Positions 1 to 64,000 of a stretch of 64,000 bases of DNA are shown piece after piece. Position 1 is the first letter of the stretch; each line of letters opens with the position of its first letter. Where the stretch lies: NCBI RefSeq assembly GCF_001854405.1, contig NZ_CP017718.1:2728001-2792000 (forward strand). The letters run 5' to 3'. The position numbers were made by a program, and so were the translations under genes. This DNA is from Hyphomonas sp. Mor2. GTDB lineage: Bacteria; Pseudomonadota; Alphaproteobacteria; Caulobacterales; Hyphomonadaceae. The notes beneath the pieces were generated by a model that saw nothing but the letters and a program-made list of their open reading frames with translations, made no database searches and was not told the DNA's origin.

Positions 1-264
1 GGCCAACGCTTTCTTGGGCACCCACGGATAGTGCCGCCCGAACACCATTTGCACGGCGAAGATCAAGGTGATCAGTGCGACCAGTACATTGGCGCCGGGA
101 ATGATGGTGAGCGGGCTGATCGCGATGAACCCCAGCAGCAATATGACCGGCCCATAGGAGCGCCGGCCGACCGCATTCAGCAGATCGCCAACCGTGACGG
201 TTTCACCCTCTGTCTCATTGCAAAGCGATTGCAAGAGCGTGCGCAAATTTCGGACTTGAGCCAT
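1..264 (-). CDS. Exopolysaccharide synthesis ExoD family protein, partial
   Basis: Reading from the ATG at 264 to the left edge gives 88 codons without a stop (begins MAQVRNLRTLLQ). The start resembles the ExoD family of small inner-membrane proteins first linked to exopolysaccharide production in rhizobia: a polar opening of about 30 residues ending in VGDLLNAVGRRSYG, then hydrophobic segments (VILLLGFIAISPLTIIPG and VLVALITLIFAVQMVFGR). The C-terminal half lies outside the window. The biochemical role of the family is not established. The gene is divergent from the chimeric ars remnant that starts 62 bases away. Confidence 0.75.
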   Translation of the reverse strand, partial: MAQVRNLRTLLQSLCNETEGETVTVGDLLNAVGRRSYGPVILLLGFIAISPLTIIPGANVLVALITLIFAVQMVFGRHYPWVPKKALA

Positions 265-326
265 AGCGCTGTCTAAGCCGGAAACGGGGACGCTGACAAA
301 CGGTTTGGGGCAGCGGGGAGGGGCAA

Positions 327-596
327 ATGCGGCAACAGGCGCGACCGCTATTGGCGGAATTTCTTGGATCCCCGTTTCTCGCCGGCGTGGTGATCGGCTC
401 CGGCATTCTGGCGCTGCAGCTCAGTGGTGGAAATCTCGCCGTCGCCTTGCTCGGCAACACAGCTGCAACAGGGGCGATCCTATGGGTGCTGGTAGCGACT
501 CTGGGCCCGAGCGAGACCGTGCTTGACCTGCATGAGCGCGAACCGTCCGGGCCCGTCTTCAAGGAAGATGGCGAACAGGTCTGGCCGTCGGTCTAG
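327..596 (+). pseudogene. Chimeric remnant: aquaporin (AqpS) N-terminus joined in frame to ArsC C-terminus
   Basis: An 89-codon ORF with a good Shine-Dalgarno (GGAGGGG, about 5 bases before the ATG). Residues 1-61 look like the start of an arsenic-linked aquaporin (LLAEFLG, GSGI, ALLGNTAATGAI), but the chain stops before the first NPA pore motif. From about residue 62 it reads PSETVLDL and then VFKEDGEQV, which matches the end of glutaredoxin-type arsenate reductase (E. coli ArsC ends PSEVVLDI...FTKEDGEKV). In rhizobia aqpS lies directly upstream of arsC, so this looks like one internal deletion that removed the rest of aqpS and most of arsC. The product lacks the pore and the catalytic Cys, so it is very probably non-functional, though still translatable. 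Confidence 0.75.
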
Positions 597-606
597 CCCC
601 TGGAAT

Positions 607-1992
607 CTAGACCCGCCGCCAGGTCGCGCCGCCAGCACTATCCATGATCTCGATGCCTTCGGCGGCGAGTTGATCCCGGATTCGGTCGGCCTCGGCCCAG
701 TTCTTGTCCGCCCGGGCCTGAATACGCGCCGCCACGAGCGCGTCGATCCGCGCGTTCTCGTCGCTGTCGCCGCCTTGTTCCCACGCCGCCGGTGTCCGGG
801 TCAGCAGACCCAGCAAGGCGCCCGCAGCGAGAAGGTTAGCCTTGGCATCGGCCATGCCGGCCTCGTCCTTGCGATCGGCTGCGCCATTCGCTTCGCCCGC
901 CAGACGGGACAGCTCTGCCAGCGCGATGGGCGTGTTGAGATCATCGCTCAAGGCATCGAATATGCCTCGGTCTGATGCATCGCCGCCGTCCGCATCCCAT
1001 ACTCGGCGCAGAGCCCCGTATATGCGGTTGAGCGTTGTCTTGGCTTGTTCGAGCAGGTCGGAAGTCCAATCCAGCGGTGCGCGATAATGGCCGCTCAGCA
1101 TGGCGAAGCGGATAACTTCACCATCCCAATCCTTGAGCAGATCATTCAGCAGGACGACATTGCCGAGCGATTTCGACATTTTCTCGCCGGCCATGTCGAG
1201 GAAGCCATTATGCATCCAGTAATTCGCCATGGTCTGCCCATGGGCGCACTCTGATTGGGCGACTTCATTCTCGTGATGCGGGAATTGCAGGTCGATGCCG
1301 CCGCCATGAATGTCGATCGTCTTGCCGAGATGCTTGGCCGCCATGGCCGAGCACTCAATATGCCAGCCGGGACGCCCGCGCCCCCATTTGCTGTCCCAGA
1401 TCGCCTCTTCCGGCTCGTCGGGTTTGGCAAACTTCCAGAGCGCAAAGTCGGCGGCATCGCGCTTGCCAAGATCGACATCGACACGGGCACCGGCCTGATT
1501 GTCGTCCAGCTTGCGCTTGGACAGGCGGCCATAATCATCCATTTGCGGGACGTTGAAGAAGACGCCCGCTTCGGTGGCATAGGCGTAGCCTTTGCGTTCC
1601 AGCGATTCGATAATGTCGAGCATCTCACCGACATGATCCGTCGCCCACGGCACCACCGTCGGGGGTAAGGCATTCACAGCGGCGGCATCTTGATCATAGA
1701 TCGCCGCAAACCTCTTCGTGATGGCTTCGATCGACTCACCCGTTTCCTGGCTGGCCGCGATGATCTTGTCCTCAATGTCGGTCACATTGCGGGCATAGAT
1801 GACGGCATCGTCGCCATAGGTCGAGCGCAGTAAACGAAACAGCGTATCAAACACGATGACGGGGCGGAAATTGCCGATATGGGCGCGATTATAAACCGTT
1901 GGCCCACACACATACATCGTCACACGGGACGGATCTTGAGGTTTGAAGGCCCGTTTTTCGCGGGCCATGGAGTCGTAAAGGCGGATTGGCAT
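607..1992 (-). CDS. cysS: Cysteine--tRNA ligase
   Basis: Cytoplasmic class I aminoacyl-tRNA synthetase that charges tRNA-Cys. The 461-residue length is usual. The HIGH-type motif is HIGN at residues 38-41 and the KMSKS loop is at 271-275. The zinc ligands expected in the family are visible: C29 (YVCGPT), C214 (HIECSA) and His/Glu in FPHHENE (about 239-243). The start at 1992 gives the family N-terminus MPIRLYDS; the ribosome binding site is weak (GATGAG). A 13-residue Cys-rich leader ORF lies 60 bases upstream on the same strand, so expression may be coupled to cysteine supply (inference). Confidence 0.97.
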   Translation of the reverse strand: MPIRLYDSMAREKRAFKPQDPSRVTMYVCGPTVYNRAHIGNFRPVIVFDTLFRLLRSTYGDDAVIYARNVTDIEDKIIAASQETGESIEAITKRFAAIYDQDAAAVNALPPTVVPWATDHVGEMLDIIESLERKGYAYATEAGVFFNVPQMDDYGRLSKRKLDDNQAGARVDVDLGKRDAADFALWKFAKPDEPEEAIWDSKWGRGRPGWHIECSAMAAKHLGKTIDIHGGGIDLQFPHHENEVAQSECAHGQTMANYWMHNGFLDMAGEKMSKSLGNVVLLNDLLKDWDGEVIRFAMLSGHYRAPLDWTSDLLEQAKTTLNRIYGALRRVWDADGGDASDRGIFDALSDDLNTPIALAELSRLAGEANGAADRKDEAGMADAKANLLAAGALLGLLTRTPAAWEQGGDSDENARIDALVAARIQARADKNWAEADRIRDQLAAEGIEIMDSAGGATWRRV

Positions 1993-2034
1993 GTCAGGCT
2001 CATCTGTCAGTAAAAAAGGGGTATGGCGAAGGCT

Positions 2035-2058
2035 GGCTAAGGCGGACAGGCCCTAGCC
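2035..2058 (-). promoter_or_regulatory. Hairpin overlapping the leader stop codon, candidate attenuator structure
   Basis: On the minus strand GGCTAGGGC (2058-2050) can pair with GCCTTAGCC (2043-2035) around a 6-base loop: nine pairs with one G-U. The 5' arm contains the leader stop codon TAG, so a ribosome reading the last Cys codons would cover it. The 3' arm also shares a 7-base complement (GCCTTAG) with CTAAGGC just upstream of the leader (2126-2120), so two exclusive pairings are possible. A T6 tract follows at 2017-2012, 17 bases beyond the hairpin, so this is not a simple intrinsic terminator. Confidence 0.5.
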
Positions 2059-2094
2059 GCAGATACAGACGCAACAGATGACGCGCAGAGGCAT
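2053..2094 (-). CDS. Cys-rich leader peptide upstream of cysS (candidate attenuator ORF)
   Basis: A 14-codon ORF including the stop, encoding MPLRVICCVCICG. It has a near-perfect Shine-Dalgarno, AAGGAG, at 2106-2101, six bases before the ATG. Four of 13 codons are cysteine (TGT TGC GTC TGT ATC TGC), packed just before the stop, and the gene downstream is cysteinyl-tRNA synthetase. Regulatory-codon-rich leader peptides are the hallmark of ribosome-mediated attenuation of amino-acid genes. A strong hairpin overlaps its stop codon. The ORF, its ribosome binding site and codon content are seen directly; the regulatory role is inference. Confidence 0.72.
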   Translation of the reverse strand: MPLRVICCVCICG

Positions 2095-2195
2095 CGCCGA
2101 CTCCTTGAAATCTGCCGTTGCCTTAGGCCCCTAAGCGAATTTTGGCAATGGCGGGTTAAAGTTCATCGCGGCCAATGGTGCCGAGCCGATCGTCT

Positions 2196-3152
2196 TCAAG
2201 GTTTGGAGGTGCCTCGCATCCGCTCGCGCCAACCGATATACAAGGTGGAGAACACAATAATGGCGGCTCCGACCCAGAGGCTCGCGCCGGGGATGAGACG
2301 GAAGACCCAGAAATCGGCCACCGCCGACATGGGCAAGCGCAAATAGTCTATCGGGGAGAGGAAAGAAGCATCCCCGATGCTCATCGCGTAGATAAAACAG
2401 AACTGACTGACAAAACCGAAGGCGCTCATCGCCGCGATAAGGCCCCAGTCCAGCAGCGAAACGGTGTTCCAGAATATGAACACGAAAGGCGCAAGCAGGA
2501 TGCTGGACAGAAGATTGGCGTAGAGCAGTAGCACCATTGGTGGCAGTTCAGCGCTCAGAAACTTCACCAGGACGATCGCTGCTGCGAGGCTGAAGGCGCT
2601 GATCAGCGCCACGAGGCTACCCATGCTCAATTGTGCGCCGTCAAATGCGCCAGGTTGCCAGAACAGGAACACGCCGGGCATGACCATGACGATCACGCCA
2701 AGAAAGCCCACAACGAGCGCGCCCCAACGGTGCAGACCAACATATTCGCGAAGCACCAGTGCGGCGAGAAGCGTCACGAAGAGCGGCCTGGTAAAACTGA
2801 TCGCGTTGAACTGGGCCAGCGTCAGGGTGAAGAAGTCCGACACAGCGACAATGGCCAGCGTGAATCCCAATGTCCCACACAGGCTTCGCAGTATCAGCAA
2901 ACCTGGCCGACGGGTCTTCATTTTGTGAAACCCGATCGCGGCGACGAAAGGCACCGCCATCCACATGCCCAGAAAGGCCCGCCAAAAAGCCAGAAAGACA
3001 GGGTGAACATCGGCGGATAGAAGTTTGTTGAGCAAGAGGTAGATCGTGAACCCAATGCCTGAAAGGACCATCAGGAATGCCCCTTGCAGGTTTCCCGACA
3101 AATGCCGCTTGTTAACAGCTTGGTAACCGGATGAGTCCCCCTTGTCTTCCAT
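2196..3152 (-). CDS. EamA/DMT-family membrane transporter
   Basis: A drug/metabolite transporter superfamily protein of the inner membrane. About ten hydrophobic segments are visible, in two repeats of roughly 140 residues, as in EamA carriers. The substrate cannot be told from sequence. I chose the ATG at 3152 (MEDKGDSSG); an in-frame start at 3185 would add 11 polar residues and run further into the divergent small gene. Even so, the two start codons share the bases CATG at 3150-3153, which is unusual and means at least one start may be wrong. Confidence 0.82.
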   Translation of the reverse strand: MEDKGDSSGYQAVNKRHLSGNLQGAFLMVLSGIGFTIYLLLNKLLSADVHPVFLAFWRAFLGMWMAVPFVAAIGFHKMKTRRPGLLILRSLCGTLGFTLAIVAVSDFFTLTLAQFNAISFTRPLFVTLLAALVLREYVGLHRWGALVVGFLGVIVMVMPGVFLFWQPGAFDGAQLSMGSLVALISAFSLAAAIVLVKFLSAELPPMVLLLYANLLSSILLAPFVFIFWNTVSLLDWGLIAAMSAFGFVSQFCFIYAMSIGDASFLSPIDYLRLPMSAVADFWVFRLIPGASLWVGAAIIVFSTLYIGWRERMRGTSKP

Positions 3153-3423
3153 GAACCGTTTCTCCGAATCTGATTTAGAAGCCATAGACCGCTTGTGGCG
3201 GTCGGTACCGGCCGATCATGTCTGGACCGGATGGTCGGCGACCGGAGACGAACCAGAAGAGATCACCCTCTACCGCACTCGCGCGCACTGGCGCCGGTTT
3301 CCGTTGCGCAAGTCAAATACGGAATTTGTGTTGTACGATGACAAGGGGACAGAAGTCGCGCGATCGGCGACTCCGAAGAACCTGCTGGAGCAGGTCGAAG
3401 CGATTCCAGGCCTCGTCGGTTAG
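3151..3423 (+). CDS. Small hypothetical protein, about 90 residues
   Basis: The product begins MNRFSESDLEAIDRLW and ends EQVEAIPGLVG. It is a soluble, mixed-charge protein with no signal peptide or membrane segment, and several aromatic and Arg residues in the middle (HWRRFPLR). Codon use looks like that of neighbours, and the ORF fills the gap between the DMT transporter and the SDR exactly: its stop at 3421-3423 abuts the SDR stop. An in-frame ATG at 3142 would add three residues. No family recognised and no clear ribosome binding site, so it may be leaderless or a chance ORF. Confidence 0.55.
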   Translation: MNRFSESDLEAIDRLWRSVPADHVWTGWSATGDEPEEITLYRTRAHWRRFPLRKSNTEFVLYDDKGTEVARSATPKNLLEQVEAIPGLVG

Positions 3424-4307
3424 CTGCCCTGACCGCTGCGCATGGCTTCAGCCATTTGCTCTGCCTGTTCCGGTGTGATCCCCAGCGCGTCGAGCAGCGG
3501 ACCGCCCACTTCCTCATTCCAGCTGTGCGGCGGACCGACGGTGATGCCACCATCGACGAGAAACTCTCCCCCGGTCACGAAGCCCGCGGTGTCGGAGGCC
3601 AGGAAGGCCGCCATTTCGGCAATATCTGCGCCTTGGCCAGCCCTGCCCATGGGTTGTATCGCCCCGCCGGCTTGCGACACCATAGCGGCCATCTGATCCG
3701 CCTGATCGCGCGGAAGACCGAGAGATGCCCCGAAGATTGAAGTTGCAATGAAACCGGGCAGGATTGCGTTTACACGGATCTGGTGTTTGGAGAGTTCTGC
3801 CGCCGCGAGTTTTGAAAAATGGGCCACTGCCTTCTTGGCGACCGAGTAGGTGATCGGCGCGTATCCGGCGCATACAGCTGAAACGGACGAGGTGTTGATC
3901 ACGCTACCGCCCCCACGCGCGATCATATGCGGTACGGCAAAATGGGTCCCCGCGAAAACGGACTTGAGCAACAGATCCATGGTGAAATCATAGCCGTCCA
4001 GATCGAGCTCCTCGACCGTACTTGAGGTTCCACCACTGCCGGCATTGTTCCAGAGAATATCGAGCCCACCAAACGTATCGACTGCACGTTGCATCAGCGC
4101 CTTGAGGGCATCTGGATCGGTCACGTCGCAATGCTGGTAAGCAACTTTGTCGTCGCCAAAGCGCGCCGCCAGGGCTGCGCCTTTTTCATCCTGCACATCA
4201 GCCGCGATCACTTGCGCCCCCGCGTCGACGAAGACCTCTACGCCAGCAAGCCCGATACCGCTTGCTGCACCTGTGATCACTGCGATCTTGCCAGACAAAT
4301 CTGCCAT
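3420..4307 (-). CDS. SDR-family NAD(P)-dependent oxidoreductase
   Basis: A classical short-chain dehydrogenase of about 295 residues. The Rossmann motif TGAASGIG is near the N-terminus, NNAG follows, and the catalytic pair is in YSVAKKAV, with the usual Ser in INTSSVSA. The start at 4307 (MADLSGKIAV) is supported by GGAGGAAAGC immediately upstream; a longer frame to 4337 lacks a good site. After the fold there is an extra tail of about 35 residues (from GITVGPPHSWNE) rich in acidic residues and Met. The alcohol or ketone substrate is not evident. It ends tail-to-tail against the small hypothetical gene. Confidence 0.9.
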   Translation of the reverse strand: MADLSGKIAVITGAASGIGLAGVEVFVDAGAQVIAADVQDEKGAALAARFGDDKVAYQHCDVTDPDALKALMQRAVDTFGGLDILWNNAGSGGTSSTVEELDLDGYDFTMDLLLKSVFAGTHFAVPHMIARGGGSVINTSSVSAVCAGYAPITYSVAKKAVAHFSKLAAAELSKHQIRVNAILPGFIATSIFGASLGLPRDQADQMAAMVSQAGGAIQPMGRAGQGADIAEMAAFLASDTAGFVTGGEFLVDGGITVGPPHSWNEEVGGPLLDALGITPEQAEQMAEAMRSGQGS

Positions 4308-4411
4308 GCTTTCCTCCGATACTTTTGGTTTCAACAAATGGGCGAGGCTGCCGTGCGTCCGTCAAGGCGCGCCCTCGCGTCAGTCACGAGGGTTTTCACT
4401 GATCGCAGCGC

Positions 4412-4440
4412 TTGACTCTTTGCCCCTGATCCTGTTTTAG
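4412..4440 (+). promoter_or_regulatory. Sigma70-type promoter for rpsD
   Basis: TTGACT at 4412-4417 and TTTTAG at 4435-4440 are separated by 17 bases. This would give a leader of roughly 90 bases before rpsD. The fit to the housekeeping promoter consensus is good, but it is read by eye only. Confidence 0.6.
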
Positions 4441-4534
4441 ACGCCGCTTCAGGACGGGTCGGTGTGGTGCTGCCGTTGCAATCGTTTGTCTCACGCGGAG
4501 ACGAACCAGCCCACGTCAAAAATTGAGGTCTATT

Positions 4535-5152
4535 ATGTCACGTCGTCATTCGGCGAAGTACAAGATTGATCGCCGTGTCGGCGAGAATATCTGGGGACGC
4601 CCCAAATCACCAGTTAACAAACGCCCAAACAAGCCAGGTCAGCACGGCCCGAACCGCCGTGGTAAAGTCTCTGACTATGGTATGCAGCTGATGGCCAAGC
4701 AGAAACTCAAGTTTCACTATGGCGACATCACTGAGAAACAGTTCAAGGCAACTTTCGTTGAAGCCGCTCGCCGTAAAGGCAACACGGCTGAGAACCTGAT
4801 CGGCCTGCTCGAGTCGCGTCTCGACGCGTTCGTGTATCGCTCCAAGTTCGTGCCGACCATTTTTGCCGCGCGTCAGTTCGTCAATCACGGCCACGTCATG
4901 GTCAACGGTACCAAAACCAACATCAGTTCCTATCGCCTGAAGCCGGGCGATGTGGTTCAGGTGCGCGAGAAGTCTCGCAACATGGCGCTGGTTCTGGAGG
5001 CCCTCGGCTCTCCTGAGCGCGACATTCCTGAATATATCGAGGTCGACCCGAAAGCGATGACGGCGACTTATGTCCGCATGCCGGAATTGTCTGATGTTCC
5101 TTATGCGGTTCAGATGGAACCCGCTCAGGTCGTCGAGTACTATTCTTCGTAA
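4535..5152 (+). CDS. rpsD: 30S ribosomal protein S4
   Basis: A primary 16S rRNA-binding protein of the small subunit, 205 residues as usual. The alphaproteobacterial start [10 protein letters not shown], a central S4 RNA-binding domain ([10 protein letters not shown]...[11 protein letters not shown]) and a C-terminus ending VVEYYSS are all recognisable. I take the ATG at 4535, preceded by TTGAGG; an in-frame TTG at 4523 would add four residues. It stands alone rather than in a ribosomal operon, with its own promoter upstream and a strong terminator downstream, as is common in alphaproteobacteria. Confidence 0.97.
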
Positions 5153-5178
5153 GCAGCTATCTGCTTGCACATCAGATC

Positions 5179-5208
5179 AAGCCGCGCTGTCATGGCGCGG
5201 CTTTTTTA
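5179..5208 (+). terminator. Intrinsic terminator of rpsD
   Basis: AAGCCGCGC at 5179-5187 pairs perfectly with GCGCGGCTT at 5195-5203, followed by a run of T ending at 5207. It lies 27 bases after the rpsD stop. Confidence 0.88.
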
Positions 5209-5233
5209 GTTTCTGGTTCGCGGAGGATCGCTC

Positions 5234-6061
5234 GTGTCTCACCCCACCATCAACGCTGTGCGCAAGGCCTTGATCGCGGCCCCTGCCGCCTCCTTCGATC
5301 TTTCGGCGCGGGATTCAGGCGATCGCTCACTTTTCCCGGACAAGAAAGAAGCGCGCGTCAGTCTGAAAAAGGACGCGGCCGCGATCAATGAGCTGCAGGA
5401 CAAGCTCTACGCCAATCGAGACCGCGCCTTGCTGGTCGTGCTGCAAGGCATGGACACCGCCGGAAAGAGCGGCGTCATCCGCAATGTGTTTGCCGATACC
5501 AGCCCGCTCGGCATGCAAGTGCGGGCCTTCAAGGCGCCGAGCAAGACCGAGCTCGCCCATGACTATCTCTGGCGCATTCATGATGCCGTCCCGCGCAAGG
5601 GCCGGATCGGCGTGTTCGACCGCTCGCACTATGAAGATGTCCTGGTCGTGAAAGTTCGCAGCTTTGCTCCGGCGGACAAGATTGAACAGCGCTACGATCA
5701 GATCAATCAGTTTGAAAAACACCTGACCGAAAACGGTGTGACCATCCTGAAATTCATGCTCAATGTCGGCTATGAAGAACAGGGCCTGCGGCTCACCGAG
5801 CGGATCACTGAGGAGCACAAGCGCTGGAAATTCAATCCCAGCGACCTCGCCGACCGCAAGCTGTGGCCAGACTTCATGGCCGCCTATCAGACCGCGATCG
5901 AGCGCTGTTCCACATCGCACGCGCCCTGGTACATCGTTCCGGCTGACAGCCGCACCCGCCGCAATGCGATGATCGCCCGGATCGTGCGCGGCACACTGGA
6001 GGACATGAACCTCTCCTGGCCAGATCCGGGCTTGAAGCTGGAAGATTACGACTTCAGCTGA
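5234..6061 (+). CDS. ppk2: Polyphosphate kinase 2 family protein
   Basis: PPK2 enzymes move phosphate between polyphosphate and nucleotides in the cytoplasm. The 275-residue chain has the Walker A motif GMDTAGKSG at residues 72-80, a Walker B/lid region DRSHYEDV at 129-136, and the conserved later segments RITEEHKRWKF and APWYIVPAD. The start is a GTG at 5234 with CGGAGG upstream. A single domain of this size fits class I or III PPK2; which nucleotide it prefers cannot be settled by eye. It follows the rpsD terminator, so it is probably transcribed separately. Confidence 0.92.
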   Translation: MSHPTINAVRKALIAAPAASFDLSARDSGDRSLFPDKKEARVSLKKDAAAINELQDKLYANRDRALLVVLQGMDTAGKSGVIRNVFADTSPLGMQVRAFKAPSKTELAHDYLWRIHDAVPRKGRIGVFDRSHYEDVLVVKVRSFAPADKIEQRYDQINQFEKHLTENGVTILKFMLNVGYEEQGLRLTERITEEHKRWKFNPSDLADRKLWPDFMAAYQTAIERCSTSHAPWYIVPADSRTRRNAMIARIVRGTLEDMNLSWPDPGLKLEDYDFS

Positions 6062-6066
6062 TCAGT

Positions 6067-6765
6067 CTAGCTGCGGATCGAGACGGATCCGCCGCTGGAC
6101 TTGTCAGAGGTGACATCGGTGGGATTGCCATAGACATCGACATCCGCCCCGCTCGAGGCTTCCGCTTCGACGCTCGTAGACGCGTAGATGGATATGTCCG
6201 ATCCGCTGGAGGCATCGGCGTATCCGCTCTCACAGGTCAGGTCGCGGGCATCCAGGTCTGATCCAGACGAGGATTCGGCGCGCACGGTGACGCAGGTTCC
6301 GGACACGCTGGCATCTGATCCGCTGGACGTCTCGATGCGGACGGTTCCGCCATCGACGCCCGTCACTGTCACATCCGCGCCGGACGACACATCGATCAGA
6401 ATATCACTGCCGCTCATGTTGCGCCCCGAAACGTCGGACCCTGAAGAAGCCTCCAGACCTGAAATCTGTGGTGCGGTGACAGTTACGCCGTAGCGCTGAC
6501 GCTTGTTGTTCCAGCCCCAGTTCATCGTCTTCTGGCGCTTGAGAACCAGCGTCTCACCGCGCACTTCGACGGTGATGTCACTGAAATCGCCATTGTCATT
6601 CTCGACAGTCACCGACTGGGCGTCGCCCGCGGTAAATTCCAGATCGAGACCGGCGGAAATATCAATCTTGGTAAAGGCCCCGACCTCATAGGACCGGGTT
6701 TCAGCGCTCGCGGCTCCGGCAAGGCCCAGTGCGACAAGGCTGGCGGCGGTGAAAGTTCGGATCAT
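6067..6765 (-). CDS. Secreted DUF2807 (GIN-domain) protein with SSGSD repeats
   Basis: Starts MIRTFTAASLVALGLAGAASA, a Sec signal peptide, followed by a DUF2807/GIN domain. Short turns of the type SSGSD or SSGAD recur about every 15-20 residues (for example EASSGSDVSG, VSSGADVTV, ASSGSDISI), the pattern of a right-handed beta-helix. Such proteins are envelope or periplasmic; their role is unknown and the adhesin label in databases is tentative. I chose the ATG at 6765 (GGAGTCGAAAACC upstream) because the longer frame to 6813 puts polar residues before the signal peptide. Two direct repeats lie in its upstream region. Confidence 0.85.
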   Translation of the reverse strand: MIRTFTAASLVALGLAGAASAETRSYEVGAFTKIDISAGLDLEFTAGDAQSVTVENDNGDFSDITVEVRGETLVLKRQKTMNWGWNNKRQRYGVTVTAPQISGLEASSGSDVSGRNMSGSDILIDVSSGADVTVTGVDGGTVRIETSSGSDASVSGTCVTVRAESSSGSDLDARDLTCESGYADASSGSDISIYASTSVEAEASSGADVDVYGNPTDVTSDKSSGGSVSIRS

Positions 6766-6786
6766 GGTTTTCGACTCCAAAGAGAA

Positions 6787-6868
6787 ACTAAGAATGTGAT
6801 CCTGAACGCTCACCCTCTCTACATATCGAAAAACAATAAGTCAATGATGGATGACTACGAATGTGATC
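6787..6868. repeat. Pair of 15-bp direct repeats upstream of the DUF2807 gene
   Basis: ACTAAGAATGTGATC (6787-6801) and ACTACGAATGTGATC (6854-6868) match at 14 of 15 positions and are 67 bases apart start to start, about six to seven helical turns. AT-rich DNA lies between them. They could be paired binding sites for a regulator of the DUF2807 gene on the minus strand; no known consensus was recognised. Confidence 0.55.
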
Positions 6869-7034
6869 TTGTGTCTCTCAATCAGCGTCCGTCGAAATTT
6901 TCAACCGGATTGTCCCGCTCAGGATGTGGGCAATCGCCGTCGAAGTGTCGCGGCTCCTGTTCCAGCGCCGTCCGCCCCCCAGCGCGATCGAATGGATTAC
7001 TTTTCAAAGTAGCGTCGCATAGAACCCAAAAACC
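6869..7034. other. Remainder of a 330-base gap without a supported gene
   Basis: The gap between the DUF2807 start (6765) and the rpmE stop (7096) holds the direct repeats, then this stretch, then the rpmE terminator. Overlapping frames here (for example a minus-strand frame reaching 6882) run through the terminator into rpmE and have no ribosome binding site. I see no RNA gene and no convincing small ORF in it. Confidence 0.5.
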
Positions 7035-7061
7035 AAAAAACCCGCGCCGGTTGGCGCGGGT
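7035..7061 (-). terminator. Intrinsic terminator of rpmE
   Basis: Read on the minus strand, ACCCGCGCC and GGCGCGGGT form a perfect 9-pair stem around AACC, followed by TTTTTT. It is 35 bases past the rpmE stop codon. Confidence 0.88.
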
Positions 7062-7095
7062 CTCTGAACGTCTGTGCGCTTTGCCGCGCTTAAGC

Positions 7096-7314
7096 TTACA
7101 TGAAGCCCTTGAACTTGTCCTTGAAGCGCGAGACACGGCCGCCGCGATCCAGGTTCGCATTGCGGTCGCCGGTCCAGGCTGGGTGTGAGCTGGAGTCGAT
7201 GTCGAGGACGAGCTTGTCGCCTTCCTTGCCCCAGGTTGAACGGGTTTGATACTCCGTCCCGTCAGTCATAACGACGGTGATGAAGTGATAATCTGGATGG
7301 CCTTCGGCTTTCAT
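7096..7314 (-). CDS. rpmE: 50S ribosomal protein L31
   Basis: A 72-residue large-subunit protein, starting [19 protein letters not shown] and ending DKFKGFM. The body ([27 protein letters not shown]) matches the alphaproteobacterial L31. It has no Cys at all, so it is the zinc-free (C-minus) form. Such forms matter in zinc economy elsewhere, and the window also holds a zinc-uptake locus, but I see no Zur-like box in front of this gene. It has its own promoter and terminator. Confidence 0.95.
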
Positions 7315-7379
7315 CGCGTGTCTCTCTTTGAGTCTGGTGTGGGACGATTACTGACCGGCCCTGAAATCTCGAAAGCGCG

Positions 7380-7408
7380 GACATACAGGAAGGGCCAGAG
7401 AAGCGCAA
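7380..7408 (-). promoter_or_regulatory. Candidate promoter for rpmE
   Basis: On the minus strand TTGCGC (7408-7403) and TATGTC (7385-7380) are 17 bases apart, about 65 bases before the rpmE start. Moderate consensus match, by eye. Confidence 0.45.
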
Positions 7409-7498
7409 GGCTAATGAGTCATCTGCGCTGGCGGATCTGACAGTGGCGACGCGAGTCCGCGTTTGCTTGGATCTGAGCACAGACCCGGAGGATCCACC

Positions 7499-7963
7499 AT
7501 GCGCCTATCCCGTTGGCTTGGCCTAAGCCTGCTCGCCGCTGCGTTCACAGCTCCAATGACCCAGGCGGATGACATGCATCTGCGCTATATCACGCTGTTT
7601 GATGGTGGCTGGTACAATGTCGATCCGATCATGCTGCATTGGAAAACGCCGGAAGGTGAGACGTTCTCGAAAAAAATCGGCGCGAAGATCGGGAAAGGCG
7701 AGGCCTGGTGCTATGACCTGAAAAAGGATGGCCGCGTACCAACCGGCTCACAAGTCTGGATCATCGCCAAGATCGAGTCCGGCGAAAACAAGAACTGCAA
7801 GAAAAATCGCAAGCACATCTATGACGAGAACAGCAACGCGATCTGGTGGCTCGAAATGTACGGCACCACGATGAATAATAATCGGTGCATGAACGCGCCT
7901 GAGAAAAATCAGGAATACACGCCCGATATTCGGATCAAGGGCAACTCTACCGATTGCGAGTAA
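7499..7963 (+). CDS. Small secreted protein, unknown function
   Basis: Starts MRLSRWLGLSLLAAAFTAPMTQA, a typical Sec signal peptide, with GGAGGATCCACC before the ATG. The mature part of about 130 residues has four Cys (WCYDL, NKNCKK, NNRCMN, TDCE), enough for two disulfides, and is rich in Lys, Asn and aromatic residues (GGWYNVDP, AIWWLEMYG). It looks like a small exported beta-rich protein. No family recognised. It is followed after 70 bases by another secreted Cys-containing protein on the same strand, and the two probably form an operon. Confidence 0.75.
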   Translation: MRLSRWLGLSLLAAAFTAPMTQADDMHLRYITLFDGGWYNVDPIMLHWKTPEGETFSKKIGAKIGKGEAWCYDLKKDGRVPTGSQVWIIAKIESGENKNCKKNRKHIYDENSNAIWWLEMYGTTMNNNRCMNAPEKNQEYTPDIRIKGNSTDCE

Positions 7964-8033
7964 ACCCCCACACACCAAGCGCGCCTGGCGTGGCGCGGAT
8001 CCCGTAACGTCCAATTCTCAGGAGCGCGCCCCC

Positions 8034-8555
8034 ATGAAACATCTGATCTCGAAAGCCGGATTGATACTCGCTTGCATAGCCCTCGCCCCGACAGCAAGCG
8101 CAACCTGTGACATCACGCAGACCAAATGCTGGATCAATGACGGAAAGTGCAACATCAAATTCAAGAACAAAACCGGCGATTCCGGGGGCTCTGACGGGAC
8201 GTCCAACTTGAATCAAACCTCTTCGGCGCAAACCATCACCGTCAAAGCCAAGGATTCCAGCAACGACAAAACTGGCAACAAGCTGAACATTCTCGCTGGC
8301 GCCAGCAAGACGATGAATATCGAAAAGAAGGCCAAGAAGGACTTTGACTATATCATGTTGGAATCAGCGGATTTCGGATCCGTCCGGTCGTCCAAGATTT
8401 CGTGCGAGGAAATCCTCGAGGTTCTCGACGGCAATGGGACCTGCAAAGCCTTTCATGGCGCCGTGACCAACAGCGCCGGCGCGATTGCCTGGTATATTGG
8501 CTATCAGTGCGATGGCGGGAATGTTGGCGGCCCGAACGATGCGATCGCGCGCTAG
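8034..8555 (+). CDS. Secreted cysteine-containing protein, unknown function
   Basis: A 173-residue protein with a signal peptide (MKHLISKAGLILACIALAPTA) and six Cys in the mature part: three in the first 20 residues (TCDITQTKCWINDGKC) and three in the C-terminal third (SCEEI, GTCKA, YQCDG). Between them is a Ser/Thr/Lys-rich, probably beta-stranded stretch. CAGGAGCGCGCCCCC precedes the ATG. No homologue recognised. It shares size, export signal, Lys/Asn-rich composition and orientation with the gene before it, but I see no clear sequence repeat between the two. Confidence 0.72.
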   Translation: MKHLISKAGLILACIALAPTASATCDITQTKCWINDGKCNIKFKNKTGDSGGSDGTSNLNQTSSAQTITVKAKDSSNDKTGNKLNILAGASKTMNIEKKAKKDFDYIMLESADFGSVRSSKISCEEILEVLDGNGTCKAFHGAVTNSAGAIAWYIGYQCDGGNVGGPNDAIAR

Positions 8556-8576
8556 AAGCGCGCAACCTTAAAGCAA

Positions 8577-9287
8577 TCAAGCCTTATCTTGTGCGACGCC
8601 TGAAGCAAGCTCCGGGTCGAGATAGTCAGCGGTTATGCGCTTGTCGGCCTTTTCCAAGCGCCATGTATAATAGGCAAAGGCCATCCAGCCGAGATGGAAC
8701 AGAACGCCGGCGATCAGCGCCAACCAGCCTGGAATCGGGCCGACATGGGCGCGGTGCAGATATTCCTCGACCGAGCCGACATCGGTGGGGTGCATGCCAA
8801 TCTTGGCATAATAGGCCGCCGCCTGGATGATAAAGAGCCAACCATAGTTGCGGCGCAATCGGCGCCCAATCGCCCGCATGCCCGATATTCTGTGGCGCGG
8901 ACGCATATAATCGTCCGAAAGCGCTGTCCCCTTGTCCATGGCGATCTGCGCGCCCTGGCCCCGCAGCATCGGGACATAGTTGGTGATCTCGATCATCCGC
9001 GCCCGGAACTTCCATACATAGAAATAACGATAGCGGCGGGCTTCGAGGATCAGGAACATGGCAGACAATAGCCCGACCAGAACGATGGGCAGCGGCGAGG
9101 CCTGCTCATTGGCGAAACTGACCGAAAACGCGATGCCAGTAGAGACCACCGCCCAGTTCGTCGTCATATCCAGCCGCTGCCGCCAGATCGTCGAGCGATA
9201 GACTTCGGCGCGGTATAGGTGCGCGAGCGCGCCAATTTCTGCACTTCCGGCAATGGCTTCTGGCGGATCTTCATCAGCATCGATCAT
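8577..9287 (-). CDS. DUF2270 membrane protein
   Basis: A 236-residue inner-membrane protein. The N-terminal part (EIGALAHLYRAEVYRSTIWRQ) and following helices (NWAVVSTGIAFSVSF, LPIVLVGLLSAMFLILEARRY) match DUF2270, a family of predicted integral membrane proteins without known function. Another two membrane helices lie near the C-terminus (GWLALIAGVLFHLGWMAFAYY). The gene is convergent with the secreted-protein pair and followed upstream by another minus-strand gene 23 bases away. Confidence 0.8.
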   Translation of the reverse strand: MIDADEDPPEAIAGSAEIGALAHLYRAEVYRSTIWRQRLDMTTNWAVVSTGIAFSVSFANEQASPLPIVLVGLLSAMFLILEARRYRYFYVWKFRARMIEITNYVPMLRGQGAQIAMDKGTALSDDYMRPRHRISGMRAIGRRLRRNYGWLFIIQAAAYYAKIGMHPTDVGSVEEYLHRAHVGPIPGWLALIAGVLFHLGWMAFAYYTWRLEKADKRITADYLDPELASGVAQDKA

Positions 9288-9310
9288 GGGTCAGGTATAG
9301 CCTGAATCGG

Positions 9311-10060
9311 TCAGCCGCCAATCTGGCTTTTCCGCGCATCGCAATAGCCATGGTCCTGAATGGCGCGGTAGCCCTCGAGAACGCGGCGGACGTAGCGGGT
9401 ATCCTCATCGCTATCCACGGCTCGAATGCGGGGCAACAAGGTGAGCACGTCGCCGTCTATCCGTGCGCGCCAGATCGCGTAACGAAGGTTGCCGGGTGCG
9501 TCCGTGTAGAGCAGCGCGCGTTCAAATTGCTCGCGATCGCAGCGCACCATGGCCAGCTCTGCCGCGGCATGCGCCAGATTGGGCTTTTCGAACGAAGACG
9601 CCGTCCGGGTCAGGTCCAGCAAGGCATTGTTCAGGGACGAGGCCCCCTCGGGATCGGTTTCCATCAGTCGAGTGCCAGCCGAAAGCAAAGCGTCAGCCCG
9701 GCCGAAATTCAGAGGTTCTGACCGGTCTCTGGCAACCCGTATCAGCGCTTCGGGCCCACCTTCGCGCAAGATCGGTTCGGCCTTCTGCCAGCCATAATCT
9801 GGATAGTTCTCTGCGGATCGCGCCTTTTGTCCAAGCCGGGTTTCCCAACGGGCCACCAGGCTCGGCTCTCCGGATTTCTGCGCGGTCTCGAGGAAGGCGG
9901 GCGCCAGACGTGTGCGCTTGTCCTCTGGCAGGACCAGGGCTGCACCCCAGGCCGCATCGAGGAGACACGCGGCTTCAGATTTTTTGCAAGGCGCAGGTTG
10001 CGCAGATGCGCTCCATCCTGTGATCATCAGGACGAGGACGGCAAGAAAAGGCCATTTCAT
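9311..10060 (-). CDS. Exported helical-repeat protein, unknown function
   Basis: A 249-residue protein starting MKWPFLAVLVLMITGWSASAQ, a clear signal peptide. The rest is mostly alpha-helical with Ala/Leu/Arg-rich segments resembling TPR or Sel1-type repeats (AAELAMVRCDREQFERALLY), but no repeat is regular enough to name. Four Cys residues are present, including CKKSEAACLL near the new N-terminus and YCDARKS at the end. A periplasmic location is inferred. Another protein of similar style is encoded at 27794-28657 (periplasmic, helical, Cys-pair), so this may be a lineage-specific family. Confidence 0.7.
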   Translation of the reverse strand: MKWPFLAVLVLMITGWSASAQPAPCKKSEAACLLDAAWGAALVLPEDKRTRLAPAFLETAQKSGEPSLVARWETRLGQKARSAENYPDYGWQKAEPILREGGPEALIRVARDRSEPLNFGRADALLSAGTRLMETDPEGASSLNNALLDLTRTASSFEKPNLAHAAAELAMVRCDREQFERALLYTDAPGNLRYAIWRARIDGDVLTLLPRIRAVDSDEDTRYVRRVLEGYRAIQDHGYCDARKSQIGG

Positions 10061-10121
10061 GTGGCGGACTTAGCCAACTCTACCTGAACCCAAGCTGAGT
10101 AAGCACAAAGGAAACAGCGCT

Positions 10122-10589
10122 CTAACCACGCCCACGATAGGGGGCGACGCCAGTGTCCGGGACGTAAAGCCCCTCCGGGATGTCACCTGTCTGCCAGAAC
10201 ACATCGATCGGGATGCCGCCGCGCGGATACCAGTATCCGCTAATTCGCAGCCAACGCGGCTCGAGCAGCGACGCAATGTCTTTGCCGACCTTCAGCGTGC
10301 AGTCCTCATGAAAGCTGCCATGATTGCGAAAACTGGTCAGGAAAAGTTTCAGGCTCTTGCTCTCGACCAGCCAGTCGCCGGGCGCGTAGTCAATGACCAG
10401 GTGAGCAAAGTCCGGCTGACCGGTAACGGGGCAGAGCGAGGTAAACTCAGGACAGACAAAGCGCGCCAGGTAGAGCGTGTCGGGGTGCGGGTTCGCGACC
10501 CGCTCGAGCTGCGCCTCATCCGGCGAGGTCGGCGCCTCGGTTTGCTGCCCCAGTTGATCGAGACCAGAATAGATATCCTTGTCAACCAT
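10122..10589 (-). CDS. queF: NADPH-dependent 7-cyano-7-deazaguanine reductase
   Basis: QueF reduces preQ0 to preQ1 in queuosine tRNA modification. At 155 residues it is the short (YkvM-type) form. The catalytic Cys is C53 in [11 protein letters not shown], and the QueF signature ESKSLKLFL is at residues 76-84, just after the tunnel-fold strand. The His/Glu pair in FHEDC is also present. The start at 10589 is separated by one base from the stop of the antiporter gene upstream, so the two are co-transcribed, though no functional link is obvious. Confidence 0.95.
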
Positions 10590-10590
10590 T

Positions 10591-11610
10591 TCAGCCCCCG
10601 AAGGTTGGGATCAGTTCGAAACGCAGGCCCATATACAGGAAGTAGGCGGCGAGCAGAATACCGCCCTCCCAGCGGGCGATCTTGCGACCGGTAAAGGCGA
10701 AGATGTAGAGCAGCACGATCGACAGGAAGATCGCGCCCATATCTGTCCAGGTGACGATGCTGGCGGCCTGACCAAATTGCATCGCGGCGACCTCAAGCGG
10801 CACGTTCGTGTCAATCAGTGAGAACGGATAAACGATCGCCGAGATGCCCAGAATGCCGAGAATGTTGAACACATTCGAGCCAAGAACATTGCCCAGGGCC
10901 ACATCGGCCTTGCCTTTGCGCGCGGCCATGATCGAGGTGACCAGTTCTGGCAGGCTGGTCCCGATCGCGACAATGGATATCCCGATCACGGTCTCTGACA
11001 CGCCGAACAGCCGCGCGGCGTCCGAGCCGCCCTCCACCAGAAACTTGGCGCCAAAGATCACACCGACAATACCGGCCACCGTCATGATCAGAGCGAGCCA
11101 GATCGGGTCGTCATGATCAAACTCTTCAGCCTCATGCTGGTGCATATTCGCAGCGGCGCTATTGGCCTGTCGGTCAAGGATGACGGAGACGATCAGGTAG
11201 GCAATCAGCAGGGCCGTGAACAAGATCCCGATCGTGCGCGTGAACTCACCCAGCCAGACAATGATGGCGAACACGATCGTCACCGCGACCATGAACAGGC
11301 CATCGCGCATCAGCGATTTCGGATCCGTGGTGATCGCCTTCACAAACGCCGCGGCACCGATGACCAGCATGATATTGGCAACATTCGAGCCAATAACGTT
11401 TCCGATCGAAATGCCGACTGCGCCTTCGTGCAGGGCTTCGAGGCTGGTCACGAGTTCCGGCAGGCTGGTTCCAAAGCCGACCAGGGTCAGGCCGATCACC
11501 AGTTCCGACATGCCGGCTTTGCGCGCCACGCCGACCGATCCACGCACAAGCGCTTCGCCACCCGCAAAGAGCAACAGGAAGCCGCCCAGGATCAACATGG
11601 TCATCATCAT
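10591..11610 (-). CDS. Calcium/sodium antiporter family protein
   Basis: A YrbG-like cation exchanger of the inner membrane, about 339 residues. Two inverted halves each carry the alpha-repeat signature: [12 protein letters not shown] with [11 protein letters not shown], and [12 protein letters not shown] with [11 protein letters not shown]. About ten membrane helices are visible. I start at the first of three consecutive ATGs (11610), with GGGAGC upstream; the frame is open to 11781 but the extra part is Arg/Cys-rich and non-hydrophobic. It is the first gene of a pair with queF. Confidence 0.92.
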
Positions 11611-11719
11611 CGGCGTATTTTTGCTCCCATTCGCTTGGCGGGTATATGTGTACCCTTGCCAAGATGTCCATGCGGGTAAATGATTTCCGCTGTCACGAAC
11701 ACCCCCGGAGCACGCTCTT

Positions 11720-12196
11720 ATGCAGTCCAGGATTTTCTTTCTCGCCGGCGCGCTGGCCCTCACTCTGCCCGCTTGCACCACGATTGGTCAAACATCTGAA
11801 GTCACGGCCGAATTTTCTCAAGCGGCAACATCCGCCCGCATCGCCGCGATCCTGGCAGAGCAGCAGGCGGCCTGGAATAGCGGCGATATTGATGGGTTCA
11901 TGCAAGCTTACTGGCGGTCCCCAGATCTGCGCTTCGCCTCTGGAGGCAGCGTCACCCGTGGCTGGCAGGAGACCCGTGATCGCTACCATGCGCGGTACTC
12001 GAACCGGGCGCTGATGGGGACGCTCAGCTTTGACGCGCTGGACGTTGATGTGTTGTCGGAGGAGGCTGCGATTGTTCATGGCGCCTGGGCGCTCCAGCGG
12101 GATAATGACCGTCCGTCCGGACTGTTCACTCTGGTCTTCAAGCGAATGGATGGTCAGTGGAAGATCGTCAGCGACACAACGACATCGGCGGATTGA
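11720..12196 (+). CDS. SnoaL/DUF4440-like lipoprotein
   Basis: Starts MQSRIFFLAGALALTLPAC, a lipoprotein signal with lipobox LPAC, so the mature protein should be anchored in the envelope. The remaining 140 residues fit the NTF2-like DUF4440/SnoaL fold: an N-terminal helix (IAAILAEQQAAWNSGDIDGFMQAYW) followed by strands ending in FTLVFKRMDGQWKIVSD. Members are often found with no proven enzyme activity. The VOC gene starts three bases after its stop, suggesting co-expression. Confidence 0.85.
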   Translation: MQSRIFFLAGALALTLPACTTIGQTSEVTAEFSQAATSARIAAILAEQQAAWNSGDIDGFMQAYWRSPDLRFASGGSVTRGWQETRDRYHARYSNRALMGTLSFDALDVDVLSEEAAIVHGAWALQRDNDRPSGLFTLVFKRMDGQWKIVSDTTTSAD

Positions 12197-12198
12197 TC

Positions 12199-12939
12199 AT
12201 GACCTTGCCTCGCATTCGACAACTGGTTTTCGCCTCCAATGATATCGAAGACATTGATCGCCTCCGGCATGTGCTCGACCTGGGTGAGGGCTTTGTCGAT
12301 CCAGGCGTCAACGTGTTTGGACTGACCAATGGTGTATTCGCCCTCGGCGACCAGTTCCTGGAAGTCGTCGTCCCGGTCGAGGAGAATACGGCAGCCGGGC
12401 GCTTCATCACACGCACAGGGGGTATGGGTGGCTATATGGCGATCTTCCAGACCGACGATCTTGCCGGCGTCCGACGCCGCACGGATGACCTTCATATCCG
12501 ACGCGTCTGGAACATTGACCGATCCGATATCTCAGCCAGCCACCTGCATCCGGCGGACATCGGCGCCGCCATCGTCTCCATTGATGAAGCCCATCCGGAA
12601 GGCTCATGGCTCTGGGGCGGGCCGGGCTGGCGCGACAAGAGCCGTCCCGGCGCGCTGACCCGTTTGAACGTGACCGCGTCCGATCCGCAGGCGCTGAGCG
12701 AGCGCTGGGGCCGGGTTCTGCGGGTCCCGTCACAACCGCTCGGGCACGATGTCTTCGAACTGGAACTGGGCACGCACACCGTTTCCTTTGAACCGGGTGA
12801 TCGAGATTTTCTGTCGGAATACACCTTGCAGCACCCGGATGCCGCAGCCTGCCTGAAACGGGCGCGCGCGATCGGTCTGGAGACCGATAATCGCTCGTTC
12901 ATGTTCACCGGTGTGCGCATTTCTATTTCTTCTGATTGA
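12199..12939 (+). CDS. VOC/glyoxalase-like domain protein
   Basis: A 246-residue protein with two glyoxalase-type beta-alpha-beta units. Unit one starts LPRIRQLVFASNDIED and contains LGDQFLEVVVPV; unit two starts at about LTRLNVTASDPQALSERW and ends with DVFELELGTHTVSF. It resembles the glyoxalase-like domain 3 group, which contains few characterised members. The ligand or metal residues are not certain. ATG at 12199 is chosen because the frame upstream overlaps the SnoaL gene. Confidence 0.82.
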   Translation: MTLPRIRQLVFASNDIEDIDRLRHVLDLGEGFVDPGVNVFGLTNGVFALGDQFLEVVVPVEENTAAGRFITRTGGMGGYMAIFQTDDLAGVRRRTDDLHIRRVWNIDRSDISASHLHPADIGAAIVSIDEAHPEGSWLWGGPGWRDKSRPGALTRLNVTASDPQALSERWGRVLRVPSQPLGHDVFELELGTHTVSFEPGDRDFLSEYTLQHPDAAACLKRARAIGLETDNRSFMFTGVRISISSD

Positions 12940-13006
12940 TCCTGATTGGCAGCGCGCTAAAACCTGCTGGGATGAATCGCGCGTGGGACCGGAGAGGCAA
13001 GCAGGC

Positions 13007-13879
13007 ATGAATCAGGGCACACTTGATCTGGACACCAGCACCTCACGTCTGGAAACGGCCGTCGAGGGCAGCGTTTTTCGCAATTTCATAACCACCCTGA
13101 TTATCGTGAATGCGATTATTTTGGGGATCCTCACTTATGAACGATCATTGCCAAGTGGTGTTGTCGGATCGCTGAGCTGGGTTGATCAGGCGGTCACGAT
13201 CATTTTCGCCATCGAGATCGGGCTGAAACTGTTCGTCTATCGCTTGAATTTCTTCCGTTCCGGCTGGAACTGGTTTGACTTTCTCGTGGTCGGAATATCG
13301 CTCATTCCTGGCGGCGCCGCCTTCTCGGTCCTGCGGGCCTTGCGCGTGCTCAGGGTATTGCGGCTGTTGCATATCGTGCCGATGATGCGGCGGATTACAG
13401 AGGCCCTGCTCAACGCCTTGCCCGGCATGGGCGCTATTCTCGCGGTGCTCGCTCTGCTCACCTATGTCGGCGCAGTCATGGCGACCAATATGTATGGCAA
13501 TACGGATGACCCCGAGGTCCTCGAACTGTTTGGCGACCTGCCAAGCTCCGCCTATTCACTGTTCCAGGTCATGACCATGGATGGATGGCGCTTTGAAGTG
13601 GTCCAAAAAGTGGTCGATGACGGGCACCCTTATGCGCCGCTTTTCTTCCTGATTTTCATCTTTGTCGCGAGTTTCGCGGTCCTGAACTTGTTCATCGCCT
13701 TGATCGTCGATGCGCTAGCCGAAGAACAGCGTGCGGCCACGGATGACCATCTCGATGAAATCGAGGAAGAAATGGATGAAGAATTCGATTCGGCCGACAA
13801 GGAACGTGATCAGATCATCGAGATGCTGACCGAGCTCAAGAAAGACATTGCCGCCCTGAAGGCCGAAAAGCCGGATTAA
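13007..13879 (+). CDS. Voltage-gated cation channel (BacNav-like) with TMDGW filter
   Basis: A 290-residue six-helix channel subunit, expected to form tetramers in the inner membrane. The voltage sensor S4 has Arg at 110, 113, 116 and 119 (VLRALRVLRVLRLL). The pore helix FQVMT leads to the filter T190-M-D-G-W194. NaChBac and NavAb have TLESW here, while domain I of eukaryotic calcium channels has TMEGW. S6 is followed by an acidic neck and a coiled coil (EIEEEMDEEFDS...IEMLTELKKDIAALK), as in BacNav. The start at 13007 was chosen over 12911 to avoid a Cys/Trp-rich extension. Confidence 0.9.
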   Translation: MNQGTLDLDTSTSRLETAVEGSVFRNFITTLIIVNAIILGILTYERSLPSGVVGSLSWVDQAVTIIFAIEIGLKLFVYRLNFFRSGWNWFDFLVVGISLIPGGAAFSVLRALRVLRVLRLLHIVPMMRRITEALLNALPGMGAILAVLALLTYVGAVMATNMYGNTDDPEVLELFGDLPSSAYSLFQVMTMDGWRFEVVQKVVDDGHPYAPLFFLIFIFVASFAVLNLFIALIVDALAEEQRAATDDHLDEIEEEMDEEFDSADKERDQIIEMLTELKKDIAALKAEKPD

Positions 13880-13884
13880 TCTCC

Positions 13885-13921
13885 AAAAAAACGTCCCGCC
13901 AGCAAGGGAACTGACGGGACG
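13885..13921 (-). terminator. Intrinsic terminator of the fasciclin gene
   Basis: On the minus strand CGTCCCGTCAG pairs with CTGGCGGGACG (one G-U) around TTCCCTTG, followed by seven T. It may also end the convergent channel transcript less efficiently. Confidence 0.8.
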
Positions 13922-13977
13922 ATGCCGAAAAGCCGTTTGGGGGGACGCGAGACTTCCCGGCAAATTTTTGGTGGGCT

Positions 13978-14544
13978 CTAACCAGCTGGCAAAAGCACTG
14001 TATCGATCACGTGGATCACACCGTTTGAGGCACCGACGTCTGCCGCAATCACGGTTGCGGAAGATCCAGGCGCTGTCAGCACAACACCATCGGTTCCGTC
14101 CACAGACAAATCACCATTGAGTGTGCTGGCTGTGATTTGCTGACCGGCAAGATCCTTTGACTTCACTTTCGAGCCAGCGATCACGTGCAGCTTCAGGACC
14201 CCGGCGAGCGCTTCCTTGTTTTCAGGCTGCAGCAAGGTCTCAACGGTCCCTGCGGGTAGCGCTGCAAAAGCTTCATCTGTCGGTGCAAATACGGTCAGAG
14301 GGCCTTCACTTTTCAGGGCGTCAACCAGGCCCGCAGCTTCAGCCGCAGCGAGAAGCGTCGAGAAAGAACCCGCCGCGGCAGCGGTTTCAACAATGTCTGA
14401 TTTTTCGGCCTTGTGCGTTTCACCAGCAATCATGGCGTTGTGGCTGACATGGGTGGCCTGAACTGTGCTCTTGGACGCGCATTGCTGCGCAAAAGTGGGC
14501 GCGGCGAACAGGCTGGCGGAAACGAGAAGAGTAGCGAGTTTCAC
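13978..14544 (-). CDS. Secreted fasciclin-domain protein
   Basis: A 188-residue exported protein with one FAS1 domain. The GTG at 14544 gives a clean signal peptide (KLATLLVSASLFAAPTFA) and has GGAG eight bases upstream; a longer frame to 14607 has no such site. The domain carries the usual FAS1 boxes: FSTLLAAAEAAGL, LTVFAPTDEAFAALP and, at the end, ASNGVIHVIDTVLLP. FAS1 proteins mediate adhesion or act as soluble envelope proteins; the role here is unknown. It is monocistronic, with its own terminator. Confidence 0.92.
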   Translation of the reverse strand: MKLATLLVSASLFAAPTFAQQCASKSTVQATHVSHNAMIAGETHKAEKSDIVETAAAAGSFSTLLAAAEAAGLVDALKSEGPLTVFAPTDEAFAALPAGTVETLLQPENKEALAGVLKLHVIAGSKVKSKDLAGQQITASTLNGDLSVDGTDGVVLTAPGSSATVIAADVGASNGVIHVIDTVLLPAG

Positions 14545-14726
14545 GAGGGAATCTCCGTATCTGAATGATGACCCGAACCATATCGGTGTCGATTTCATAT
14601 ACGGCATGATATATAAAATGGTTTTCTTTGTGACTCGTTTTTAATGATCCCCCCAGATGCCCGCTTAACACAGATGTCAGTATTGCCACCTGACAGGCGC
14701 ACCCGATACGCGCTATAGGTGTGGCC

Positions 14727-15428
14727 ATGTCGATGTGGCAACGATTGATTGAGAGCGGAAAGCGCTTGTTTGACGTGGACGTGGAGGATGAACCCCTTCC
14801 GGCGGATCTCGCCTGCGCGCCTGATCCGAACGATGTCGGATTTACCGCCGCCGTTGTCGGTCTAGGCGCCAAGATGGCAAAAGCCGACGGCCGCGTAACC
14901 GATGACGAGATCATGGTCTTTTCGCGCGTGTTTCAGACGGCTCCGAAAGACGCTGCAGCGGTGCGCCGCGTGTTCAATCTCGCCCAGCAAACTGTCCGCG
15001 GTTATGAATCCTATGCCCGAAAAATCGGCCGGAAATACGCCGCGCGACCCTGTTTGCTGGAGGGCGTGCTGGATGGTTTGTTCATGATCGCGACCGCCGA
15101 CGGTATCGTCACCGATGATGAACTATCTTATCTGCGAACCGTCTCGGAAGCGTTCGGCTTCTCTGAAGCCACGTTCCGGCGCATCAAAGCCAGCCATATG
15201 GGCGCGGACCGGGTTGACCCCTATCATATTCTGGGCGTGGCGCATGACGCGGAGTTTGAGGAAATCCGCAAAGTGTACCGCCGCCTGATGGCCGATAATC
15301 ATCCTGATCGCATCATCCAGAATGGGGCGCCGCGCGAGTTTGAGAATGCTGCACATGAGAAAGCTGCCACGATTACCAGCGCCTATGCCAGAATCCGGGC
15401 AGAGCGCGGCTTGATCGCGGTTAATTGA
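14727..15428 (+). CDS. DjlA-like co-chaperone: TerB domain plus J domain
   Basis: About 233 residues. The middle holds an all-helical TerB-like domain with two acidic repeats (KADGRVTDDEI and TADGIVTDDEL), and the C-terminus holds a J domain (DPYHILGV...YRRLMADNHPDR) with the HPD tripeptide needed to stimulate DnaK ATPase. DjlA of E. coli has the same order but also an N-terminal membrane helix, which is missing here, so this form should be cytoplasmic or peripheral. ATG at 14727 or 14733 are both possible starts. Confidence 0.88.
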   Translation: MSMWQRLIESGKRLFDVDVEDEPLPADLACAPDPNDVGFTAAVVGLGAKMAKADGRVTDDEIMVFSRVFQTAPKDAAAVRRVFNLAQQTVRGYESYARKIGRKYAARPCLLEGVLDGLFMIATADGIVTDDELSYLRTVSEAFGFSEATFRRIKASHMGADRVDPYHILGVAHDAEFEEIRKVYRRLMADNHPDRIIQNGAPREFENAAHEKAATITSAYARIRAERGLIAVN

Positions 15429-15449
15429 AGATTGGTCACATTCGAATCG

Positions 15450-15478
15450 TTGACGGCACCTTCCTTGCACGCCATCTA
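15450..15478 (+). promoter_or_regulatory. Candidate promoter for the small membrane protein gene
   Basis: TTGACG at 15450-15455 and CATCTA at 15473-15478, spaced by 17 bases, lie about 20 bases before the ATG at 15499. The -10 is weak. Confidence 0.4.
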
Positions 15479-15498
15479 AGTGTTAAGAAGAGGCTACC

Positions 15499-15792
15499 AT
15501 GACCGCGACTCATACTGCACCGTTCGGTTTTCCACACAATCTGCTGGCTCTGCTGCGCCGGGCCGGAAACCTTGCCGCGAAGGGCCTGCTTGCGGTCGCG
15601 ATTATTTTCATGGCCGGCATGATTGCCGTGGCCACGGCTGTGGCAGGGCTCGCCCTCGCAGCTTTTGCGATCATTTTGCGGCTCACCGGGTCGAAAGATG
15701 ATCTGCCGCACACGCGGTATGACGAAACGGCCGATAATGGCACGATTACGCTGGAAGCGAAGAAAACGCCGCGCGGCTGGACGGTCGAGTAA
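15499..15792 (+). CDS. Small membrane protein, unknown function
   Basis: A 97-residue protein with a soluble start, one long hydrophobic region (about residues 28-62, LLAVAIIFMAGMIAVATAVAG and onwards, one or two helices) and a short polar tail (GTITLEAKKTPRGWTVE). GAAGAGG precedes the ATG and it has its own candidate promoter. It ends three bases before the MscS stop codon on the other strand. No family recognised with confidence. Confidence 0.68.
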   Translation: MTATHTAPFGFPHNLLALLRRAGNLAAKGLLAVAIIFMAGMIAVATAVAGLALAAFAIILRLTGSKDDLPHTRYDETADNGTITLEAKKTPRGWTVE

Positions 15793-15795
15793 GCG

Positions 15796-16995
15796 CTAAG
15801 CCGCTTTGACCTTGTCGGTCATCCCTTCAATGAAGAGCGTTTGCGTCGGATAGGCGAATTCGAGCCCATGATCCTGCAACCCTCGGAACAACGCCAATAG
15901 CACACGCGACTGAGCCGCCATGGAACGGTTGAAGTCCGGCTGCAGCGAATAGAAGACCAACGTGTAATCCAGCGAACTCGGACCGAAAGCTGACATCCCG
16001 CAATGATCGAAATCAACCGCGGGCACATCCTTGATGATTTTGGCGACAATTTCCGGGACGCGCTCGGCAAGATCCGGATCGGTTTGATAGATGACCCCAA
16101 ACACCGTCTCGATCCGGCGGCGCGACATGCGCTGCATATTGTGGATCTCATAGTCGAGAAGGTTGGTATTGGAGATGATCATCTGCTCACCTGACTTGGC
16201 GCGTACGCGCGTCGTCTTCAGGCCGATATCCTCGATAATTCCCCAGCTCTCACCATAGCGGACCGTGTCGCCGACCTGGAATGGCTTGTCGATCACAATG
16301 GACAGGGAGGAGAACAGGTCCCTAAATACGCCCTGGGCGGCGATACCGATGGCGATACCACCAATACCGAGACCGGCGAGCAGAGCGGTCACATCGGCGC
16401 CGACATTGTCCAGAATGAGCAGGAGCGCGACCGACCAGACGGCAACGCTGATAAACCATTTGATGATATTGAAGGCGGATGCCAAGGCGCGCGCATCGCC
16501 GCTCGAGCGGGCGACATTGCGCCGGATAAAGCCAACCGCGAATTCCTGAACCCACTCAGCGATTTGCAGGATCGCGCCAAGCACGAAGAAGATCTTCACG
16601 ATCACCGAAACTGCATTGGGCAGGCTCAGCATCGCGTCCGTCACCACAAAGGCGATCATGATCATGAAATAGGTGTGGAACCGCTTCACCACGCGATAGA
16701 ACAGGTCAGCGATGGAATAATCATCGCTGCGTGGCAACTGAACGATGCCCTTCAGAACCGCCCAGCGCGCCAACCATTGCGCGAGTGTGAGTGCGATAAC
16801 CAGACCCAGCGCGATCAGGGCTTCAAGCTCACCAGATCCGATCCAGCCGAGAAACTCCGTCGCCGCCTCGGTGGCATCCGCCGCGGTTTCCGTAATTGCC
16901 TCAATCGGGTCGGAGGTCGGTGCCCCTCCTTCGGTCGGCGTGTCGTCCTGCAGACGCACCGGAAACCCGGTCTGAATCCATTCTCCGAAACGCAT
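15796..16995 (-). CDS. MscS-family mechanosensitive ion channel
   Basis: A 399-residue inner-membrane channel that should open on membrane tension during osmotic downshock. An acidic N-terminus (about 35 residues) is followed by four or five helices. The pore helix is Gly/Ala-rich (LLAGLGIGGIAIGIAAQGVFRD at about residue 210) and leads to the MscS beta domain (PFQVGDTVRYGESWGIIEDIGLKTTRVR, then ISNTNLL) and an alpha/beta C-terminal domain. It is longer than the E. coli MscS (286) because of the extra N-terminal helices. Confidence 0.93.
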   Translation of the reverse strand: MRFGEWIQTGFPVRLQDDTPTEGGAPTSDPIEAITETAADATEAATEFLGWIGSGELEALIALGLVIALTLAQWLARWAVLKGIVQLPRSDDYSIADLFYRVVKRFHTYFMIMIAFVVTDAMLSLPNAVSVIVKIFFVLGAILQIAEWVQEFAVGFIRRNVARSSGDARALASAFNIIKWFISVAVWSVALLLILDNVGADVTALLAGLGIGGIAIGIAAQGVFRDLFSSLSIVIDKPFQVGDTVRYGESWGIIEDIGLKTTRVRAKSGEQMIISNTNLLDYEIHNMQRMSRRRIETVFGVIYQTDPDLAERVPEIVAKIIKDVPAVDFDHCGMSAFGPSSLDYTLVFYSLQPDFNRSMAAQSRVLLALFRGLQDHGLEFAYPTQTLFIEGMTDKVKAA

Positions 16996-17006
16996 GCTCG
17001 GCCCTC

Positions 17007-17453
17007 TTACTCACGCAGGAGCTCGAACCCTTTCCGGATGATCTGACGGGTTTCGCTCCACAATTCGAGCGAGCCTAGCTCAGATTGGTGAAAAAACCGT
17101 GCCTCTGCTGCGTCATCACCAGCCACCGGCTCTCCGCGGCGCCACCGCGCGGCATAATCGACCAGCACATAATGGCGCGTGATCAGGTCGCCAGCGCGAT
17201 TGTGAAACACCGCATCGACCACATCGATCAGGCTGATCAAGTCGGCTTCGACGCTGGTTTCTTCTTTCAATTCGCGAAGGGCAGCGGTCTTGGCGGGCTC
17301 GCCTGGTTCGATCCGACCGCCGGGAATCGACCATTCACCTTGCTTGGGCGGCGTCCCGCGTCGGATCAGCAGGACCTCGTCGCCGCGAATGCAAACCACG
17401 CCAACTGCCGGGATGGGTCGCAAATCATCAGCAAGGGCGGGATTCGATGTCAT
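17007..17453 (-). CDS. Nudix hydrolase
   Basis: About 148 residues with one Nudix box, G(5x)E(7x)REU(x)EE: GGRIEPGEPAKTAALRELKEET. The first strand starts at AVGVVCIRGDEVLLIRRG, giving the ADP-ribose/CTP pyrophosphatase-like layout. The substrate is not predictable. The ATG at 17453 was preferred to a TTG at 17492, though neither has a clear ribosome binding site. It is separated by 11 bases from the MscS gene and may be co-transcribed with it; the divergent patatin gene starts 80 bases away. Confidence 0.9.
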   Translation of the reverse strand: MTSNPALADDLRPIPAVGVVCIRGDEVLLIRRGTPPKQGEWSIPGGRIEPGEPAKTAALRELKEETSVEADLISLIDVVDAVFHNRAGDLITRHYVLVDYAARWRRGEPVAGDDAAEARFFHQSELGSLELWSETRQIIRKGFELLRE

Positions 17454-17533
17454 GGCAGGCAGATTGCACACTTTGTCTCGAAGACCACGCAAAAAATCTG
17501 TGCCAAAGCATCTGCGCAGTGAAGAGTGCCGCC

Positions 17534-18559
17534 ATGTCGAAATACAAAACCCGGTCGATCAGCCTGGCGCTTCAGGGTGGCGGCGCGCATGGGGCCTTCA
17601 CCTGGGGCGTCCTCGAACGTCTGGTCGAGGAGCCCGGTCTCGATATCAAGGCGATCACTGCCACATCTGCCGGTGCCACCAATGCGGCTGCGTTTGCCGC
17701 AGGATACGCGCGTGACGGGGCCGAAGGCGCGAAGGCCAATCTGGAGAAGCTGTGGCGGACGATCTCGGCCAAGGGCGCGCCGTTCACAGCGTTCTCCTGG
17801 GCGCAGTCGCCGCTGACCGCGATGCCCTTCTCGCCGATCCAGATGGGCCTTGCGCTGACGAGCATTGCGAGCCCTTACGAATTCAATCCCTTCGACTTCA
17901 ATGCTCTGCGCGATGCGCTGGATGAAACCATTGATTTCGAAGCGGCGCGGGCAGGGCCTGTCGACTTGTTCTTATCCGCCACCAATGTCGAATCCGGCCG
18001 GGTGAAAGTCTTTTCCGGCGACGAGGTCACCCGCGACGCCGTCCTGGCCTCGGCCTGCCTGCCGCAAATCTTCCGGGCCGTGGAGATTGAAGGCAACGCG
18101 TATTGGGATGGTGGCTATATGGGCAATCCCAGCCTGTTTCCACTCATTTATGCCAAAGCGCCGCGCGATGTCTTGCTGGTCCTGCTCAATCCGATCGCGC
18201 GAGAAGGCGTGCCGCGGCGGGTGCCGCAAATCATGGATCGCCTCAACGAGATTAGCTTCAACGCCTCGCTGATTGGGGAGCTGCGCGCCATCGCCTTCGT
18301 CCAGAAACTGCTCGATGATGGGATGCTGAAAGAACCGGTAATGAAGAAATATCGGCGCCTCACCATTCACGCCCTGCGCGGCGGACAGGCGCTCAGCCAT
18401 CTCACGTTACCGACCAAGTATGACACAAGCTGGCCGTTCCTGACCGAGCTAAGGGACAAGGGCCGCGAAGAGGCAGAACGCTGGCTGGGCTCCTGCGCAA
18501 AGTATCTCGGCACCGGCGAATCCAGCGTCGACTTGCGCGCGGAGTTTCTCGAAGACTAG
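17534..18559 (+). CDS. Patatin-like phospholipase
   Basis: A 341-residue lipid acyl hydrolase with a Ser-Asp dyad. The oxyanion motif is LALQGGGAHGAF near the N-terminus. The nucleophile motif is ATSAGATNA, so the first Gly of the usual GxSxG is Ala; this is seen in other proteobacterial patatins. The catalytic Asp is in DGGYMGNPSLFPL. No signal peptide or membrane segment, so cytoplasmic or peripheral. The ATG at 17534 has GAAGAG upstream; a longer frame to 17447 is Cys-rich and unlike the family. Confidence 0.9.
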   Translation: MSKYKTRSISLALQGGGAHGAFTWGVLERLVEEPGLDIKAITATSAGATNAAAFAAGYARDGAEGAKANLEKLWRTISAKGAPFTAFSWAQSPLTAMPFSPIQMGLALTSIASPYEFNPFDFNALRDALDETIDFEAARAGPVDLFLSATNVESGRVKVFSGDEVTRDAVLASACLPQIFRAVEIEGNAYWDGGYMGNPSLFPLIYAKAPRDVLLVLLNPIAREGVPRRVPQIMDRLNEISFNASLIGELRAIAFVQKLLDDGMLKEPVMKKYRRLTIHALRGGQALSHLTLPTKYDTSWPFLTELRDKGREEAERWLGSCAKYLGTGESSVDLRAEFLED

Positions 18560-19116
18560 GACCGCGTCAGGAACCAGAACCTGGCCGCGCCGCTTTCGCG
18601 GTCTGCCACCAGCTCAAAGCCTTCAAAGTCCGGAGATTCATCCGCCGCGGTTTCGACGATGACCAGCGCTTCGGCCGACACCCATTCCCCCTCAACGAGC
18701 TTGGCCAGGCACGGCTCAATCAGTCCCTTGTGATATGGCGGATCGAGGAAAGCGATATCAAACGGAAGATCCGTCGCGTCCTGCCGGGGCCCGAGTTCGA
18801 TCGCGCTGCGCCGATGGATGCGCGTATCCGTCGTGAGGTTCAAAGCGGCCACATTCTTGCGGATCGTGCTGAGGGCCGCGTGCGCTGTCTCGACGAACAG
18901 ACAGAAGCTGGCGCCGCGCGACAAGGCCTCCAGACCGAGCGCGCCAGAACCTGCAAACAGGTCCATCACGCGCGCACGGTCCAGCCCGGGGCTCCACGGC
19001 GCGTGCGCGATCATGTTGAACAGGCTTTCGCGCGCCCGGTCCGAGGTTGGCCGAGTGGCATCTGTCTTTGGCGCCGCGATCGGGCGTCCCTTGAACTGTC
19101 CTGCAACGATCCGCAT
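18556..19116 (-). CDS. rsmD: 16S rRNA (guanine966-N2)-methyltransferase
   Basis: RsmD methylates G966 of 16S rRNA in the assembled small subunit. At 186 residues it has the expected SAM-binding motif DLFAGSGALGLEALSRGA, the catalytic DPPY in IAFLDPPYHKG, and the family start MRIVAGQFKGRPI. Its 3' end overlaps the patatin stop by four bases in convergent orientation, and it is divergent from tadA with only 38 bases between starts, so both promoters must lie in or over the neighbouring genes. Confidence 0.95.
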   Translation of the reverse strand: MRIVAGQFKGRPIAAPKTDATRPTSDRARESLFNMIAHAPWSPGLDRARVMDLFAGSGALGLEALSRGASFCLFVETAHAALSTIRKNVAALNLTTDTRIHRRSAIELGPRQDATDLPFDIAFLDPPYHKGLIEPCLAKLVEGEWVSAEALVIVETAADESPDFEGFELVADRESGAARFWFLTRS

Positions 19117-19154
19117 GGCTTGCCTTTAGGCCGCGACAGCGCGATGGGGAAGGG

Positions 19155-19616
19155 ATGACAGACACGCCATCACCTATGCAACGCGCGCTGACCCTCGCTC
19201 AAATCGCAGCCGATAAGGGCGAGGTCCCGGTCGGCGCGGTGATTGTTGATCCTTCGACCGGAGAGATTGTGGGCGAGGGGCATAACCGCCCGATCATGGA
19301 CCATGACCCGACCGCCCATGCCGAGATTGTCGCCTTGCGCGCGGCGGCGCAGAGGCTGAGCAATTACCGCCTCCCCGGCTTGCATATGTATGTGACACTG
19401 GAGCCATGTGCGATGTGCGCAGGCGCGATCAGTTTTGCGCGCATCGAGACGCTGATCTTCGCCGCCAGCGACCCCAAGGGCGGCGGTGTGCTGCACGGCC
19501 CGAGATTCTTCGAACAACCCACCTGCCACTGGCGGACCAAGGTCGAGCAAGATCTGGAACATGCTGAGGACGCAGGAGCGTTGCTTTCAAACTTTTTTAA
19601 ACAAAGACGAAAATAA
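19155..19616 (+). CDS. tadA: tRNA-specific adenosine deaminase
   Basis: TadA converts A34 to inosine in tRNA-Arg(ACG), an essential step in decoding. The 153-residue cytidine-deaminase-fold protein carries the zinc and proton-shuttle motif HAEIVAL (His, Glu) and the two zinc Cys in PCAMCAG. The C-terminal helix ends in basic residues (FFKQRRK). The gene starts next to the divergent rsmD. Its stop codon is embedded in the left arm of the palindrome proposed as the operator of the next operon. Confidence 0.96.
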   Translation: MTDTPSPMQRALTLAQIAADKGEVPVGAVIVDPSTGEIVGEGHNRPIMDHDPTAHAEIVALRAAAQRLSNYRLPGLHMYVTLEPCAMCAGAISFARIETLIFAASDPKGGGVLHGPRFFEQPTCHWRTKVEQDLEHAEDAGALLSNFFKQRRK

Positions 19617-19636
19617 TTATTGCCACACAATAATTA
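19614..19636. promoter_or_regulatory. Perfect 9-bp inverted repeat, candidate operator of the DUF2975/HTH pair
   Basis: TAATTATTG (19614-19622), five bases, then CAATAATTA (19628-19636). It overlaps the -35 of the promoter below and lies 36 bases before the DUF2975 start. A perfect palindrome in front of an operon that ends in an HTH gene suggests autoregulation. Confidence 0.6.
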
Positions 19637-19647
19637 ATTGCTATATT
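19620..19647 (+). promoter_or_regulatory. Promoter of the DUF2975/HTH operon
   Basis: TTGCCA (19620-19625) and TATATT (19642-19647), 16 bases apart. The surrounding 60 bases are strikingly AT-rich compared with the genome. A transcript would start about 18 bases before the ATG at 19672, which has GGAG at a normal distance. Confidence 0.6.
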
Positions 19648-19671
19648 ACGCTTCAAACGATGGAGCGTAAA

Positions 19672-20181
19672 ATGACTGAGTCCGAAATTCAAAAGACCCG
19701 CGATACACATCGCGACCTGACTTTTCTGGCCTGGGTGATTGTCGCCATTCTGGCCATCAACGTGTCCTATTTTGTTGGCGAAGAAGTCGGCGCCATCTGG
19801 TTCGAGAGCAGCGGCGACTGGCTACGTATCTTCAATGCCTGGTGGATTGGCATCATCAAGGCCATGCCGACCATCCTGATCGCTTTCGTGGCCGCCGACT
19901 TTGCCTTTCTATTCCAACGCTATTCGGAAGGCGATGTGTTCACCGAGGCCAATGCAAAGACCCTGAACAAAGCCGCTTATGGGCTTGTCGGCGCTGGCAT
20001 CTGGGCCGGGGTCGTGACCCCCACCCTGATCCAGTGGATCGGGCAGGAGTTTCGCGGCGTGTCGATCGATTTTGGCGATCTGGCGCTGGCCGTCACGATG
20101 ATGGGCGTCATGCTGCACGGCCTCGCCCTGGTCTTCAAAGATGCCGTCCGCGTGAAACGCGAGAATGATGAGTTCGTCTGA
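19672..20181 (+). CDS. DUF2975-like membrane protein
   Basis: A 169-residue protein with four hydrophobic segments (about residues 16-38, 53-76, 103-122 and 133-155). The layout and the pairing with a small HTH gene one base on match DUF2975 proteins, which are nearly always followed by a YozG-like regulator. Function is unknown; a membrane signal that controls the regulator has been suggested for such pairs. The ATG at 19672 has GGAG seven bases upstream; the frame extends back to 19486 inside tadA and was discarded. Confidence 0.8.
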   Translation: MTESEIQKTRDTHRDLTFLAWVIVAILAINVSYFVGEEVGAIWFESSGDWLRIFNAWWIGIIKAMPTILIAFVAADFAFLFQRYSEGDVFTEANAKTLNKAAYGLVGAGIWAGVVTPTLIQWIGQEFRGVSIDFGDLALAVTMMGVMLHGLALVFKDAVRVKRENDEFV

Positions 20182-20402
20182 TGGCCGCTGAAATTGTCGT
20201 GACCCTGGATGTCATGCTGGCGCGTCGCAAACGCCGGGCCAAGGATCTTGCGGCCGAGATCGGTATGACAGAGGCCAATCTGTCCCTCCTGAAGTCTGGC
20301 AAAGTCAAAGGCGTCCGTTTCGATACGCTCGCCAAACTTTGTGACGCGCTGGAGTGCACTCCAGGCGATCTGCTGGAAGTTGCAGTTCCTGACGTGGAGT
20401 GA
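20181..20402 (+). CDS. Small XRE/YozG-type HTH regulator
   Basis: A 73-residue DNA-binding protein that is almost only an HTH domain: AKDLAAEIGMTEANLSLLKSGKVKGVRFDTLAKLCDALECTPGDLL. The end TPGDLLE is typical of the Cro/CI-like YozG group. Its ATG overlaps the stop of the membrane protein gene (TGATG), so translation is coupled. The likely target is the perfect inverted repeat at the promoter of its own operon (inference). Confidence 0.9.
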   Translation: MAAEIVVTLDVMLARRKRRAKDLAAEIGMTEANLSLLKSGKVKGVRFDTLAKLCDALECTPGDLLEVAVPDVE

Positions 20403-20464
20403 GGCTTGCGTCCCCCCGGGACAAGCGTCGTAGCCGGAAACATAGTTTACGACGGAGGACCCTC

Positions 20465-21139
20465 ATGAGCGCTCCAGCGACGATTGAGATCAAGGACGAC
20501 ATTGCCATCATCACCATGGATGACGGCAAGGCAAACGCCATCAACCCACCCATGCTTGAGGCGCTGAATGCCTGCCTCGATCAGGCTGAGAAAGAGGCCA
20601 AGGTTCTGATCCTCACCGGCCGCGAGGGTCGGTTCTCTGGCGGATTCGACCTGAAACTGATGATGAGCTTGCCCGGACCTGAAGTGAAAGCGCTGGTTGA
20701 TGGCGGCGGCAAGCTGGCGCACCGCCTATATGGGTTTCCGATGCCCGTCATCGCAGCCTGCACTGGCCATGGCGTCGCGATGGGCTGTTTCATTCTCTTG
20801 TCCTGCGACGTCCGGATCGGCACCGCCGGCGCGTTCAAGATCGGCGCCAATGAAACCCAGATCAACATGGTCCTGCCCATCTTCGCCTCTGAACTCGTCA
20901 AGGCCCGGGTCGATCAGGCTTACCTGACACGGTCCATGGTCTTCGGCGAATTGTTCGATCCCGAGACTGCCGTAAAAGCGGGTTATCTCGACCAGGTGGT
21001 CGCGGCCGAGGACTTGCTCACGACGGCGCAAGCTACTGCAGAGGCTTTGAAACCGCTCTCCAGCCCCTCGCTGACCGGCAATAAGCGGCTTCTGCGCGAA
21101 ACTACGCTGGCCACGATCGGGGCATCGCTGCCGGATTAG
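20465..21139 (+). CDS. Enoyl-CoA hydratase/isomerase family protein
   Basis: A 224-residue crotonase-fold enzyme, somewhat short. The oxyanion-hole segments are visible: FSGGFDLKLM (usually SAGADL) and CTGHGVAMGCFILLSCD. In true hydratases two Glu catalyse water addition; here the positions after GHGVAMG and in ANETQINMVLP need alignment before activity is claimed, so it may be an isomerase or thioesterase-like member. CGGAGG precedes the ATG at 20465. Its neighbour downstream on the plus strand is an acyl-CoA dehydrogenase about 1 kb on. Confidence 0.88.
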   Translation: MSAPATIEIKDDIAIITMDDGKANAINPPMLEALNACLDQAEKEAKVLILTGREGRFSGGFDLKLMMSLPGPEVKALVDGGGKLAHRLYGFPMPVIAACTGHGVAMGCFILLSCDVRIGTAGAFKIGANETQINMVLPIFASELVKARVDQAYLTRSMVFGELFDPETAVKAGYLDQVVAAEDLLTTAQATAEALKPLSSPSLTGNKRLLRETTLATIGASLPD

Positions 21140-21159
21140 GCGTTTGAGTCTCGAAGATT

Positions 21160-21172
21160 CCTGCGCAGGCAG
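21160..21172. repeat. Copy 1 of a short palindromic repeat (CCTGCGCAGGCAG)
   Basis: The core CCTGCGCAGG is a perfect palindrome flanked by GATT on the left and CAGGTCTCC on the right. The same 13 bases recur at 51202-51214, also between genes. Short palindromic intergenic repeats of this look are frequent in alphaproteobacterial genomes. Confidence 0.5.
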
Positions 21173-21206
21173 GTCTCCAGGGACGGGCCAACGATCGGCA
21201 TGTCGA

Positions 21207-21953
21207 TCAGTACAAGCCAGCCGCGCGCATCAGCAAAACCACGCCAATCGCCGTGACCAGGCCTTTCATCCATTTGCGGAAGCCCTGATCATTCATCCGT
21301 TCGAGCACTTGCTTGCCGAGCGTGGTGCCAAGCATTGAGAGCGGGATCGCCGCGGCGATGAGCCACCAGGGCGGCAGGGCGCCCCATCCTGCAGCGGTGA
21401 CAACCGGCACGCTCCAGAATCCGATCTTGATCAAATGGCTGAGCGCCTGGGTCACCGATTTTGTCGCCACGATCTGCTGGCGGGTCATCTCGGCGCGAAC
21501 GAAAAACAGGTCGAGCAATGGACCAGCGACGCCCGCAAGCGTGTTGAGGCCCTGTACGGCGAAGCCAGCAAAGATCGCATGATCCCGCCGCTTGATATCG
21601 AGATGCAAACGCTCCTTGGGCAGCCAGACCAGCATCGGTGTCAAACCAAGAAGCAGGTAAAGCGCGCGTTTGTCCGGGGTCCAGCTGACAAAGAACAAGG
21701 CGAGGATCCCAGCCGCCGCCCCGATGCAGTACAGACCGAAAACGCGCCAATCGATATTGTCTCGCAACAGGAAGGCCCGGAACCCATTGGCGAACATCTG
21801 GATGGCGCCATGGATAATCATCGCCATGGCGACGCTGACCAGGGCGACGAGGACGGCCATCAGGATGATCCCACCCGCCATCCCGAAAATACCGGATATG
21901 AACGACGTCACCAAAGTGGTCGCGAGGATGATAGCAGCCGCGAATGCACTCAT
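21207..21953 (-). CDS. TauE/SafE-family sulfite exporter-like permease
   Basis: About 248 residues with eight or so membrane helices in two repeats, as in the TauE/SafE family (anion export, mainly organosulfur or sulfite). The first repeat opens with SFISGIFGMAGGIILMAVLV, the second with GLNTLAGVAGPLLDLFFVR. The substrate is unknown. The ATG at 21953 (MSAFAAAIILA) puts the first helix at the N-terminus; an upstream start at 21989 would add twelve polar residues. It is convergent with the enoyl-CoA hydratase gene. Confidence 0.88.
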   Translation of the reverse strand: MSAFAAAIILATTLVTSFISGIFGMAGGIILMAVLVALVSVAMAMIIHGAIQMFANGFRAFLLRDNIDWRVFGLYCIGAAAGILALFFVSWTPDKRALYLLLGLTPMLVWLPKERLHLDIKRRDHAIFAGFAVQGLNTLAGVAGPLLDLFFVRAEMTRQQIVATKSVTQALSHLIKIGFWSVPVVTAAGWGALPPWWLIAAAIPLSMLGTTLGKQVLERMNDQGFRKWMKGLVTAIGVVLLMRAAGLY

Positions 21954-22085
21954 GCGCGCTCTCGTGGGCTGAGTCTGGCGGGATGACAAACCACCCTAGG
22001 ATGTTTCCGGAGTGACGGTTCGTCTCACTTAACCCCGCCTTACCCCGCGAGACGGTTTTACAAGTTTACGTGCGCGTCATACGCT

Positions 22086-23426
22086 ATGGCCAGCTCATCA
22101 ATGAAAACAAGGACAAGCACTATGGCTTATACCGACGCTGGCAGCAGCGAAATGAATGACGACCTGTTTGACCTGAGAATGTCTGACGAGGCGCGTCCGC
22201 TCTATGATCACGTGAAGAAATTCATTGCCGAAGTGGTTGATCCGATGTCGGTCAAGTTCCATGAACTCGGCAAAGGCCACAAGGACATCTGGACCTATGC
22301 TCCTGGCCAACTCGACACACTGGAAGAAGCCAAGGACGAAGCCAAGAAGCAGGGCCTGTGGAATTTCTTCCTGCCCGACGCTGAAACCGGCGAGGGTCTG
22401 AAAAATCTCGATTATGCCTATATCGCGGCTGAGTTGGGCAAGAATTCGCTCGCTTCAGAGACGATGAACTGCTCGGCGCCGGACACCGGCAATATGGAAG
22501 TCCTGGAACGCGTCGGCACGCCAGAGCAAAAAGAGCAATGGCTGAAGCCGCTGCTCGAAGGCAAAATCCGATCCGCATTTGCGATGACAGAGCCAGCCCT
22601 GCCATCGTCTGATGCGCGCAACATCTCAACGCGGGCCGTGCTCGAAGGCGATGAGTGGGTCATCAATGGCGAGAAATTCTACATTTCAGGCGCCGGCGAT
22701 CCACGCTGTAAGATCATGATCACCATGGTCAAAACCAGCCCGGATGCAGAGCCGCACAAACAGCAGTCGCAAATCCTGGTCCCGACCGACACGCCCGGCG
22801 TGAAAATCCTCGATGGCATGCAAGTGTTTGGCGACTATGACGCCCCACATGGGCACATGCATATCGTCTTCGACAATGTTCGCGTCCCCAAGGAAAACAT
22901 GTTGCTTGGCGAGGGCCGCGGGTTTGAGATCTCGCAGTTGCGTCTCGGACCAGGCCGCATCCACCACTGCATGCGCTCGATCGGTGCGGCAGAGCGGGCC
23001 CTCGACATGATGGTGGTTCGCGGCATGGGCCGTCAGGCCTTTGGCCGCGACCTGATCAAGCTCGGCGGCAACATTGAAAAAGTCTCGCGCGCCCGGATCG
23101 ACATCGAGTCGATGCGGATGATGGTGCTGAAAGCCGCGAAAGCCATGGATGTGCTCGGCAATAAGGAAGCCCGCGTCTGGATTTCCATGGTCAAGGCCAT
23201 GGTGCCGGAGAAAGTCTGCCGCATCATCGATGAGGCGATCCAGATGCATGGCGCGGCTGGGGTGTCTCAGTGGACGCCGCTCGCCCGCCTCTACACCGGT
23301 CAGCGCACGCTGCGCCTCGCTGACGGCCCGGACGAGGTCCACCATATGGTCGTCGGCCGCGCCGAGACTCGCAAATATACGGGCGAAGAAGAAGATCCAG
23401 CCATGGCAGCCGTCTGGCGCAAGTAA
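22086..23426 (+). CDS. Acyl-CoA dehydrogenase family protein (ACAD10/11-like)
   Basis: A flavoenzyme of fatty-acid or related acyl-CoA oxidation. The 446-residue chain has the usual three domains: helical N-terminus, the beta domain (FAMTEPALPSSDARN and WVINGEKFYISGAGDP) and a C-terminal helical domain (RIHHCMRSIGAAERALD, QMHGAAGVSQWTPLARLY). The length and these segments resemble the ACAD10/11 group, which handles long or hydroxylated acyl chains. The start is uncertain: 22086, 22101 and 22122 are all in frame; the true protein probably begins near MAYTDAGSS (22122). Confidence 0.93.
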   Translation: MASSSMKTRTSTMAYTDAGSSEMNDDLFDLRMSDEARPLYDHVKKFIAEVVDPMSVKFHELGKGHKDIWTYAPGQLDTLEEAKDEAKKQGLWNFFLPDAETGEGLKNLDYAYIAAELGKNSLASETMNCSAPDTGNMEVLERVGTPEQKEQWLKPLLEGKIRSAFAMTEPALPSSDARNISTRAVLEGDEWVINGEKFYISGAGDPRCKIMITMVKTSPDAEPHKQQSQILVPTDTPGVKILDGMQVFGDYDAPHGHMHIVFDNVRVPKENMLLGEGRGFEISQLRLGPGRIHHCMRSIGAAERALDMMVVRGMGRQAFGRDLIKLGGNIEKVSRARIDIESMRMMVLKAAKAMDVLGNKEARVWISMVKAMVPEKVCRIIDEAIQMHGAAGVSQWTPLARLYTGQRTLRLADGPDEVHHMVVGRAETRKYTGEEEDPAMAAVWRK

Positions 23427-23448
23427 GTCCAGCTCAACCAGAAACAGA

Positions 23449-23478
23449 AAGTGCGACCCCCAGGGTCGCACTTTTTTG
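23449..23478 (+). terminator. Intrinsic terminator of the acyl-CoA dehydrogenase gene
   Basis: AAGTGCGACCC (23449-23459) and GGGTCGCACTT (23463-23473) form a perfect 11-pair stem with a 3-base loop, followed by T to 23477. Confidence 0.9.
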
Positions 23479-23490
23479 ATGCGCTCAAAT

Positions 23491-23523
23491 CTAAAATGGG
23501 ATGCACCAGAAAGGTGCATCCCA
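23491..23523 (-). terminator. Hairpin with T tract on minus strand, likely end of the zauP-crp operon
   Basis: TGGGATGCACC (23497-23507) and GGTGCATCCCA (23513-23523) are perfect complements around a 5-base loop. Read on the minus strand the stem is followed by TTTTAGATTT. It lies about 200 bases past the crp stop, so a long 3' region would precede it. Confidence 0.6.
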
Positions 23524-23599
23524 AGTAGGTGGCAGGGTTCGAGGGGCGGATAAACCCGTGCCTTGAGCTTGTCCGGTACGGTCATGGAGCAACCGCCTG

Positions 23600-23724
23600 C
23601 GACAAGATTCAACCTAAGCTCGAAATACTAACAGAATGTAAATACCACAAGTATTCTTATTCTATATACAAATATTATTTTCGGATATTATTTGAATACA
23701 CAATTATTGATCCAAATTACTCTT
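23600..23724. other. AT-rich stretch downstream of the Crp/Fnr gene
   Basis: About 120 bases of very low GC, rich in TATT and ATTA, in otherwise GC-rich DNA. With the two terminators it fills the 298-base gap between the acyl-CoA dehydrogenase and Crp/Fnr genes. An open frame across it (23529-23732) has no ribosome binding site and unusual codons, so I do not call it a gene. It would be the 3' untranslated part of the crp transcript. Confidence 0.5.
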
Positions 23725-24387
23725 CTATTTGATGTGCGCCAAGGCATGTTCATCAAGTAATGTGATCCGGCCGCGGCCCAGTTTGATGGCGCCCTGCTCC
23801 TGCAACACCTGCAGGTTCACATTCACCTTTTCCCGGGTCGCCGTAAGTCGATTGGCGAGATCCGCCTGCGTCACCTTGAGTTCCGGCCCCTGCGCCTTGA
23901 ACATATTGATCAACAGATCCGCCAGGCGACGCTTGAGCGGCAGGAACATGATCGCCTCGATCTGATCGTCCGCTTGCCGGAGGCGCTGCACCAGATCCAG
24001 AACGACCTCATAGGAAAACTCGGAACTCTCTTTCAGAAGGCTGAGAAATCTCGCCTTGCTGATCAGCAAAAGGCTGGTCGGTTCCAGCGTTCGAATGTTG
24101 GCGCTGCGATCGCGGCCGTCCAGCACGGCCATTTCGCCAAACACTTCGCCGGCATTGAGCGAGCTGATCGACAGGGAGCGGCCATGACTCGACATGGATT
24201 CAACCGCGACGCTGCCTTCCAGGATAAGATAGACATGCTCTGCCGTGTCACCGCGATAGATGACGATGGAATCTGCGCCAAACGTCAACATCGCAGACCC
24301 TTTAGCGAGCAATTCAAGCTCGCGCCGGGGCAGAACCCGGAACAGGCGGGCCTGTTTCAGACGTGTGGCAATTTCAGATGCGTTCAT
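23725..24387 (-). CDS. Crp/Fnr-family transcriptional regulator
   Basis: A 220-residue regulator with an N-terminal cyclic-nucleotide-binding fold (VYLILEGSVAVES, NAGEVFGEMAVLDGRDRSANI) and a C-terminal winged helix (VTQADLANRLTATREKVNVNLQVL). It has no FNR-type Cys cluster. The Arg and Glu in GEMAVLDGRDRSAN resemble the cAMP-binding cassette, so a nucleotide ligand is possible. It is the last gene of the zauP-zapA-GT2-crp run and overlaps the glycosyltransferase stop by four bases. Confidence 0.92.
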   Translation of the reverse strand: MNASEIATRLKQARLFRVLPRRELELLAKGSAMLTFGADSIVIYRGDTAEHVYLILEGSVAVESMSSHGRSLSISSLNAGEVFGEMAVLDGRDRSANIRTLEPTSLLLISKARFLSLLKESSEFSYEVVLDLVQRLRQADDQIEAIMFLPLKRRLADLLINMFKAQGPELKVTQADLANRLTATREKVNVNLQVLQEQGAIKLGRGRITLLDEHALAHIK

Positions 24388-25133
24388 CCCTGAGCTCTCG
24401 GGTCAGACCATTCCTCTGCGACGCCCTGACCGCCACGGCGGGTCAGCCAGAACATGCCGAGCAGATCGAATATGCCGGCGCCGAGGCGGCCGAGAAATCC
24501 ATACTTGGACTGGCCATGCCAACGCGCGCGGTCATTGACCAACTCCTCGCGAACCTCCCAGCCGGCCCGCTTGATCAGTGCCGGCAGGAACCGGTGCATG
24601 GAGGCAAAATAAGGCAGCTCCCGAAACGCTTCGGTGCGAATCAGCTTCCAGCCACAGCCCGTATCGGTGGCATCATCGCGCAACATGAAGCGGCGGACCC
24701 CATTGGCGATGCGTGATTGCAGCCATTTGAAACCGCTATCATTGCGGCTATTGCGCTTTCCCGCGATGATCCCGAGCTTGCCGGTATCCTGATCCGCGAT
24801 CAGCTCTTTCCAGAGCCGGGCCGTGTCGTTGATATCGTTCTGGCCATCGCCATCGATCAGCTGCGTCCATTGACCCCGCACGGCTTTCAGACCCGTAAAC
24901 AGAGCCGCCGACTTCCCGGCGCGTTCCACATGGGTGAAGACAAAGACCGTGTCCGGCCAGCGCGCCTTTGCCTGGGCCAGTTCGGCTGCGGTCGCGTCGG
25001 CGGAACAATCATTGACCCCGACCACTTCAAACGCGATCCCGCTGAGCGCCTCGTGCACTTCTTCCAGCAAGGGAATGATATTGCCCTCTTCATTGTAAAA
25101 AGGGATCAGGACGCTGAGATCTGGCGCGGTCAT
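24384..25133 (-). CDS. Family 2 glycosyltransferase, dolichol-phosphate mannosyltransferase-like
   Basis: A 249-residue GT-A enzyme beginning LSVLIPFYNEEGNI, with a DCSAD where most relatives have DGSxD, and the nucleotide-sugar DxD in LIDGDGQND. The later segment GCGWKLIRTEAFRELPYF and RAGWEVREELVNDRARWHGQSKYG match DPM1/DPMS-like enzymes, which transfer a sugar to a polyprenyl phosphate. A hydrophobic segment (LGAGIFDLLGMFWL) sits near the C-terminus. Four-base overlaps with zapA (upstream) and crp (downstream). Confidence 0.9.
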   Translation of the reverse strand: MTAPDLSVLIPFYNEEGNIIPLLEEVHEALSGIAFEVVGVNDCSADATAAELAQAKARWPDTVFVFTHVERAGKSAALFTGLKAVRGQWTQLIDGDGQNDINDTARLWKELIADQDTGKLGIIAGKRNSRNDSGFKWLQSRIANGVRRFMLRDDATDTGCGWKLIRTEAFRELPYFASMHRFLPALIKRAGWEVREELVNDRARWHGQSKYGFLGRLGAGIFDLLGMFWLTRRGGQGVAEEWSDPRAQG

Positions 25134-25441
25134 TTCTCGGCCTCAATCCTCGCGGCGAGAGATTCAATTTGCTCGGCAGCGGTGTTCAGCGCCTGGGCGG
25201 CCCGCTCGATATCGGGGCCCGATGCGGCGGCTTGCGCCTGGTGGGCCGCGTCCAGCTCATCCAGAAGGGCGAGGCCCGCAATGAGCAGCAATCGATCATC
25301 GCCAATATTCCCGACCGCCTTGGAGATATCCTCGATCCGGGCGTCCAACTGGCGCGACAAGGCGATCAGGCGCGCTTCCTGTCCGGGGGCACAGGCCACC
25401 GAATAGGACCGCCCTTTGATCTTGATATCCGCCTTGGCCAT
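25130..25441 (-). CDS. zapA: Cell division protein ZapA
   Basis: ZapA binds FtsZ and aligns its filaments at the division site. The 103-residue chain begins with the ZapA fold (ADIKIKGRSYSVACAPGQEARLIALSRQLDARI) and ends in a long coiled-coil helix. It overlaps the preceding DUF4164 gene by one base. In Caulobacter, ZapA works with ZauP, encoded in the same position; here the order is the same. Confidence 0.92.
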   Translation of the reverse strand: MAKADIKIKGRSYSVACAPGQEARLIALSRQLDARIEDISKAVGNIGDDRLLLIAGLALLDELDAAHQAQAAASGPDIERAAQALNTAAEQIESLAARIEAEK

Positions 25442-25716
25442 TAGCTGCGCTCTCCCCGGCCAAGGGCCGCGCGCACTTCAGCAATCGCAGATCCGAGGGC
25501 CTCCGAGGCCTCGTCGGCCAGCGCCTGCAATTCCTTCTCCCGCGCGAGCGACTCGTCGAGCTGCTCGGCCAGGCGCGCGCGATCGTCCATCATGGCGCTA
25601 AGCTCCTGGCGCAAAAGGACCGGATCGCCGGACCGCTCGAACAAGCCCTCGACCGCCCCTTCAAGACGCCGCGTTGCCTTCTCCAGGCGAGACGCTGCTG
25701 ATTCAATCACACTCAT
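25441..25716 (-). CDS. zauP: DUF4164 coiled-coil protein, ZauP-like partner of ZapA
   Basis: A 91-residue, almost entirely helical protein with heptad spacing (RLEKATRRLEGAVEGLFER, RARLAEQLDESLAREKELQALADEASEALG). DUF4164 genes lie just upstream of zapA in alphaproteobacteria, and the Caulobacter member, ZauP, is needed for ZapA action on FtsZ. The name here rests on position and coiled-coil type. It is the first gene of the operon; the promoter probably lies in the 111-base gap shared with tkt. Confidence 0.78.
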   Translation of the reverse strand: MSVIESAASRLEKATRRLEGAVEGLFERSGDPVLLRQELSAMMDDRARLAEQLDESLAREKELQALADEASEALGSAIAEVRAALGRGERS

Positions 25717-25827
25717 CCTACCCGGTTAGCCATTATTCCACCGAAAACTCAATAGCTACAGCACCACAGTCTTGACAGCGCTGGGCACGATCTGCATTGC
25801 CGGGTTAACCAAAACAGGGGTTGAGGA

Positions 25828-27792
25828 ATGACGGTTTCTGCACGGGATATGGCCAATGCGATCCGGGCGCTATCAATGGATGCGGTGGAAGCGGCGAAGT
25901 CGGGTCATGTGGGATTGCCGCTGGGCATGGCGGATGCGGCGACGGTGCTGTTTACCAAGTTCATCAAGCATAATCCGGCCGATCCGGACTGGGCCGATCG
26001 GGACCGCTTTGTGCTCTCGGCAGGCCATGGCTCGATGCTGGTCTATTCGCTTCTGCATCTGACTGGATATGACAGTGTCAGCCGCGACGATATTCGCAAC
26101 TTCCGCCAGCTTGGGCGCCCAACCGCGGGACACCCGGAAAACTTCCTGACCAAAGGCGTCGAAACCACGACCGGGCCGCTGGGTCAGGGCATCACGACGG
26201 CTGTGGGCATGGCCATGGCGGAGCGGCACTTGAATGCCCGCTTTGGCGATGAGATCATCAATCACAAGACCTATGTGATTGCCGGCGATGGCTGTCTGAT
26301 GGAGGGCATCAGCCAGGAAGCGATCACGCTCGCTGGGCATCTGAAGCTCTCCAACCTGATTGTCCTTTTTGATGATAATGCCGTCACCATTGATGGCGGC
26401 ACGGACATGTCTGACAATACCGATCAGTGCCAGCGCTTTGAGGCGTCCGGCTGGGTCACCAAAAAGGTCGATGGCCACGATGTGGCGGATGTCGAATCCG
26501 CCCTCGCCTGGGCGCAGGATCAGGACAGACCGGTCATGCTGGCGGTCAAGACCATCATCGGCTATGGCGCCAAGCGCGCGGGCACCGGCCCGGCCCATGG
26601 CGGGCCCTATGGCGAAGAAGAAGTCGCGACCGTGCGCGAGAGCATTGGCTGGCCGCATGCGCCATTCGATATCCCAGCCGAAATCGAAGCGGCCTGGACC
26701 GAGGCGGGCAAGCGCTCGCATGCCGATCACCTTGCCTGGAAGAACCGGCTCGACAATCATGCGGACAAAGCCGCGTTCGAAGCGGCCATGGCGGGCGCGT
26801 TGCCCGCAAATCTGTCTGACATCATCAAGGCGCACAAGAAATCCGTTGTCGAAGGCGGCAAGGACGATGCGACCCGCAAATGGTCTGGCGCGGCGCTGGA
26901 ACCGCTGACGGCGGCCATCCCGGAAATGATTGGCGGCTCGGCCGACCTGACCGGCTCGAACAATACCAAGACCAGCCATACAGACGTGCTCAGCCCAAGC
27001 AATTGGGGCGGACGCTATGTCCATTATGGCATCCGCGAGCATGCCATGGCGGCGGCCATGAACGGCATGGCCCTGCATGGCGGGGTGATCCCATATTCCG
27101 GCACCTTCCTGGTCTTTGCGGATTATTCCCGCGCCGCAATCCGGCTGGGCGCGCTGATGGGCGAGCGGGTGATCCATGTCATGACGCATGACAGTATCGG
27201 CCTCGGAGAAGATGGCCCGACCCACCAGCCGGTTGAGCATGTGGCCTCCCTCCGGGCGATGCCGAACATGACCGTGTTCCGCCCCTGCGACGGCGTCGAA
27301 GCGGCTGAATGCTGGGAGCTTGCCTTGCGCAAGGACACGGGCCCCAGCACGCTGGCGCTGACCCGACAGAAAGTGAAATCAGTCCGCACCACGCACACCG
27401 ACGAGAATCTCTCGGCCAAAGGCGCTTATGTGCTGTCAGATGCAGACGGGGCCAAAGCCGTCCTGATCGCCACCGGCTCGGAAGTCGAGATCGCCATGGC
27501 CGCGCAAGCTGCGCTCGCCGACAAGGGTGTGCCGGTGCGCGTCGTCTCGATGCCGAGCATGGATCTGTTCGAGGCCCAGGACGCGGCTTATCAGACCGAC
27601 ACGCTTGGCGGGGACCTGCCCAAGGTCGCTGTTGAAGCCGGGGTCCGCTTCGGCTGGGACCGCTGGATCGGCCATCAGGGCGGCTTCGTCGGAATGAGTT
27701 CGTTCGGCGCGTCGGCGCCGTATCAGGATCTCTACCAACATTTCGGCATCACGGCAGACGCAGTGGTCGCTGCCGTCGAAGCGCAGCTCTGA
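25828..27792 (+). CDS. tkt: Transketolase
   Basis: A 654-residue thiamine-diphosphate enzyme of the pentose phosphate pathway that moves two-carbon units between sugar phosphates. The ThDP-binding segment GDGCLMEGISQEA...DDNAVTIDG is present, as are the early His-containing loops (KSGHVGLPLG, GHGSMLVYS) and the C-terminal GIREHAMAAAMNG and GEDGPTHQPVEH. TTGAGG precedes the ATG at 25828. It is divergent from zauP. Confidence 0.97.
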   Translation: MTVSARDMANAIRALSMDAVEAAKSGHVGLPLGMADAATVLFTKFIKHNPADPDWADRDRFVLSAGHGSMLVYSLLHLTGYDSVSRDDIRNFRQLGRPTAGHPENFLTKGVETTTGPLGQGITTAVGMAMAERHLNARFGDEIINHKTYVIAGDGCLMEGISQEAITLAGHLKLSNLIVLFDDNAVTIDGGTDMSDNTDQCQRFEASGWVTKKVDGHDVADVESALAWAQDQDRPVMLAVKTIIGYGAKRAGTGPAHGGPYGEEEVATVRESIGWPHAPFDIPAEIEAAWTEAGKRSHADHLAWKNRLDNHADKAAFEAAMAGALPANLSDIIKAHKKSVVEGGKDDATRKWSGAALEPLTAAIPEMIGGSADLTGSNNTKTSHTDVLSPSNWGGRYVHYGIREHAMAAAMNGMALHGGVIPYSGTFLVFADYSRAAIRLGALMGERVIHVMTHDSIGLGEDGPTHQPVEHVASLRAMPNMTVFRPCDGVEAAECWELALRKDTGPSTLALTRQKVKSVRTTHTDENLSAKGAYVLSDADGAKAVLIATGSEVEIAMAAQAALADKGVPVRVVSMPSMDLFEAQDAAYQTDTLGGDLPKVAVEAGVRFGWDRWIGHQGGFVGMSSFGASAPYQDLYQHFGITADAVVAAVEAQL

Positions 27793-27793
27793 T

Positions 27794-28657
27794 CTAGCGG
27801 GCTTTTGGGAGGGGAAGCAGGCGTCCGTGCAGCACGCACGGGCTGATCGCGCGATCTGAAGCTTCAACCCGTACATCCGGCGCAGCCAGATAGGCGGTCA
27901 GACCCGCCTGGGCGGCGCCATCAAGGTCGGTACTGGACAGACGCTCGTCGAGGCGCGCCAGCACACGGCGGTCATAGCAGCGATTGAGCTCGATATGGCG
28001 CGCACCGGACTCCTCTCCGTCGCTGATCCGCTGCATGGCCAGCTGAAACGGGCTATTCGACAGGCTAATCGTCGCCGGCCAACCCGGGCCCTTGGGCACG
28101 CCCACCCAGGCGGATCTCGGACCGTCGCCCTCCGATACGTCAGCAAAATGTAGCTGATAGATCGTGCCCTGTTCCAACTCTACCTCAGACACCGAGACCA
28201 TTGGATGACGTTCCAGACGCGTCCGCCAGCGATCGATCATCTCATCCCGCAGGCGCCAGGCGGCGAGATCCTCATTGACCGCCAGATGCGCGGCAATGGC
28301 GTAAAGGTTGGACATCACATCGCGCATGGGACCGGCATTGCGAAAATGGAGGACTGCGGCGCGCGCATCCCCTGTATCTGCCGCAGCGATCCCGGCGACG
28401 CGACTGGCACCCGCAAACTCGGGACGATCAGGGCAATTGCGCAAGAAGGTCTCGGTCACAAAGCGAATATAGGTGGGCGTCTGTTCAACCTCTGAATTGG
28501 TGATGGCCAGCTGCCATCTTGTGGCATCGTGCAGGGTGCAGGATTGCGCTTCAGCGGGCATCAAGGCTTGCAAGCCGACAAATGTGGTGACGGCGGTGGC
28601 GAGCGCCGCGCCGATATATCGGCGAACCCGCTTGGTAAACAGAGTCTTAACAGTCAT
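27794..28657 (-). CDS. Exported protein, unknown function
   Basis: A 287-residue protein with an N-terminal membrane-spanning signal (IGAALATAVTTFVGLQAL...AEAQS) and a mature region with Cys pairs (SCTLHDATRW...NCPDRPEF, NRCYDRRV...SPCVLHG). The middle is helical and the end beta/loop-rich. Its stop is two bases from the tkt stop in convergent orientation. No family recognised. Style and size resemble the exported protein at 9311-10060, but no alignment is claimed. Confidence 0.68.
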   Translation of the reverse strand: MTVKTLFTKRVRRYIGAALATAVTTFVGLQALMPAEAQSCTLHDATRWQLAITNSEVEQTPTYIRFVTETFLRNCPDRPEFAGASRVAGIAAADTGDARAAVLHFRNAGPMRDVMSNLYAIAAHLAVNEDLAAWRLRDEMIDRWRTRLERHPMVSVSEVELEQGTIYQLHFADVSEGDGPRSAWVGVPKGPGWPATISLSNSPFQLAMQRISDGEESGARHIELNRCYDRRVLARLDERLSSTDLDGAAQAGLTAYLAAPDVRVEASDRAISPCVLHGRLLPLPKAR

Positions 28658-28686
28658 GCCTTGCTTTTGTGCAAAGCCGATGCCGT

Positions 28687-29469
28687 TTACCCTGACAGCA
28701 CGCGTTCAAAGGTCCAGAACAAGCCGACTGCGCCAATCAGACCACTGACGGGCCAAGCCACAGCGTGCCGGAAGGTCGCTTCCGTAACCAGCCGCCGGAT
28801 GGGCAGGCAAAGGAGGAAGGCGGCCAGCACGACCGAGAGCTGACCGATCTCGACGCCGACATTGAACCCGATCAACGCGCTCCAGAACTGGCCCTCCGGA
28901 AGACCGAGCGATCCAAAGAATCCGGCAAAGCCCATGCCGTGGATCAAGCCGAACCCGAACACGACCAGCGGGCGCCAGCGGGTCATCTCCTTGAACACGA
29001 TATTCTCGATGGCCACGAAGGCGATCGTGGCCGCGATCAAGGGCTCAACAATGCTGGCAGGCGGCGATAACACGCCCGACGCCACCAGCGCCAGGGTCGC
29101 GGTGTGAGCCACGGTGAAGGCCGAAATCTGAACCACGAGCGGTCGCAATCGCGAGGTCGAGAAGAACAGCGCCAGGACGAATAGAATATGGTCCAATCCG
29201 CCTGGCAGGATGTGCTGAATGCCGATTTTTACGTAGAGACCGAACGTCTCATGTGCGGGTCGGTCGAAATCGATCGTCTCGGTTTCGCTATACCCCGCGC
29301 TTCTGGGATCGTCCTCGCCACGATCAAGCTCCTGCAGGGCGCGGCACAGGGCAGGATCCAGGCCGCCATCGCCGGTGCAAAACTCGTCTTCCGGATGCGC
29401 ACTGGCGCTGGGCCCGCTCGCAATCAAGCCAAGCGCGAGGCAGACAAGGATCAGGCGAATGCGAGCCAT
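28687..29469 (-). CDS. HupE/UreJ-family membrane protein
   Basis: About 260 residues. A signal peptide (LILVCLALGLIASGPSASA) is followed by a short periplasmic stretch with His and acidic residues (HPEDEFC), then the HupE/UreJ membrane core with the family segments GIQHILPGGLDHILFVLALF, FTVAHTATLAL and FGLIHGMGFAGF. Members carry nickel or cobalt, and some lie in zinc regulons. It overlaps or abuts the ZIP gene, so the two are one transcript. The ATG at 29469 is used; a TTG at 29478 overlapping the ZIP stop is also possible. Confidence 0.88.
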   Translation of the reverse strand: MARIRLILVCLALGLIASGPSASAHPEDEFCTGDGGLDPALCRALQELDRGEDDPRSAGYSETETIDFDRPAHETFGLYVKIGIQHILPGGLDHILFVLALFFSTSRLRPLVVQISAFTVAHTATLALVASGVLSPPASIVEPLIAATIAFVAIENIVFKEMTRWRPLVVFGFGLIHGMGFAGFFGSLGLPEGQFWSALIGFNVGVEIGQLSVVLAAFLLCLPIRRLVTEATFRHAVAWPVSGLIGAVGLFWTFERVLSG

Positions 29470-29474
29470 CAGGC

Positions 29475-30278
29475 TCAATGTGCATGTCCCGCGTGATCAT
29501 GCTCATCGAAGGACTGCGCGTGTCCCGTGTGATCATGATCGTGCCCTGGCAACGGCGCGACCATAAGCAGGACGGCGATCACGACCCCGGCGCTCAGCGA
29601 CATGAGGCCCCGCACCGGTGCAACATCCTTGAGCGGCGCCATGAGGGGGCCTGTGGCGACGAAAAGCAGTAATCCAGCCGACAGGGCGAACAGGCTGCCG
29701 AGCGCTTCTTCTCCCAGTCCATACATAAACGGTCCGGATACGATGACCCCCATCGGGGTGGTCGCGGCTGCGGCCAGGAAAGCCCAGAAAAAGGCCGACC
29801 GATTGGACACGCCATGGCGTCGCAGGATCGCAAAAGCGATCACGCCTTCCGGAAACTCGTGCACGATCAGGCCGACCGCAGCGAAAACGCCGGAGGAGAA
29901 GCTCGCCGCAAAGGTCACCGCATAGACGATGCCGTCGATGAAGGAATGACAGGCGATCGCCAGGATCGGCGTGATCGCCTCTTTTGGCAGCGATGAGTCC
30001 TCGCGATCGGGAAACACGGTCCGGATAATGTAATGGATGACCAAGCCGCTGAAGAATCCCAGGGTCAGCCAGATCGGCGCATTGCCGGACAGTGCAAAGG
30101 CTTCTGGCAGGATGTGCAACAATGCCAGGGCCGTGAGCATGCCAGCGGCGGCCAGGCCGAACAGATTGGCGTATCGCAAACTCCAGTCGCTGCGCATGGC
30201 CACAGCGATCAGGCCCAGCGTCGTCACAAAGGCGGCGACGAGACCGAAGAATAAAGGGGCTTGCAGGCTTTCGAACAT
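29475..30278 (-). CDS. ZIP-family metal transporter with His-rich tail
   Basis: A 267-residue inner-membrane transporter of the ZIP family (zinc or iron import). Two conserved helices carry the metal site: ACHSFIDGIVYAVTF (H, D) and VGLIVHEFPEGVIAF (HExPEG). Eight helices are expected. The C-terminus is a His/Asp-rich tail (GHDHDHTGHAQSFDEHDHAGHAH region), a likely metal-binding reservoir. The promoter contains a Zur-like box. It is divergent from zrgA. Confidence 0.93.
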   Translation of the reverse strand: MFESLQAPLFFGLVAAFVTTLGLIAVAMRSDWSLRYANLFGLAAAGMLTALALLHILPEAFALSGNAPIWLTLGFFSGLVIHYIIRTVFPDREDSSLPKEAITPILAIACHSFIDGIVYAVTFAASFSSGVFAAVGLIVHEFPEGVIAFAILRRHGVSNRSAFFWAFLAAAATTPMGVIVSGPFMYGLGEEALGSLFALSAGLLLFVATGPLMAPLKDVAPVRGLMSLSAGVVIAVLLMVAPLPGHDHDHTGHAQSFDEHDHAGHAH

Positions 30279-30317
30279 GAAACGGATTTCGCTTGGCAGA
30301 CGGCCACTTGTCCTATT

Positions 30318-30346
30318 TGAATAGCTGGAATGTTATAGTATCTCAA
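30318..30346 (-). promoter_or_regulatory. Promoter of the ZIP-HupE operon
   Basis: On the minus strand TTGAGA (30346-30341) and TATTCA (30323-30318) are spaced by 17 bases, about 40 bases before the ZIP start. The Zur-like box lies across its -35 and spacer. Confidence 0.5.
30331..30345. promoter_or_regulatory. Zur-like box between the divergent zinc operons
   Basis: TGTTATAGTATCTCA fits the TGTTATAnTATAACA Zur palindrome with a perfect left half and two mismatches on the right. It lies 53 bases from the ZIP start and 63 from the zrgA start, inside the ZIP promoter, where bound Zur would block polymerase. Placement between two zinc genes strengthens the call. Confidence 0.6.
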
Positions 30347-30407
30347 AAAACTATCCGGCGAACTAGTCGCCGTAACATGCCGTGTCAAACGAAAGCTGGA
30401 GTTGGTT

Positions 30408-31151
30408 ATGTCTCGTTCTGTATTCTTGCTCGCCGCGAGTGCGATCGCCCTGGGCGCTTGTCAGCCTGCTGAGGAAGCGGCTGACGCTCTGGAAGCAGAA
30501 ACGCCGCCGCCGATCGCGGAAGAAGCCGCCCCGCCTGAAGCCGCTGCAGCTGCGACAGACACCGCCGAGGCGGTTGTTGAAGTGGCGAGCGATGCGGTTG
30601 AAGCTGAGGCCGATGCTGAAGACGATCATGATCACGAAGACCACGCTGAGGACGAGGATCATGATCATGACGCGCATGATCACGACGATGATGAGGAAGA
30701 TCATGATCATGGTGACGAGGACCACGCGCACGACGATCACGACCATGCCGGCGGCGAAGCCCATGTGCACGGCCTGTCGGATCTCGCTGCGAGCCTCGAC
30801 GGATCGACCCTGAGCGTGAATGTCGAAGGGGCATTGGCCAATTTCGACCTGGACGAAACCTTGCGCACCCTGGATGACACAACGCCCTATACCGACAATC
30901 TGGTCGCGATCATTGGCGGTGATTGCAGCCGGGACAGCGCCAGCGCCTCGATCCGGCCAATCTCGGACCATGGCAACCTGGTTGTCGATCTGACCTATAC
31001 CTGCACCTCGCCAGACGCGATCGACGCGATCGAGGTCACCGGGTTTCAGACCTTCGCCGGATTTGAGGAGGTCAATGCGGTGTTCCTGACCGATGCCGAT
31101 CAGACGGCAGAAACCTTGACCGAAAGCGATACCCGCCTAGACCTCAACTAG
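30408..31151 (+). CDS. zrgA: Zinc-binding lipoprotein of the ZrgA (DUF2796) family
   Basis: A 247-residue protein with lipobox LGAC (MSRSVFLLAASAIALGAC), so anchored in the envelope. A Glu/Ala-rich linker of about 65 residues leads to a His/Asp-rich stretch of about 50 residues with alternating HD and DH, then a DUF2796 domain that begins AHVHGLSDLAASLDG. ZrgA in Vibrio is the zinc-regulated partner of an ABC transporter; here the same order follows. The ATG at 30408 has GGAG upstream. Confidence 0.85.
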   Translation: MSRSVFLLAASAIALGACQPAEEAADALEAETPPPIAEEAAPPEAAAAATDTAEAVVEVASDAVEAEADAEDDHDHEDHAEDEDHDHDAHDHDDDEEDHDHGDEDHAHDDHDHAGGEAHVHGLSDLAASLDGSTLSVNVEGALANFDLDETLRTLDDTTPYTDNLVAIIGGDCSRDSASASIRPISDHGNLVVDLTYTCTSPDAIDAIEVTGFQTFAGFEEVNAVFLTDADQTAETLTESDTRLDLN

Positions 31152-31862
31152 ATGACCACGTCTGTCGTAAGCCTGTCTGACCTGCATTTTGCCTGGCCGG
31201 GCCAATCGCTCCTGCTCGATGTGAAAACGTTCGATCTGGCGGCAGGCGAGCGCCTGTTTCTGCGCGGGCCGAGCGGATCGGGGAAATCGACGCTGCTCGG
31301 ACTGATTGCCGGCGTGCTCGAGACCGATCAGGGCAAGGTCTCTGTTCTCGGGCAGGATATGACTTGCCTGAACGGCAGCCAGCGCGATCAGGTCCGCGCG
31401 GATCATCTCGGCGTCATCTTCCAGCTGTTCAATCTCGTGCCTTATCTCTCAGTGGTGCAGAACGTGATCCTGCCCTGCCGCTTCTCCAAGCGACGCCAGA
31501 GTGAAGTCAGCGCCGCTGGAGGAGCAGATCTGGAGGCCCGGCGCCTGCTGGCTCAACTCGGATTGACGGATCCAGACCTTCTCTCTCGGAACGTCACGGA
31601 TCTCTCGGTCGGTCAGCAGCAGCGCGTTGCCGCAGCGCGGGCCCTGATCGGCAATCCCTCCCTGATCATTGCCGACGAGCCGACCTCGGCGCTGGATGCT
31701 GATAGTCGCGACCGGTTCATCAATCTGCTCAGCGAAGAGGCGCGGAAGACCAATGCCGCCCTCCTGTTTGTCAGTCATGATGGCAGCCTCGCCAAACTCT
31801 TCGATCGCGCGCTGGATCTGTCCGAGATCAATAGCGCAGCGCATCTGGCGGGGGCAGTTTGA
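31152..31862 (+). CDS. ABC transporter ATP-binding protein (MacB/LolD type)
   Basis: A 236-residue ATPase of the LolD/MacB group. Walker A GPSGSGKST, signature LSVGQQQRVA, Walker B LIIADEP and the H-loop in FVSHDGSL are present. It starts immediately after the zrgA stop and overlaps the next gene by one base, so it is the energy subunit for the FtsX-like permease. Confidence 0.95.
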   Translation: MTTSVVSLSDLHFAWPGQSLLLDVKTFDLAAGERLFLRGPSGSGKSTLLGLIAGVLETDQGKVSVLGQDMTCLNGSQRDQVRADHLGVIFQLFNLVPYLSVVQNVILPCRFSKRRQSEVSAAGGADLEARRLLAQLGLTDPDLLSRNVTDLSVGQQQRVAAARALIGNPSLIIADEPTSALDADSRDRFINLLSEEARKTNAALLFVSHDGSLAKLFDRALDLSEINSAAHLAGAV

Positions 31863-33130
31863 TGGGCGTCTCGATCTTTGGTCTCGCCTGGCGCAGCCTG
31901 ATGAATCGCAAGGCCTCAGCGTTTCTGACCATGCTTGCCATCGCGCTTTCAGTGGCGCTGTTCCTCGGCGTCGAGAAAGCGCGTAACGCGGCCAAGTCCG
32001 GCTTTGACAATACGATCTCGGGAACGGAACTGATTGTCGGCGCGCCATCGGGGCAAATCAACCTGTTGCTGTATTCCGTCTTCCGGCTCGGCAATGCGAC
32101 GGCAGAGATCTCGTGGGAGGCCTATCAGGCCCTCGACTCTAGAGAGGATGTCGCCTGGACGATCCCGATTTCGCTTGGAGACAATCATCGCGGGTTTCGC
32201 GTGATGGGCACGACCCTCGCTTATTTCGACCACTACAAGTATGGCCAGAAACAGGATCTGAGCTTTGCGGATGGCGCGGCATTCGATGATCTGTTCGATG
32301 CCGTCATCGGCGCGGATGTTGCCAGAACGCTGGGCTATGAGCTTGGCACGCCGCTGGTGATCACGCACGGCCTCGGCGCCCGCGGGCTGAACGATCATGA
32401 CGACCGACCCTTCCGGGTGGTCGGCATTCTTCGCCCGACCGGCACGCCGGTCGACCAGACCATCCATGTCTCGCTGGAAGCGATCACCGCGATCCATGTC
32501 GGATGGGAAACGGGCACCCGAAATCCGCTCGCAGACGGTCTTACAGAAGAGACGATACGCGGCTTCGACCTGACCCCGCGCACGGTCACCGCCGTATTTG
32601 TCGGATTGAAGAACCGCGCCACCGTTTTGCGCACACGGCGTGCGATCAACACCAACAAGTCAGAGCCTTTGCTGGCCATCATTCCGGGCCAGGCCTTGGC
32701 CGAGCTGTGGCAGGTGATGAGCACTGCCGAACGGGTGCTGCTGGCCATTTCGGCCTTCGTCATTGCGGTCGGCCTGGTCTCGATCCTGACCAGCATCTTG
32801 ACCAGCCTGAATGAGAGACGGCGTGAAATGTCGATCCTGAGAGCGACGGGCGCCCGGCCCGGGCACATTTTCGCGCTGCTGATTGCCGAAGCCACGGTTC
32901 TGGGGCTGGTCGGCGCGATGGCTGGCGCGATCCTGATACAAGTGATTTTCGCCATCGCGGCGCCGGTTCTGTCCGCCCAGTATGGCGTTGCCCTGATCGG
33001 CACAGGCCCCGGACTGGTCGATCTTTACACCATCGCTGCCGTGACCCTGGCGGCCCTGTTCCTGGGCATCTGGCCTGCGATCACCGCCTTGCGACGATCT
33101 CTGGCAGATGGCCTGACTGTCAAAGTCTGA
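31862..33130 (+). CDS. FtsX/MacB-type ABC transporter permease
   Basis: A 422-residue permease with one helix near the N-terminus (FLTMLAIALSVALFLGVE), a large periplasmic domain of about 220 residues and three C-terminal helices (VLLAISAFVIAVGLVSILTS, then LIAEATVLGLVGAMAGAILIQ and TIAAVTLAALFLGIWPAI), the FtsX layout. Its cytoplasmic loop LNERRREMSILRATGA is the coupling helix to the ATPase. This class usually moves lipid or protein rather than ions, so the role in zinc handling is interesting. Confidence 0.93.
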   Translation: MGVSIFGLAWRSLMNRKASAFLTMLAIALSVALFLGVEKARNAAKSGFDNTISGTELIVGAPSGQINLLLYSVFRLGNATAEISWEAYQALDSREDVAWTIPISLGDNHRGFRVMGTTLAYFDHYKYGQKQDLSFADGAAFDDLFDAVIGADVARTLGYELGTPLVITHGLGARGLNDHDDRPFRVVGILRPTGTPVDQTIHVSLEAITAIHVGWETGTRNPLADGLTEETIRGFDLTPRTVTAVFVGLKNRATVLRTRRAINTNKSEPLLAIIPGQALAELWQVMSTAERVLLAISAFVIAVGLVSILTSILTSLNERRREMSILRATGARPGHIFALLIAEATVLGLVGAMAGAILIQVIFAIAAPVLSAQYGVALIGTGPGLVDLYTIAAVTLAALFLGIWPAITALRRSLADGLTVKV

Positions 33131-33185
33131 TCACAAGCGCGGCAGAAGGCTGGTCGAAACGCCGTTTCGAACTTAAGTTGCAGGC

Positions 33186-33851
33186 ATGATGAAACAGATC
33201 GCGATCTCTTCTGCCGCCTTTCTGATTCTGGCCGCTTGTGGCCAGGCGGTCGGTGCAGACACATCCAGCTCCGCCAATGCGTCCGCATCAGAACCGCAAG
33301 TCGGGGATCGAATTCCCGACTCTGGAACTGAATCTACCGCCAGCAACCGGCTCGCCGCGGCGGCCATGGCAACCCAGGAGGCGGCAGCCCGCGGATTTCG
33401 AGAGATTGGCTGGGAAGAGTTGATGCCGGAAGGCGAAGAGGAACGCCTGGCGCAACTCTATCAGCAACAAATGGCCATGCTTTATTCCGGCGGTCCGATC
33501 GCCGAAGGCTCCGCCGCCGACGTGATGGTTCAGATCGGAACCTTCAATACGGTCAAGGAGCTCAATCAGACCAAGGTCCGCATTCCAGGCTATACGGTGC
33601 CGTTCGAATACGGTGCCAATGCCGAGATCACTGAGTTTCTCCTCGTGCCCTATTATGGCGCGTGCCTGCACGCACCGCCTCCGCCGCCAAACCAGACAGT
33701 GTTTGCTATGGCGGATGAACCGATCAAGTTGCGAGATCTTGCGCAAGCGGTCTGGATCGAAGGCACGATGTATACCCAAACCCAGGAATCCGAACTGGCG
33801 GACGCGGCTTACACACTCCGGGTCGAACGGGTCGAGACCTACCAATACTAG
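33186..33851 (+). CDS. DUF3299 lipoprotein of the zinc operon
   Basis: A 221-residue lipoprotein (lipobox LAAC). The middle and C-terminal half carry the DUF3299 pattern: RIPGYTVPFEYG, FLLVPYYGACLHAPPPPPNQTV, and a beta-rich tail (YTLRVERVETYQY). The His and Cys in ACLHAP may be metal ligands. DUF3299 genes follow ABC genes of this kind in several proteobacteria, including the Vibrio zrg locus. It probably belongs to the same transcript as zrgA despite a 55-base gap. Confidence 0.85.
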   Translation: MMKQIAISSAAFLILAACGQAVGADTSSSANASASEPQVGDRIPDSGTESTASNRLAAAAMATQEAAARGFREIGWEELMPEGEEERLAQLYQQQMAMLYSGGPIAEGSAADVMVQIGTFNTVKELNQTKVRIPGYTVPFEYGANAEITEFLLVPYYGACLHAPPPPPNQTVFAMADEPIKLRDLAQAVWIEGTMYTQTQESELADAAYTLRVERVETYQY

Positions 33852-33936
33852 AACGGATCACCCGCGGCTCCCTGCCCCATGGTCGAGCGCGGCAGGAGCC
33901 CCTACATCAGGCGCACGAAACTGAAAGGCGCCCACT

Positions 33937-34146
33937 ATGGCTTCTGCTCTAACCATCGGTCTCTACATTGCGATAGGCTTGCTCGTCGTGGTTCTGGTTA
34001 TGGGCCTGATCAACCTGACCCGTACCGATGATGGTCAACGCAGCCGATCCAACCAGCTGATGCGCATGCGCGTCATGGTCCAGGCCGTGGTGATTGCGAT
34101 CCTGGTCCTGCTGGGCATCGTCGTCGGCTCGATCCAGCTATTCTGA
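33937..34146 (+). CDS. Twin-transmembrane (HIG1-like) small protein
   Basis: A 69-residue inner-membrane protein with two helices (LTIGLYIAIGLLVVVLVMGLINL and VVIAILVLLGIVVGSIQLF) and a basic loop with NQLMRMRVM. This is the alphaproteobacterial HIG1 pattern; such proteins support respiratory complex assembly in related bacteria and mitochondria. It lies seven bases before the adenosyltransferase, which may be co-expressed. Confidence 0.85.
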   Translation: MASALTIGLYIAIGLLVVVLVMGLINLTRTDDGQRSRSNQLMRMRVMVQAVVIAILVLLGIVVGSIQLF

Positions 34147-34153
34147 CGTCGCC

Positions 34154-34726
34154 ATGGTCAAGCTGGACAAGATTTACACCAAGGCCGGAGATCGCGGTAA
34201 AACCCGTCTCTCCACGGGTGAGCCCGTCAACAAGTGGCATCCACGGGTCACCGCCTATGGGACCGTTGACGAAACCAATGCCGCCCTTGGTGTCGCCGCT
34301 CTGCACGCAGAGGGTGAGATGCTCGCGGCCATTCGGCGGATCCAGAACGATCTTTTCGATCTCGGCGCCGATCTCGCCACGCCGGATCGCGGCAAGAAGC
34401 TGGAATGGGAGCCCTTGCGCATCGTCGCCGCGCAGGTCGAGCGGCTTGAGACTGATATTGACGCGATGAACGAAACGATCGCACCACTGGACAGTTTCAT
34501 CCTGCCTGGGGGCAGCCCGCTTGCCGCGCAGCTGCATGTCGCCCGGACGTTATGCCGTCGGGCGGAGCGGCAAATTGCGGAACTGTCCGCCCTGGACGAT
34601 GAAATTGTCAGTGCGGAAGCACTGGCCTATGCCAATCGGCTATCCGACTGGCTGTTTGTCGCTGGCCGCGCGGCAAACAATGACGGCGTTGACGACATCA
34701 AGTGGGTGCCAGGCGCCAATCGCTAA
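34154..34726 (+). CDS. Cob(I)alamin adenosyltransferase, PduO type
   Basis: A 190-residue enzyme that adds the adenosyl group to cobalamin. The ATP-binding N-terminus KIYTKAGDRGKTRL and the active-site helix segments GTVDETNAALG, LPGGSPLAAQLHVARTLCRRAER and YANRLSDWLFVAGR are all PduO-family signatures. No cobalamin-biosynthesis neighbours are present. The HupE gene nearby may import cobalt, but the link is only positional. Confidence 0.95.
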   Translation: MVKLDKIYTKAGDRGKTRLSTGEPVNKWHPRVTAYGTVDETNAALGVAALHAEGEMLAAIRRIQNDLFDLGADLATPDRGKKLEWEPLRIVAAQVERLETDIDAMNETIAPLDSFILPGGSPLAAQLHVARTLCRRAERQIAELSALDDEIVSAEALAYANRLSDWLFVAGRAANNDGVDDIKWVPGANR

Positions 34727-36597
34727 CCACTATTGAAGTGCCCATAAATCCGCTCCGCCAGCGCCGCTGAGACGCCTTCGACTTCTTTCAGGTCGGCGAG
34801 CTTGGCCTGAGAGACGCCTTTGGCAGATCCAAAATATTGCAGCAGCGCCTTCTTTCGCGCGGGCCCGATGCCGCCAATCTCATCCAGAGGGTTCTTCTTG
34901 ATATCGGCGCTGCGCTTAGCGCGATGGGCGCCGATGGCCCAGCGGTGCGCCTCGTCCCGCAAGCGCTGAAGATAGTAAAGCACTGGCGCGTTTTCCGGCA
35001 GCCGGAACGGGGCGCGACCAGGCTGAAAGAACTGTTCGCGGCCGGCATTGCGCTCGACCCCTTTGGCGATTGAAACCAGGTTCACGTCCGACGGCGACAG
35101 GCCAAGCTCGGCGATGGCTTCGATGACACTGCTGAGCTGGCCGAGGCCGCCATCAATCAGCACAAGGTCCGGCCAGTTGGCCCCATTACCTTCTTCGCGT
35201 TCCTTCAAGGCCCGCGCAAAGCGCCTTCGCATGACCTCGCGCATCATGCCGTAATCATCGCCGGGCTCGAGGCTCTTATCCTTGATGTTGAACTTGCGAT
35301 ACTGGCCTTTTTCAAACCCGTCCGGCCCCGCCACCACCATGCCGCCGACCATGTTCGCGCCCTGGATATGGGAATTGTCATAGACTTCGATACGCTCCGG
35401 CGGTTCTTCCAGATCGAACGCCTTGGCCACTTCCTTGAGCAGGCGCGCCTGGCTGGCACTTTCAGCCAATTTCCGGCTGAGCGCCTCGGCCGCATTGCGG
35501 CTGGCCTGTTCGACCAGAGCGCGTTTCTCTCCGCGTTGCGGCGTCCGAATCTCGACCTTGCGATCGGCCTTCAGCGCCAGGGCTTCCGCGATCAAGCCGC
35601 CATCCGTCGGATCGACACTGGTGAAGATGGTGCGAGGGGGTGGGCGCTTGTCATAGAACTGGACCAGGAATGCGGCCAGGATATCGGCGTCTGTCTCGCC
35701 TTTTTCGTGACGCGGGAAGTGAACCGTGGCGCCCCAATTCTGCCCGGCACGAATGAAGAAGACCTGGACTGCAGACAGGCCGCCTTCCATGGCGATGGAA
35801 AAGATATCCGCTTCCTCGATCCCGTCCGGATTGATGTCCTGCTGGGCGCGCACATGCGCCAGCGCGCGAATGCGGTCGCGCAAAGCGGCCGCGCGCTCAA
35901 ACTCCATGGCTTCGGCCGCCGCTTCCATTTGCGCGGCCAGATCGGCTTGCAAATCGGTCGCCTTGCCCCGCAGAAAATCGGCCGCCTGATCGGCAAGCGC
36001 GCGATAGTCTTCGGCATCGATCAAGTCGACGCAGGGCGCTGAGCAGCGCTTGATCTGGTGTAACATGCAGGGCCGCTGACGGGTCGAGAAGACACTGTCT
36101 TCGCAGGTCCGCAGCAGAAACGCCTTTTGCAACGTATCGATCGTCCGAGTGACCGCATTGGCACTCGCGAATGGCCCGAAATAGTCGCCGCGATCCTGCT
36201 TTGATCCTCGATATTTCAGCACTTGCGGTGCCGCATGGTCGCGCCGGATCAGAATGTAGGGAAAAGACTTGTCATCGCGCAGCAGGATGTTGAAGCGCGG
36301 CTTCAGGGACTTGATCAGGCTGGCTTCCAGCAACAGCGCTTCGGTCTCGCTCTCAGTGACAACAAACTCCATGCGAGCTGTTGCCAGGATCATGGCCGCA
36401 ATGCGCTGCGTGTGCCCGCCAATCCGCGTATAGGAGGATACCCGCGCCTTCAGGCTCTTGGCCTTGCCGACATAAAGCACCGTCTCGTCCTCGCCGAACA
36501 TGCGATAGACGCCCGGCTTGGCAGGCAGCCGGGAAAGATTGTCCTTGATGACATCCACCCCGCGCTTGCGGGCCGTCAGATCGGGGGAATCGGGCAT
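34723..36597 (-). CDS. uvrC: Excinuclease ABC subunit C
   Basis: UvrC makes both cuts around a lesion in nucleotide excision repair. The 624-residue chain has the GIY-YIG domain at about residues 25-100 (KPGVYRMF...YVGKAKSLKARV), a Cys-containing region (CMLHQIKRCSAPC), a UVR domain (MEFERAAALRDRI), the RNase H-like C-terminal nuclease (IEVYDNSHIQG, LVLIDGGLGQL) and tandem HhH motifs at the end (IGGIGPARKKALLQYFGS). It overlaps the convergent pduO stop by four bases. Confidence 0.97.
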   Translation of the reverse strand: MPDSPDLTARKRGVDVIKDNLSRLPAKPGVYRMFGEDETVLYVGKAKSLKARVSSYTRIGGHTQRIAAMILATARMEFVVTESETEALLLEASLIKSLKPRFNILLRDDKSFPYILIRRDHAAPQVLKYRGSKQDRGDYFGPFASANAVTRTIDTLQKAFLLRTCEDSVFSTRQRPCMLHQIKRCSAPCVDLIDAEDYRALADQAADFLRGKATDLQADLAAQMEAAAEAMEFERAAALRDRIRALAHVRAQQDINPDGIEEADIFSIAMEGGLSAVQVFFIRAGQNWGATVHFPRHEKGETDADILAAFLVQFYDKRPPPRTIFTSVDPTDGGLIAEALALKADRKVEIRTPQRGEKRALVEQASRNAAEALSRKLAESASQARLLKEVAKAFDLEEPPERIEVYDNSHIQGANMVGGMVVAGPDGFEKGQYRKFNIKDKSLEPGDDYGMMREVMRRRFARALKEREEGNGANWPDLVLIDGGLGQLSSVIEAIAELGLSPSDVNLVSIAKGVERNAGREQFFQPGRAPFRLPENAPVLYYLQRLRDEAHRWAIGAHRAKRSADIKKNPLDEIGGIGPARKKALLQYFGSAKGVSQAKLADLKEVEGVSAALAERIYGHFNSG

Positions 36598-36629
36598 GCC
36601 TTCAATTTAGGAGGCAATCGCGCGAAAGC

Positions 36630-36947
36630 CTAGAGGCGGAACAGATCGCTATATGCACCCGGGGTCGCGTCAAACAGGATGTCACTGACAAACAGAACCA
36701 TTCCGACGAGGATGACTGCACCCACAAACTGTCGACCAATGCTGCCCGGATTGTACTTGCGACGGGCGCGGGCGACGATCAGGTAGATCAGGAACATGAT
36801 GAACGCACACAGCGCCAGGCCACGCTCGGCGTCGCTCAGATCGATGAAATAGTCGCGCACTTCGCCAAAATAGAAGCCTACCTCGACCATGAACCGGTCG
36901 AAGGCCTGCTGATATACATCAGAACTGGTCTCACGCGTGAACAACAT
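36630..36947 (-). CDS. Small membrane protein, unknown function
   Basis: A 105-residue protein with two hydrophobic helices (GLALCAFIMFLIYLIVARARR and FVGAVILVGMVLFVSDILF), preceded by an amphipathic N-terminal region rich in Phe and Tyr. It lies 32 bases upstream of uvrC on the same strand and is probably co-transcribed with it. No family recognised. Confidence 0.65.
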   Translation of the reverse strand: MLFTRETSSDVYQQAFDRFMVEVGFYFGEVRDYFIDLSDAERGLALCAFIMFLIYLIVARARRKYNPGSIGRQFVGAVILVGMVLFVSDILFDATPGAYSDLFRL

Positions 36948-37085
36948 GACTACAATCCTCGGCCCCCAGCCAAGATGAAACTAGCGGTTGTATATAGCGG
37001 TATTTGGTCAAATCTGGCCTAATAGGATCTGTGAAATTTTATCGATCACTCATTTGTAATGTTGGCTTGCAACCGGCCAGATTGA

Positions 37086-38333
<1,248 letters not shown>

Positions 38334-38408
38334 GCGCCGGCCATAAATTTCCTCTATAGGTGACAGGCCGATAATCAATTGGCGTTACCCCATCGGACCC
38401 CCCACCTG

Positions 38409-38429
38409 ACCCTCATCAAGAATGAGGGT
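38409..38429 (+). promoter_or_regulatory. Hairpin over the dps ribosome binding site
   Basis: ACCCTCAT (38409-38416) and ATGAGGGT (38422-38429) are perfect complements with a 5-base loop. The 3' arm contains GAGGG, the only good Shine-Dalgarno, 8 bases before the dps ATG. The hairpin would block ribosome entry; a switch or thermometer is possible, though not shown. Confidence 0.6.
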
Positions 38430-38436
38430 TTGACCG

Positions 38437-38901
38437 ATGAATGTTGAAATTGGAATCTCTGAAACCGACCGCGCAAAGTCTGCACAGGCGCTGAAGCGGC
38501 TGCTGGGCGAGACCTATGCGCTCTACATCAAGACGCACGGCTATCACTGGAACGTCACAGGTCCGCGCTTTCAGTCGCTGCACGAAGTGTTCATGACGCA
38601 ATATACCGAGCTGTGGGCGGCCCTGGATGAGTTGGCCGAGCGCATTCGCGCCCTCGGCCACTTCGCCCCCGGATCATCCGCCGAAATGATGCATGACGCA
38701 TCGATTGAAGCCGACGCGTCCGTCCCGCAAGCAGAGCTTATGGTGGAGAATCTGGCAAAAGGTCATGAAGCTGTGGCGAGAGCCGCCCGTGATGGCATTC
38801 GGATTGCCGGCGAAGCCGGAGATGATGTGACTGCGGACCTGATGACGCAGCGGGCCACAATTGCCGACAAAACCGCCTGGATGCTTCGCGCCAGTCTTTA
38901 G
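38437..38901 (+). CDS. dps: Dps-family DNA-binding ferritin
   Basis: Dps forms a 12-mer that stores iron and protects DNA from peroxide. The 154-residue chain carries the interface ferroxidase ligands H37, H49, D64 and E68, with the same spacing as in E. coli Dps, in HGYHWNVTGPRFQSLHE...LDELAERI. There is no long basic N-terminal tail. It stands alone and its ribosome binding site lies in a hairpin. Confidence 0.95.
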   Translation: MNVEIGISETDRAKSAQALKRLLGETYALYIKTHGYHWNVTGPRFQSLHEVFMTQYTELWAALDELAERIRALGHFAPGSSAEMMHDASIEADASVPQAELMVENLAKGHEAVARAARDGIRIAGEAGDDVTADLMTQRATIADKTAWMLRASL

Positions 38902-40028
38902 TTGAATGCGGCTGTGGCCTGCGATGGAGCCTGATAAAGCCGATAACAGCTACGGCCCTTGGCCTTCGCCTCATACAGGGCGAGATCCGCGCATTTCAGC
39001 AAGGACTGGGTCGAATCTGCGTGCAAGGGCGCGCAGGCAACGCCCACGGAGGCGGTCGAGACCAATTCCAGCTCGCCGACCCGAAACGGGCGCGACAGGG
39101 CCGACACGATCCGCGCCGCGACCAGGCAGGCATCCATGGGATTGGCAACCTCGCGTGAGACGACAACGAACTCGTCGCCGCCAAGACGCGCAGCCCAGTC
39201 CTTGCCGCGAATAACCTTGCGCAGGCGCTTGGCGACCAGATTGAGCAGAGCATCGCCGGTCTGGTGACCGAACGTGTCATTGATCGATTTGAAATTGTCG
39301 AGATCGATGGCGAGAATGGCGACATTCTCGTCTTCGGCACTGGTGGCGACTTCCTGCTCGATCCGGTTCTGGAACGCATACCGATTGGCGAGTCCCGTCA
39401 GCATGTCGTGCTCTGCCATATGCTTGAGCCGGCCCTGCGCTTCGATCCGCCGGGTCACATTGGTCCCGACGCCGAGATAACCGATGACCGCTCCGGACTT
39501 GCTGTAGCGCGGCGTGGCTGACAGTGAGATATAGAAGCGTTTGCCGTCGCTCGAATTGAACACGGACAGGATATCCGAATAGGGCTTGATCGCGCGCAGG
39601 GCAGACAACATTTTCTCGCGCTCGGTCTCGTCCAGTTTGATGACGCTCATATAATGCTTGCCGAGCACATGATTGATGTCCGGGAAGAAAGTTTTCATCA
39701 GACGACCACCCGCCGCAATCACATGGCCTTCCAGGTCGGTTTCCCAATACAGATCCGTGGCAAAATCTGCCAGATGCGACAGCTGGCTTTCCGCAATGGC
39801 TTCGGCCTCTTCGGCTTTCTTGTCCTGACGCGCGACCAAGACCAACAGTCCGAGTGTGATGACCAGAATGACCGACGATTCCAGCAGCAGGAAGCTATGG
39901 CTAAGCTCGTGTACGGACGCGAAGGCGAAGAATCCGAGTTCTAGAACGCCGAGAAACCCGACGGCCATCAGCGCCAGGGAGAATCTGAAGTGACTCTTTT
40001 TCCGGGAAGGCGCCGCCACACTATTCAT
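38898..40028 (-). CDS. Membrane-anchored diguanylate cyclase with PAS domain
   Basis: A 376-residue c-di-GMP synthase. Two N-terminal helices (SLALMAVGFLGVLELGFFAFA, LLLESSVILVITLGLLVLVA) anchor it. A PAS domain spans about residues 90-200. The GGDEF motif is intact at 283-287, and an inhibitory I-site RGKD lies five residues before it, so product feedback is expected. It is convergent with dps, overlapping by four bases. Confidence 0.93.
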   Translation of the reverse strand: MNSVAAPSRKKSHFRFSLALMAVGFLGVLELGFFAFASVHELSHSFLLLESSVILVITLGLLVLVARQDKKAEEAEAIAESQLSHLADFATDLYWETDLEGHVIAAGGRLMKTFFPDINHVLGKHYMSVIKLDETEREKMLSALRAIKPYSDILSVFNSSDGKRFYISLSATPRYSKSGAVIGYLGVGTNVTRRIEAQGRLKHMAEHDMLTGLANRYAFQNRIEQEVATSAEDENVAILAIDLDNFKSINDTFGHQTGDALLNLVAKRLRKVIRGKDWAARLGGDEFVVVSREVANPMDACLVAARIVSALSRPFRVGELELVSTASVGVACAPLHADSTQSLLKCADLALYEAKAKGRSCYRLYQAPSQATAAFN

Positions 40029-40080
40029 CCGGACATTGGATCACGTTTAGGTTGATTTTTTATTATTTCTCTTTTTGGAA

Positions 40081-41973
40081 TCAACGACGTCCGAATAAGC
40101 GTTCAATATCCATAAGCTTCAATTCGACATAGGTAGGACGGCCATGATTGCATTGGCCGGAGTGCGGCGTGCGCTCCATCTGACGCAAAAGCGCATTCAT
40201 TTCCTCGGCATTGAGGCGGCGACCGGCGCGCACAGATCCGCGGCAGGCCATGTTTCCCATCACGTCCTCGAACCGCTCTTTCAGAGCCAGACCCGCATCG
40301 TACTCGGCAAAGTCATCGGCCAGATCACGGATCAGACCCGCGACGTCCATTTCGCCAAACAAGGCTGGTGTCGCGCGCACGCAGACCGCGCCCAGGCCGA
40401 ACGGCTCCACTTCCAGCCCGAGATCCGCAAGCTCGTCGACGCGCTCCAGAACACGCGCAGCTTCGTCCTCGCTCAGCTCAACCACATCGGGGATCAGCAG
40501 GGCCTGTCGCTTCACACCGCCTTCAGCCATTTGGCGTTTCATATCCTCATAGACCAGACGCTCATGCGCCGCGTGTTGGTCGACGATGACAATCCCGTCT
40601 TCGGTTTGCGCCACGACATAGGTCTCGTGCAATTGCGCGCGGGCGACGCCGAGCGGGAAGTCAGCGTGCGCGGCGTCCTGTTCGGGCTCGACCCGGGCGG
40701 ACAGGCCGCCTTCATAATTCGAAGCGGGTGGCTCATGCAGAATCGGCGCTGACGGCGAAACAGCCTGCGACGGCGGAGGCAGAGTCACGGACGGGGGCGG
40801 CAGGTTCGCCCCACCGCCGGGGCGGTCAGCCCACAAGGTACTGGGACGAAACACATCTGCTTGCACCGGCTCCGCATGGACTTTGCCCAGTGCCTCCGAT
40901 GCGACCGTGGTGCTGGCCCGGTGCCCCGCCGCGGCGAGCGCGTGCCGCAGAGCGCCAATGATCAGGCCCCGCACATTCCCCGCATCCCGAAACCGGACCT
41001 CGGTCTTGGCCGGGTGTACGTTCACATCGACATATTCCGGATCGAGATCCACGAACAGCGCCGCCATCGGGTGCCGGTCACGCGCGAGGAAATCCTGATA
41101 GGCGGCGCGGATGACCCCGTTCAGCATCCGGTCCTTCACCGGGCGACCATTGACGAACAGGTACTGTTTCTGGGCGTTGCCGCGATTGAGCGTAGGCAGA
41201 CCCGCGAAACCGGACAAGCGGACGCCTTCTCGCTCGGCCTCGATTTCGAGCGCATTCTCGCGAAACGCGCGCCCCATAATCGCGCCAAGCCGCTCTAGCC
41301 GCCCGACCGGTGTGTCCGGATGAGCCGCATAGCGGAACACGTTGCGGCCATTGCTTTCCAGCTGGAAGGCCACATCCGCGCGCGACATGGCGAGCCGTTT
41401 CAGCGCGTCGGTCACGGCCATGGTCTCGGACCGCTCGGATTTCATGAATTTCAGGCGCGCAGGCGTCGCATGGAACAGGTCGCGCACCTCGACCCGCGTT
41501 CCCGTGAGACCCGTCCCGGAAAAGGCGGCAGGCTTGGGACCTTCGATCCGGCCCGCCTCGATATAGAGTTCAGCCGCGTCTTCTCCATCGGTTCGAGACG
41601 TCAGCGTCATCCGGCTGACCGAGCCAATCGAAGGCAAGGCCTCCCCGCGAAATCCCATCGTGTGGATATTGAGCAGATCGATCCGGCCATCGGTGCCGGG
41701 CTGCAGCTTCGAGGTCGCGTGCCGCTCCAGCGCGAGCTGCATATCTTCGCCGCTCATGCCGCACCCATCATCCTCGACAATCAGGCGCTTGAGGCCACCG
41801 GATTCAATCGTCACTTTGATCGACCGCGCACCCGCGTCGAGGGCATTCTCGACCAGTTCCTTTACCGCCGCAGCAGGCCGCTCGATCACTTCACCCGCGG
41901 CAATGCGATTGACCGCATCCGGCGGCAATTGTCGGATCTGAGGCCGTGCAGGAAGGGGGGCGCTATCAGGCAT
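40081..41973 (-). CDS. mutL: DNA mismatch repair protein MutL, endonuclease type
   Basis: A 630-residue GHKL ATPase with the motifs [14 protein letters not shown] and FRGEALPSI in its N-terminal domain. The C-terminal domain has the metal-binding endonuclease motif DQHA(2x)E(4x)E, seen as [12 protein letters not shown], as well as ACRGSV and CNHGRPT. That means this MutL should nick DNA itself, as expected where MutH is missing. ATG at 41973 is used; the longer frame to 42021 is not family-like. Confidence 0.95.
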
Positions 41974-42021
41974 CAGAACAAGGTAAGGGCCCTGTCTGAT
42001 TCGCGCCAGACAGAGTGGCAA

Positions 42022-42050
42022 AGAAAAAGCGGCCGCCGCAGCAGCCGCTT
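42022..42050 (-). terminator. Intrinsic terminator of the oxidase subunit IV gene
   Basis: On the minus strand AAGCGGC and GCCGCTT form a stem over a 10-base loop, followed by TTTC. It separates this gene from mutL downstream. Confidence 0.65.
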
Positions 42051-42075
42051 CTCTGAAATCCGTGAAATGGCGTCG

Positions 42076-42375
42076 CTAGAGTGCCAGCTGGAACAGCATG
42101 ATCAGGACCTGGACGAAGACCGCCAGTCCAGACAGGCCGACAATGGTCGCGATCCAGGCGCCGCCAAACCCCATGCCCAGGCCGATCACGATACCGGCCC
42201 CTGCGCAGACGACCAGCGCCACCAGCCATGGCATGCCCATGGACAGCGTGAATGTGGCATAGGCCAGCATGAGCAGCGTGATGATCGCGCCCCAGGCTCC
42301 GGCCTTCATGGTTCCCACATACATGCTCTTTTGAGACTCGATATTCATTTCGCCGCGTGTGTAATCGCCTGCCAT
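42076..42375 (-). CDS. aa3-type cytochrome c oxidase subunit IV-like protein
   Basis: A 99-residue inner-membrane protein starting MAGDYTRGEMNIESQKSMYVG, the sequence style of the bacterial oxidase subunit IV, followed by a helix (WGAIITLLMLAYATFTL) as in that subunit, and then two more (LVALVVCAGAGIVIGLGMG and IVGLSGLAVFVQVLIML) that make it longer than the usual single-helix form. ATG at 42375 follows GGAGG. No oxidase genes are nearby. Confidence 0.75.
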   Translation of the reverse strand: MAGDYTRGEMNIESQKSMYVGTMKAGAWGAIITLLMLAYATFTLSMGMPWLVALVVCAGAGIVIGLGMGFGGAWIATIVGLSGLAVFVQVLIMLFQLAL

Positions 42376-42541
42376 CATGGCCTCCAATTCAGTCTGGCAC
42401 GTCTTTATCCGGGTGGTCGCCAGCGTCAAGCATTATAGATGTCGCAGCCGCATGCCGCAGCGATCACCTTTTCAGATCCGCCGGAATGTTACAGGGTCGC
42501 CCCGATCGCGCCGACAGATGCGCGCATGAGGAGACGACCGG

Positions 42542-44032
42542 ATGAGTGCAGCGCCAGTATTGGAAGACCAGGACTTTAGCGGCGCGACGGGCAAAGCGCT
42601 GGGGATCAAAGGCCTTGCCTGGGCAGTTTTCGAATGGGCGCGCAATCCGTACTACAATGTCATCGTCATTTACGTGTTCACGCCATACTTCGCGCGCGAG
42701 GTAGTCGGGGGTGGACCGGAAGGGCAAACGGTGGTCGCCAATACCATCGCTGCCGCCGGGATCATCATGGCCATTCTGGCACCGATCCTCGGGGTGATTG
42801 TCGATAAGGGCGGCCGCAAGAAACTGTTTATATTCGTGGTTTTGTTGACCATGGGCATCTGCTCCGCCGGTCTCGGATTCATTCTGCCCGGCGCGCCTGG
42901 CGCTGTGATGTTCGGAACGATCTTATTGGCAACGGCCTATTGCTGCTACACAATTTCAGAGCTGCTCCACAATGCCCTGCTTCCGGCAGCCGGCGAGCCG
43001 AAAGCGCTGCCCATGATCTCCGGATTGGGGTTGGCGTTCGGCAACATAGCCGGTGTGATCATGCTGATCGGACTGATCGCAGTGAGCTATCTCAGCCCCT
43101 GGGTGCAGGCACAAACCGGAGGCATTGGTCCGTATTCCGGACCGATCGTCGCCGTCTGGCTGGGCCTCTTCATCATCCCGTTTTTCATGTTCATGCCCGA
43201 CCATATTGGCAGCAGTGGCAGCTGGCGCCGCGCCGCTGTCGATACGTTTACGCCGCCGAATTTCCGCCTCTGGGGCAAGCCTGCGGGCTTGAACTATCTC
43301 TGGTCCGGTCCCGTCAACGCCTTCCAATTCATCATTCAGAAGTTTCGCGAGTCACCAAATGTGATGAAGTTTCTACTCGCCCGGATGATCTATGCTGACG
43401 GCCTGGCGGTTTTGCTGACCCTGGGCGGGGTTTATGTTGCTGGGGTGCTCGGCTGGGGCCTGACCGAAGTGATGGTGTTCGGGATTGCCGGGTCGCTCAT
43501 CGGGGCGCTTGGCGGCGTCGTTGGCGGCGCGCTCGATGGCTGGCTGGGCCCGAAGCGCGCCCTGATCGTGGAGTTGAGCGCGATCATCTGCATGCTGGTC
43601 CTGCAAGTCTCGATCACCCAGGAAGCGCTCCTATTTGGATTGATCCCGGCGGGGCATGAGATCTGGACCGGGTTTGGAACGGGCCTGTTCACGACCCTGT
43701 CTGACGTGGTCTATTTCCTGTTCATCATTCCGACCGCGATCTCGATTGTCGCGTGCATCTCTTCCAGTCGCTACATGTTGGTGCACATCTCACCGCCAGA
43801 GAAAATCGGTGAGTTCTTCGGCTTCTATGCCATGGCGGCCAGCGTCACGGTCTGGATTGGCCCGTTGGTGGTCGGCTTCATGACCGCCGCGTTCAATGAC
43901 CAGCGGATCGGGTTTTCCGGGGTCGGTATCCTGTTCATTGCAGGCCTGATCGGCATCGCTTTCTTCGTCGAAGCCGACAAGACACCCGAGCACCTGCGAA
44001 CCGGCGGAGGGGTCGATAATGTGTTCGATTAA
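42542..44032 (+). CDS. UMF1/Atg22-like MFS transporter
   Basis: A 496-residue transporter of the major facilitator superfamily. The N-terminal segment ALGIKGLAWAVFEWARNPYYNVIVIYVF (WA-FEWARNPY pattern) and the loop GVIVDKGGRKK identify the UMF1/Atg22 group. Twelve helices are expected. Substrates of bacterial members are unknown. TGAGGAG precedes the ATG. Its 3' end overlaps the TadE stop by four bases in convergent orientation. Confidence 0.9.
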   Translation: MSAAPVLEDQDFSGATGKALGIKGLAWAVFEWARNPYYNVIVIYVFTPYFAREVVGGGPEGQTVVANTIAAAGIIMAILAPILGVIVDKGGRKKLFIFVVLLTMGICSAGLGFILPGAPGAVMFGTILLATAYCCYTISELLHNALLPAAGEPKALPMISGLGLAFGNIAGVIMLIGLIAVSYLSPWVQAQTGGIGPYSGPIVAVWLGLFIIPFFMFMPDHIGSSGSWRRAAVDTFTPPNFRLWGKPAGLNYLWSGPVNAFQFIIQKFRESPNVMKFLLARMIYADGLAVLLTLGGVYVAGVLGWGLTEVMVFGIAGSLIGALGGVVGGALDGWLGPKRALIVELSAIICMLVLQVSITQEALLFGLIPAGHEIWTGFGTGLFTTLSDVVYFLFIIPTAISIVACISSSRYMLVHISPPEKIGEFFGFYAMAASVTVWIGPLVVGFMTAAFNDQRIGFSGVGILFIAGLIGIAFFVEADKTPEHLRTGGGVDNVFD

Positions 44033-44604
44033 GGCGCGGTATACGCGCAGCTGAACGATCCCGCCGTACGGTCACGGGTAATCGCATCGACCCGACGCGG
44101 ACGCAGGTAGAACTTGTCCGTCAGCGCCTTCGACGTGGTGAAGAAATAGCCGATACCGGAATTATAGTCATACTCGATCTCGGCCATGATGATGGTCCCA
44201 GCCGTCGGGATCAGGTTGTTCGGGATCGTAATCACCTGATCGTCCAGATAAGGCGTCAGGTTACAGCCATCACTCCAGGCGACCTTCACCTGCCCGCTGT
44301 CTTCATACAGGCTGGAGATGCGCATGCGGGCCCCGGTCATGTCATTTGGCTGCATGACCATGCGGGTGGCTTCGAAAATATCTGTCAGATCACCATTGGT
44401 AATGGTCGACGAACGAGAGGTCAGGTCACCAAGCGCGGCCGTTGCGCCAGTCACCTTGCGGTCCAGCGTCATCATCAGCGACAGTTCGATACAGCCAAAG
44501 TAGATCATCGCCATTAGCGGGGCGATCAGCGCAAATTCCACGGCAGAGATACCGCTTTCATGACGCGCAAACTTACGGAGCTTGGTAAAAGGTCTGAGAC
44601 GCAT
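44029..44604 (-). CDS. TadE-family pilus assembly protein (second of pair)
   Basis: A 191-residue protein with the TadE N-terminal pattern: RHESGISAVEFALIAPLMAMIYFGCIEL, one helix after a Glu-Phe pair (VEFAL), as in pseudopilins. The periplasmic part is about 150 residues. It lies 10 bases downstream of another TadE gene, giving an operon without the rest of the tad cluster in this window. Confidence 0.9.
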   Translation of the reverse strand: MRLRPFTKLRKFARHESGISAVEFALIAPLMAMIYFGCIELSLMMTLDRKVTGATAALGDLTSRSSTITNGDLTDIFEATRMVMQPNDMTGARMRISSLYEDSGQVKVAWSDGCNLTPYLDDQVITIPNNLIPTAGTIIMAEIEYDYNSGIGYFFTTSKALTDKFYLRPRRVDAITRDRTAGSFSCAYTAP

Positions 44605-44614
44605 GATCTATCCC

Positions 44615-45202
44615 CTATGGCGTCGCGCCGGCGGCAGAGTTGCCGAACGGTTCGTTCCGGAACGCAACCGTGGCCTGCAACAGGCGGCGATCCCCGCTCA
44701 TATTGGCCAAAGGCTTGCTCATCAGTGGGATCATCAGGTCCCACTCATAAAAGACGCGGATCACGACAATGTCATTCTGTCCGCCGGGGCTGAAGGCAAA
44801 TCCGGAATCGTCCAGATCGCCCGTCACGGGATCGATCGGAGATGGATTGTTGGTGCCGGCAAAACTGCTAAACGTCTTCACATCCAGGCTCAGCCGTTCG
44901 CCGCAGCTCATCAGATCGAACAATTCGGCGCAAACGGCGTTCTTGAAGGCCAACTCACCAAACCCGCCTTGCTGGAACTGTCCCGTCCGGATCGCCCGCG
45001 AGGCTTCGCTGGCGCCATGCTCAAGCACAGACGCCATGATGAAGATGACGCAAACTTCCAGCAGTCCGAAAATCAGGAAGAAGAAAGGCACGGCAATCAA
45101 GGCAAATTCTACCGCGGCGATGCCGCGTTTATCGGCAGCAAACGCTTCGAAACGCTTCATCCAGATTGGGGCAAACATCCCGGGGATTGGCCATTCGCGC
45201 AT
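44615..45202 (-). CDS. TadE-family pilus assembly protein (first of pair)
   Basis: About 195 residues with the pattern KRGIAAVEFALIAVPFFFLIFGLLEVC and a C-terminal periplasmic domain. The ATG at 45202 has GGAG six bases upstream; ATG at 45160 (MKRFEAFAADKRG) is an alternative that puts the helix nearer the N-terminus, more like family members. With the following gene it probably encodes a heterodimeric minor pseudopilin pair. Confidence 0.9.
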   Translation of the reverse strand: MREWPIPGMFAPIWMKRFEAFAADKRGIAAVEFALIAVPFFFLIFGLLEVCVIFIMASVLEHGASEASRAIRTGQFQQGGFGELAFKNAVCAELFDLMSCGERLSLDVKTFSSFAGTNNPSPIDPVTGDLDDSGFAFSPGGQNDIVVIRVFYEWDLMIPLMSKPLANMSGDRRLLQATVAFRNEPFGNSAAGATP

Positions 45203-45374
45203 TGCACGCTCCACTTGCTAAGACACGTCTTCAGGCCCGTCCTAGCAGAACGTGTTTTCCACCCGGTTCACAGGACCTTTTAAATTTTACCGAAATCTGC
45301 GGCATCTGGGGGCCTTTACCTCGCCGCATTCTGAGGCCACATGAGCCGGTAAGACTGGTTCAGGACCCGCTTTC

Positions 45375-46508
45375 ATGACCCACAATCCGATCCGCCCCTG
45401 GCGCAATATCGAGCGCCGGACATCCCGCCAGATCTCGGTCGGGTCCGTTCTCGTCGGCGGAGATGCCCCGATCAGCGTGCAGACCATGACCAATACACCG
45501 ACGCCGGACGTGGCGGCGACACTGGCGCAGATCGAGCGCGCAGCTGAAGCTGGGGCTGACATTGTCCGGGTGTCCTGCCCGGATGAGGACTCGACCGCCG
45601 CCTTTGCGGCCATCGCCAAAGGCGCGTCGGTTCCCCTCGTGGCGGACATTCACTTCCACTATAAACGCGGAATCGAGGCCGCCGAGGCCGGAGCGGCTTG
45701 CCTGCGCATCAATCCCGGCAATATTGGCTCGCCCGACCGGGTCAAGGAAGTGGTCAGCGCCGCGCGCAATAATGGCTGCTCTATCCGAATTGGCGTGAAT
45801 GGCGGGTCGTTGGAGAAACATCTTCTCGAAAAGTATGGCGAGCCCTGCCCGGATGCGATGGTTGAAAGCGCCCTCGATCATGCTCGCATTCTCGATGATC
45901 TCGGCTTTCATGAGTACAAGATCAGCGTCAAAGCCTCGGACATGTTCCTGGCGGTCGCCGCTTATCAGCAGCTCGCCGAAGCCACCGACGCCCCCTTGCA
46001 TCTCGGCATTACCGAAGCGGGCGGTCGCCGCATCGGCACGGTAAAATCCTCCATCGGCATGGGCAATCTGCTCTGGATGGGGATCGGCGATACGATCCGC
46101 GTGTCGCTGTCCGATGACCCGGTCGAAGAAGTCAAAGTCGGCTTTGACCTGTTGAAATCACTAGGGCTTCGCACCCGCGGCGTGAATATTATTTCTTGTC
46201 CCAGTTGCTCGCGGCAAGGCTTCGACGTGATCGCCACGGTCCAGACGCTGGAAGAGCGATTGGCGCATATTGCCGAACCGATCACCCTCTCAATCATTGG
46301 CTGCGTGGTGAACGGGCCTGGCGAAGCGGCAATGACGGATCTCGGCTTCACCGGCGGCGGCAAGGAAAGCGGCATGATGTATGTCTCCGGCCGCCCCGAC
46401 CACAAACTGTCCAATGCCGACATGGTCGAGCACATTGTCGAACAGGTCGAGGCCAAGGCGGCACGCCTGAAGGCCCAGCGTGAGGCAGACGCCGTCGCCG
46501 CCGAATAG
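45375..46508 (+). CDS. ispG: 4-hydroxy-3-methylbut-2-en-1-yl diphosphate synthase
   Basis: IspG (GcpE) makes HMBPP in the MEP isoprenoid pathway, using an iron-sulfur cluster and reduced flavodoxin or ferredoxin. The 377-residue chain has the TIM-barrel start [29 protein letters not shown]-like pattern and the cluster Cys in [12 protein letters not shown] and [11 protein letters not shown]. The Glu after GPG completes the cluster ligands. It is divergent from the TadE pair. Confidence 0.96.
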
Positions 46509-46603
46509 GCTCGCGCTTTCGTGAACCGCCCGACAAAATCTAAACTTGCCATCGCGCATGACCTCGCTAATCGATTCAGGTTCGGCACAAGGAGGTGACG
46601 CGT

Positions 46604-47884
46604 ATGATGCTGGCTTGGCAAATCGTGAAATGGACGCTCCGGCTGATGCTGGCAGCGATCGTGATTGCCGGCATGTCTGCCTGCACGATGCTGGGGCTCA
46701 ACTATGCGAGCCTCGAGACAGAGAACAAACCCGCGCCACGACCCGACCTGACCCTGCCCTTCGATGATGTCGAAACCCGCGCCACGTTTGAGAACGAGCT
46801 TTACGGCCCCTGGCCAGCCAACCTGCCGGTCTCGTTCGGGGAGACGCGGATTGTCGACGATAACTATCTGGGTGGGCGCGGCACCCTGGAAGAAGTAACC
46901 GTGACCATAGGCGCCGGCGACACAGCCCGCACCTTCCCGATCGTGATTGCCATTCCCAACCAGGCTGCCAATGCGCCGGTTCCGCTCATCATCAGCCAGA
47001 CCTTTTCCGACAATTGCTCCGTCTTTCCCGACGATCCAGTCACCGATTTTGGCGGCGCGATCTGCACCGGCACCAGCATGACCGGCATGGTCGGCTTTCT
47101 CGCCACCAATATTTTCGGAACCTATATCGCCTACGCGCCGATCGATCGCTATTTCGACGCCGGTCTTGCCTATGCCAGCTTCCCCGGATGGAGTTTCGTG
47201 CCCGACACGAATGGCAGTGCGCAGGATGTGATGGCCGCGCTCGGGCCCGGTCCGAGCCCGACCAGCGCGCTTATGGCCTGGGCATTTGGCTTCGACGCGG
47301 CCGCATCCGTATTCGAGACCGATGCCCGCATTCGCAGGGATGCGATCGTGGCCATGGGGCATTCCAGATACGGGAAGTCGGCGCTGATTGCCTCTGGCTG
47401 GTCCGATCGGATTGCAGCCGCGATTGCCCATCAATCCGGGTTTGGAGGTGGGTCATCCTCACGATCCACCACAGGCGAACGGCTGGACCGGATGGCCAAT
47501 TCCTATCCGCATTGGTTGCGTCCGGATCTCGGCAAAGAGCTTGAGGATGGGCTTCAACTCACCCTGGACCAGCACTTTTTGCTTGCCTTGTCAGCGCCAA
47601 AGCCGATTTTTCTTGGCAATGGGCGCCGTGATGTCTGGTCCGATCCAAACTCCTCCTATCGCCTCGCTGAGGCCGCAGACCTGGTCTATGAATCCCGCGG
47701 CGTCGAAGGCCTGCCTGACGGGGCCAGCATGCGCGATTATGATGCGTCGGCGGAGATCAGTTACTGGCTACGCGTCGGCGGACATAGCGTCGTCGCCGAG
47801 GACATTGATGCCTTCACAGCCTTCATGACCGCCCATTTCGGCACGCCCTCGCGCAACGAAACGACTTTGCAATCCGCGCGATGA
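46604..47884 (+). CDS. CE15-like alpha/beta-hydrolase lipoprotein or exported esterase
   Basis: A 426-residue exported protein with a hydrophobic N-terminus ending in MSAC (possible lipobox). The nucleophile elbow GHSRYGKSAL and the later HQSGFGGGSSSR and SYPHWLRPD segments are typical of CE15 glucuronoyl esterases, which free lignin from glucuronoxylan; the final His is probably in VGGHSVVAED. Activity is not proven: some members act on other esters. AAGGAGG supports the ATG at 46604. Confidence 0.72.
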   Translation: MMLAWQIVKWTLRLMLAAIVIAGMSACTMLGLNYASLETENKPAPRPDLTLPFDDVETRATFENELYGPWPANLPVSFGETRIVDDNYLGGRGTLEEVTVTIGAGDTARTFPIVIAIPNQAANAPVPLIISQTFSDNCSVFPDDPVTDFGGAICTGTSMTGMVGFLATNIFGTYIAYAPIDRYFDAGLAYASFPGWSFVPDTNGSAQDVMAALGPGPSPTSALMAWAFGFDAAASVFETDARIRRDAIVAMGHSRYGKSALIASGWSDRIAAAIAHQSGFGGGSSSRSTTGERLDRMANSYPHWLRPDLGKELEDGLQLTLDQHFLLALSAPKPIFLGNGRRDVWSDPNSSYRLAEAADLVYESRGVEGLPDGASMRDYDASAEISYWLRVGGHSVVAEDIDAFTAFMTAHFGTPSRNETTLQSAR

Positions 47885-47922
47885 CGCCTAGCCTTCCCGG
47901 ATAACAAAACGGGAGGCAAATT

Positions 47923-48408
47923 ATGGAAGCTGAGAATCTGGACCCGACAGCCATGATCAATGCTGTCATTGAAGCGCATGGCGCAAACCTGCAGGCGTTC
48001 CTGACGCCAGTCCTATTGCTCGTCCTCTGGACGGCGATCATGTGGATCTGGATGTATCTGACGCGTATTCCGGCCATGCAGAAGGCGGGGATCAATCCGG
48101 ATGATGCGCGCCATCCCGGCACCTATAGCGACAAGATGCCACCAAATATCCGCGCCGTCGCCGACAATTACAATCACCTGCACGAACAGCCGACCCTGTT
48201 CTATGCGCTGATGATGTTTGCCGCCCTGACAGGTGGCGGCGATAAGCTGATGGTGCAGCTCGCCTACGGCTATGTCGGCGTGCGGGTCTTGCACTCGCTG
48301 ATCCAGGTCCTGTCACCAAAAGTGATGCACCGGTTCCTGATGTTTGCGATCGGTTCGATCGTATTGTTCGTGATGATCGGCAAGGAAGTTATTCGGGTCT
48401 TCCTGTAG
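47923..48408 (+). CDS. MAPEG-family membrane protein
   Basis: A 161-residue four-helix membrane protein related to microsomal glutathione transferases (MAPEG). The pattern NYNHLHEQPTLFYALMMFA and GYVGVRVLHSLIQVL is characteristic; the Arg in the latter binds glutathione in active members. The N-terminal helix is LQAFLTPVLLLVLWTAIMWIWMYL. It may be a glutathione-dependent peroxidase or a non-enzymatic relative. Confidence 0.88.
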   Translation: MEAENLDPTAMINAVIEAHGANLQAFLTPVLLLVLWTAIMWIWMYLTRIPAMQKAGINPDDARHPGTYSDKMPPNIRAVADNYNHLHEQPTLFYALMMFAALTGGGDKLMVQLAYGYVGVRVLHSLIQVLSPKVMHRFLMFAIGSIVLFVMIGKEVIRVFL

Positions 48409-48434
48409 GGCCCGATCCGGTTTAGAGGCGGGGC

Positions 48435-49508
48435 ATGGCAACCATACCCCAGTCCCGCCTCGAACAGGTCATTGAACGTTTCGATGAGGTCGAAGCCCGT
48501 ATGGGCGCGACCACAGATAGCGATGAAATCGTCGCCCTGTCGCGCGAGCACGCCGAGCTGAAGCCGGTGGTCGAGGCTGCGCGCGAGCTGATTTCCATGC
48601 GCGAGGGCCTCACGGAAGCAGAAATCATGGCCAAGGACGGCGATCCGGAAATGGCCGAACTCGCCCAGGAAGAGATCAACGACCTCAAGGCCCGCATCCC
48701 CGACGCCGAGAGCGAGATGCAGCTTCTTCTGCTGCCGAAGGACGCCGACGACAAGGCCAATATCGTGCTCGAAGTCCGCGCCGGGACCGGGGGTGATGAA
48801 GCCGCTTTGTTCGCCGGCGACCTGTTCCGCATGTATTCGCGCTACGCTCAACTGCAAGGTTGGAAGATTGATCTGCAAAGCGCCTCAGCGGGCGATGTTG
48901 GCGGCTACAAGGAAATCATTGCGAATGTCGAAGGCGACGGCGTCTATGGGCGCCTGAAATGGGAATCCGGCGTTCACCGTGTGCAGCGTGTTCCGGCGAC
49001 GGAGACGCAGGGCCGCGTCCATACTTCGGCCGCCTCCGTCGCGGTGCTGCCAGCGCCAGAGGATGTGGAAATCGACATTCGCCAGGAAGATATTCGGATC
49101 GACACCATGCGCGCCTCTGGCTCTGGCGGCCAGCACGTCAACACGACCGATTCGGCGGTGCGGATCACCCACTTGCCAACCGGCATAGTCGCGACCAGCT
49201 CGGAAAAGTCCCAGCATGTGAACCGCGACAAGGCCATGCAACAGCTGAAGATCCGCCTGTATGAAAAAGAGAAACAGGAACGCGATGCCGAACGCGCAGA
49301 GGCCCGCGCCTCGCAGGTCGGGTCGGGTGACCGGTCAGAAAAGATCCGCACCTATAACTATCCGGAAAACCGGGTCACAGACCACCGGATTGGCCTGACT
49401 CTGTATGCGCTCGACAAGATCATTGCCGGGGACAAGCTTGAAGATGTCGTCGAGGCGCTGATGACAGAAGACCAGGCCCGCCGTCTTGCAGCCATGGAAG
49501 ACGCGTGA
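48435..49508 (+). CDS. prfA: Peptide chain release factor 1
   Basis: RF1 terminates translation at UAA and UAG. The 357-residue chain has the GGQ tripeptide in [17 protein letters not shown], which is methylated by PrmC encoded next. The codon-recognition region PxT is seen as PATETQG, as in RF1. The prmC start overlaps the stop by four bases, giving translational coupling of substrate and enzyme. Confidence 0.97.
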
Positions 49509-50359
49509 GCCAGCCGAGCGCGGCTGATCTGATGCGCCTCGGCGCTGAAAAACTGCAAAATGCGGGCCTCGAGGATCCCCGAATGGAGGTCCGGCGGCTG
49601 TTTTGCCTGGTTTCTGGATACACCTCCGCCACCCTGATCTCGAAAGAGCAGGATCCGGTCACCCCGGACCTGCAAATCGCCTTCGAGCAGGCGCTGAGCA
49701 TGCGCGCCGATCGCCATCCATTTGCACATATTGCGGGTCAGACGGACTTTTATGGCCTGTCCATCCGCTCCGACGGGCGGGCTCTGATCCCTCGCGCGGA
49801 TAGCGAATGCGTGGTTGATCTGGCCTTGGCGCGCATCCCGCAAGATGCCGCCTGGCGACTGGCGGATCTCGGCACCGGCACTGGTGCGCTGCTCGCCGCC
49901 CTGCTCAGCCATCGCCCTCAGGCCAGCGGGACCGCCATCGAGCAAAGCCCCGCAGCGCTGAGCCTCGCAAACGAGAATTTTGAAACCCTCGGTCTCACCG
50001 GTCGGGCGCAGCTTTTCCATGGGTCCTGGTCTGTCTGGACCGGGTGGGACCAGTGCGATCTGATAATTTCCAACCCGCCTTATATCTGCAGCGATGTCAT
50101 TCCCGACCTCGCCCCGGAAGTGCGGGATTTTGATCCCACGGAGGCGCTGGATGGAGGCGCGGATGGGCTTGGCGCCTACCGTGAAATCATCGCCCTTGCC
50201 GCCGCTCAGATGAAGCCTGGTGCACATCTGGTGCTCGAAATCGGGTACGATCAAAAAGCCGCCGTGACAGACCTGCTCCAGACCGCTGGCTTCGGCCGAT
50301 TGGAGCAAAGACAGGACCTTGGCGGGAATGACCGCGCCGTCGCCGCGATAAAATCTTAG
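49505..50359 (+). CDS. prmC: Release factor glutamine methyltransferase
   Basis: PrmC methylates the Gln of the GGQ motif in RF1 and RF2. The 284-residue chain has the helical N-domain, the SAM-binding [16 protein letters not shown], and the substrate-binding NPPY in IISNPPYIC. It overlaps prfA by four bases. Confidence 0.96.
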
Positions 50360-50523
50360 CAGATACCCTCTTGGCGAATCCGAATTGTCGCGCTACGTAA
50401 ATGACAAGGCCAGTGACCAGGGGGCACCTGTCCGGCCTATCGTCAGCGCGACAGTTTAGAGAAGAGCCAATCCGCGCGAAGAAACCGTCCGACTATCGGA
50501 CTTTTAAAGATCAGGAATAGCCT

Positions 50524-51168
50524 ATGGCCATGCAGCGCAAGCGCCGTCGCCGCTCGGGTGGAAGCAACAACAATAACAACCCGAATCCCAATCGCCATTA
50601 TGAAAGCAATGGGCCTGACGTCCGCATTCGCGGTTCGGCGCAGCAAATCCTGGACAAGTATCTGCAATATGCCCGCGACGCCCAGACCTCTGGCGACCGT
50701 GTGAAGGCAGAAGCCCTGTTCCAACACGCAGAACATTATGCGCGCATCGTCGCTGTCTTCGAAAAGCAAAAAGAAGAGGCCCGCCTGGAACGCGAAGCGC
50801 GCGAGGCCGCTAAAGCCGAAGAACGCGCACAACGCGAAGCCGAACGCGCGGCGCAGGCCGAAGCGGCGGGTGAAGCGCCCACGGAAACTGAAGACGGCAC
50901 GCCCGCTGAGGCCTCCGGCGAGGCCAGCGAAGAGCCAAAACCACGCCGTCGCAGCCGCAAGCCGCGGGAAGAGGAAGGCGCCGCTGAGGAAAGCGCTTCA
51001 GACGCGCCAACTGAGCCTGTTGAGGCGTCCGCAGAGGATGGCGAGAAACCCAAGCGCCGCCGCACCTATGCGCGGAAGAAGGATGCGGCCGACTCCGCGG
51101 AAGAAGCCGATGGTGTCATGAAGACTCTGGCCCGCGGCACTGACGAGGTTGTGGCCGAGGCGGAATAA
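50524..51168 (+). CDS. DUF4167 protein, basic and acidic low-complexity C-terminus
   Basis: A 214-residue protein. The N-terminus is basic and Asn-rich (KRRRRSGGSNNNNNPNPN), followed by the conserved DUF4167 helix pair (RIRGSAQQILDKYLQYARD and GDRVKAEALFQHAEHYARI). The remaining 120 residues are low-complexity, mixing Ala/Glu/Arg blocks (EREAREAAKAEERAQREAER). The order prfA-prmC-DUF4167 is typical of alphaproteobacteria. Function is unknown; the basic N-terminus and following domain suggest RNA or DNA binding. Confidence 0.88.
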   Translation: MAMQRKRRRRSGGSNNNNNPNPNRHYESNGPDVRIRGSAQQILDKYLQYARDAQTSGDRVKAEALFQHAEHYARIVAVFEKQKEEARLEREAREAAKAEERAQREAERAAQAEAAGEAPTETEDGTPAEASGEASEEPKPRRRSRKPREEEGAAEESASDAPTEPVEASAEDGEKPKRRRTYARKKDAADSAEEADGVMKTLARGTDEVVAEAE

Positions 51169-51201
51169 GCCTGTCCAGACATCTCCTTCAATCCGAGGAT
51201 A

Positions 51202-51214
51202 CCTGCGCAGGCAG
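51202..51214. repeat. Copy 2 of the CCTGCGCAGGCAG palindromic repeat
   Basis: Same 13 bases as at 21160-21172. Here the core sits inside a larger stem with CGAGGA and TCCTCG arms (about 51194-51223), so it could fold as RNA. It is within the 188-base gap between the DUF4167 and acyl-CoA dehydrogenase-like genes. Confidence 0.5.
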
Positions 51215-51356
51215 CTGTCCTCGACCTTAGTCCAGATCTTACTATTCCGGATGGACCGTGTTCCTGACGTAAGTCACGATCTACGGCGGTTGAGATGATT
51301 CTCCAGCCAGCCGCCATAGACACCAACTTAGGTTGGCAAAACGGGTTCAAAAATGG

Positions 51357-52523
51357 CTAAACCATCCCCGCATCGGTCGGCAGACCGAACAGCAACCGTC
51401 CGGTGAGTTCCCAGGTGCCCGGCGCCGTCACGATATGCTGCGTCATCGCATGCGCGTCGCGGAACCGGCGCTGCAGGTCACTCGACTCGAACAGAGCCGC
51501 ACCGCCGCCCAGATCGTAGCAGTTGCGAGCGATCTCGGCCCCGGTCCGGACCATGTGCGTGCAGGCCATGCGCAAGGCAGCCCGCCGCTCGACGGGAATA
51601 TCCGCGCTGTTCTGCGCCACCTCCCAGGTCAGATCGATCTCATCATGCAGATAGGCGCGCGCCGCCCGAAACGCCGCCGTCATCTGGGCCATTTCGGCTT
51701 GAATATTGACCCGCTCGCTGAGCGTCTTGGCAGAGCCCTGATTCTTCTTGACGCCCGCCAGGTCGGCAAAGGCCCGCAGCGTTCCGCGTGTATTGCCAAG
51801 CGCTGTCGCCGCCACGCCGAGCGCCAGCAGCCCGAATGCGGGAAACTTGTACAGCGCCCCGTCAATATTTGGCTTGTCGACCACCAGACTGACCGAACGG
51901 CCCTTCGGAACGCGAAGACTGTCCACCGCGATATCGCCCGAGCCTGTGCCCTTGAGGCCCATGACATGCCAGGTGTCGATCAACTCGGCTTCCTCTGCCG
52001 GAAAGACCATCATCCGGGCATCCGGTCGTCCACTCGGGAGGGTCCGCAGCTCGCCATCCTCAAACACCATGCAGCCGCCGCAGAGCCAGGTGCAATTGGC
52101 TGAGCCGGAGCCCCACTGCCAGCGACCGCTGACAATATAGTCATCGCCATCGACCACGGCCTTGCCCATGGGCGCGAACACGCCGCCTGTGATGGTCATC
52201 GGGTCGCCATAGACCTGCTGGGCAAACTCGGGCGCCATATAGGCCGCGTTCATCGCTGTGGTGGCCCCGATCATGGCACACCAACCGGCACTGGCATTGG
52301 CGTCAGCGACCGCTTCAACCACATCAACGATCTCGCGCGGGGAAGACTCAAGTCCGCCATAGGCGCCCGGTGTGATCATCCGGAAGATGCCTGCCTCGGC
52401 CATCTTTGCGGCCAGGTCGGACGGCAGGCGGCGCACCTCCTCCATTTCCTGGGCCCGTTCGGCGAGCTCGGGTTGCAAGGCGATGGCGGCGCTCAGCACC
52501 GGGTTTTCGGATGTAACAGTCAT
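51357..52523 (-). CDS. Acyl-CoA dehydrogenase-like flavin monooxygenase (HsaA/DszC-like)
   Basis: A 388-residue flavoprotein with the acyl-CoA dehydrogenase fold, but of the class that acts on non-CoA substrates (flavin-dependent hydroxylases such as HsaA or DszC). Segments include MAEAGIFRMITPGAYGGLE, WQWGSGSANCTWLCGGCMV, GTGSGDIAVDSLRVPKGR and DLGGGAALFESSDLQRRFRDAHA. No reductase partner is nearby. The ATG at 52523 (MTVTSENPV) is used; the frame extends to 52574 without support. Confidence 0.83.
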   Translation of the reverse strand: MTVTSENPVLSAAIALQPELAERAQEMEEVRRLPSDLAAKMAEAGIFRMITPGAYGGLESSPREIVDVVEAVADANASAGWCAMIGATTAMNAAYMAPEFAQQVYGDPMTITGGVFAPMGKAVVDGDDYIVSGRWQWGSGSANCTWLCGGCMVFEDGELRTLPSGRPDARMMVFPAEEAELIDTWHVMGLKGTGSGDIAVDSLRVPKGRSVSLVVDKPNIDGALYKFPAFGLLALGVAATALGNTRGTLRAFADLAGVKKNQGSAKTLSERVNIQAEMAQMTAAFRAARAYLHDEIDLTWEVAQNSADIPVERRAALRMACTHMVRTGAEIARNCYDLGGGAALFESSDLQRRFRDAHAMTQHIVTAPGTWELTGRLLFGLPTDAGMV

Positions 52524-52631
52524 GCTGCAGACTAGCCCGACCTTTCTGTGCCTGCCAACGGCATGTTGCCTCATGTGCCGTGTGGGAAAGTATCCTATAT
52601 GAAGCCAAGATCAGATCAGGACCTTCAAAAA

Positions 52632-52979
52632 ATGACTTATACGCTCTTGCATCACACCGGCTGCTCCACGTCGCGCAAAGGCCTCGCGCTGCTCCAGGAA
52701 AACGGAATCGACCCCGAGATCCGCAAATACATGAATGCCGGTGAAGCCTTGTCGGTCGACGAGCTGAAGCAGATCACCAAACAGCTGGGGGCCGACTCGC
52801 CCCGTGCCTTTCTGCGCGAGAAAGATGCGGTCAAGTTCGACTTCCCGGCCACGGCGAGCGATGACGACGTCTATGCTGCCATGGTCGACAATCCACGCCT
52901 GATCCAGCGCCCGATCGGTATCCATAAGGGCAAGGCCGCCCTCGGCCGCCCGATTGAACAGCTGCTCGAAATCACCTGA
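52632..52979 (+). CDS. ArsC/Spx-family thioredoxin-fold protein (YffB-like)
   Basis: A 115-residue protein of the ArsC/Spx family. The Cys motif is HHTGCSTSRKGLALLQ near the N-terminus, and the C-terminal part reads NPRLIQRPIGIHKGKAALGRPIEQLLEI, matching the RP...RP pattern of arsenate reductases. Classical ArsC is about 140 residues and ends KEDGE; this one lacks that tail and looks like the YffB subgroup, so arsenate reduction is uncertain. A 26-base palindrome overlaps its stop codon. Confidence 0.85.
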   Translation: MTYTLLHHTGCSTSRKGLALLQENGIDPEIRKYMNAGEALSVDELKQITKQLGADSPRAFLREKDAVKFDFPATASDDDVYAAMVDNPRLIQRPIGIHKGKAALGRPIEQLLEIT

Positions 52980-53001
52980 TCGATCAAATTTGATCGATCA
53001 G
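52976..53001. repeat. Perfect 26-base palindrome at the end of the ArsC-family gene
   Basis: Two 13-base halves, CTGATCGATCAAA and TTTGATCGATCAG, with no spacer. It contains the ArsC-family stop codon and four GATC sites. No T tract follows, so it is not a clear terminator; a protein-binding or methylation-linked site, or a weak terminator, are possible. Confidence 0.65.
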
Positions 53002-53065
53002 CGACACGTCAATTCAACCAGCAGCTGTCATAGAAAACCTTGAACGATAGTCCGAGGTTTTCTGG

Positions 53066-53329
53066 ATGCTGGCCTTACAAGTCACCGCAATCTTCTTCGT
53101 CCTGCTGTCTGCCGCCTTCATGTTCGGGCCGCAGCTCGCCATTTATGGTCCGCGCGCCGTGTCACAACTGGCAAGAGATGAGCAAGCCCGATTTGTCGGC
53201 GGATGCCTGACCTCAGCCCTGGTTCTGGCCGTCCTTGCGCCCTATTTCGCGGGCGCCATGTCCTTCGGAGGCAGCACGATCACCCTGGTCATGGCAGACC
53301 TCGCCACGATGCAATTCAGTCCTGTCTGA
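53066..53329 (+). CDS. Small membrane protein, unknown function
   Basis: An 87-residue protein starting MLALQVTAIFFVLLSAAFMFGPQLAIYGP, with two hydrophobic helices (1-30 and 48-65) and no recognised family. The ATG has AGGTTTTCTGG upstream (weak). Codon use is normal for the genome. It lies between the ArsC-family gene and MaoC on the same strand. Confidence 0.6.
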   Translation: MLALQVTAIFFVLLSAAFMFGPQLAIYGPRAVSQLARDEQARFVGGCLTSALVLAVLAPYFAGAMSFGGSTITLVMADLATMQFSPV

Positions 53330-53385
53330 CCGGATGTCGCTCGGGCAGGCTTGACCGGCCCGGTCATCGCGCCCTTTAAGGCGGC

Positions 53386-54423
53386 ATGACCAAATCAAAT
53401 CCCGGACACTTTTTCGAGGACTTCCATGTCGGCATGGAACTCCGCCATGCGACACCGCTTACTCTCAGTGCGGGTGATATCAGCCTGTACCGCGCCCTGA
53501 CCGGTTCGCGCCATGCGCTCTACAGCGCCGCGACTTTCGCAGAGGCGAATGGCTATGACGGCTTGCCAATCGATCCGCTGCTGGCCTTCCATGTCGTGTT
53601 CGGCAAGACCGTGCCGGACATCTCGCTCAATGCCGTCGCCAATCTCGGCTATGCCGATGGACGCTTTCCCGAAGCGATTTATCCGGGAGACACGCTGACG
53701 GCCATCTCCGAGGTGATCGGTCTGAAAGAAAACTCCTCCGGCAAGACGGGCGTCGTCTACGTCCGGACCCGCGGTTTCAATCAGGCGGGTGAGGAGGCTT
53801 TGTCCCATGTCCGCTGGGTGATGGTGAACAAGCGCGACCTCGCCTCACCGGCGCCGAACACCGTGATCCCGGATCTGCCGGACAGCGTTGACCCAACGGG
53901 GCTCGGTTTCGCGCGCGCCTATGCGGGATGGGACGATACGCTGGCCGGATCCACGCACCGCTTTGGCGACTATGAAATTGGCGAAAAGATCAATCATGTC
54001 GACGGCATGACCGTCGAGGAGGCCGAGCATCAGGTCGCGACACGCCTCTATCAGAACACCGCCAAGGTCCACTTTGACGGACATGGACAGAAAGACAGCC
54101 GGTTCGGCAAACGTCTGATCTATGGCGGCGTGGTCATCTCGATCGCGCGAGCGCTGAGCTTTAACGGCCTCGCCAATGCGGCAGAGATGATCGCGATCAA
54201 TGGCGGCACGCATACCGGACCACTCTTCGCAGGCGACACCGTCTATGCGTGGAGCGAGGTCCTGGACAAAGTCGAGCTCTCGGACACGGTGGGCGCCCTG
54301 CGCCTGCGTCTCGTGGCGGTCAAGGACCAGGATCCGGGCACGTTCGTGCTGCGAGGTGAGGACGGGAAGTACGCGCCGGGGGTTTGTCTGGACTTTGACT
54401 ATTGGGCGGCTATCCCGAAATGA
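53386..54423 (+). CDS. MaoC-family double hot-dog dehydratase
   Basis: A 345-residue protein of two hot-dog domains. Each begins with the MaoC pattern: first PGHFFEDFHVGMELRHA, and second DYEIGEKINHVDG. The layout resembles mesaconyl-CoA/beta-methylmalyl-CoA hydratases (Mcd/MeaC); the actual acyl-CoA substrate is not certain and no other ethylmalonyl-CoA genes are nearby. It may be part of a fatty or branched acid route. Confidence 0.85.
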   Translation: MTKSNPGHFFEDFHVGMELRHATPLTLSAGDISLYRALTGSRHALYSAATFAEANGYDGLPIDPLLAFHVVFGKTVPDISLNAVANLGYADGRFPEAIYPGDTLTAISEVIGLKENSSGKTGVVYVRTRGFNQAGEEALSHVRWVMVNKRDLASPAPNTVIPDLPDSVDPTGLGFARAYAGWDDTLAGSTHRFGDYEIGEKINHVDGMTVEEAEHQVATRLYQNTAKVHFDGHGQKDSRFGKRLIYGGVVISIARALSFNGLANAAEMIAINGGTHTGPLFAGDTVYAWSEVLDKVELSDTVGALRLRLVAVKDQDPGTFVLRGEDGKYAPGVCLDFDYWAAIPK

Positions 54424-54486
54424 GACAATGGCGCGGATGAGGCGTGCTCCTATCGCAATCGCGCGGATGCTCCTATATAGCCCAGC

Positions 54487-54894
54487 ATGACGCTTCTCTC
54501 CGGTCTTCCGCTCGTTTCCATCGCACTTGCCGTGATGATCTCGGCCCTCATTCGACTGATCCAGACCATGCAGCTGCGCCAACGGGTCGAGTTCGGTCAT
54601 ACTGGCGTGCGTGAACTGGCTGAGCTGTCCGGCGTCACCGATCCCCAGGACCTGCAGGACGTGTTCGGACCGCCCGGCATGAACCGGATTTGGGCGCATG
54701 TGAATCTGGCCACCATTGAAGCCAAGCGCCGTCTCGCCGGATATTTGATGTCCGAGCCTCGCCTGCACTGGTTTTCGATTGCTGCCGGAATCACCGCCTT
54801 TATCATCAGCCACTGGATCGTCCAGTTGCTGTTGCTGATCGCGGCGATCATTCAGTCCGGCGCATGGCTCAGCGCCACACGGCTGCCAAAATAG
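54487..54894 (+). CDS. Small membrane protein, unknown function
   Basis: A 135-residue protein with a helix at the N-terminus (LPLVSIALAVMISALIRLIQT) and a second hydrophobic region near the end (FSIAAGITAFIISHWIVQLLLLIAAIIQ). In between is a soluble helical domain of about 60 residues (RELAELSGVTDPQDLQDVFGPPG). No family recognised. It lies 60 bases before dapF on the same strand. Confidence 0.68.
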   Translation: MTLLSGLPLVSIALAVMISALIRLIQTMQLRQRVEFGHTGVRELAELSGVTDPQDLQDVFGPPGMNRIWAHVNLATIEAKRRLAGYLMSEPRLHWFSIAAGITAFIISHWIVQLLLLIAAIIQSGAWLSATRLPK

Positions 54895-54954
54895 GTCTTT
54901 TAATCACCCAAGTTGACGATTATGTCCCGCTACGTGCGAGAATGAGGTTGGCCG

Positions 54955-55764
54955 ATGCGAATCTGGAAGATGAATGGAGCGGGCAATGCCTTTGCTGTCT
55001 TCGACGCGCGCGAACAAAATTTCGCGCCGTCTGAAGCGCAATTGCGCGAAATTGCCGAGACCATGAAAGCCGACCAGATCATGTCGATCGAAAATGATCT
55101 GCGCGCTGACGCCTTTCTGCGCATCTGGAATGCCGATGGCGGCGAAGTGAAGGCTTGCGGCAATGGCACCCGCGCGGTGGCGCACCTGCTTCTGGAAGAG
55201 CTCGGCAAAGACGAAGTGCGGATCCAGACCGAAGCTGATCTGCTGAAAGGCGCCCGCGCCGAGAATGGCCTGGTCAGTGTCGATATGGGCTCGCCTCTGA
55301 TGGGCTGGGAAGACATTCCCTTGTCGGAGAAAATGGATGTTCGCGGCGTCGATGTGAAAATCGGACCGATGGACGCTCCGTATCTGCACAGCCCCGCCGT
55401 CGTCTCTATGGGCAATCCGCATGCGGTGTTCTTTGTCGACGATGTAGACGCTTATGACATTCCGGCGATCGGCCCGCTGGTCGAATGGCATCCGACCTTC
55501 CCGGAGGGAACCAATGTCGGCTTCGCTCAAATCATTGACCGGCAGACCATCCGCCTGCGCGTCTGGGAACGCGGGGCTGGCCTGACCAAGGCCTGCGGCA
55601 CCGGCGCTTGCGCCGCTCTGGTTTGCGCCGCGCGCGCCGGCAAGACTGAGCGCCAGGCCAGATTAATACTCGATGGTGGGGATTTATTCATCGATTGGGA
55701 CGAAACTACAGATCACGTGATCATGACCGGACCGGTCGAATTGGAAGAGAGCTTCACCGTCTAA
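54955..55764 (+). CDS. dapF: Diaminopimelate epimerase
   Basis: DapF converts LL- to meso-diaminopimelate for peptidoglycan and lysine. The 269-residue chain has both catalytic Cys, in KACGNGTRAV and TKACGTGACAAL, and the start RIWKMNGAGNAF. The gene order dapF then mtaB-ftsY is common in alphaproteobacteria; here two other genes are inserted. Confidence 0.96.
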   Translation: MRIWKMNGAGNAFAVFDAREQNFAPSEAQLREIAETMKADQIMSIENDLRADAFLRIWNADGGEVKACGNGTRAVAHLLLEELGKDEVRIQTEADLLKGARAENGLVSVDMGSPLMGWEDIPLSEKMDVRGVDVKIGPMDAPYLHSPAVVSMGNPHAVFFVDDVDAYDIPAIGPLVEWHPTFPEGTNVGFAQIIDRQTIRLRVWERGAGLTKACGTGACAALVCAARAGKTERQARLILDGGDLFIDWDETTDHVIMTGPVELEESFTV

Positions 55765-55769
55765 CCCGC

Positions 55770-56723
55770 ATGCCAGCGTTTCGTCTGTCTCCTGTCCTCA
55801 AACCGCTCTTGAGCCTGTTCGCCGCCGGGTGCTTTCTGGTGCTCTGCCCGCTGGTCATTCTGGCGCAAGCGGTTCCGGGCTTCCCGCTGTTCGAGATGGC
55901 GGTCAGCTATCTGCCGCAGATCATGGCTCTGTCCGGGCTCGCCGTGCTCGGGCTGATCGCATTCAGACCCCGCGCGGCAGCGTTTGGCGCGGCGATGACC
56001 ATCGTCGCCGCCCTGCCCTTCCTGACCTTCTCCAAATATCAGGCGCCGAGCGAGATCGATTGCCCGCCAGAGGCCTGCCTGACCGTCATCACTGCAAATG
56101 TGTTCATGCAGCCGCGGGCCATGGCGCGCCTCGGCGATCTGGCCGAACGCGAACAAGCAGACCTGGTCGCGATCAATGAGACGTCCTTGCGATTCCAATC
56201 TGAGGACTTTGACGCTCACTTCCCGACCTATGACCGCTTACGCCCGGTCACGGACAGCCGCTCGCTGACCCTCCTGTCGCGCAAACCCGTCGATCAGATG
56301 GGAAAGGTCATCCCGGATCAGACTACCGGGCGCGGACTGATGTTTGCAGACCTTTCCGGAGACTGGTCCGGCACGCGCATTGTCATCACGCACCCGCTGA
56401 TCCCGGTGTCTCGGTCCTGGACCCATGCCCGCAACGAATTGCTCGGCATGGCAGGCGAGAAAGCGGCCGATGCGGAACGGTTCATCCTGATGGGTGACTT
56501 TAACACGACGCCCTGGAGCGCCACATTCCGGAATCTGCCGGGCAAGCGCGCGGGCGACCCGCGATTCTCGTCCACATGGCCCACTTTCTTCCCGGTCGCG
56601 GGCATTCCGATCGACCATATTCTGGCCTCTGAAAATCTTGAGCTGGTCGAGTTCAAGGTGCTGGATTCTGTGGGCTCGGATCACTATCCGCTGCTGGCAC
56701 GCTTCAAGCAGAGAGAGGGCTAG
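55770..56723 (+). CDS. Membrane protein with endonuclease/exonuclease/phosphatase domain
   Basis: A 317-residue protein with two or three N-terminal helices (LKPLLSLFAAGCFLVLCPLVILA, LPQIMALSGLAVLGLIAF, FGAAMTIVAALPFLTF) and an EEP domain: ITANVF, INETS, MGDFNTTPW and the final GSDHYPLLARF. Such membrane-linked EEP proteins are common and may be lipid or nucleotide phosphodiesterases; the substrate is unknown. It starts five bases after dapF. Confidence 0.86.
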   Translation: MPAFRLSPVLKPLLSLFAAGCFLVLCPLVILAQAVPGFPLFEMAVSYLPQIMALSGLAVLGLIAFRPRAAAFGAAMTIVAALPFLTFSKYQAPSEIDCPPEACLTVITANVFMQPRAMARLGDLAEREQADLVAINETSLRFQSEDFDAHFPTYDRLRPVTDSRSLTLLSRKPVDQMGKVIPDQTTGRGLMFADLSGDWSGTRIVITHPLIPVSRSWTHARNELLGMAGEKAADAERFILMGDFNTTPWSATFRNLPGKRAGDPRFSSTWPTFFPVAGIPIDHILASENLELVEFKVLDSVGSDHYPLLARFKQREG

Positions 56724-56728
56724 GCGCC

Positions 56729-57073
56729 TTAGGCATCACCTGCCAGGATCAGACCCAGGCTGATCGTCGAGACCGCAAACGCGCCCGCCAGAATCTTGTT
56801 GATCACCTCGATTTCGCCGGGACCTTGGAGCCGTCGCCGCAAGGCGGTGATCGCCATACCGAGCCCGGAGCCAAGAGCCGCTGGAAGAAACACCAATACG
56901 AACACAAATCCCCAGCCCATCGGGTCATAAGTTCGCGACATCAGCTTGTAGAGCACCGGCACCGCGACAATCGCAGAGACTCCGGCCCACGCAGCGACCC
57001 AAGCATAGCGCCGGATCGCCAGCGCCCCGATCAGGGGAATCAGGAAAGAGAGCAGCATCAAGACGCCAAGCAT
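56729..57073 (-). CDS. Small membrane protein with a strong promoter and operator
   Basis: A 114-residue protein with three or four helices (LGVLMLLSFLIPLIGALA, WAGVSAIVAVPVLYKLM, GFVFVLVFLPAALGSGLGM, ILAGAFAVSTISLGLILA) and a short basic cytoplasmic loop. No family recognised. It is convergent with the EEP gene and divergent from mtaB. GGAGACTAAAC precedes the ATG. Its promoter is one of the best in the window and overlaps a palindrome, so tight control is likely. Confidence 0.66.
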   Translation of the reverse strand: MLGVLMLLSFLIPLIGALAIRRYAWVAAWAGVSAIVAVPVLYKLMSRTYDPMGWGFVFVLVFLPAALGSGLGMAITALRRRLQGPGEIEVINKILAGAFAVSTISLGLILAGDA

Positions 57074-57089
57074 GTTTAGTCTCCATATA

Positions 57090-57111
57090 TGTGAGTGATT
57101 ATACGCTCACA
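57090..57111. promoter_or_regulatory. Inverted repeat (TGTGAG...CTCACA), candidate operator
   Basis: Perfect 6-base arms with 10 bases between, overlapping the -10 of the minus-strand promoter and the expected transcription start. The form resembles Crp/Fnr or LacI-type operators; both kinds of regulator are encoded in this window. Which one binds is unknown. Confidence 0.5.
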
Positions 57112-57126
57112 ATTGCAAACCGTCAA
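57098..57126 (-). promoter_or_regulatory. Near-consensus promoter of the 114-residue membrane protein
   Basis: On the minus strand TTGACG (57126-57121), 17 bases, and TATAAT (57103-57098), a full -10 consensus. The start codon is 25 bases past the -10, so the leader would be under 20 bases. Confidence 0.7.
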
Positions 57127-57175
57127 TCCCCCCTTGCTCTTCAGGCTTTGCAGCGCGATATGCCCCTGACCAATC

Positions 57176-58453
57176 ATGGCCGAGACCAAAACCCCCGCCC
57201 GACCCTCGCAGGTCATCACGCTTGGCTGTCGTCTGAACAGCTATGAAAGCGAGGTCATGCGCGGACATGCGGACGCAGGCGGCCTCGAGGGCGCGATCAT
57301 CGTCAATACGTGCGCCGTGACCGCCGAAGCTGTCCGCAGCGCGCGCCAGACCATTCGCCGCGCCGCCAAGGAGAATCCGGACGCGCCGGTCATTGTCACT
57401 GGCTGTGCGGCGCAGATCGATGCGGACATGTTTGCCGAAATGCCGGAAGTCACGCGCGTCATTGGCAATCACGAAAAGATGCAGGCCGAAACCTGGCACC
57501 CCGTCGACCTGCTCGGCGGGACTGAGAAAGTCCGGGTCAATGACATCATGTCGGTTGAGGAAACCGCGGGCCACCTGATCAACGGCATGGATGGGCGCGC
57601 CCGGGCCTATGTCCAGGTCCAGAATGGCTGCGACCATCGCTGCACCTTCTGCATCATTCCCTATGGCCGCGGCAATTCCCGTTCCGTTCCTGCCGGGGAT
57701 GTCGTGAACATGATCAAGCGCCTGGTTGAGACCGGGCATTATGAAGTCGTGCTGACCGGCGTTGACCTGACCTCCTGGGGCGCCGACCTGCCCGGGCAGC
57801 CGCAGCTCGGCAACCTGGTTCAGCGGATCCTGAAGCTGGTGCCGGATCTGAAACAGCTGCGCATTTCCTCCATCGACGCGATCGAGATGGATGAAGCACT
57901 GTTCGAAGCCATGGCTGATCCGCGTATTGCGCCGTTCATGCATCTCAGCCTGCAACATGGCGACAATCTCATTCTCAAGCGGATGAAGCGCCGCCATTCG
58001 CGCGAGCAGGCGATCGAGCTGGCACAGCGCCTGCGCGACATCCGTCCCGAGATCGCGCTTGGCGCCGATGTGATCGCTGGCTTCCCAACCGAGACGGAAG
58101 CGGCGTTCGAGAACTCGCTACGCCTGATCGCGGATTGCGGTATCGCCTTCCTGCACGCCTTTCCCTATAGCCCGCGCCCGGGTACCCCGGCCGCACGGAT
58201 GCCGCAGCTGGAGAAAAGCGTCATCAAGGCGCGCGCTGCGAGGCTCCGCGAGGCCGGATCCGCGGCACTTGTTAAGCATCTGCAAGCCCATACTGGCAGG
58301 GAAACCGAGGTCCTGATCGAACGCGGCACGCACGGGCGTTTACCAGACTTCACACCGGTCGCGTTCGAGCGCGAAACCGGCGAGGCTGGACGCCTGGTGC
58401 GGGCACGGATAATCGGACATGACACGACAAGACTGAAAGCACAGGCCCTATGA
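57176..58453 (+). CDS. mtaB: tRNA t6A37 methylthiotransferase
   Basis: MtaB adds the methylthio group to t6A37 of tRNAs. The 425-residue chain has the auxiliary-cluster Cys in LGCRLN, VNTCAVT and VTGCAAQ, and the radical SAM triad in CDHRCTFC. A TRAM-like end is at RLVRARIIGHDTTRLKA. It overlaps ftsY by four bases. Confidence 0.95.
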   Translation: MAETKTPARPSQVITLGCRLNSYESEVMRGHADAGGLEGAIIVNTCAVTAEAVRSARQTIRRAAKENPDAPVIVTGCAAQIDADMFAEMPEVTRVIGNHEKMQAETWHPVDLLGGTEKVRVNDIMSVEETAGHLINGMDGRARAYVQVQNGCDHRCTFCIIPYGRGNSRSVPAGDVVNMIKRLVETGHYEVVLTGVDLTSWGADLPGQPQLGNLVQRILKLVPDLKQLRISSIDAIEMDEALFEAMADPRIAPFMHLSLQHGDNLILKRMKRRHSREQAIELAQRLRDIRPEIALGADVIAGFPTETEAAFENSLRLIADCGIAFLHAFPYSPRPGTPAARMPQLEKSVIKARAARLREAGSAALVKHLQAHTGRETEVLIERGTHGRLPDFTPVAFERETGEAGRLVRARIIGHDTTRLKAQAL

Positions 58454-60168
58454 TCCTCTGGTTCGGCAAGAAGAAGAAAAAAGAAGAAGCGCTGCAAGCG
58501 GGGGCTGAAATGGAAGCCCCGGAGCTTTCCGCAGAAGAGCTCGCAGCCCAGAAAGCAGCAGAAGAAGAAGCCGCGCGCCTCGCCGAGGCGGAAGCCGCTC
58601 GCAAGGCCGCGGAACAGGAAGAGATTGAGCGCAAGGTCGCCGAAGCGAACCGCGCCTGGGAAGAACGGCAGAAACGCGAAGCCGCTGAAGCCGAACAGGA
58701 AGCCGCCCGGCTCGCCCAGGAAGCCGCAGATCGCGAAGCCGCCCGCCGCAAGGCCGAGGAAGAGGCTGAACAGGCCCGGCTGAAAGCCGAAGCCGATGCC
58801 AGAGCGGCAGAAGAGGCCGCGCGCGCCCAGGCCGAAGCGGAACGCCTGGCGGCGGAAGCCGAAGCCAAGGCCGCCGCAGACGCCGAAGACGCCCGAAAGG
58901 CCGCTGAAGCCCGCGCTGAAGCCGACCGTCTGGCCCGTGAGGCGGAAGAAAAGCGCCGCGCTGACGAAGCCGCTGCCGAGGCCGCGCGCAAGGCCGCCGA
59001 AGAGCAGGAACGTCTCGCCGCCGAGGCGGAGGCGGCACGACAGGCGGAAGAAGACCGGCGCGCGCAGGAAGAGAAAGCCAAGGCCGAACTCGCGCTGCTG
59101 GAGCAACGCCGGGCCGACGAAGCGCTGCGCCAACAGCTGGCCGAGGAGCGCGCCAAACGCGAAGCTGAGCGCCAGGCCGCGATCGCCCGCGGCGAGCCGG
59201 ACCCGTATGCCGAAGTGGCCGAGCCGGGCTTTTTCTCCAAACTCTCTTCGGGCCTGGCCAAATCCTCCTCGAAAATGGGCGCCTCCATCAGTTCCATGTT
59301 CAATCAGCGCAAGCTGGATGATGAGGCGCTTGAAGATCTGGAAGACATACTTCTGACCTCGGACATGGGCGGCAAGGTTTCGGCCCGGATTGTTCAGAAC
59401 CTCGCCAAGACGCGGATGGACAAGGACGTCACAGATCAGGAGATCAAACTCGCCCTGGCGGATGAGATTGAAGCCATCATGTCCCCGCGCGAAGAGATTG
59501 TGGACTTCTCCGAAGGCTCGCGCCCGCGCGTCGTGCTGTTTGTCGGCGTCAATGGCTCCGGCAAGACGACGACCATCGGCAAGATTGCGTCCAAGCTGCA
59601 GGAACAGGGCGCCAAGGCGCTGCTGGTGGCAGGCGACACGTTCCGCGCTGCAGCGATCGAGCAACTCACCGTCTGGGGCGAGCGGGCCGGTATTCCGGTG
59701 CTGGCCAAAGAACCGGGCGCAGATGCGGCGGGCCTGGTCTATGAGGCCATCGAAAAAGCCAAGGCCGAGGATCTCGATCTCGTCCTCGTCGACACGGCCG
59801 GACGCTTGCAGAACAAGACGGAACTGATGGCCGAGCTTGCCAAGATCGTGCGGGTGACGCGCAAGCTCGACCCGGATGCGCCGCATGATGTGATCCTGGT
59901 GTTGGATGCGACTGTCGGACAGAACGCGCTGAGCCAAGTCGAAGCCTTCCGCCACACGGCCGACGTCACCGGGATTGTCATGACCAAGCTGGACGGGACG
60001 GCCAAAGGCGGCGTGCTGGTGGCAATTGCAGAAGCGCATGCTTTGCCGATCCATTTTGTCGGCGTCGGCGAAAAGGCTGAAGATCTGCAACCGTTCTCGG
60101 CTCAGGCCTATGCGCGCGCGCTGGTCGGGCTCGCGGACATGCCGGTCGAGGAACCGGAACCGGCATGA
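58450..60168 (+). CDS. ftsY: Signal recognition particle receptor FtsY with long N-terminal coiled coil
   Basis: FtsY docks the SRP-ribosome complex at the membrane. The 572-residue chain has an N-terminal A domain of about 250 residues, almost all Ala/Glu/Lys/Arg in helical repeats (types EAARKAAE, RLAEEA), and then the NG domain. The G domain has GVNGSGKT (about residues 366-373), DTAGRLQNK and TKLDGTAKGG. E. coli FtsY also has an acidic A domain, but this one is a long, mixed-charge coiled coil. Confidence 0.96.
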   Translation: MILWFGKKKKKEEALQAGAEMEAPELSAEELAAQKAAEEEAARLAEAEAARKAAEQEEIERKVAEANRAWEERQKREAAEAEQEAARLAQEAADREAARRKAEEEAEQARLKAEADARAAEEAARAQAEAERLAAEAEAKAAADAEDARKAAEARAEADRLAREAEEKRRADEAAAEAARKAAEEQERLAAEAEAARQAEEDRRAQEEKAKAELALLEQRRADEALRQQLAEERAKREAERQAAIARGEPDPYAEVAEPGFFSKLSSGLAKSSSKMGASISSMFNQRKLDDEALEDLEDILLTSDMGGKVSARIVQNLAKTRMDKDVTDQEIKLALADEIEAIMSPREEIVDFSEGSRPRVVLFVGVNGSGKTTTIGKIASKLQEQGAKALLVAGDTFRAAAIEQLTVWGERAGIPVLAKEPGADAAGLVYEAIEKAKAEDLDLVLVDTAGRLQNKTELMAELAKIVRVTRKLDPDAPHDVILVLDATVGQNALSQVEAFRHTADVTGIVMTKLDGTAKGGVLVAIAEAHALPIHFVGVGEKAEDLQPFSAQAYARALVGLADMPVEEPEPA

Positions 60169-60770
60169 GCGAAGACAAGGCCCGGCTGCGCACCCAGATG
60201 AAAGAGCTGCGCGAAGAGCTCAATGCGCGCGACCCCGATGCCGGCGAAACGCTGGCCGACAAGTTTCCGATGAAGCTGTTTGAGCGCTACGGACCGTCTG
60301 TGGCGGTCTATCTGCCGATTGGCAGCGAAATTGATCCGCGCCCGCTGATGACCAAGCTGATCCGTGCCGGGGCAGAGCTGGCGCTTCCATGTGTTCAGGA
60401 AGATGGCAGCATGGTCTATCGCGCCTATAAACGCGGGGACATGCTGGAACAGCGGAGTTTCGGCTTGTTGGAGCCAAATTCCGAGGTGCCGGAAGTGCGT
60501 CCAACCCTGGTCCTCACACCCCTGCTTGGTTTTGACCGAAAGGGCAATCGCCTCGGGTATGGCAAAGGTCACTATGATCGGGCGCTGACCCGTTTGCGCG
60601 CGGATGGACGGGTATTCGTCTGCGGTCTCGCCTTCATGGGGCAGGAAATCGAAGAGATTCCAGCCGAAGCGCATGATGTTCCGCTCGACTGGGTGATGAC
60701 CGAGCGCGGTTCGATCCCGCTCTTCATGATGCGCGCCATGGGCGAGCCTGCCTCTGAGCCGGACGCCTGA
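60165..60770 (+). CDS. 5-formyltetrahydrofolate cyclo-ligase
   Basis: A 201-residue enzyme that recycles 5-formyl-THF to methenyl-THF with ATP (YgfA/Fau family). The substrate/ATP motif LLGFDRKGNRLGYGKGHYDRAL is clear. It overlaps the ftsY stop by four bases and may belong to the mtaB-ftsY transcript. In gammaproteobacteria this gene follows 6S RNA, but I see no such RNA here. Confidence 0.94.
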   Translation: MSEDKARLRTQMKELREELNARDPDAGETLADKFPMKLFERYGPSVAVYLPIGSEIDPRPLMTKLIRAGAELALPCVQEDGSMVYRAYKRGDMLEQRSFGLLEPNSEVPEVRPTLVLTPLLGFDRKGNRLGYGKGHYDRALTRLRADGRVFVCGLAFMGQEIEEIPAEAHDVPLDWVMTERGSIPLFMMRAMGEPASEPDA

Positions 60771-60914
60771 CCGGGCTTTAACGAATTTCAGCGCGCTTTG
60801 TGCTATGCCTGCGCCGAAGTGGGGCATCTTTCAACGCAGTTTCCAACCGCACACGGATAGATTGCGTTCGAGCTCGGATTGCGTCACAAAAGGGTAATAG
60901 CTGGGAGATGATCC

Positions 60915-61940
60915 ATGGGCCTTAGCCGCCCGCCACGCGCAATCACCATAGATGACGTCGCCGAACGGGCAGGAGTCTCTGCCAAAACCGTTTCGCGCGT
61001 CCTCAATAATGAACCCAATGTCCGACCCGCCAAGCGCGAGCTCGTGATGAAAGCGGCGCGGGAACTGGGCTATCGGCCTAATCCTGCCGCCCGCTCCCTG
61101 GCCGGTGCACGTTCGTTCCTATTGGCTCATTTGCACGACAATCCGAACCCGGAATATGTCACCGCTGTGAATACCGGCATTTACGAGGCCTGCCGGGCGA
61201 AAGGCTACTTTCTGCTGCCTGAACTGGTTGATCGCAATGCGCCGGACTTTCTGGAACGCCTGCAATCCTTCCTGATGACCTCCCGCGCCGATGGCGTCGT
61301 GCTGACCCCACCGCTTTGCGACGATGCCGATATTCTCGGTCTGCTGAAAGACAGCGACACCAATTATGCCAGCCTGTCGCCCGCGCGCCAGCCAGAGAAC
61401 ACGCCGGTCATGCGCCTGGATGATCGCCTGGCGGCGATGGAAATGGTGCGTCACCTGATCCGGCTCGGACACAAGAAGATCGCCTTCATTGCTGGTCCCG
61501 CTGGTCACAATGCGTCCACCGCGCGGCACGAAGGCTATCTCGATGCCTTGAACGAAGGCGGGCTGCGCGTCATCCCGGCCCTTATCGCGGAAGGTGATTA
61601 TTCGCTTCGCTCCGGCCTGGAGGCGGCGCGCAAGCTGATCACCGCAGACCCGAAGCCAACCGCCATCTTCGCCGCCAATGATGACATGGCCGTGGGCGCG
61701 ATGACCGCCGTCATGGCCGCCGGCTTCCAGATCCCTGGCGACATCTCGATTGCCGGCTATGATGATACCCGTCTGGCCTCAGCTGTCTGGCCGCCTCTGA
61801 CGACCATTCGCCAGCCCGTCGTCGACATGGCGAGACGCGCCGCCGAGCGCCTGATGAACCCGGATGAAGACGCGTCGCTGGAAGAAGTGTTCGATTTCGA
61901 ACTGATCGTGCGCCAGTCGACCGGAAAAATAATCGATTAA
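60915..61940 (+). CDS. LacI-family transcriptional regulator
   Basis: A 341-residue repressor. The HTH is at residues 11-32 (TIDDVAERAGVSAKTVSRVLNN) with the hinge NPAARSLAG, followed by a periplasmic-binding-protein-like effector domain (from FLLAHLHDNPNPEYV to DFELIVRQS). In proteobacteria such regulators act on sugar genes; no sugar genes are adjacent, so its target is probably elsewhere. It is monocistronic and lies 78 bases before the S9 peptidase gene. Confidence 0.93.
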   Translation: MGLSRPPRAITIDDVAERAGVSAKTVSRVLNNEPNVRPAKRELVMKAARELGYRPNPAARSLAGARSFLLAHLHDNPNPEYVTAVNTGIYEACRAKGYFLLPELVDRNAPDFLERLQSFLMTSRADGVVLTPPLCDDADILGLLKDSDTNYASLSPARQPENTPVMRLDDRLAAMEMVRHLIRLGHKKIAFIAGPAGHNASTARHEGYLDALNEGGLRVIPALIAEGDYSLRSGLEAARKLITADPKPTAIFAANDDMAVGAMTAVMAAGFQIPGDISIAGYDDTRLASAVWPPLTTIRQPVVDMARRAAERLMNPDEDASLEEVFDFELIVRQSTGKIID

Positions 61941-62018
61941 TCACCTGAAATTGAGGTCAGCTCCCTTGTCCTGACTGCGCTCGACGCTAAACCATTCCTC
62001 AAATCGAGGAGGACAGCG

Positions 62019-64000
62019 ATGCGTTATACCCTAACCGCGGCGGCTGCCGGAGCCCTTTTGGCTGCCTGCACCACCGTCACCGACACCCCAGACACAAGCA
62101 CAGAGGCCAGCGTGGACGTCACAACAGAAGCCCCAGCCGAACCGGTTGAAACAGCGGCCGCTGAGATGCCGACCGATCCTTACCTCTGGATGGAAGAGGT
62201 TGAAGGCGACGCGGCGCTGGCCTGGGTCAACGAACAGAATGACCGCTCTCTCGCCGCGATCCAGGATATTGCCGTATATGACGACAATTTCGCCAAGGCT
62301 CTGGACCTCGCGACTTCGACCGATCGCATTCCGTACGGATCCGTGCGCGAAGGCATGGTCTACAATTTCTGGCAGGACGAAACCAATGTCCGCGGCCTCT
62401 GGCGGCGCACCAGTCTGGACAGCTACAAATCGGACACCCCGGAATGGGAAACCGTGCTCGACTTCGACAAACTAGCTGCCGATGAAGACAAGAACTGGGT
62501 GTTCAAGGGCGCCAATTGCTTCAAGCCGCAAGGCGCCGAGAAGACGCTCTGCTTCGTTTCGCTATCGGATGGCGGCAAGGATGCGATCATAAATCGCGAG
62601 TTCGACCTGAACGCCAAAGCCTTTGTCGAGGGTGGTTTTGTCACCGATGAAGCCAAGCAAGGCCTGGCCTGGGTGGATCATGATACCGTCCTGGTCGGCA
62701 CCGACTGGGGCGGCGATGGATCGACCCTGACAGAGTCCGGCTATCCGTCATCTGTGCGCCTGTGGAAACGTGGTGAGGCCCTGGCCGACGCGACCGAGCT
62801 GTTTGCCGGTCAGGCCACAGATGTGGGTGTCTGGCCATGGTCTTCTGAACTGGATGACGGCACCATGATTTATGGCGCGGTCGAAGCCGACACGTTCTTC
62901 ACATCGACTTACTGGCTGCTCAGCGATGGCGAGGCGGTCAAATTCCCGATCCCGCAAAAGGCTTCGCTCGGCAGCGACTATAAAGGCTGGCAGTTTGTCA
63001 CCTTGCAGGAAGACTGGACGGTTGGCGATGATGCGTTCAAGACCGGCGACCTGCTCGCCTTCAACCTGCAGCAATTCCTCGACACCAAGGCGTTGCCCGC
63101 GGTTGAGCTGGTCTTCCGCGCCAATGAGCGCCAGGCCGTGAACGGCGTGGCCGTCTCCAAATCGGCCGCATTGCTCTCGATCAATGACAATGTTGCTGGC
63201 AAGATCCTGCGCCTGGAGCATAGCGAAACAGACGGCTGGACAACCAAGGATGTGGCCCTGCCGGGCACGGGTCAGGCCGGTATCGCCTTCTCCGATGAGG
63301 ACGAAGAGACCGTTTTCATCAATTATGAAGGCTTCCTCAGCCCGGACAGCCTGCTGACATTTGATGCCGCAGATAACACGACCTCGGCGCTGAAATCCCT
63401 GCCGTCCAAGTTCAACGCGGATGGCCTGGTCGTGCACCAGAAGGAAGCCACCTCCAAGGATGGCACCAAGATCCCGTACTTCGTCGTTCATCGCGAAGGC
63501 ATCGAGCTGGATGGCTCCACCCCGACACTGCTTTACGGCTATGGCGGCTTCGAAGTTTCGATGCGCCCGAGTTATAGCGGCGGCATTGGCCGCATGTGGC
63601 TGGAGCGCGGCGGTGCCTATGTCCTGGCCAATATTCGCGGTGGCGGCGAGTTCGGCCCAAGCTGGCACCAGGCCGGCCTGAAAGGCAATCGCCAGCGCAT
63701 CTATGACGACTTCATCGCGGTCGGCGAAGACCTGATCAATATTGGCGTCACCAAGCCCGAGCATCTTGGCATCATGGGTGGATCGAATGGCGGTCTGCTT
63801 ATGGGCGTGATGATCACCCAGCGCCCGGACCTCTGGAACGCTGTGGTCATTCAGGTGCCGCTGCTCGACATGCTGCGCTATCACAAGCTGCTGGCCGGCG
63901 CCTCCTGGGTGGATGAGTATGGCGATCCGGACAATCCCGAAGAGCGGGCCTTCCTGGAGACCATCTCGCCGTATCAGAACTTCGATGCCAGCGCGGATTA
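62019..64000 (+). CDS. Prolyl oligopeptidase family serine peptidase (S9), lipoprotein, partial
   Basis: Open from the ATG at 62019 to the right edge (660 codons). The N-terminus MRYTLTAAAAGALLAAC is a lipoprotein signal. A seven-bladed beta-propeller follows the MWLEEV-like start (DPYLWMEEVEGDAALAWV), then the hydrolase domain with YGYGGF, NIRGGGEFG and the nucleophile motif GGSNGGLLMG at about residue 587. The Asp and His of the triad lie beyond the window. It should cleave proline-containing peptides in the periplasm or at the outer membrane. GGAGGAC precedes the ATG. Confidence 0.94.
   Translation, partial: MRYTLTAAAAGALLAACTTVTDTPDTSTEASVDVTTEAPAEPVETAAAEMPTDPYLWMEEVEGDAALAWVNEQNDRSLAAIQDIAVYDDNFAKALDLATSTDRIPYGSVREGMVYNFWQDETNVRGLWRRTSLDSYKSDTPEWETVLDFDKLAADEDKNWVFKGANCFKPQGAEKTLCFVSLSDGGKDAIINREFDLNAKAFVEGGFVTDEAKQGLAWVDHDTVLVGTDWGGDGSTLTESGYPSSVRLWKRGEALADATELFAGQATDVGVWPWSSELDDGTMIYGAVEADTFFTSTYWLLSDGEAVKFPIPQKASLGSDYKGWQFVTLQEDWTVGDDAFKTGDLLAFNLQQFLDTKALPAVELVFRANERQAVNGVAVSKSAALLSINDNVAGKILRLEHSETDGWTTKDVALPGTGQAGIAFSDEDEETVFINYEGFLSPDSLLTFDAADNTTSALKSLPSKFNADGLVVHQKEATSKDGTKIPYFVVHREGIELDGSTPTLLYGYGGFEVSMRPSYSGGIGRMWLERGGAYVLANIRGGGEFGPSWHQAGLKGNRQRIYDDFIAVGEDLINIGVTKPEHLGIMGGSNGGLLMGVMITQRPDLWNAVVIQVPLLDMLRYHKLLAGASWVDEYGDPDNPEERAFLETISPYQNFDASAD

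Follow-up and report, generated by a model that had tools for sequence, protein, structure and literature searches.

The closest described counterpart of the element considered here is uORFC-8-2, reported by Brewer et al. in 2021 from 145 examples that precede cysS, the gene for cysteinyl-tRNA synthetase, exclusively in Rhodobacterales (PMC8632094). In the portions of that report that were available, its tandem Cys codons usually fall at codons 14-15, ribosome-mediated attenuation is predicted for it, and its terminal U-run is read as an intrinsic terminator (PMC8632094). The initial annotation of the present DNA had regarded Cys-rich cysS leaders in alphaproteobacteria as apparently undescribed, a view that this prediction overturns. 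On the available parts of the description, the leader studied here resembles uORFC-8-2 in that it is a small alphaproteobacterial reading frame, placed immediately upstream of cysS, in which two Cys codons stand in tandem, but it differs in having the tandem at codons 7-8, in the absence of a detected terminator and in a probable translational output. The first stem of uORFC-8-2, as there described, also holds the Cys codons, whereas here only a proposed long-range helix does so, for which the window gives no statistical significance. In the 16-codon leaders of the genus Hyphomonas, the Cys codons at -3 and -2 from the stop are codons 14 and 15. The family Hyphomonadaceae is currently placed in Hyphomonadales and was formerly assigned to Rhodobacterales, so some of the 145 examples may be its own. 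Ile codons and citramalate synthase do not figure in the covered parts of the uORFC-8-2 description (PMC8632094), and in the accessible portions of the openly licensed literature neither an experimental test of uORFC-8-2 nor a link to isoleucine or citramalate synthase was recognised. Rfam gave no match at gathering level in the window, none near the leader at E<=5 and no gathering-level match in the loci of seven relatives, and membership of the leader in an Rfam family was rejected.

More distant parallels, each known from part of its source, come from other regulatory leaders. In mycobacteria, leaderless ORFs with polycysteine runs (Canestrari et al. 2020) are described as cysteine-responsive translational attenuators (via PMC9031893, PMC13236596 and PMC9094748); like the present leader they are short, lie upstream of the gene controlled and have Cys codons in runs, but they belong to another phylum, precede cysteine biosynthesis operons and are leaderless, whereas the present leader has a Shine-Dalgarno site and precedes cysS. 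Cys leader peptides have also been found before cys operons in Actinobacteria, where Rho was suggested by the authors (PMC1262725); they too carry Cys codons near the leader stop without an obvious terminator, but stand, in the parts covered, before biosynthesis operons and cbs and not before cysS (PMC1262725). Among alphaproteobacteria, the trpL attenuator of Sinorhizobium meliloti is likewise a leader peptide, and its leaderless transcript resembles what is proposed below for the cysS leaders of Hyphomonas and Rhodobacteraceae, but trpL has Trp codons and is a transcription attenuator of trpE, according to the portion of the source that was covered (PMC10117765).

The window, the whole 64,000-nucleotide stretch of DNA that was analysed, belongs to a Henriciella-like genome of the Hyphomonadaceae, and the sister genus Hyphomonas was used for comparison. 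Upstream of cysS lies a transporter gene (2196-3185, minus strand) with a weak TIGR00950 match below cut-off, and the 203-nt gap between the two minus-strand genes holds all of the leader elements (Table 1). Direct reading of the sequence bears out a 13-residue ORF preceded by AAGGAG, with 60 nt between its stop and the cysS ATG at 1992, and four Cys among its last seven codons, all as the initial annotation had it; the Cys codons are numbers 7, 8, 10 and 12. A DNA search found the element as a single copy in the host genome, and cysS is the sole ORF with such a leader among the 95 window ORFs of at least 150 amino acids (both strands, spurious ones included).

Table 1. Features of the cysS leader region, in window coordinates.
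Feature	Position	Strand	Basis or remark
cysS, cysteinyl-tRNA synthetase	607..1992	-	TIGR00435, 499 bits (cut-off 340)
3' arm of proposed long-range helix, UGACAGAUGA	2000..2009	-	7 nt before cysS start; pairing and folding
T6 tract	2012..2017	-	starts 17 nt past hairpin; no terminator found there
Hairpin around leader stop codon, GGCTAGGGC/GCCTTAGCC	2035..2058	-	arms 2058-2050 / 2043-2035
Leader ORF MPLRVICCVCICG, 13 codons	2053..2094	-	ATG at 2094, stop TAG ending at 2053; sequence and family conservation
Four-Cys-codon stretch (codons 7, 8, 10, 12)	2059..2076	-	2076-2074, 2073-2071, 2067-2065, 2061-2059
5' arm of proposed long-range helix, UCAUCUGUUG, first Cys codons	2072..2081	-	not significant alone
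Leader Shine-Dalgarno AAGGAG	2101..2106	-	read from sequence
Expected transcription start, approximate	2112..2116	-	inferred, ~7 nt past -10 element
Predicted -10 element CTAAGG(C)	2120..2126	-	16 nt past TTGCCA in 8/8 close relatives
-35 element TTGCCA of predicted leader promoter	2143..2148	-	TTG[GC]C in 8/8 close relatives, 1.2 expected

Conservation was assessed with a rule that accepted as a leader any ATG ORF of 8-20 codons with at least three Cys in its last nine codons and an end 40-150 nt before cysS, and expected counts were taken from dinucleotide shuffles of the upstream regions. Within the family, 105 genomes were searched, cysS was matched in 104 of the 105, and 100 upstream regions were counted, leaving out two in which the sequence ahead of cysS was short (G030, G052), three that lacked a usable cysS start (G001, G066, G083) and three extra paralogue rows. 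A Cys leader was present in 13 of 28 Henriciella genomes against 0.05 expected and in 36 of 40 Hyphomonas genomes against 0.10; one of six genomes of a further genus (g7) also had it, as did none of 26 across the seven remaining genera. By the three-Cys rule it is absent in 15 of the 28 Henriciella genomes, and by a two-Cys rule in 12. The antisense strand of the same regions, used as a control, gave an ORF with at least three Cys in 1/30 Henriciella (a set that includes two extra paralogue rows) and 1/40 Hyphomonas, and 0-2 per set overall. Outside the family, where 287 genomes of the class had a match and the upstream regions of 107 genes were examined (that of L194 was too short), the leader was found in 3/107 (0.07 expected), or in 13/107 by the two-Cys rule (1.75 expected). 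A further set was reached through Paracoccus cysS genes on plasmid records and through a family of genomes taken to be Rhodobacteraceae because identities to CysS of P. denitrificans reach 81% in it; here leaders with both Cys and Ile codons occupy 26 of the 29 usable upstream regions (e.g., MKSICIICCIIPC and MNTASIIIICCITR), with 0.03 expected.

The initial annotation had proposed that relatives be checked for conserved Cys codons, and these are indeed kept. Three of the four Cys codons persist in all eight close Henriciella and the last one in seven, while all 36 Hyphomonas leaders carry Cys at -2 and -3 relative to the stop, codon -2 being TGC in 30 and TGT in 6. The leader N-termini vary among these related marine bacteria as the Cys codons are retained. 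Judged by this conservation, the Cys-codon leader of cysS is real. A second cysS, 54% identical and without a Cys leader by scan, was seen in one Henriciella genome (L103, G016).

A candidate promoter accompanies the leader. In the close relatives a TTG[GC]C box stands 52-54 nt ahead of the leader start, and CTAAG[GT] follows 16 nt downstream of TTGCCA in all eight. In the 62 nt that precede the leader start, the box occurs in 8/8 close Henriciella (1.2 expected), 5/8 distant Henriciella (1.5 expected), 29/36 Hyphomonas (9.0 expected, 27 of them at 35-36 nt) and 16/26 Rhodobacteraceae (5.7 expected, 14 of them at 35-37 nt), and a -10-like element comes after it in many of the leader loci inspected. 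The CTAAGGC sequence had been put forward as an alternative partner for the hairpin; it does lie just upstream of the leader (2126-2120), but in all likelihood it serves the leader promoter as its -10 box and so lies upstream of the RNA start. With that start predicted about 7 nt past CTAAGG, the alternative hairpin would not exist, and this role was rejected since a -10 box would be absent from the RNA. The spacing of 35-37 nt in Hyphomonas and Rhodobacteraceae would let transcription begin on the AUG of the leader or close to it, which suggests leaderless transcripts in these groups.

The 9-pair hairpin overlapping the leader stop was also recovered as annotated; it has one G-U pair, and the stop codon sits inside its 5' arm. 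It is present in 8/8 close Henriciella (mean z -2.3), in 4/8 more distant ones (mean z -1.0) and in 26/26 Rhodobacteraceae leaders, but in only 5/36 of Hyphomonas, where in four sequences inspected the Cys codons pair instead with the stretch after the stop. In the two most diverged of 11 Henriciella sequences, both partners are altered in three of the nine hairpin pairs. The global fold of the 156-nt region 1985-2140 is no better than that of shuffles (z 0.21). As to output, the distance of the T6 tract from the hairpin is as had been noted, but termination at T6 was rejected, given this 17-nt distance and a pattern scan that found no intrinsic terminator there. Of the two outputs between which the initial annotation had not decided, termination and a block of translation, the latter would fit the window better.

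Such a block could be provided by a long-range helix of 10 bp, proposed to join the first Cys codons to the cysS ribosome-binding site. The pairing test asked whether a leader matches its native downstream stretch better than it matches those of other species, scoring contiguous helices over narrow stretches; the resulting p-values are optimistic because the stretches were chosen after inspection of the sequences, although in Rhodobacteraceae and Hyphomonas three control stretches per group were null. RNAduplex applied to longer stretches gave no information in any of the four groups (p 0.08-0.91). In Hyphomonas, the early leader codons prefer their own last 38 nt before cysS (n=14 after thinning, z -3.9, p 0.0004). 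In Rhodobacteraceae, the leader start pairs with its own stretch right after the hairpin (n=25 after thinning, z -7.1); p was 0.08 with a stretch placed too far downstream, and 0 of 20000 permutations did as well with the stretch just after the hairpin. Compared with shuffled sequences, the window helix falls short of significance (162 and 260 of 2000), and among six distinct leaders of close Henriciella it does no better than cross-species partners (p 0.17); it is found in five of these six, in one of them a pair shorter, and is broken in G023. Pairing with the own partner was likewise not significant in eight more distant Henriciella leaders (p 0.52) or in 34 distinct named leaders, mostly of Hyphomicrobiales and including Henriciella L229 (p 0.18). 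The covarying stems that had been suggested as a check were found as a helix in Hyphomonas and Rhodobacteraceae, but not as a significant helix in the window.

Accessibility of the cysS site was modelled as its unpaired probability, by folding with a 30-nt ribosome mask. In the window the modelled value rises from 0.28 in the free RNA to 0.62 with a ribosome at codon 7 and is 0.31 with one at the stop codon; moving the mask along the leader gives 0.42-0.62 while it stands on codons 2-12 and 0.31-0.32 once it reaches codons 13-14. The modelled means for the eight close relatives are 0.36 free, 0.55 stalled and 0.35 at the stop, with a rise of more than 0.05 in seven of eight. In Hyphomonas the site goes from 0.50 to 0.59 in the model, up in 18 of 36, and eight distant Henriciella give no gain (0.57 to 0.55, up in one of eight). 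In Rhodobacteraceae the mask barely alters modelled access (0.43 to 0.46), which would fit transcription termination there. The folding pattern of the window is what a cysteine-gated translational switch predicts.

Outside the Hyphomonadaceae the leaders often contain a second kind of codon. Among named loci outside the confirmed family, 44 of 66 have Cys+Ile leaders (0.37 expected), examples being MNGLLAICAICREITS in Bradyrhizobium and MTLRLTICRKTIIS in Methylocystis, and in many Hyphomicrobiales the leaders are likewise rich in both codons. All 30 Rhodobacteraceae loci (L305-L334) have, next to cysS, a gene resembling that for citramalate synthase, an enzyme of isoleucine synthesis. For 47 Cys+Ile leaders from the named loci (L236-L294), citramalate synthase is downstream of cysS in 36; five lack it within 2.5 kb (four of Tardiphaga or related, one of Methylophilus), and in six the flank is too short to judge. 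TIGR00977 was the best family for the two stretches of this gene that were tested, both scoring below cut-off because they cover about 300 of 526 residues, and in one record the gene is annotated as citramalate synthase. For 64 leaders with citramalate synthase downstream of cysS, the mean number of Ile codons is 3.66 and that of Cys codons 2.08; for 34 without it in the flank, the means are 1.00 and 4.03 (Mann-Whitney p 6e-13 for Ile and 5e-10 for Cys, relatedness ignored). Hyphomonas leaders average 0.11 Ile. Close Henriciella leaders have about two Ile despite having no citramalate synthase, and S. meliloti has an Ile-rich leader with no citramalate synthase annotated in the next 4 kb. The best match in the host genome to the Paracoccus citramalate synthase gene is 33% identical, so that leuA or another related gene is more probable than an orthologue. 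Of 28 loci outside the family with downstream sequence, for which leaders of up to 24 codons were allowed, seven have citramalate synthase nearby and no leader by the rule, one of them (L116) having a 26-codon ORF with CCC, and five have a Cys-only leader with no citramalate synthase in about 1.5 kb.

Several ORFs before other cysS genes were also seen. In seven loci of other alphaproteobacterial families (L111, L113, L184, L192, L186, L207 and L145), longer ORFs with CSCPC, CSCRC, CLCRC or CLCHC precede cysS and perhaps represent another leader type. The cysS of Paracoccus plasmid records (L297-L300) has upstream, by eye, a 14-codon ORF with a single Cys that ends in RCIITG, perhaps a decayed or weakly responding leader. 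In Paracoccus sp. MA (L301), the Cys-rich stretch MYLDDPTCCDADKCLC ahead of a cysS of a second type was rejected as a false leader, since it belongs to the end of an oxidoreductase gene annotated upstream, and that of L147 is probably the same case.

Ribosome-mediated cysteine attenuation of cysS, as such, is the best reading of these observations, and one that can be held with good confidence. In the scheme proposed for the window, a promoter and a Shine-Dalgarno site of its own would allow the leader to be translated. With Cys-tRNA plentiful, the ribosome would clear codons 7, 8, 10 and 12 and depart, after which UCAUCUGUUG would pair with UGACAGAUGA in a helix that covers the cysS ribosome-binding site and encloses the stop-codon hairpin, and cysS would be poorly translated. 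When Cys-tRNA is scarce, the ribosome would wait at the Cys codons and cover the 5' arm, so that the cysS site would be freed and synthetase output raised. Transcription start, leader translation, stalling and, in the window itself, the helix and the translational output are all inferred steps, and we give the last of these about an even chance. The same sensor could act on transcription instead, RNA polymerase stopping, by an intrinsic or a Rho-dependent route, in the C/T-rich stretch past the hairpin when Cys-tRNA is ample, and being kept from doing so by a stalled ribosome. Rho sites are C/T-rich and G-poor, as is the window at 2034-2012, and the Rhodobacteraceae counterparts combine the stop-codon hairpin (26/26) with a covarying leader-start stem followed by U-rich sequence. 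The reading of the uORFC-8-2 motif as ending in an intrinsic terminator, in the part of the report covered, points the same way (PMC8632094). Against this, T6 begins 17 nt past the hairpin, with no terminator by scan, and the leader-start stem of Rhodobacteraceae has in the window only about five possible pairs (GGCGA/UCGCC, by eye), which leaves termination here a possible but rather doubtful output.

Two other explanations dispense with the sensing of Cys-tRNA. Thiol-rich leaders can sense metal or redox state, and the Cys density of this one is high, so that its nascent peptide might arrest the ribosome through its own sequence; bacterial uORFs that sense copper are reported (PMC9426467). 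The gene controlled is cysS, however, the N-terminal residues of the leader are free to vary, and Ile codons are more numerous where citramalate synthase follows cysS, which fits tRNA sensing and does not fit thiol chemistry; a metal or redox sensor is very unlikely. That the ORF is there by chance, or is a leader without regulatory effect, might be argued from its absence in more than half of Henriciella (15/28, three-Cys rule), but counts of 13/28 and 36/40 against 0.05 and 0.10 expected, and of 1/30 and 1/40 on the antisense strand, make this the least probable account of all, and a hardly credible one.

Taken with attenuation by Cys-tRNA supply, the comparisons allow a broader proposal, whose prospects seem to us evenly balanced, that the alphaproteobacterial cysS leaders form one widespread and quickly re-coded family of sensors. 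In an operon that contains both cysS and citramalate synthase, cysteine and isoleucine would both be read, one leader serving both genes; where that partner is missing, as in the Hyphomonadaceae, the Ile codons would have become few or been lost, and the output would have shifted from termination to blocking of the cysS ribosome-binding site. The leader in the window is a variant of a kind already predicted, probably with a translational output, and its likely mode of action, together with the isoleucine-reading version in related bacteria, looks new. Because the control codons change with the genes controlled, these leaders offer a natural experiment, and the comparison raises the prospect of a single attenuator that responds both to one amino acid and to another unrelated to it. 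Hyphomonas, Rhodobacteraceae and Bradyrhizobium would be tractable systems in which to pursue it, with one specific helix to test.
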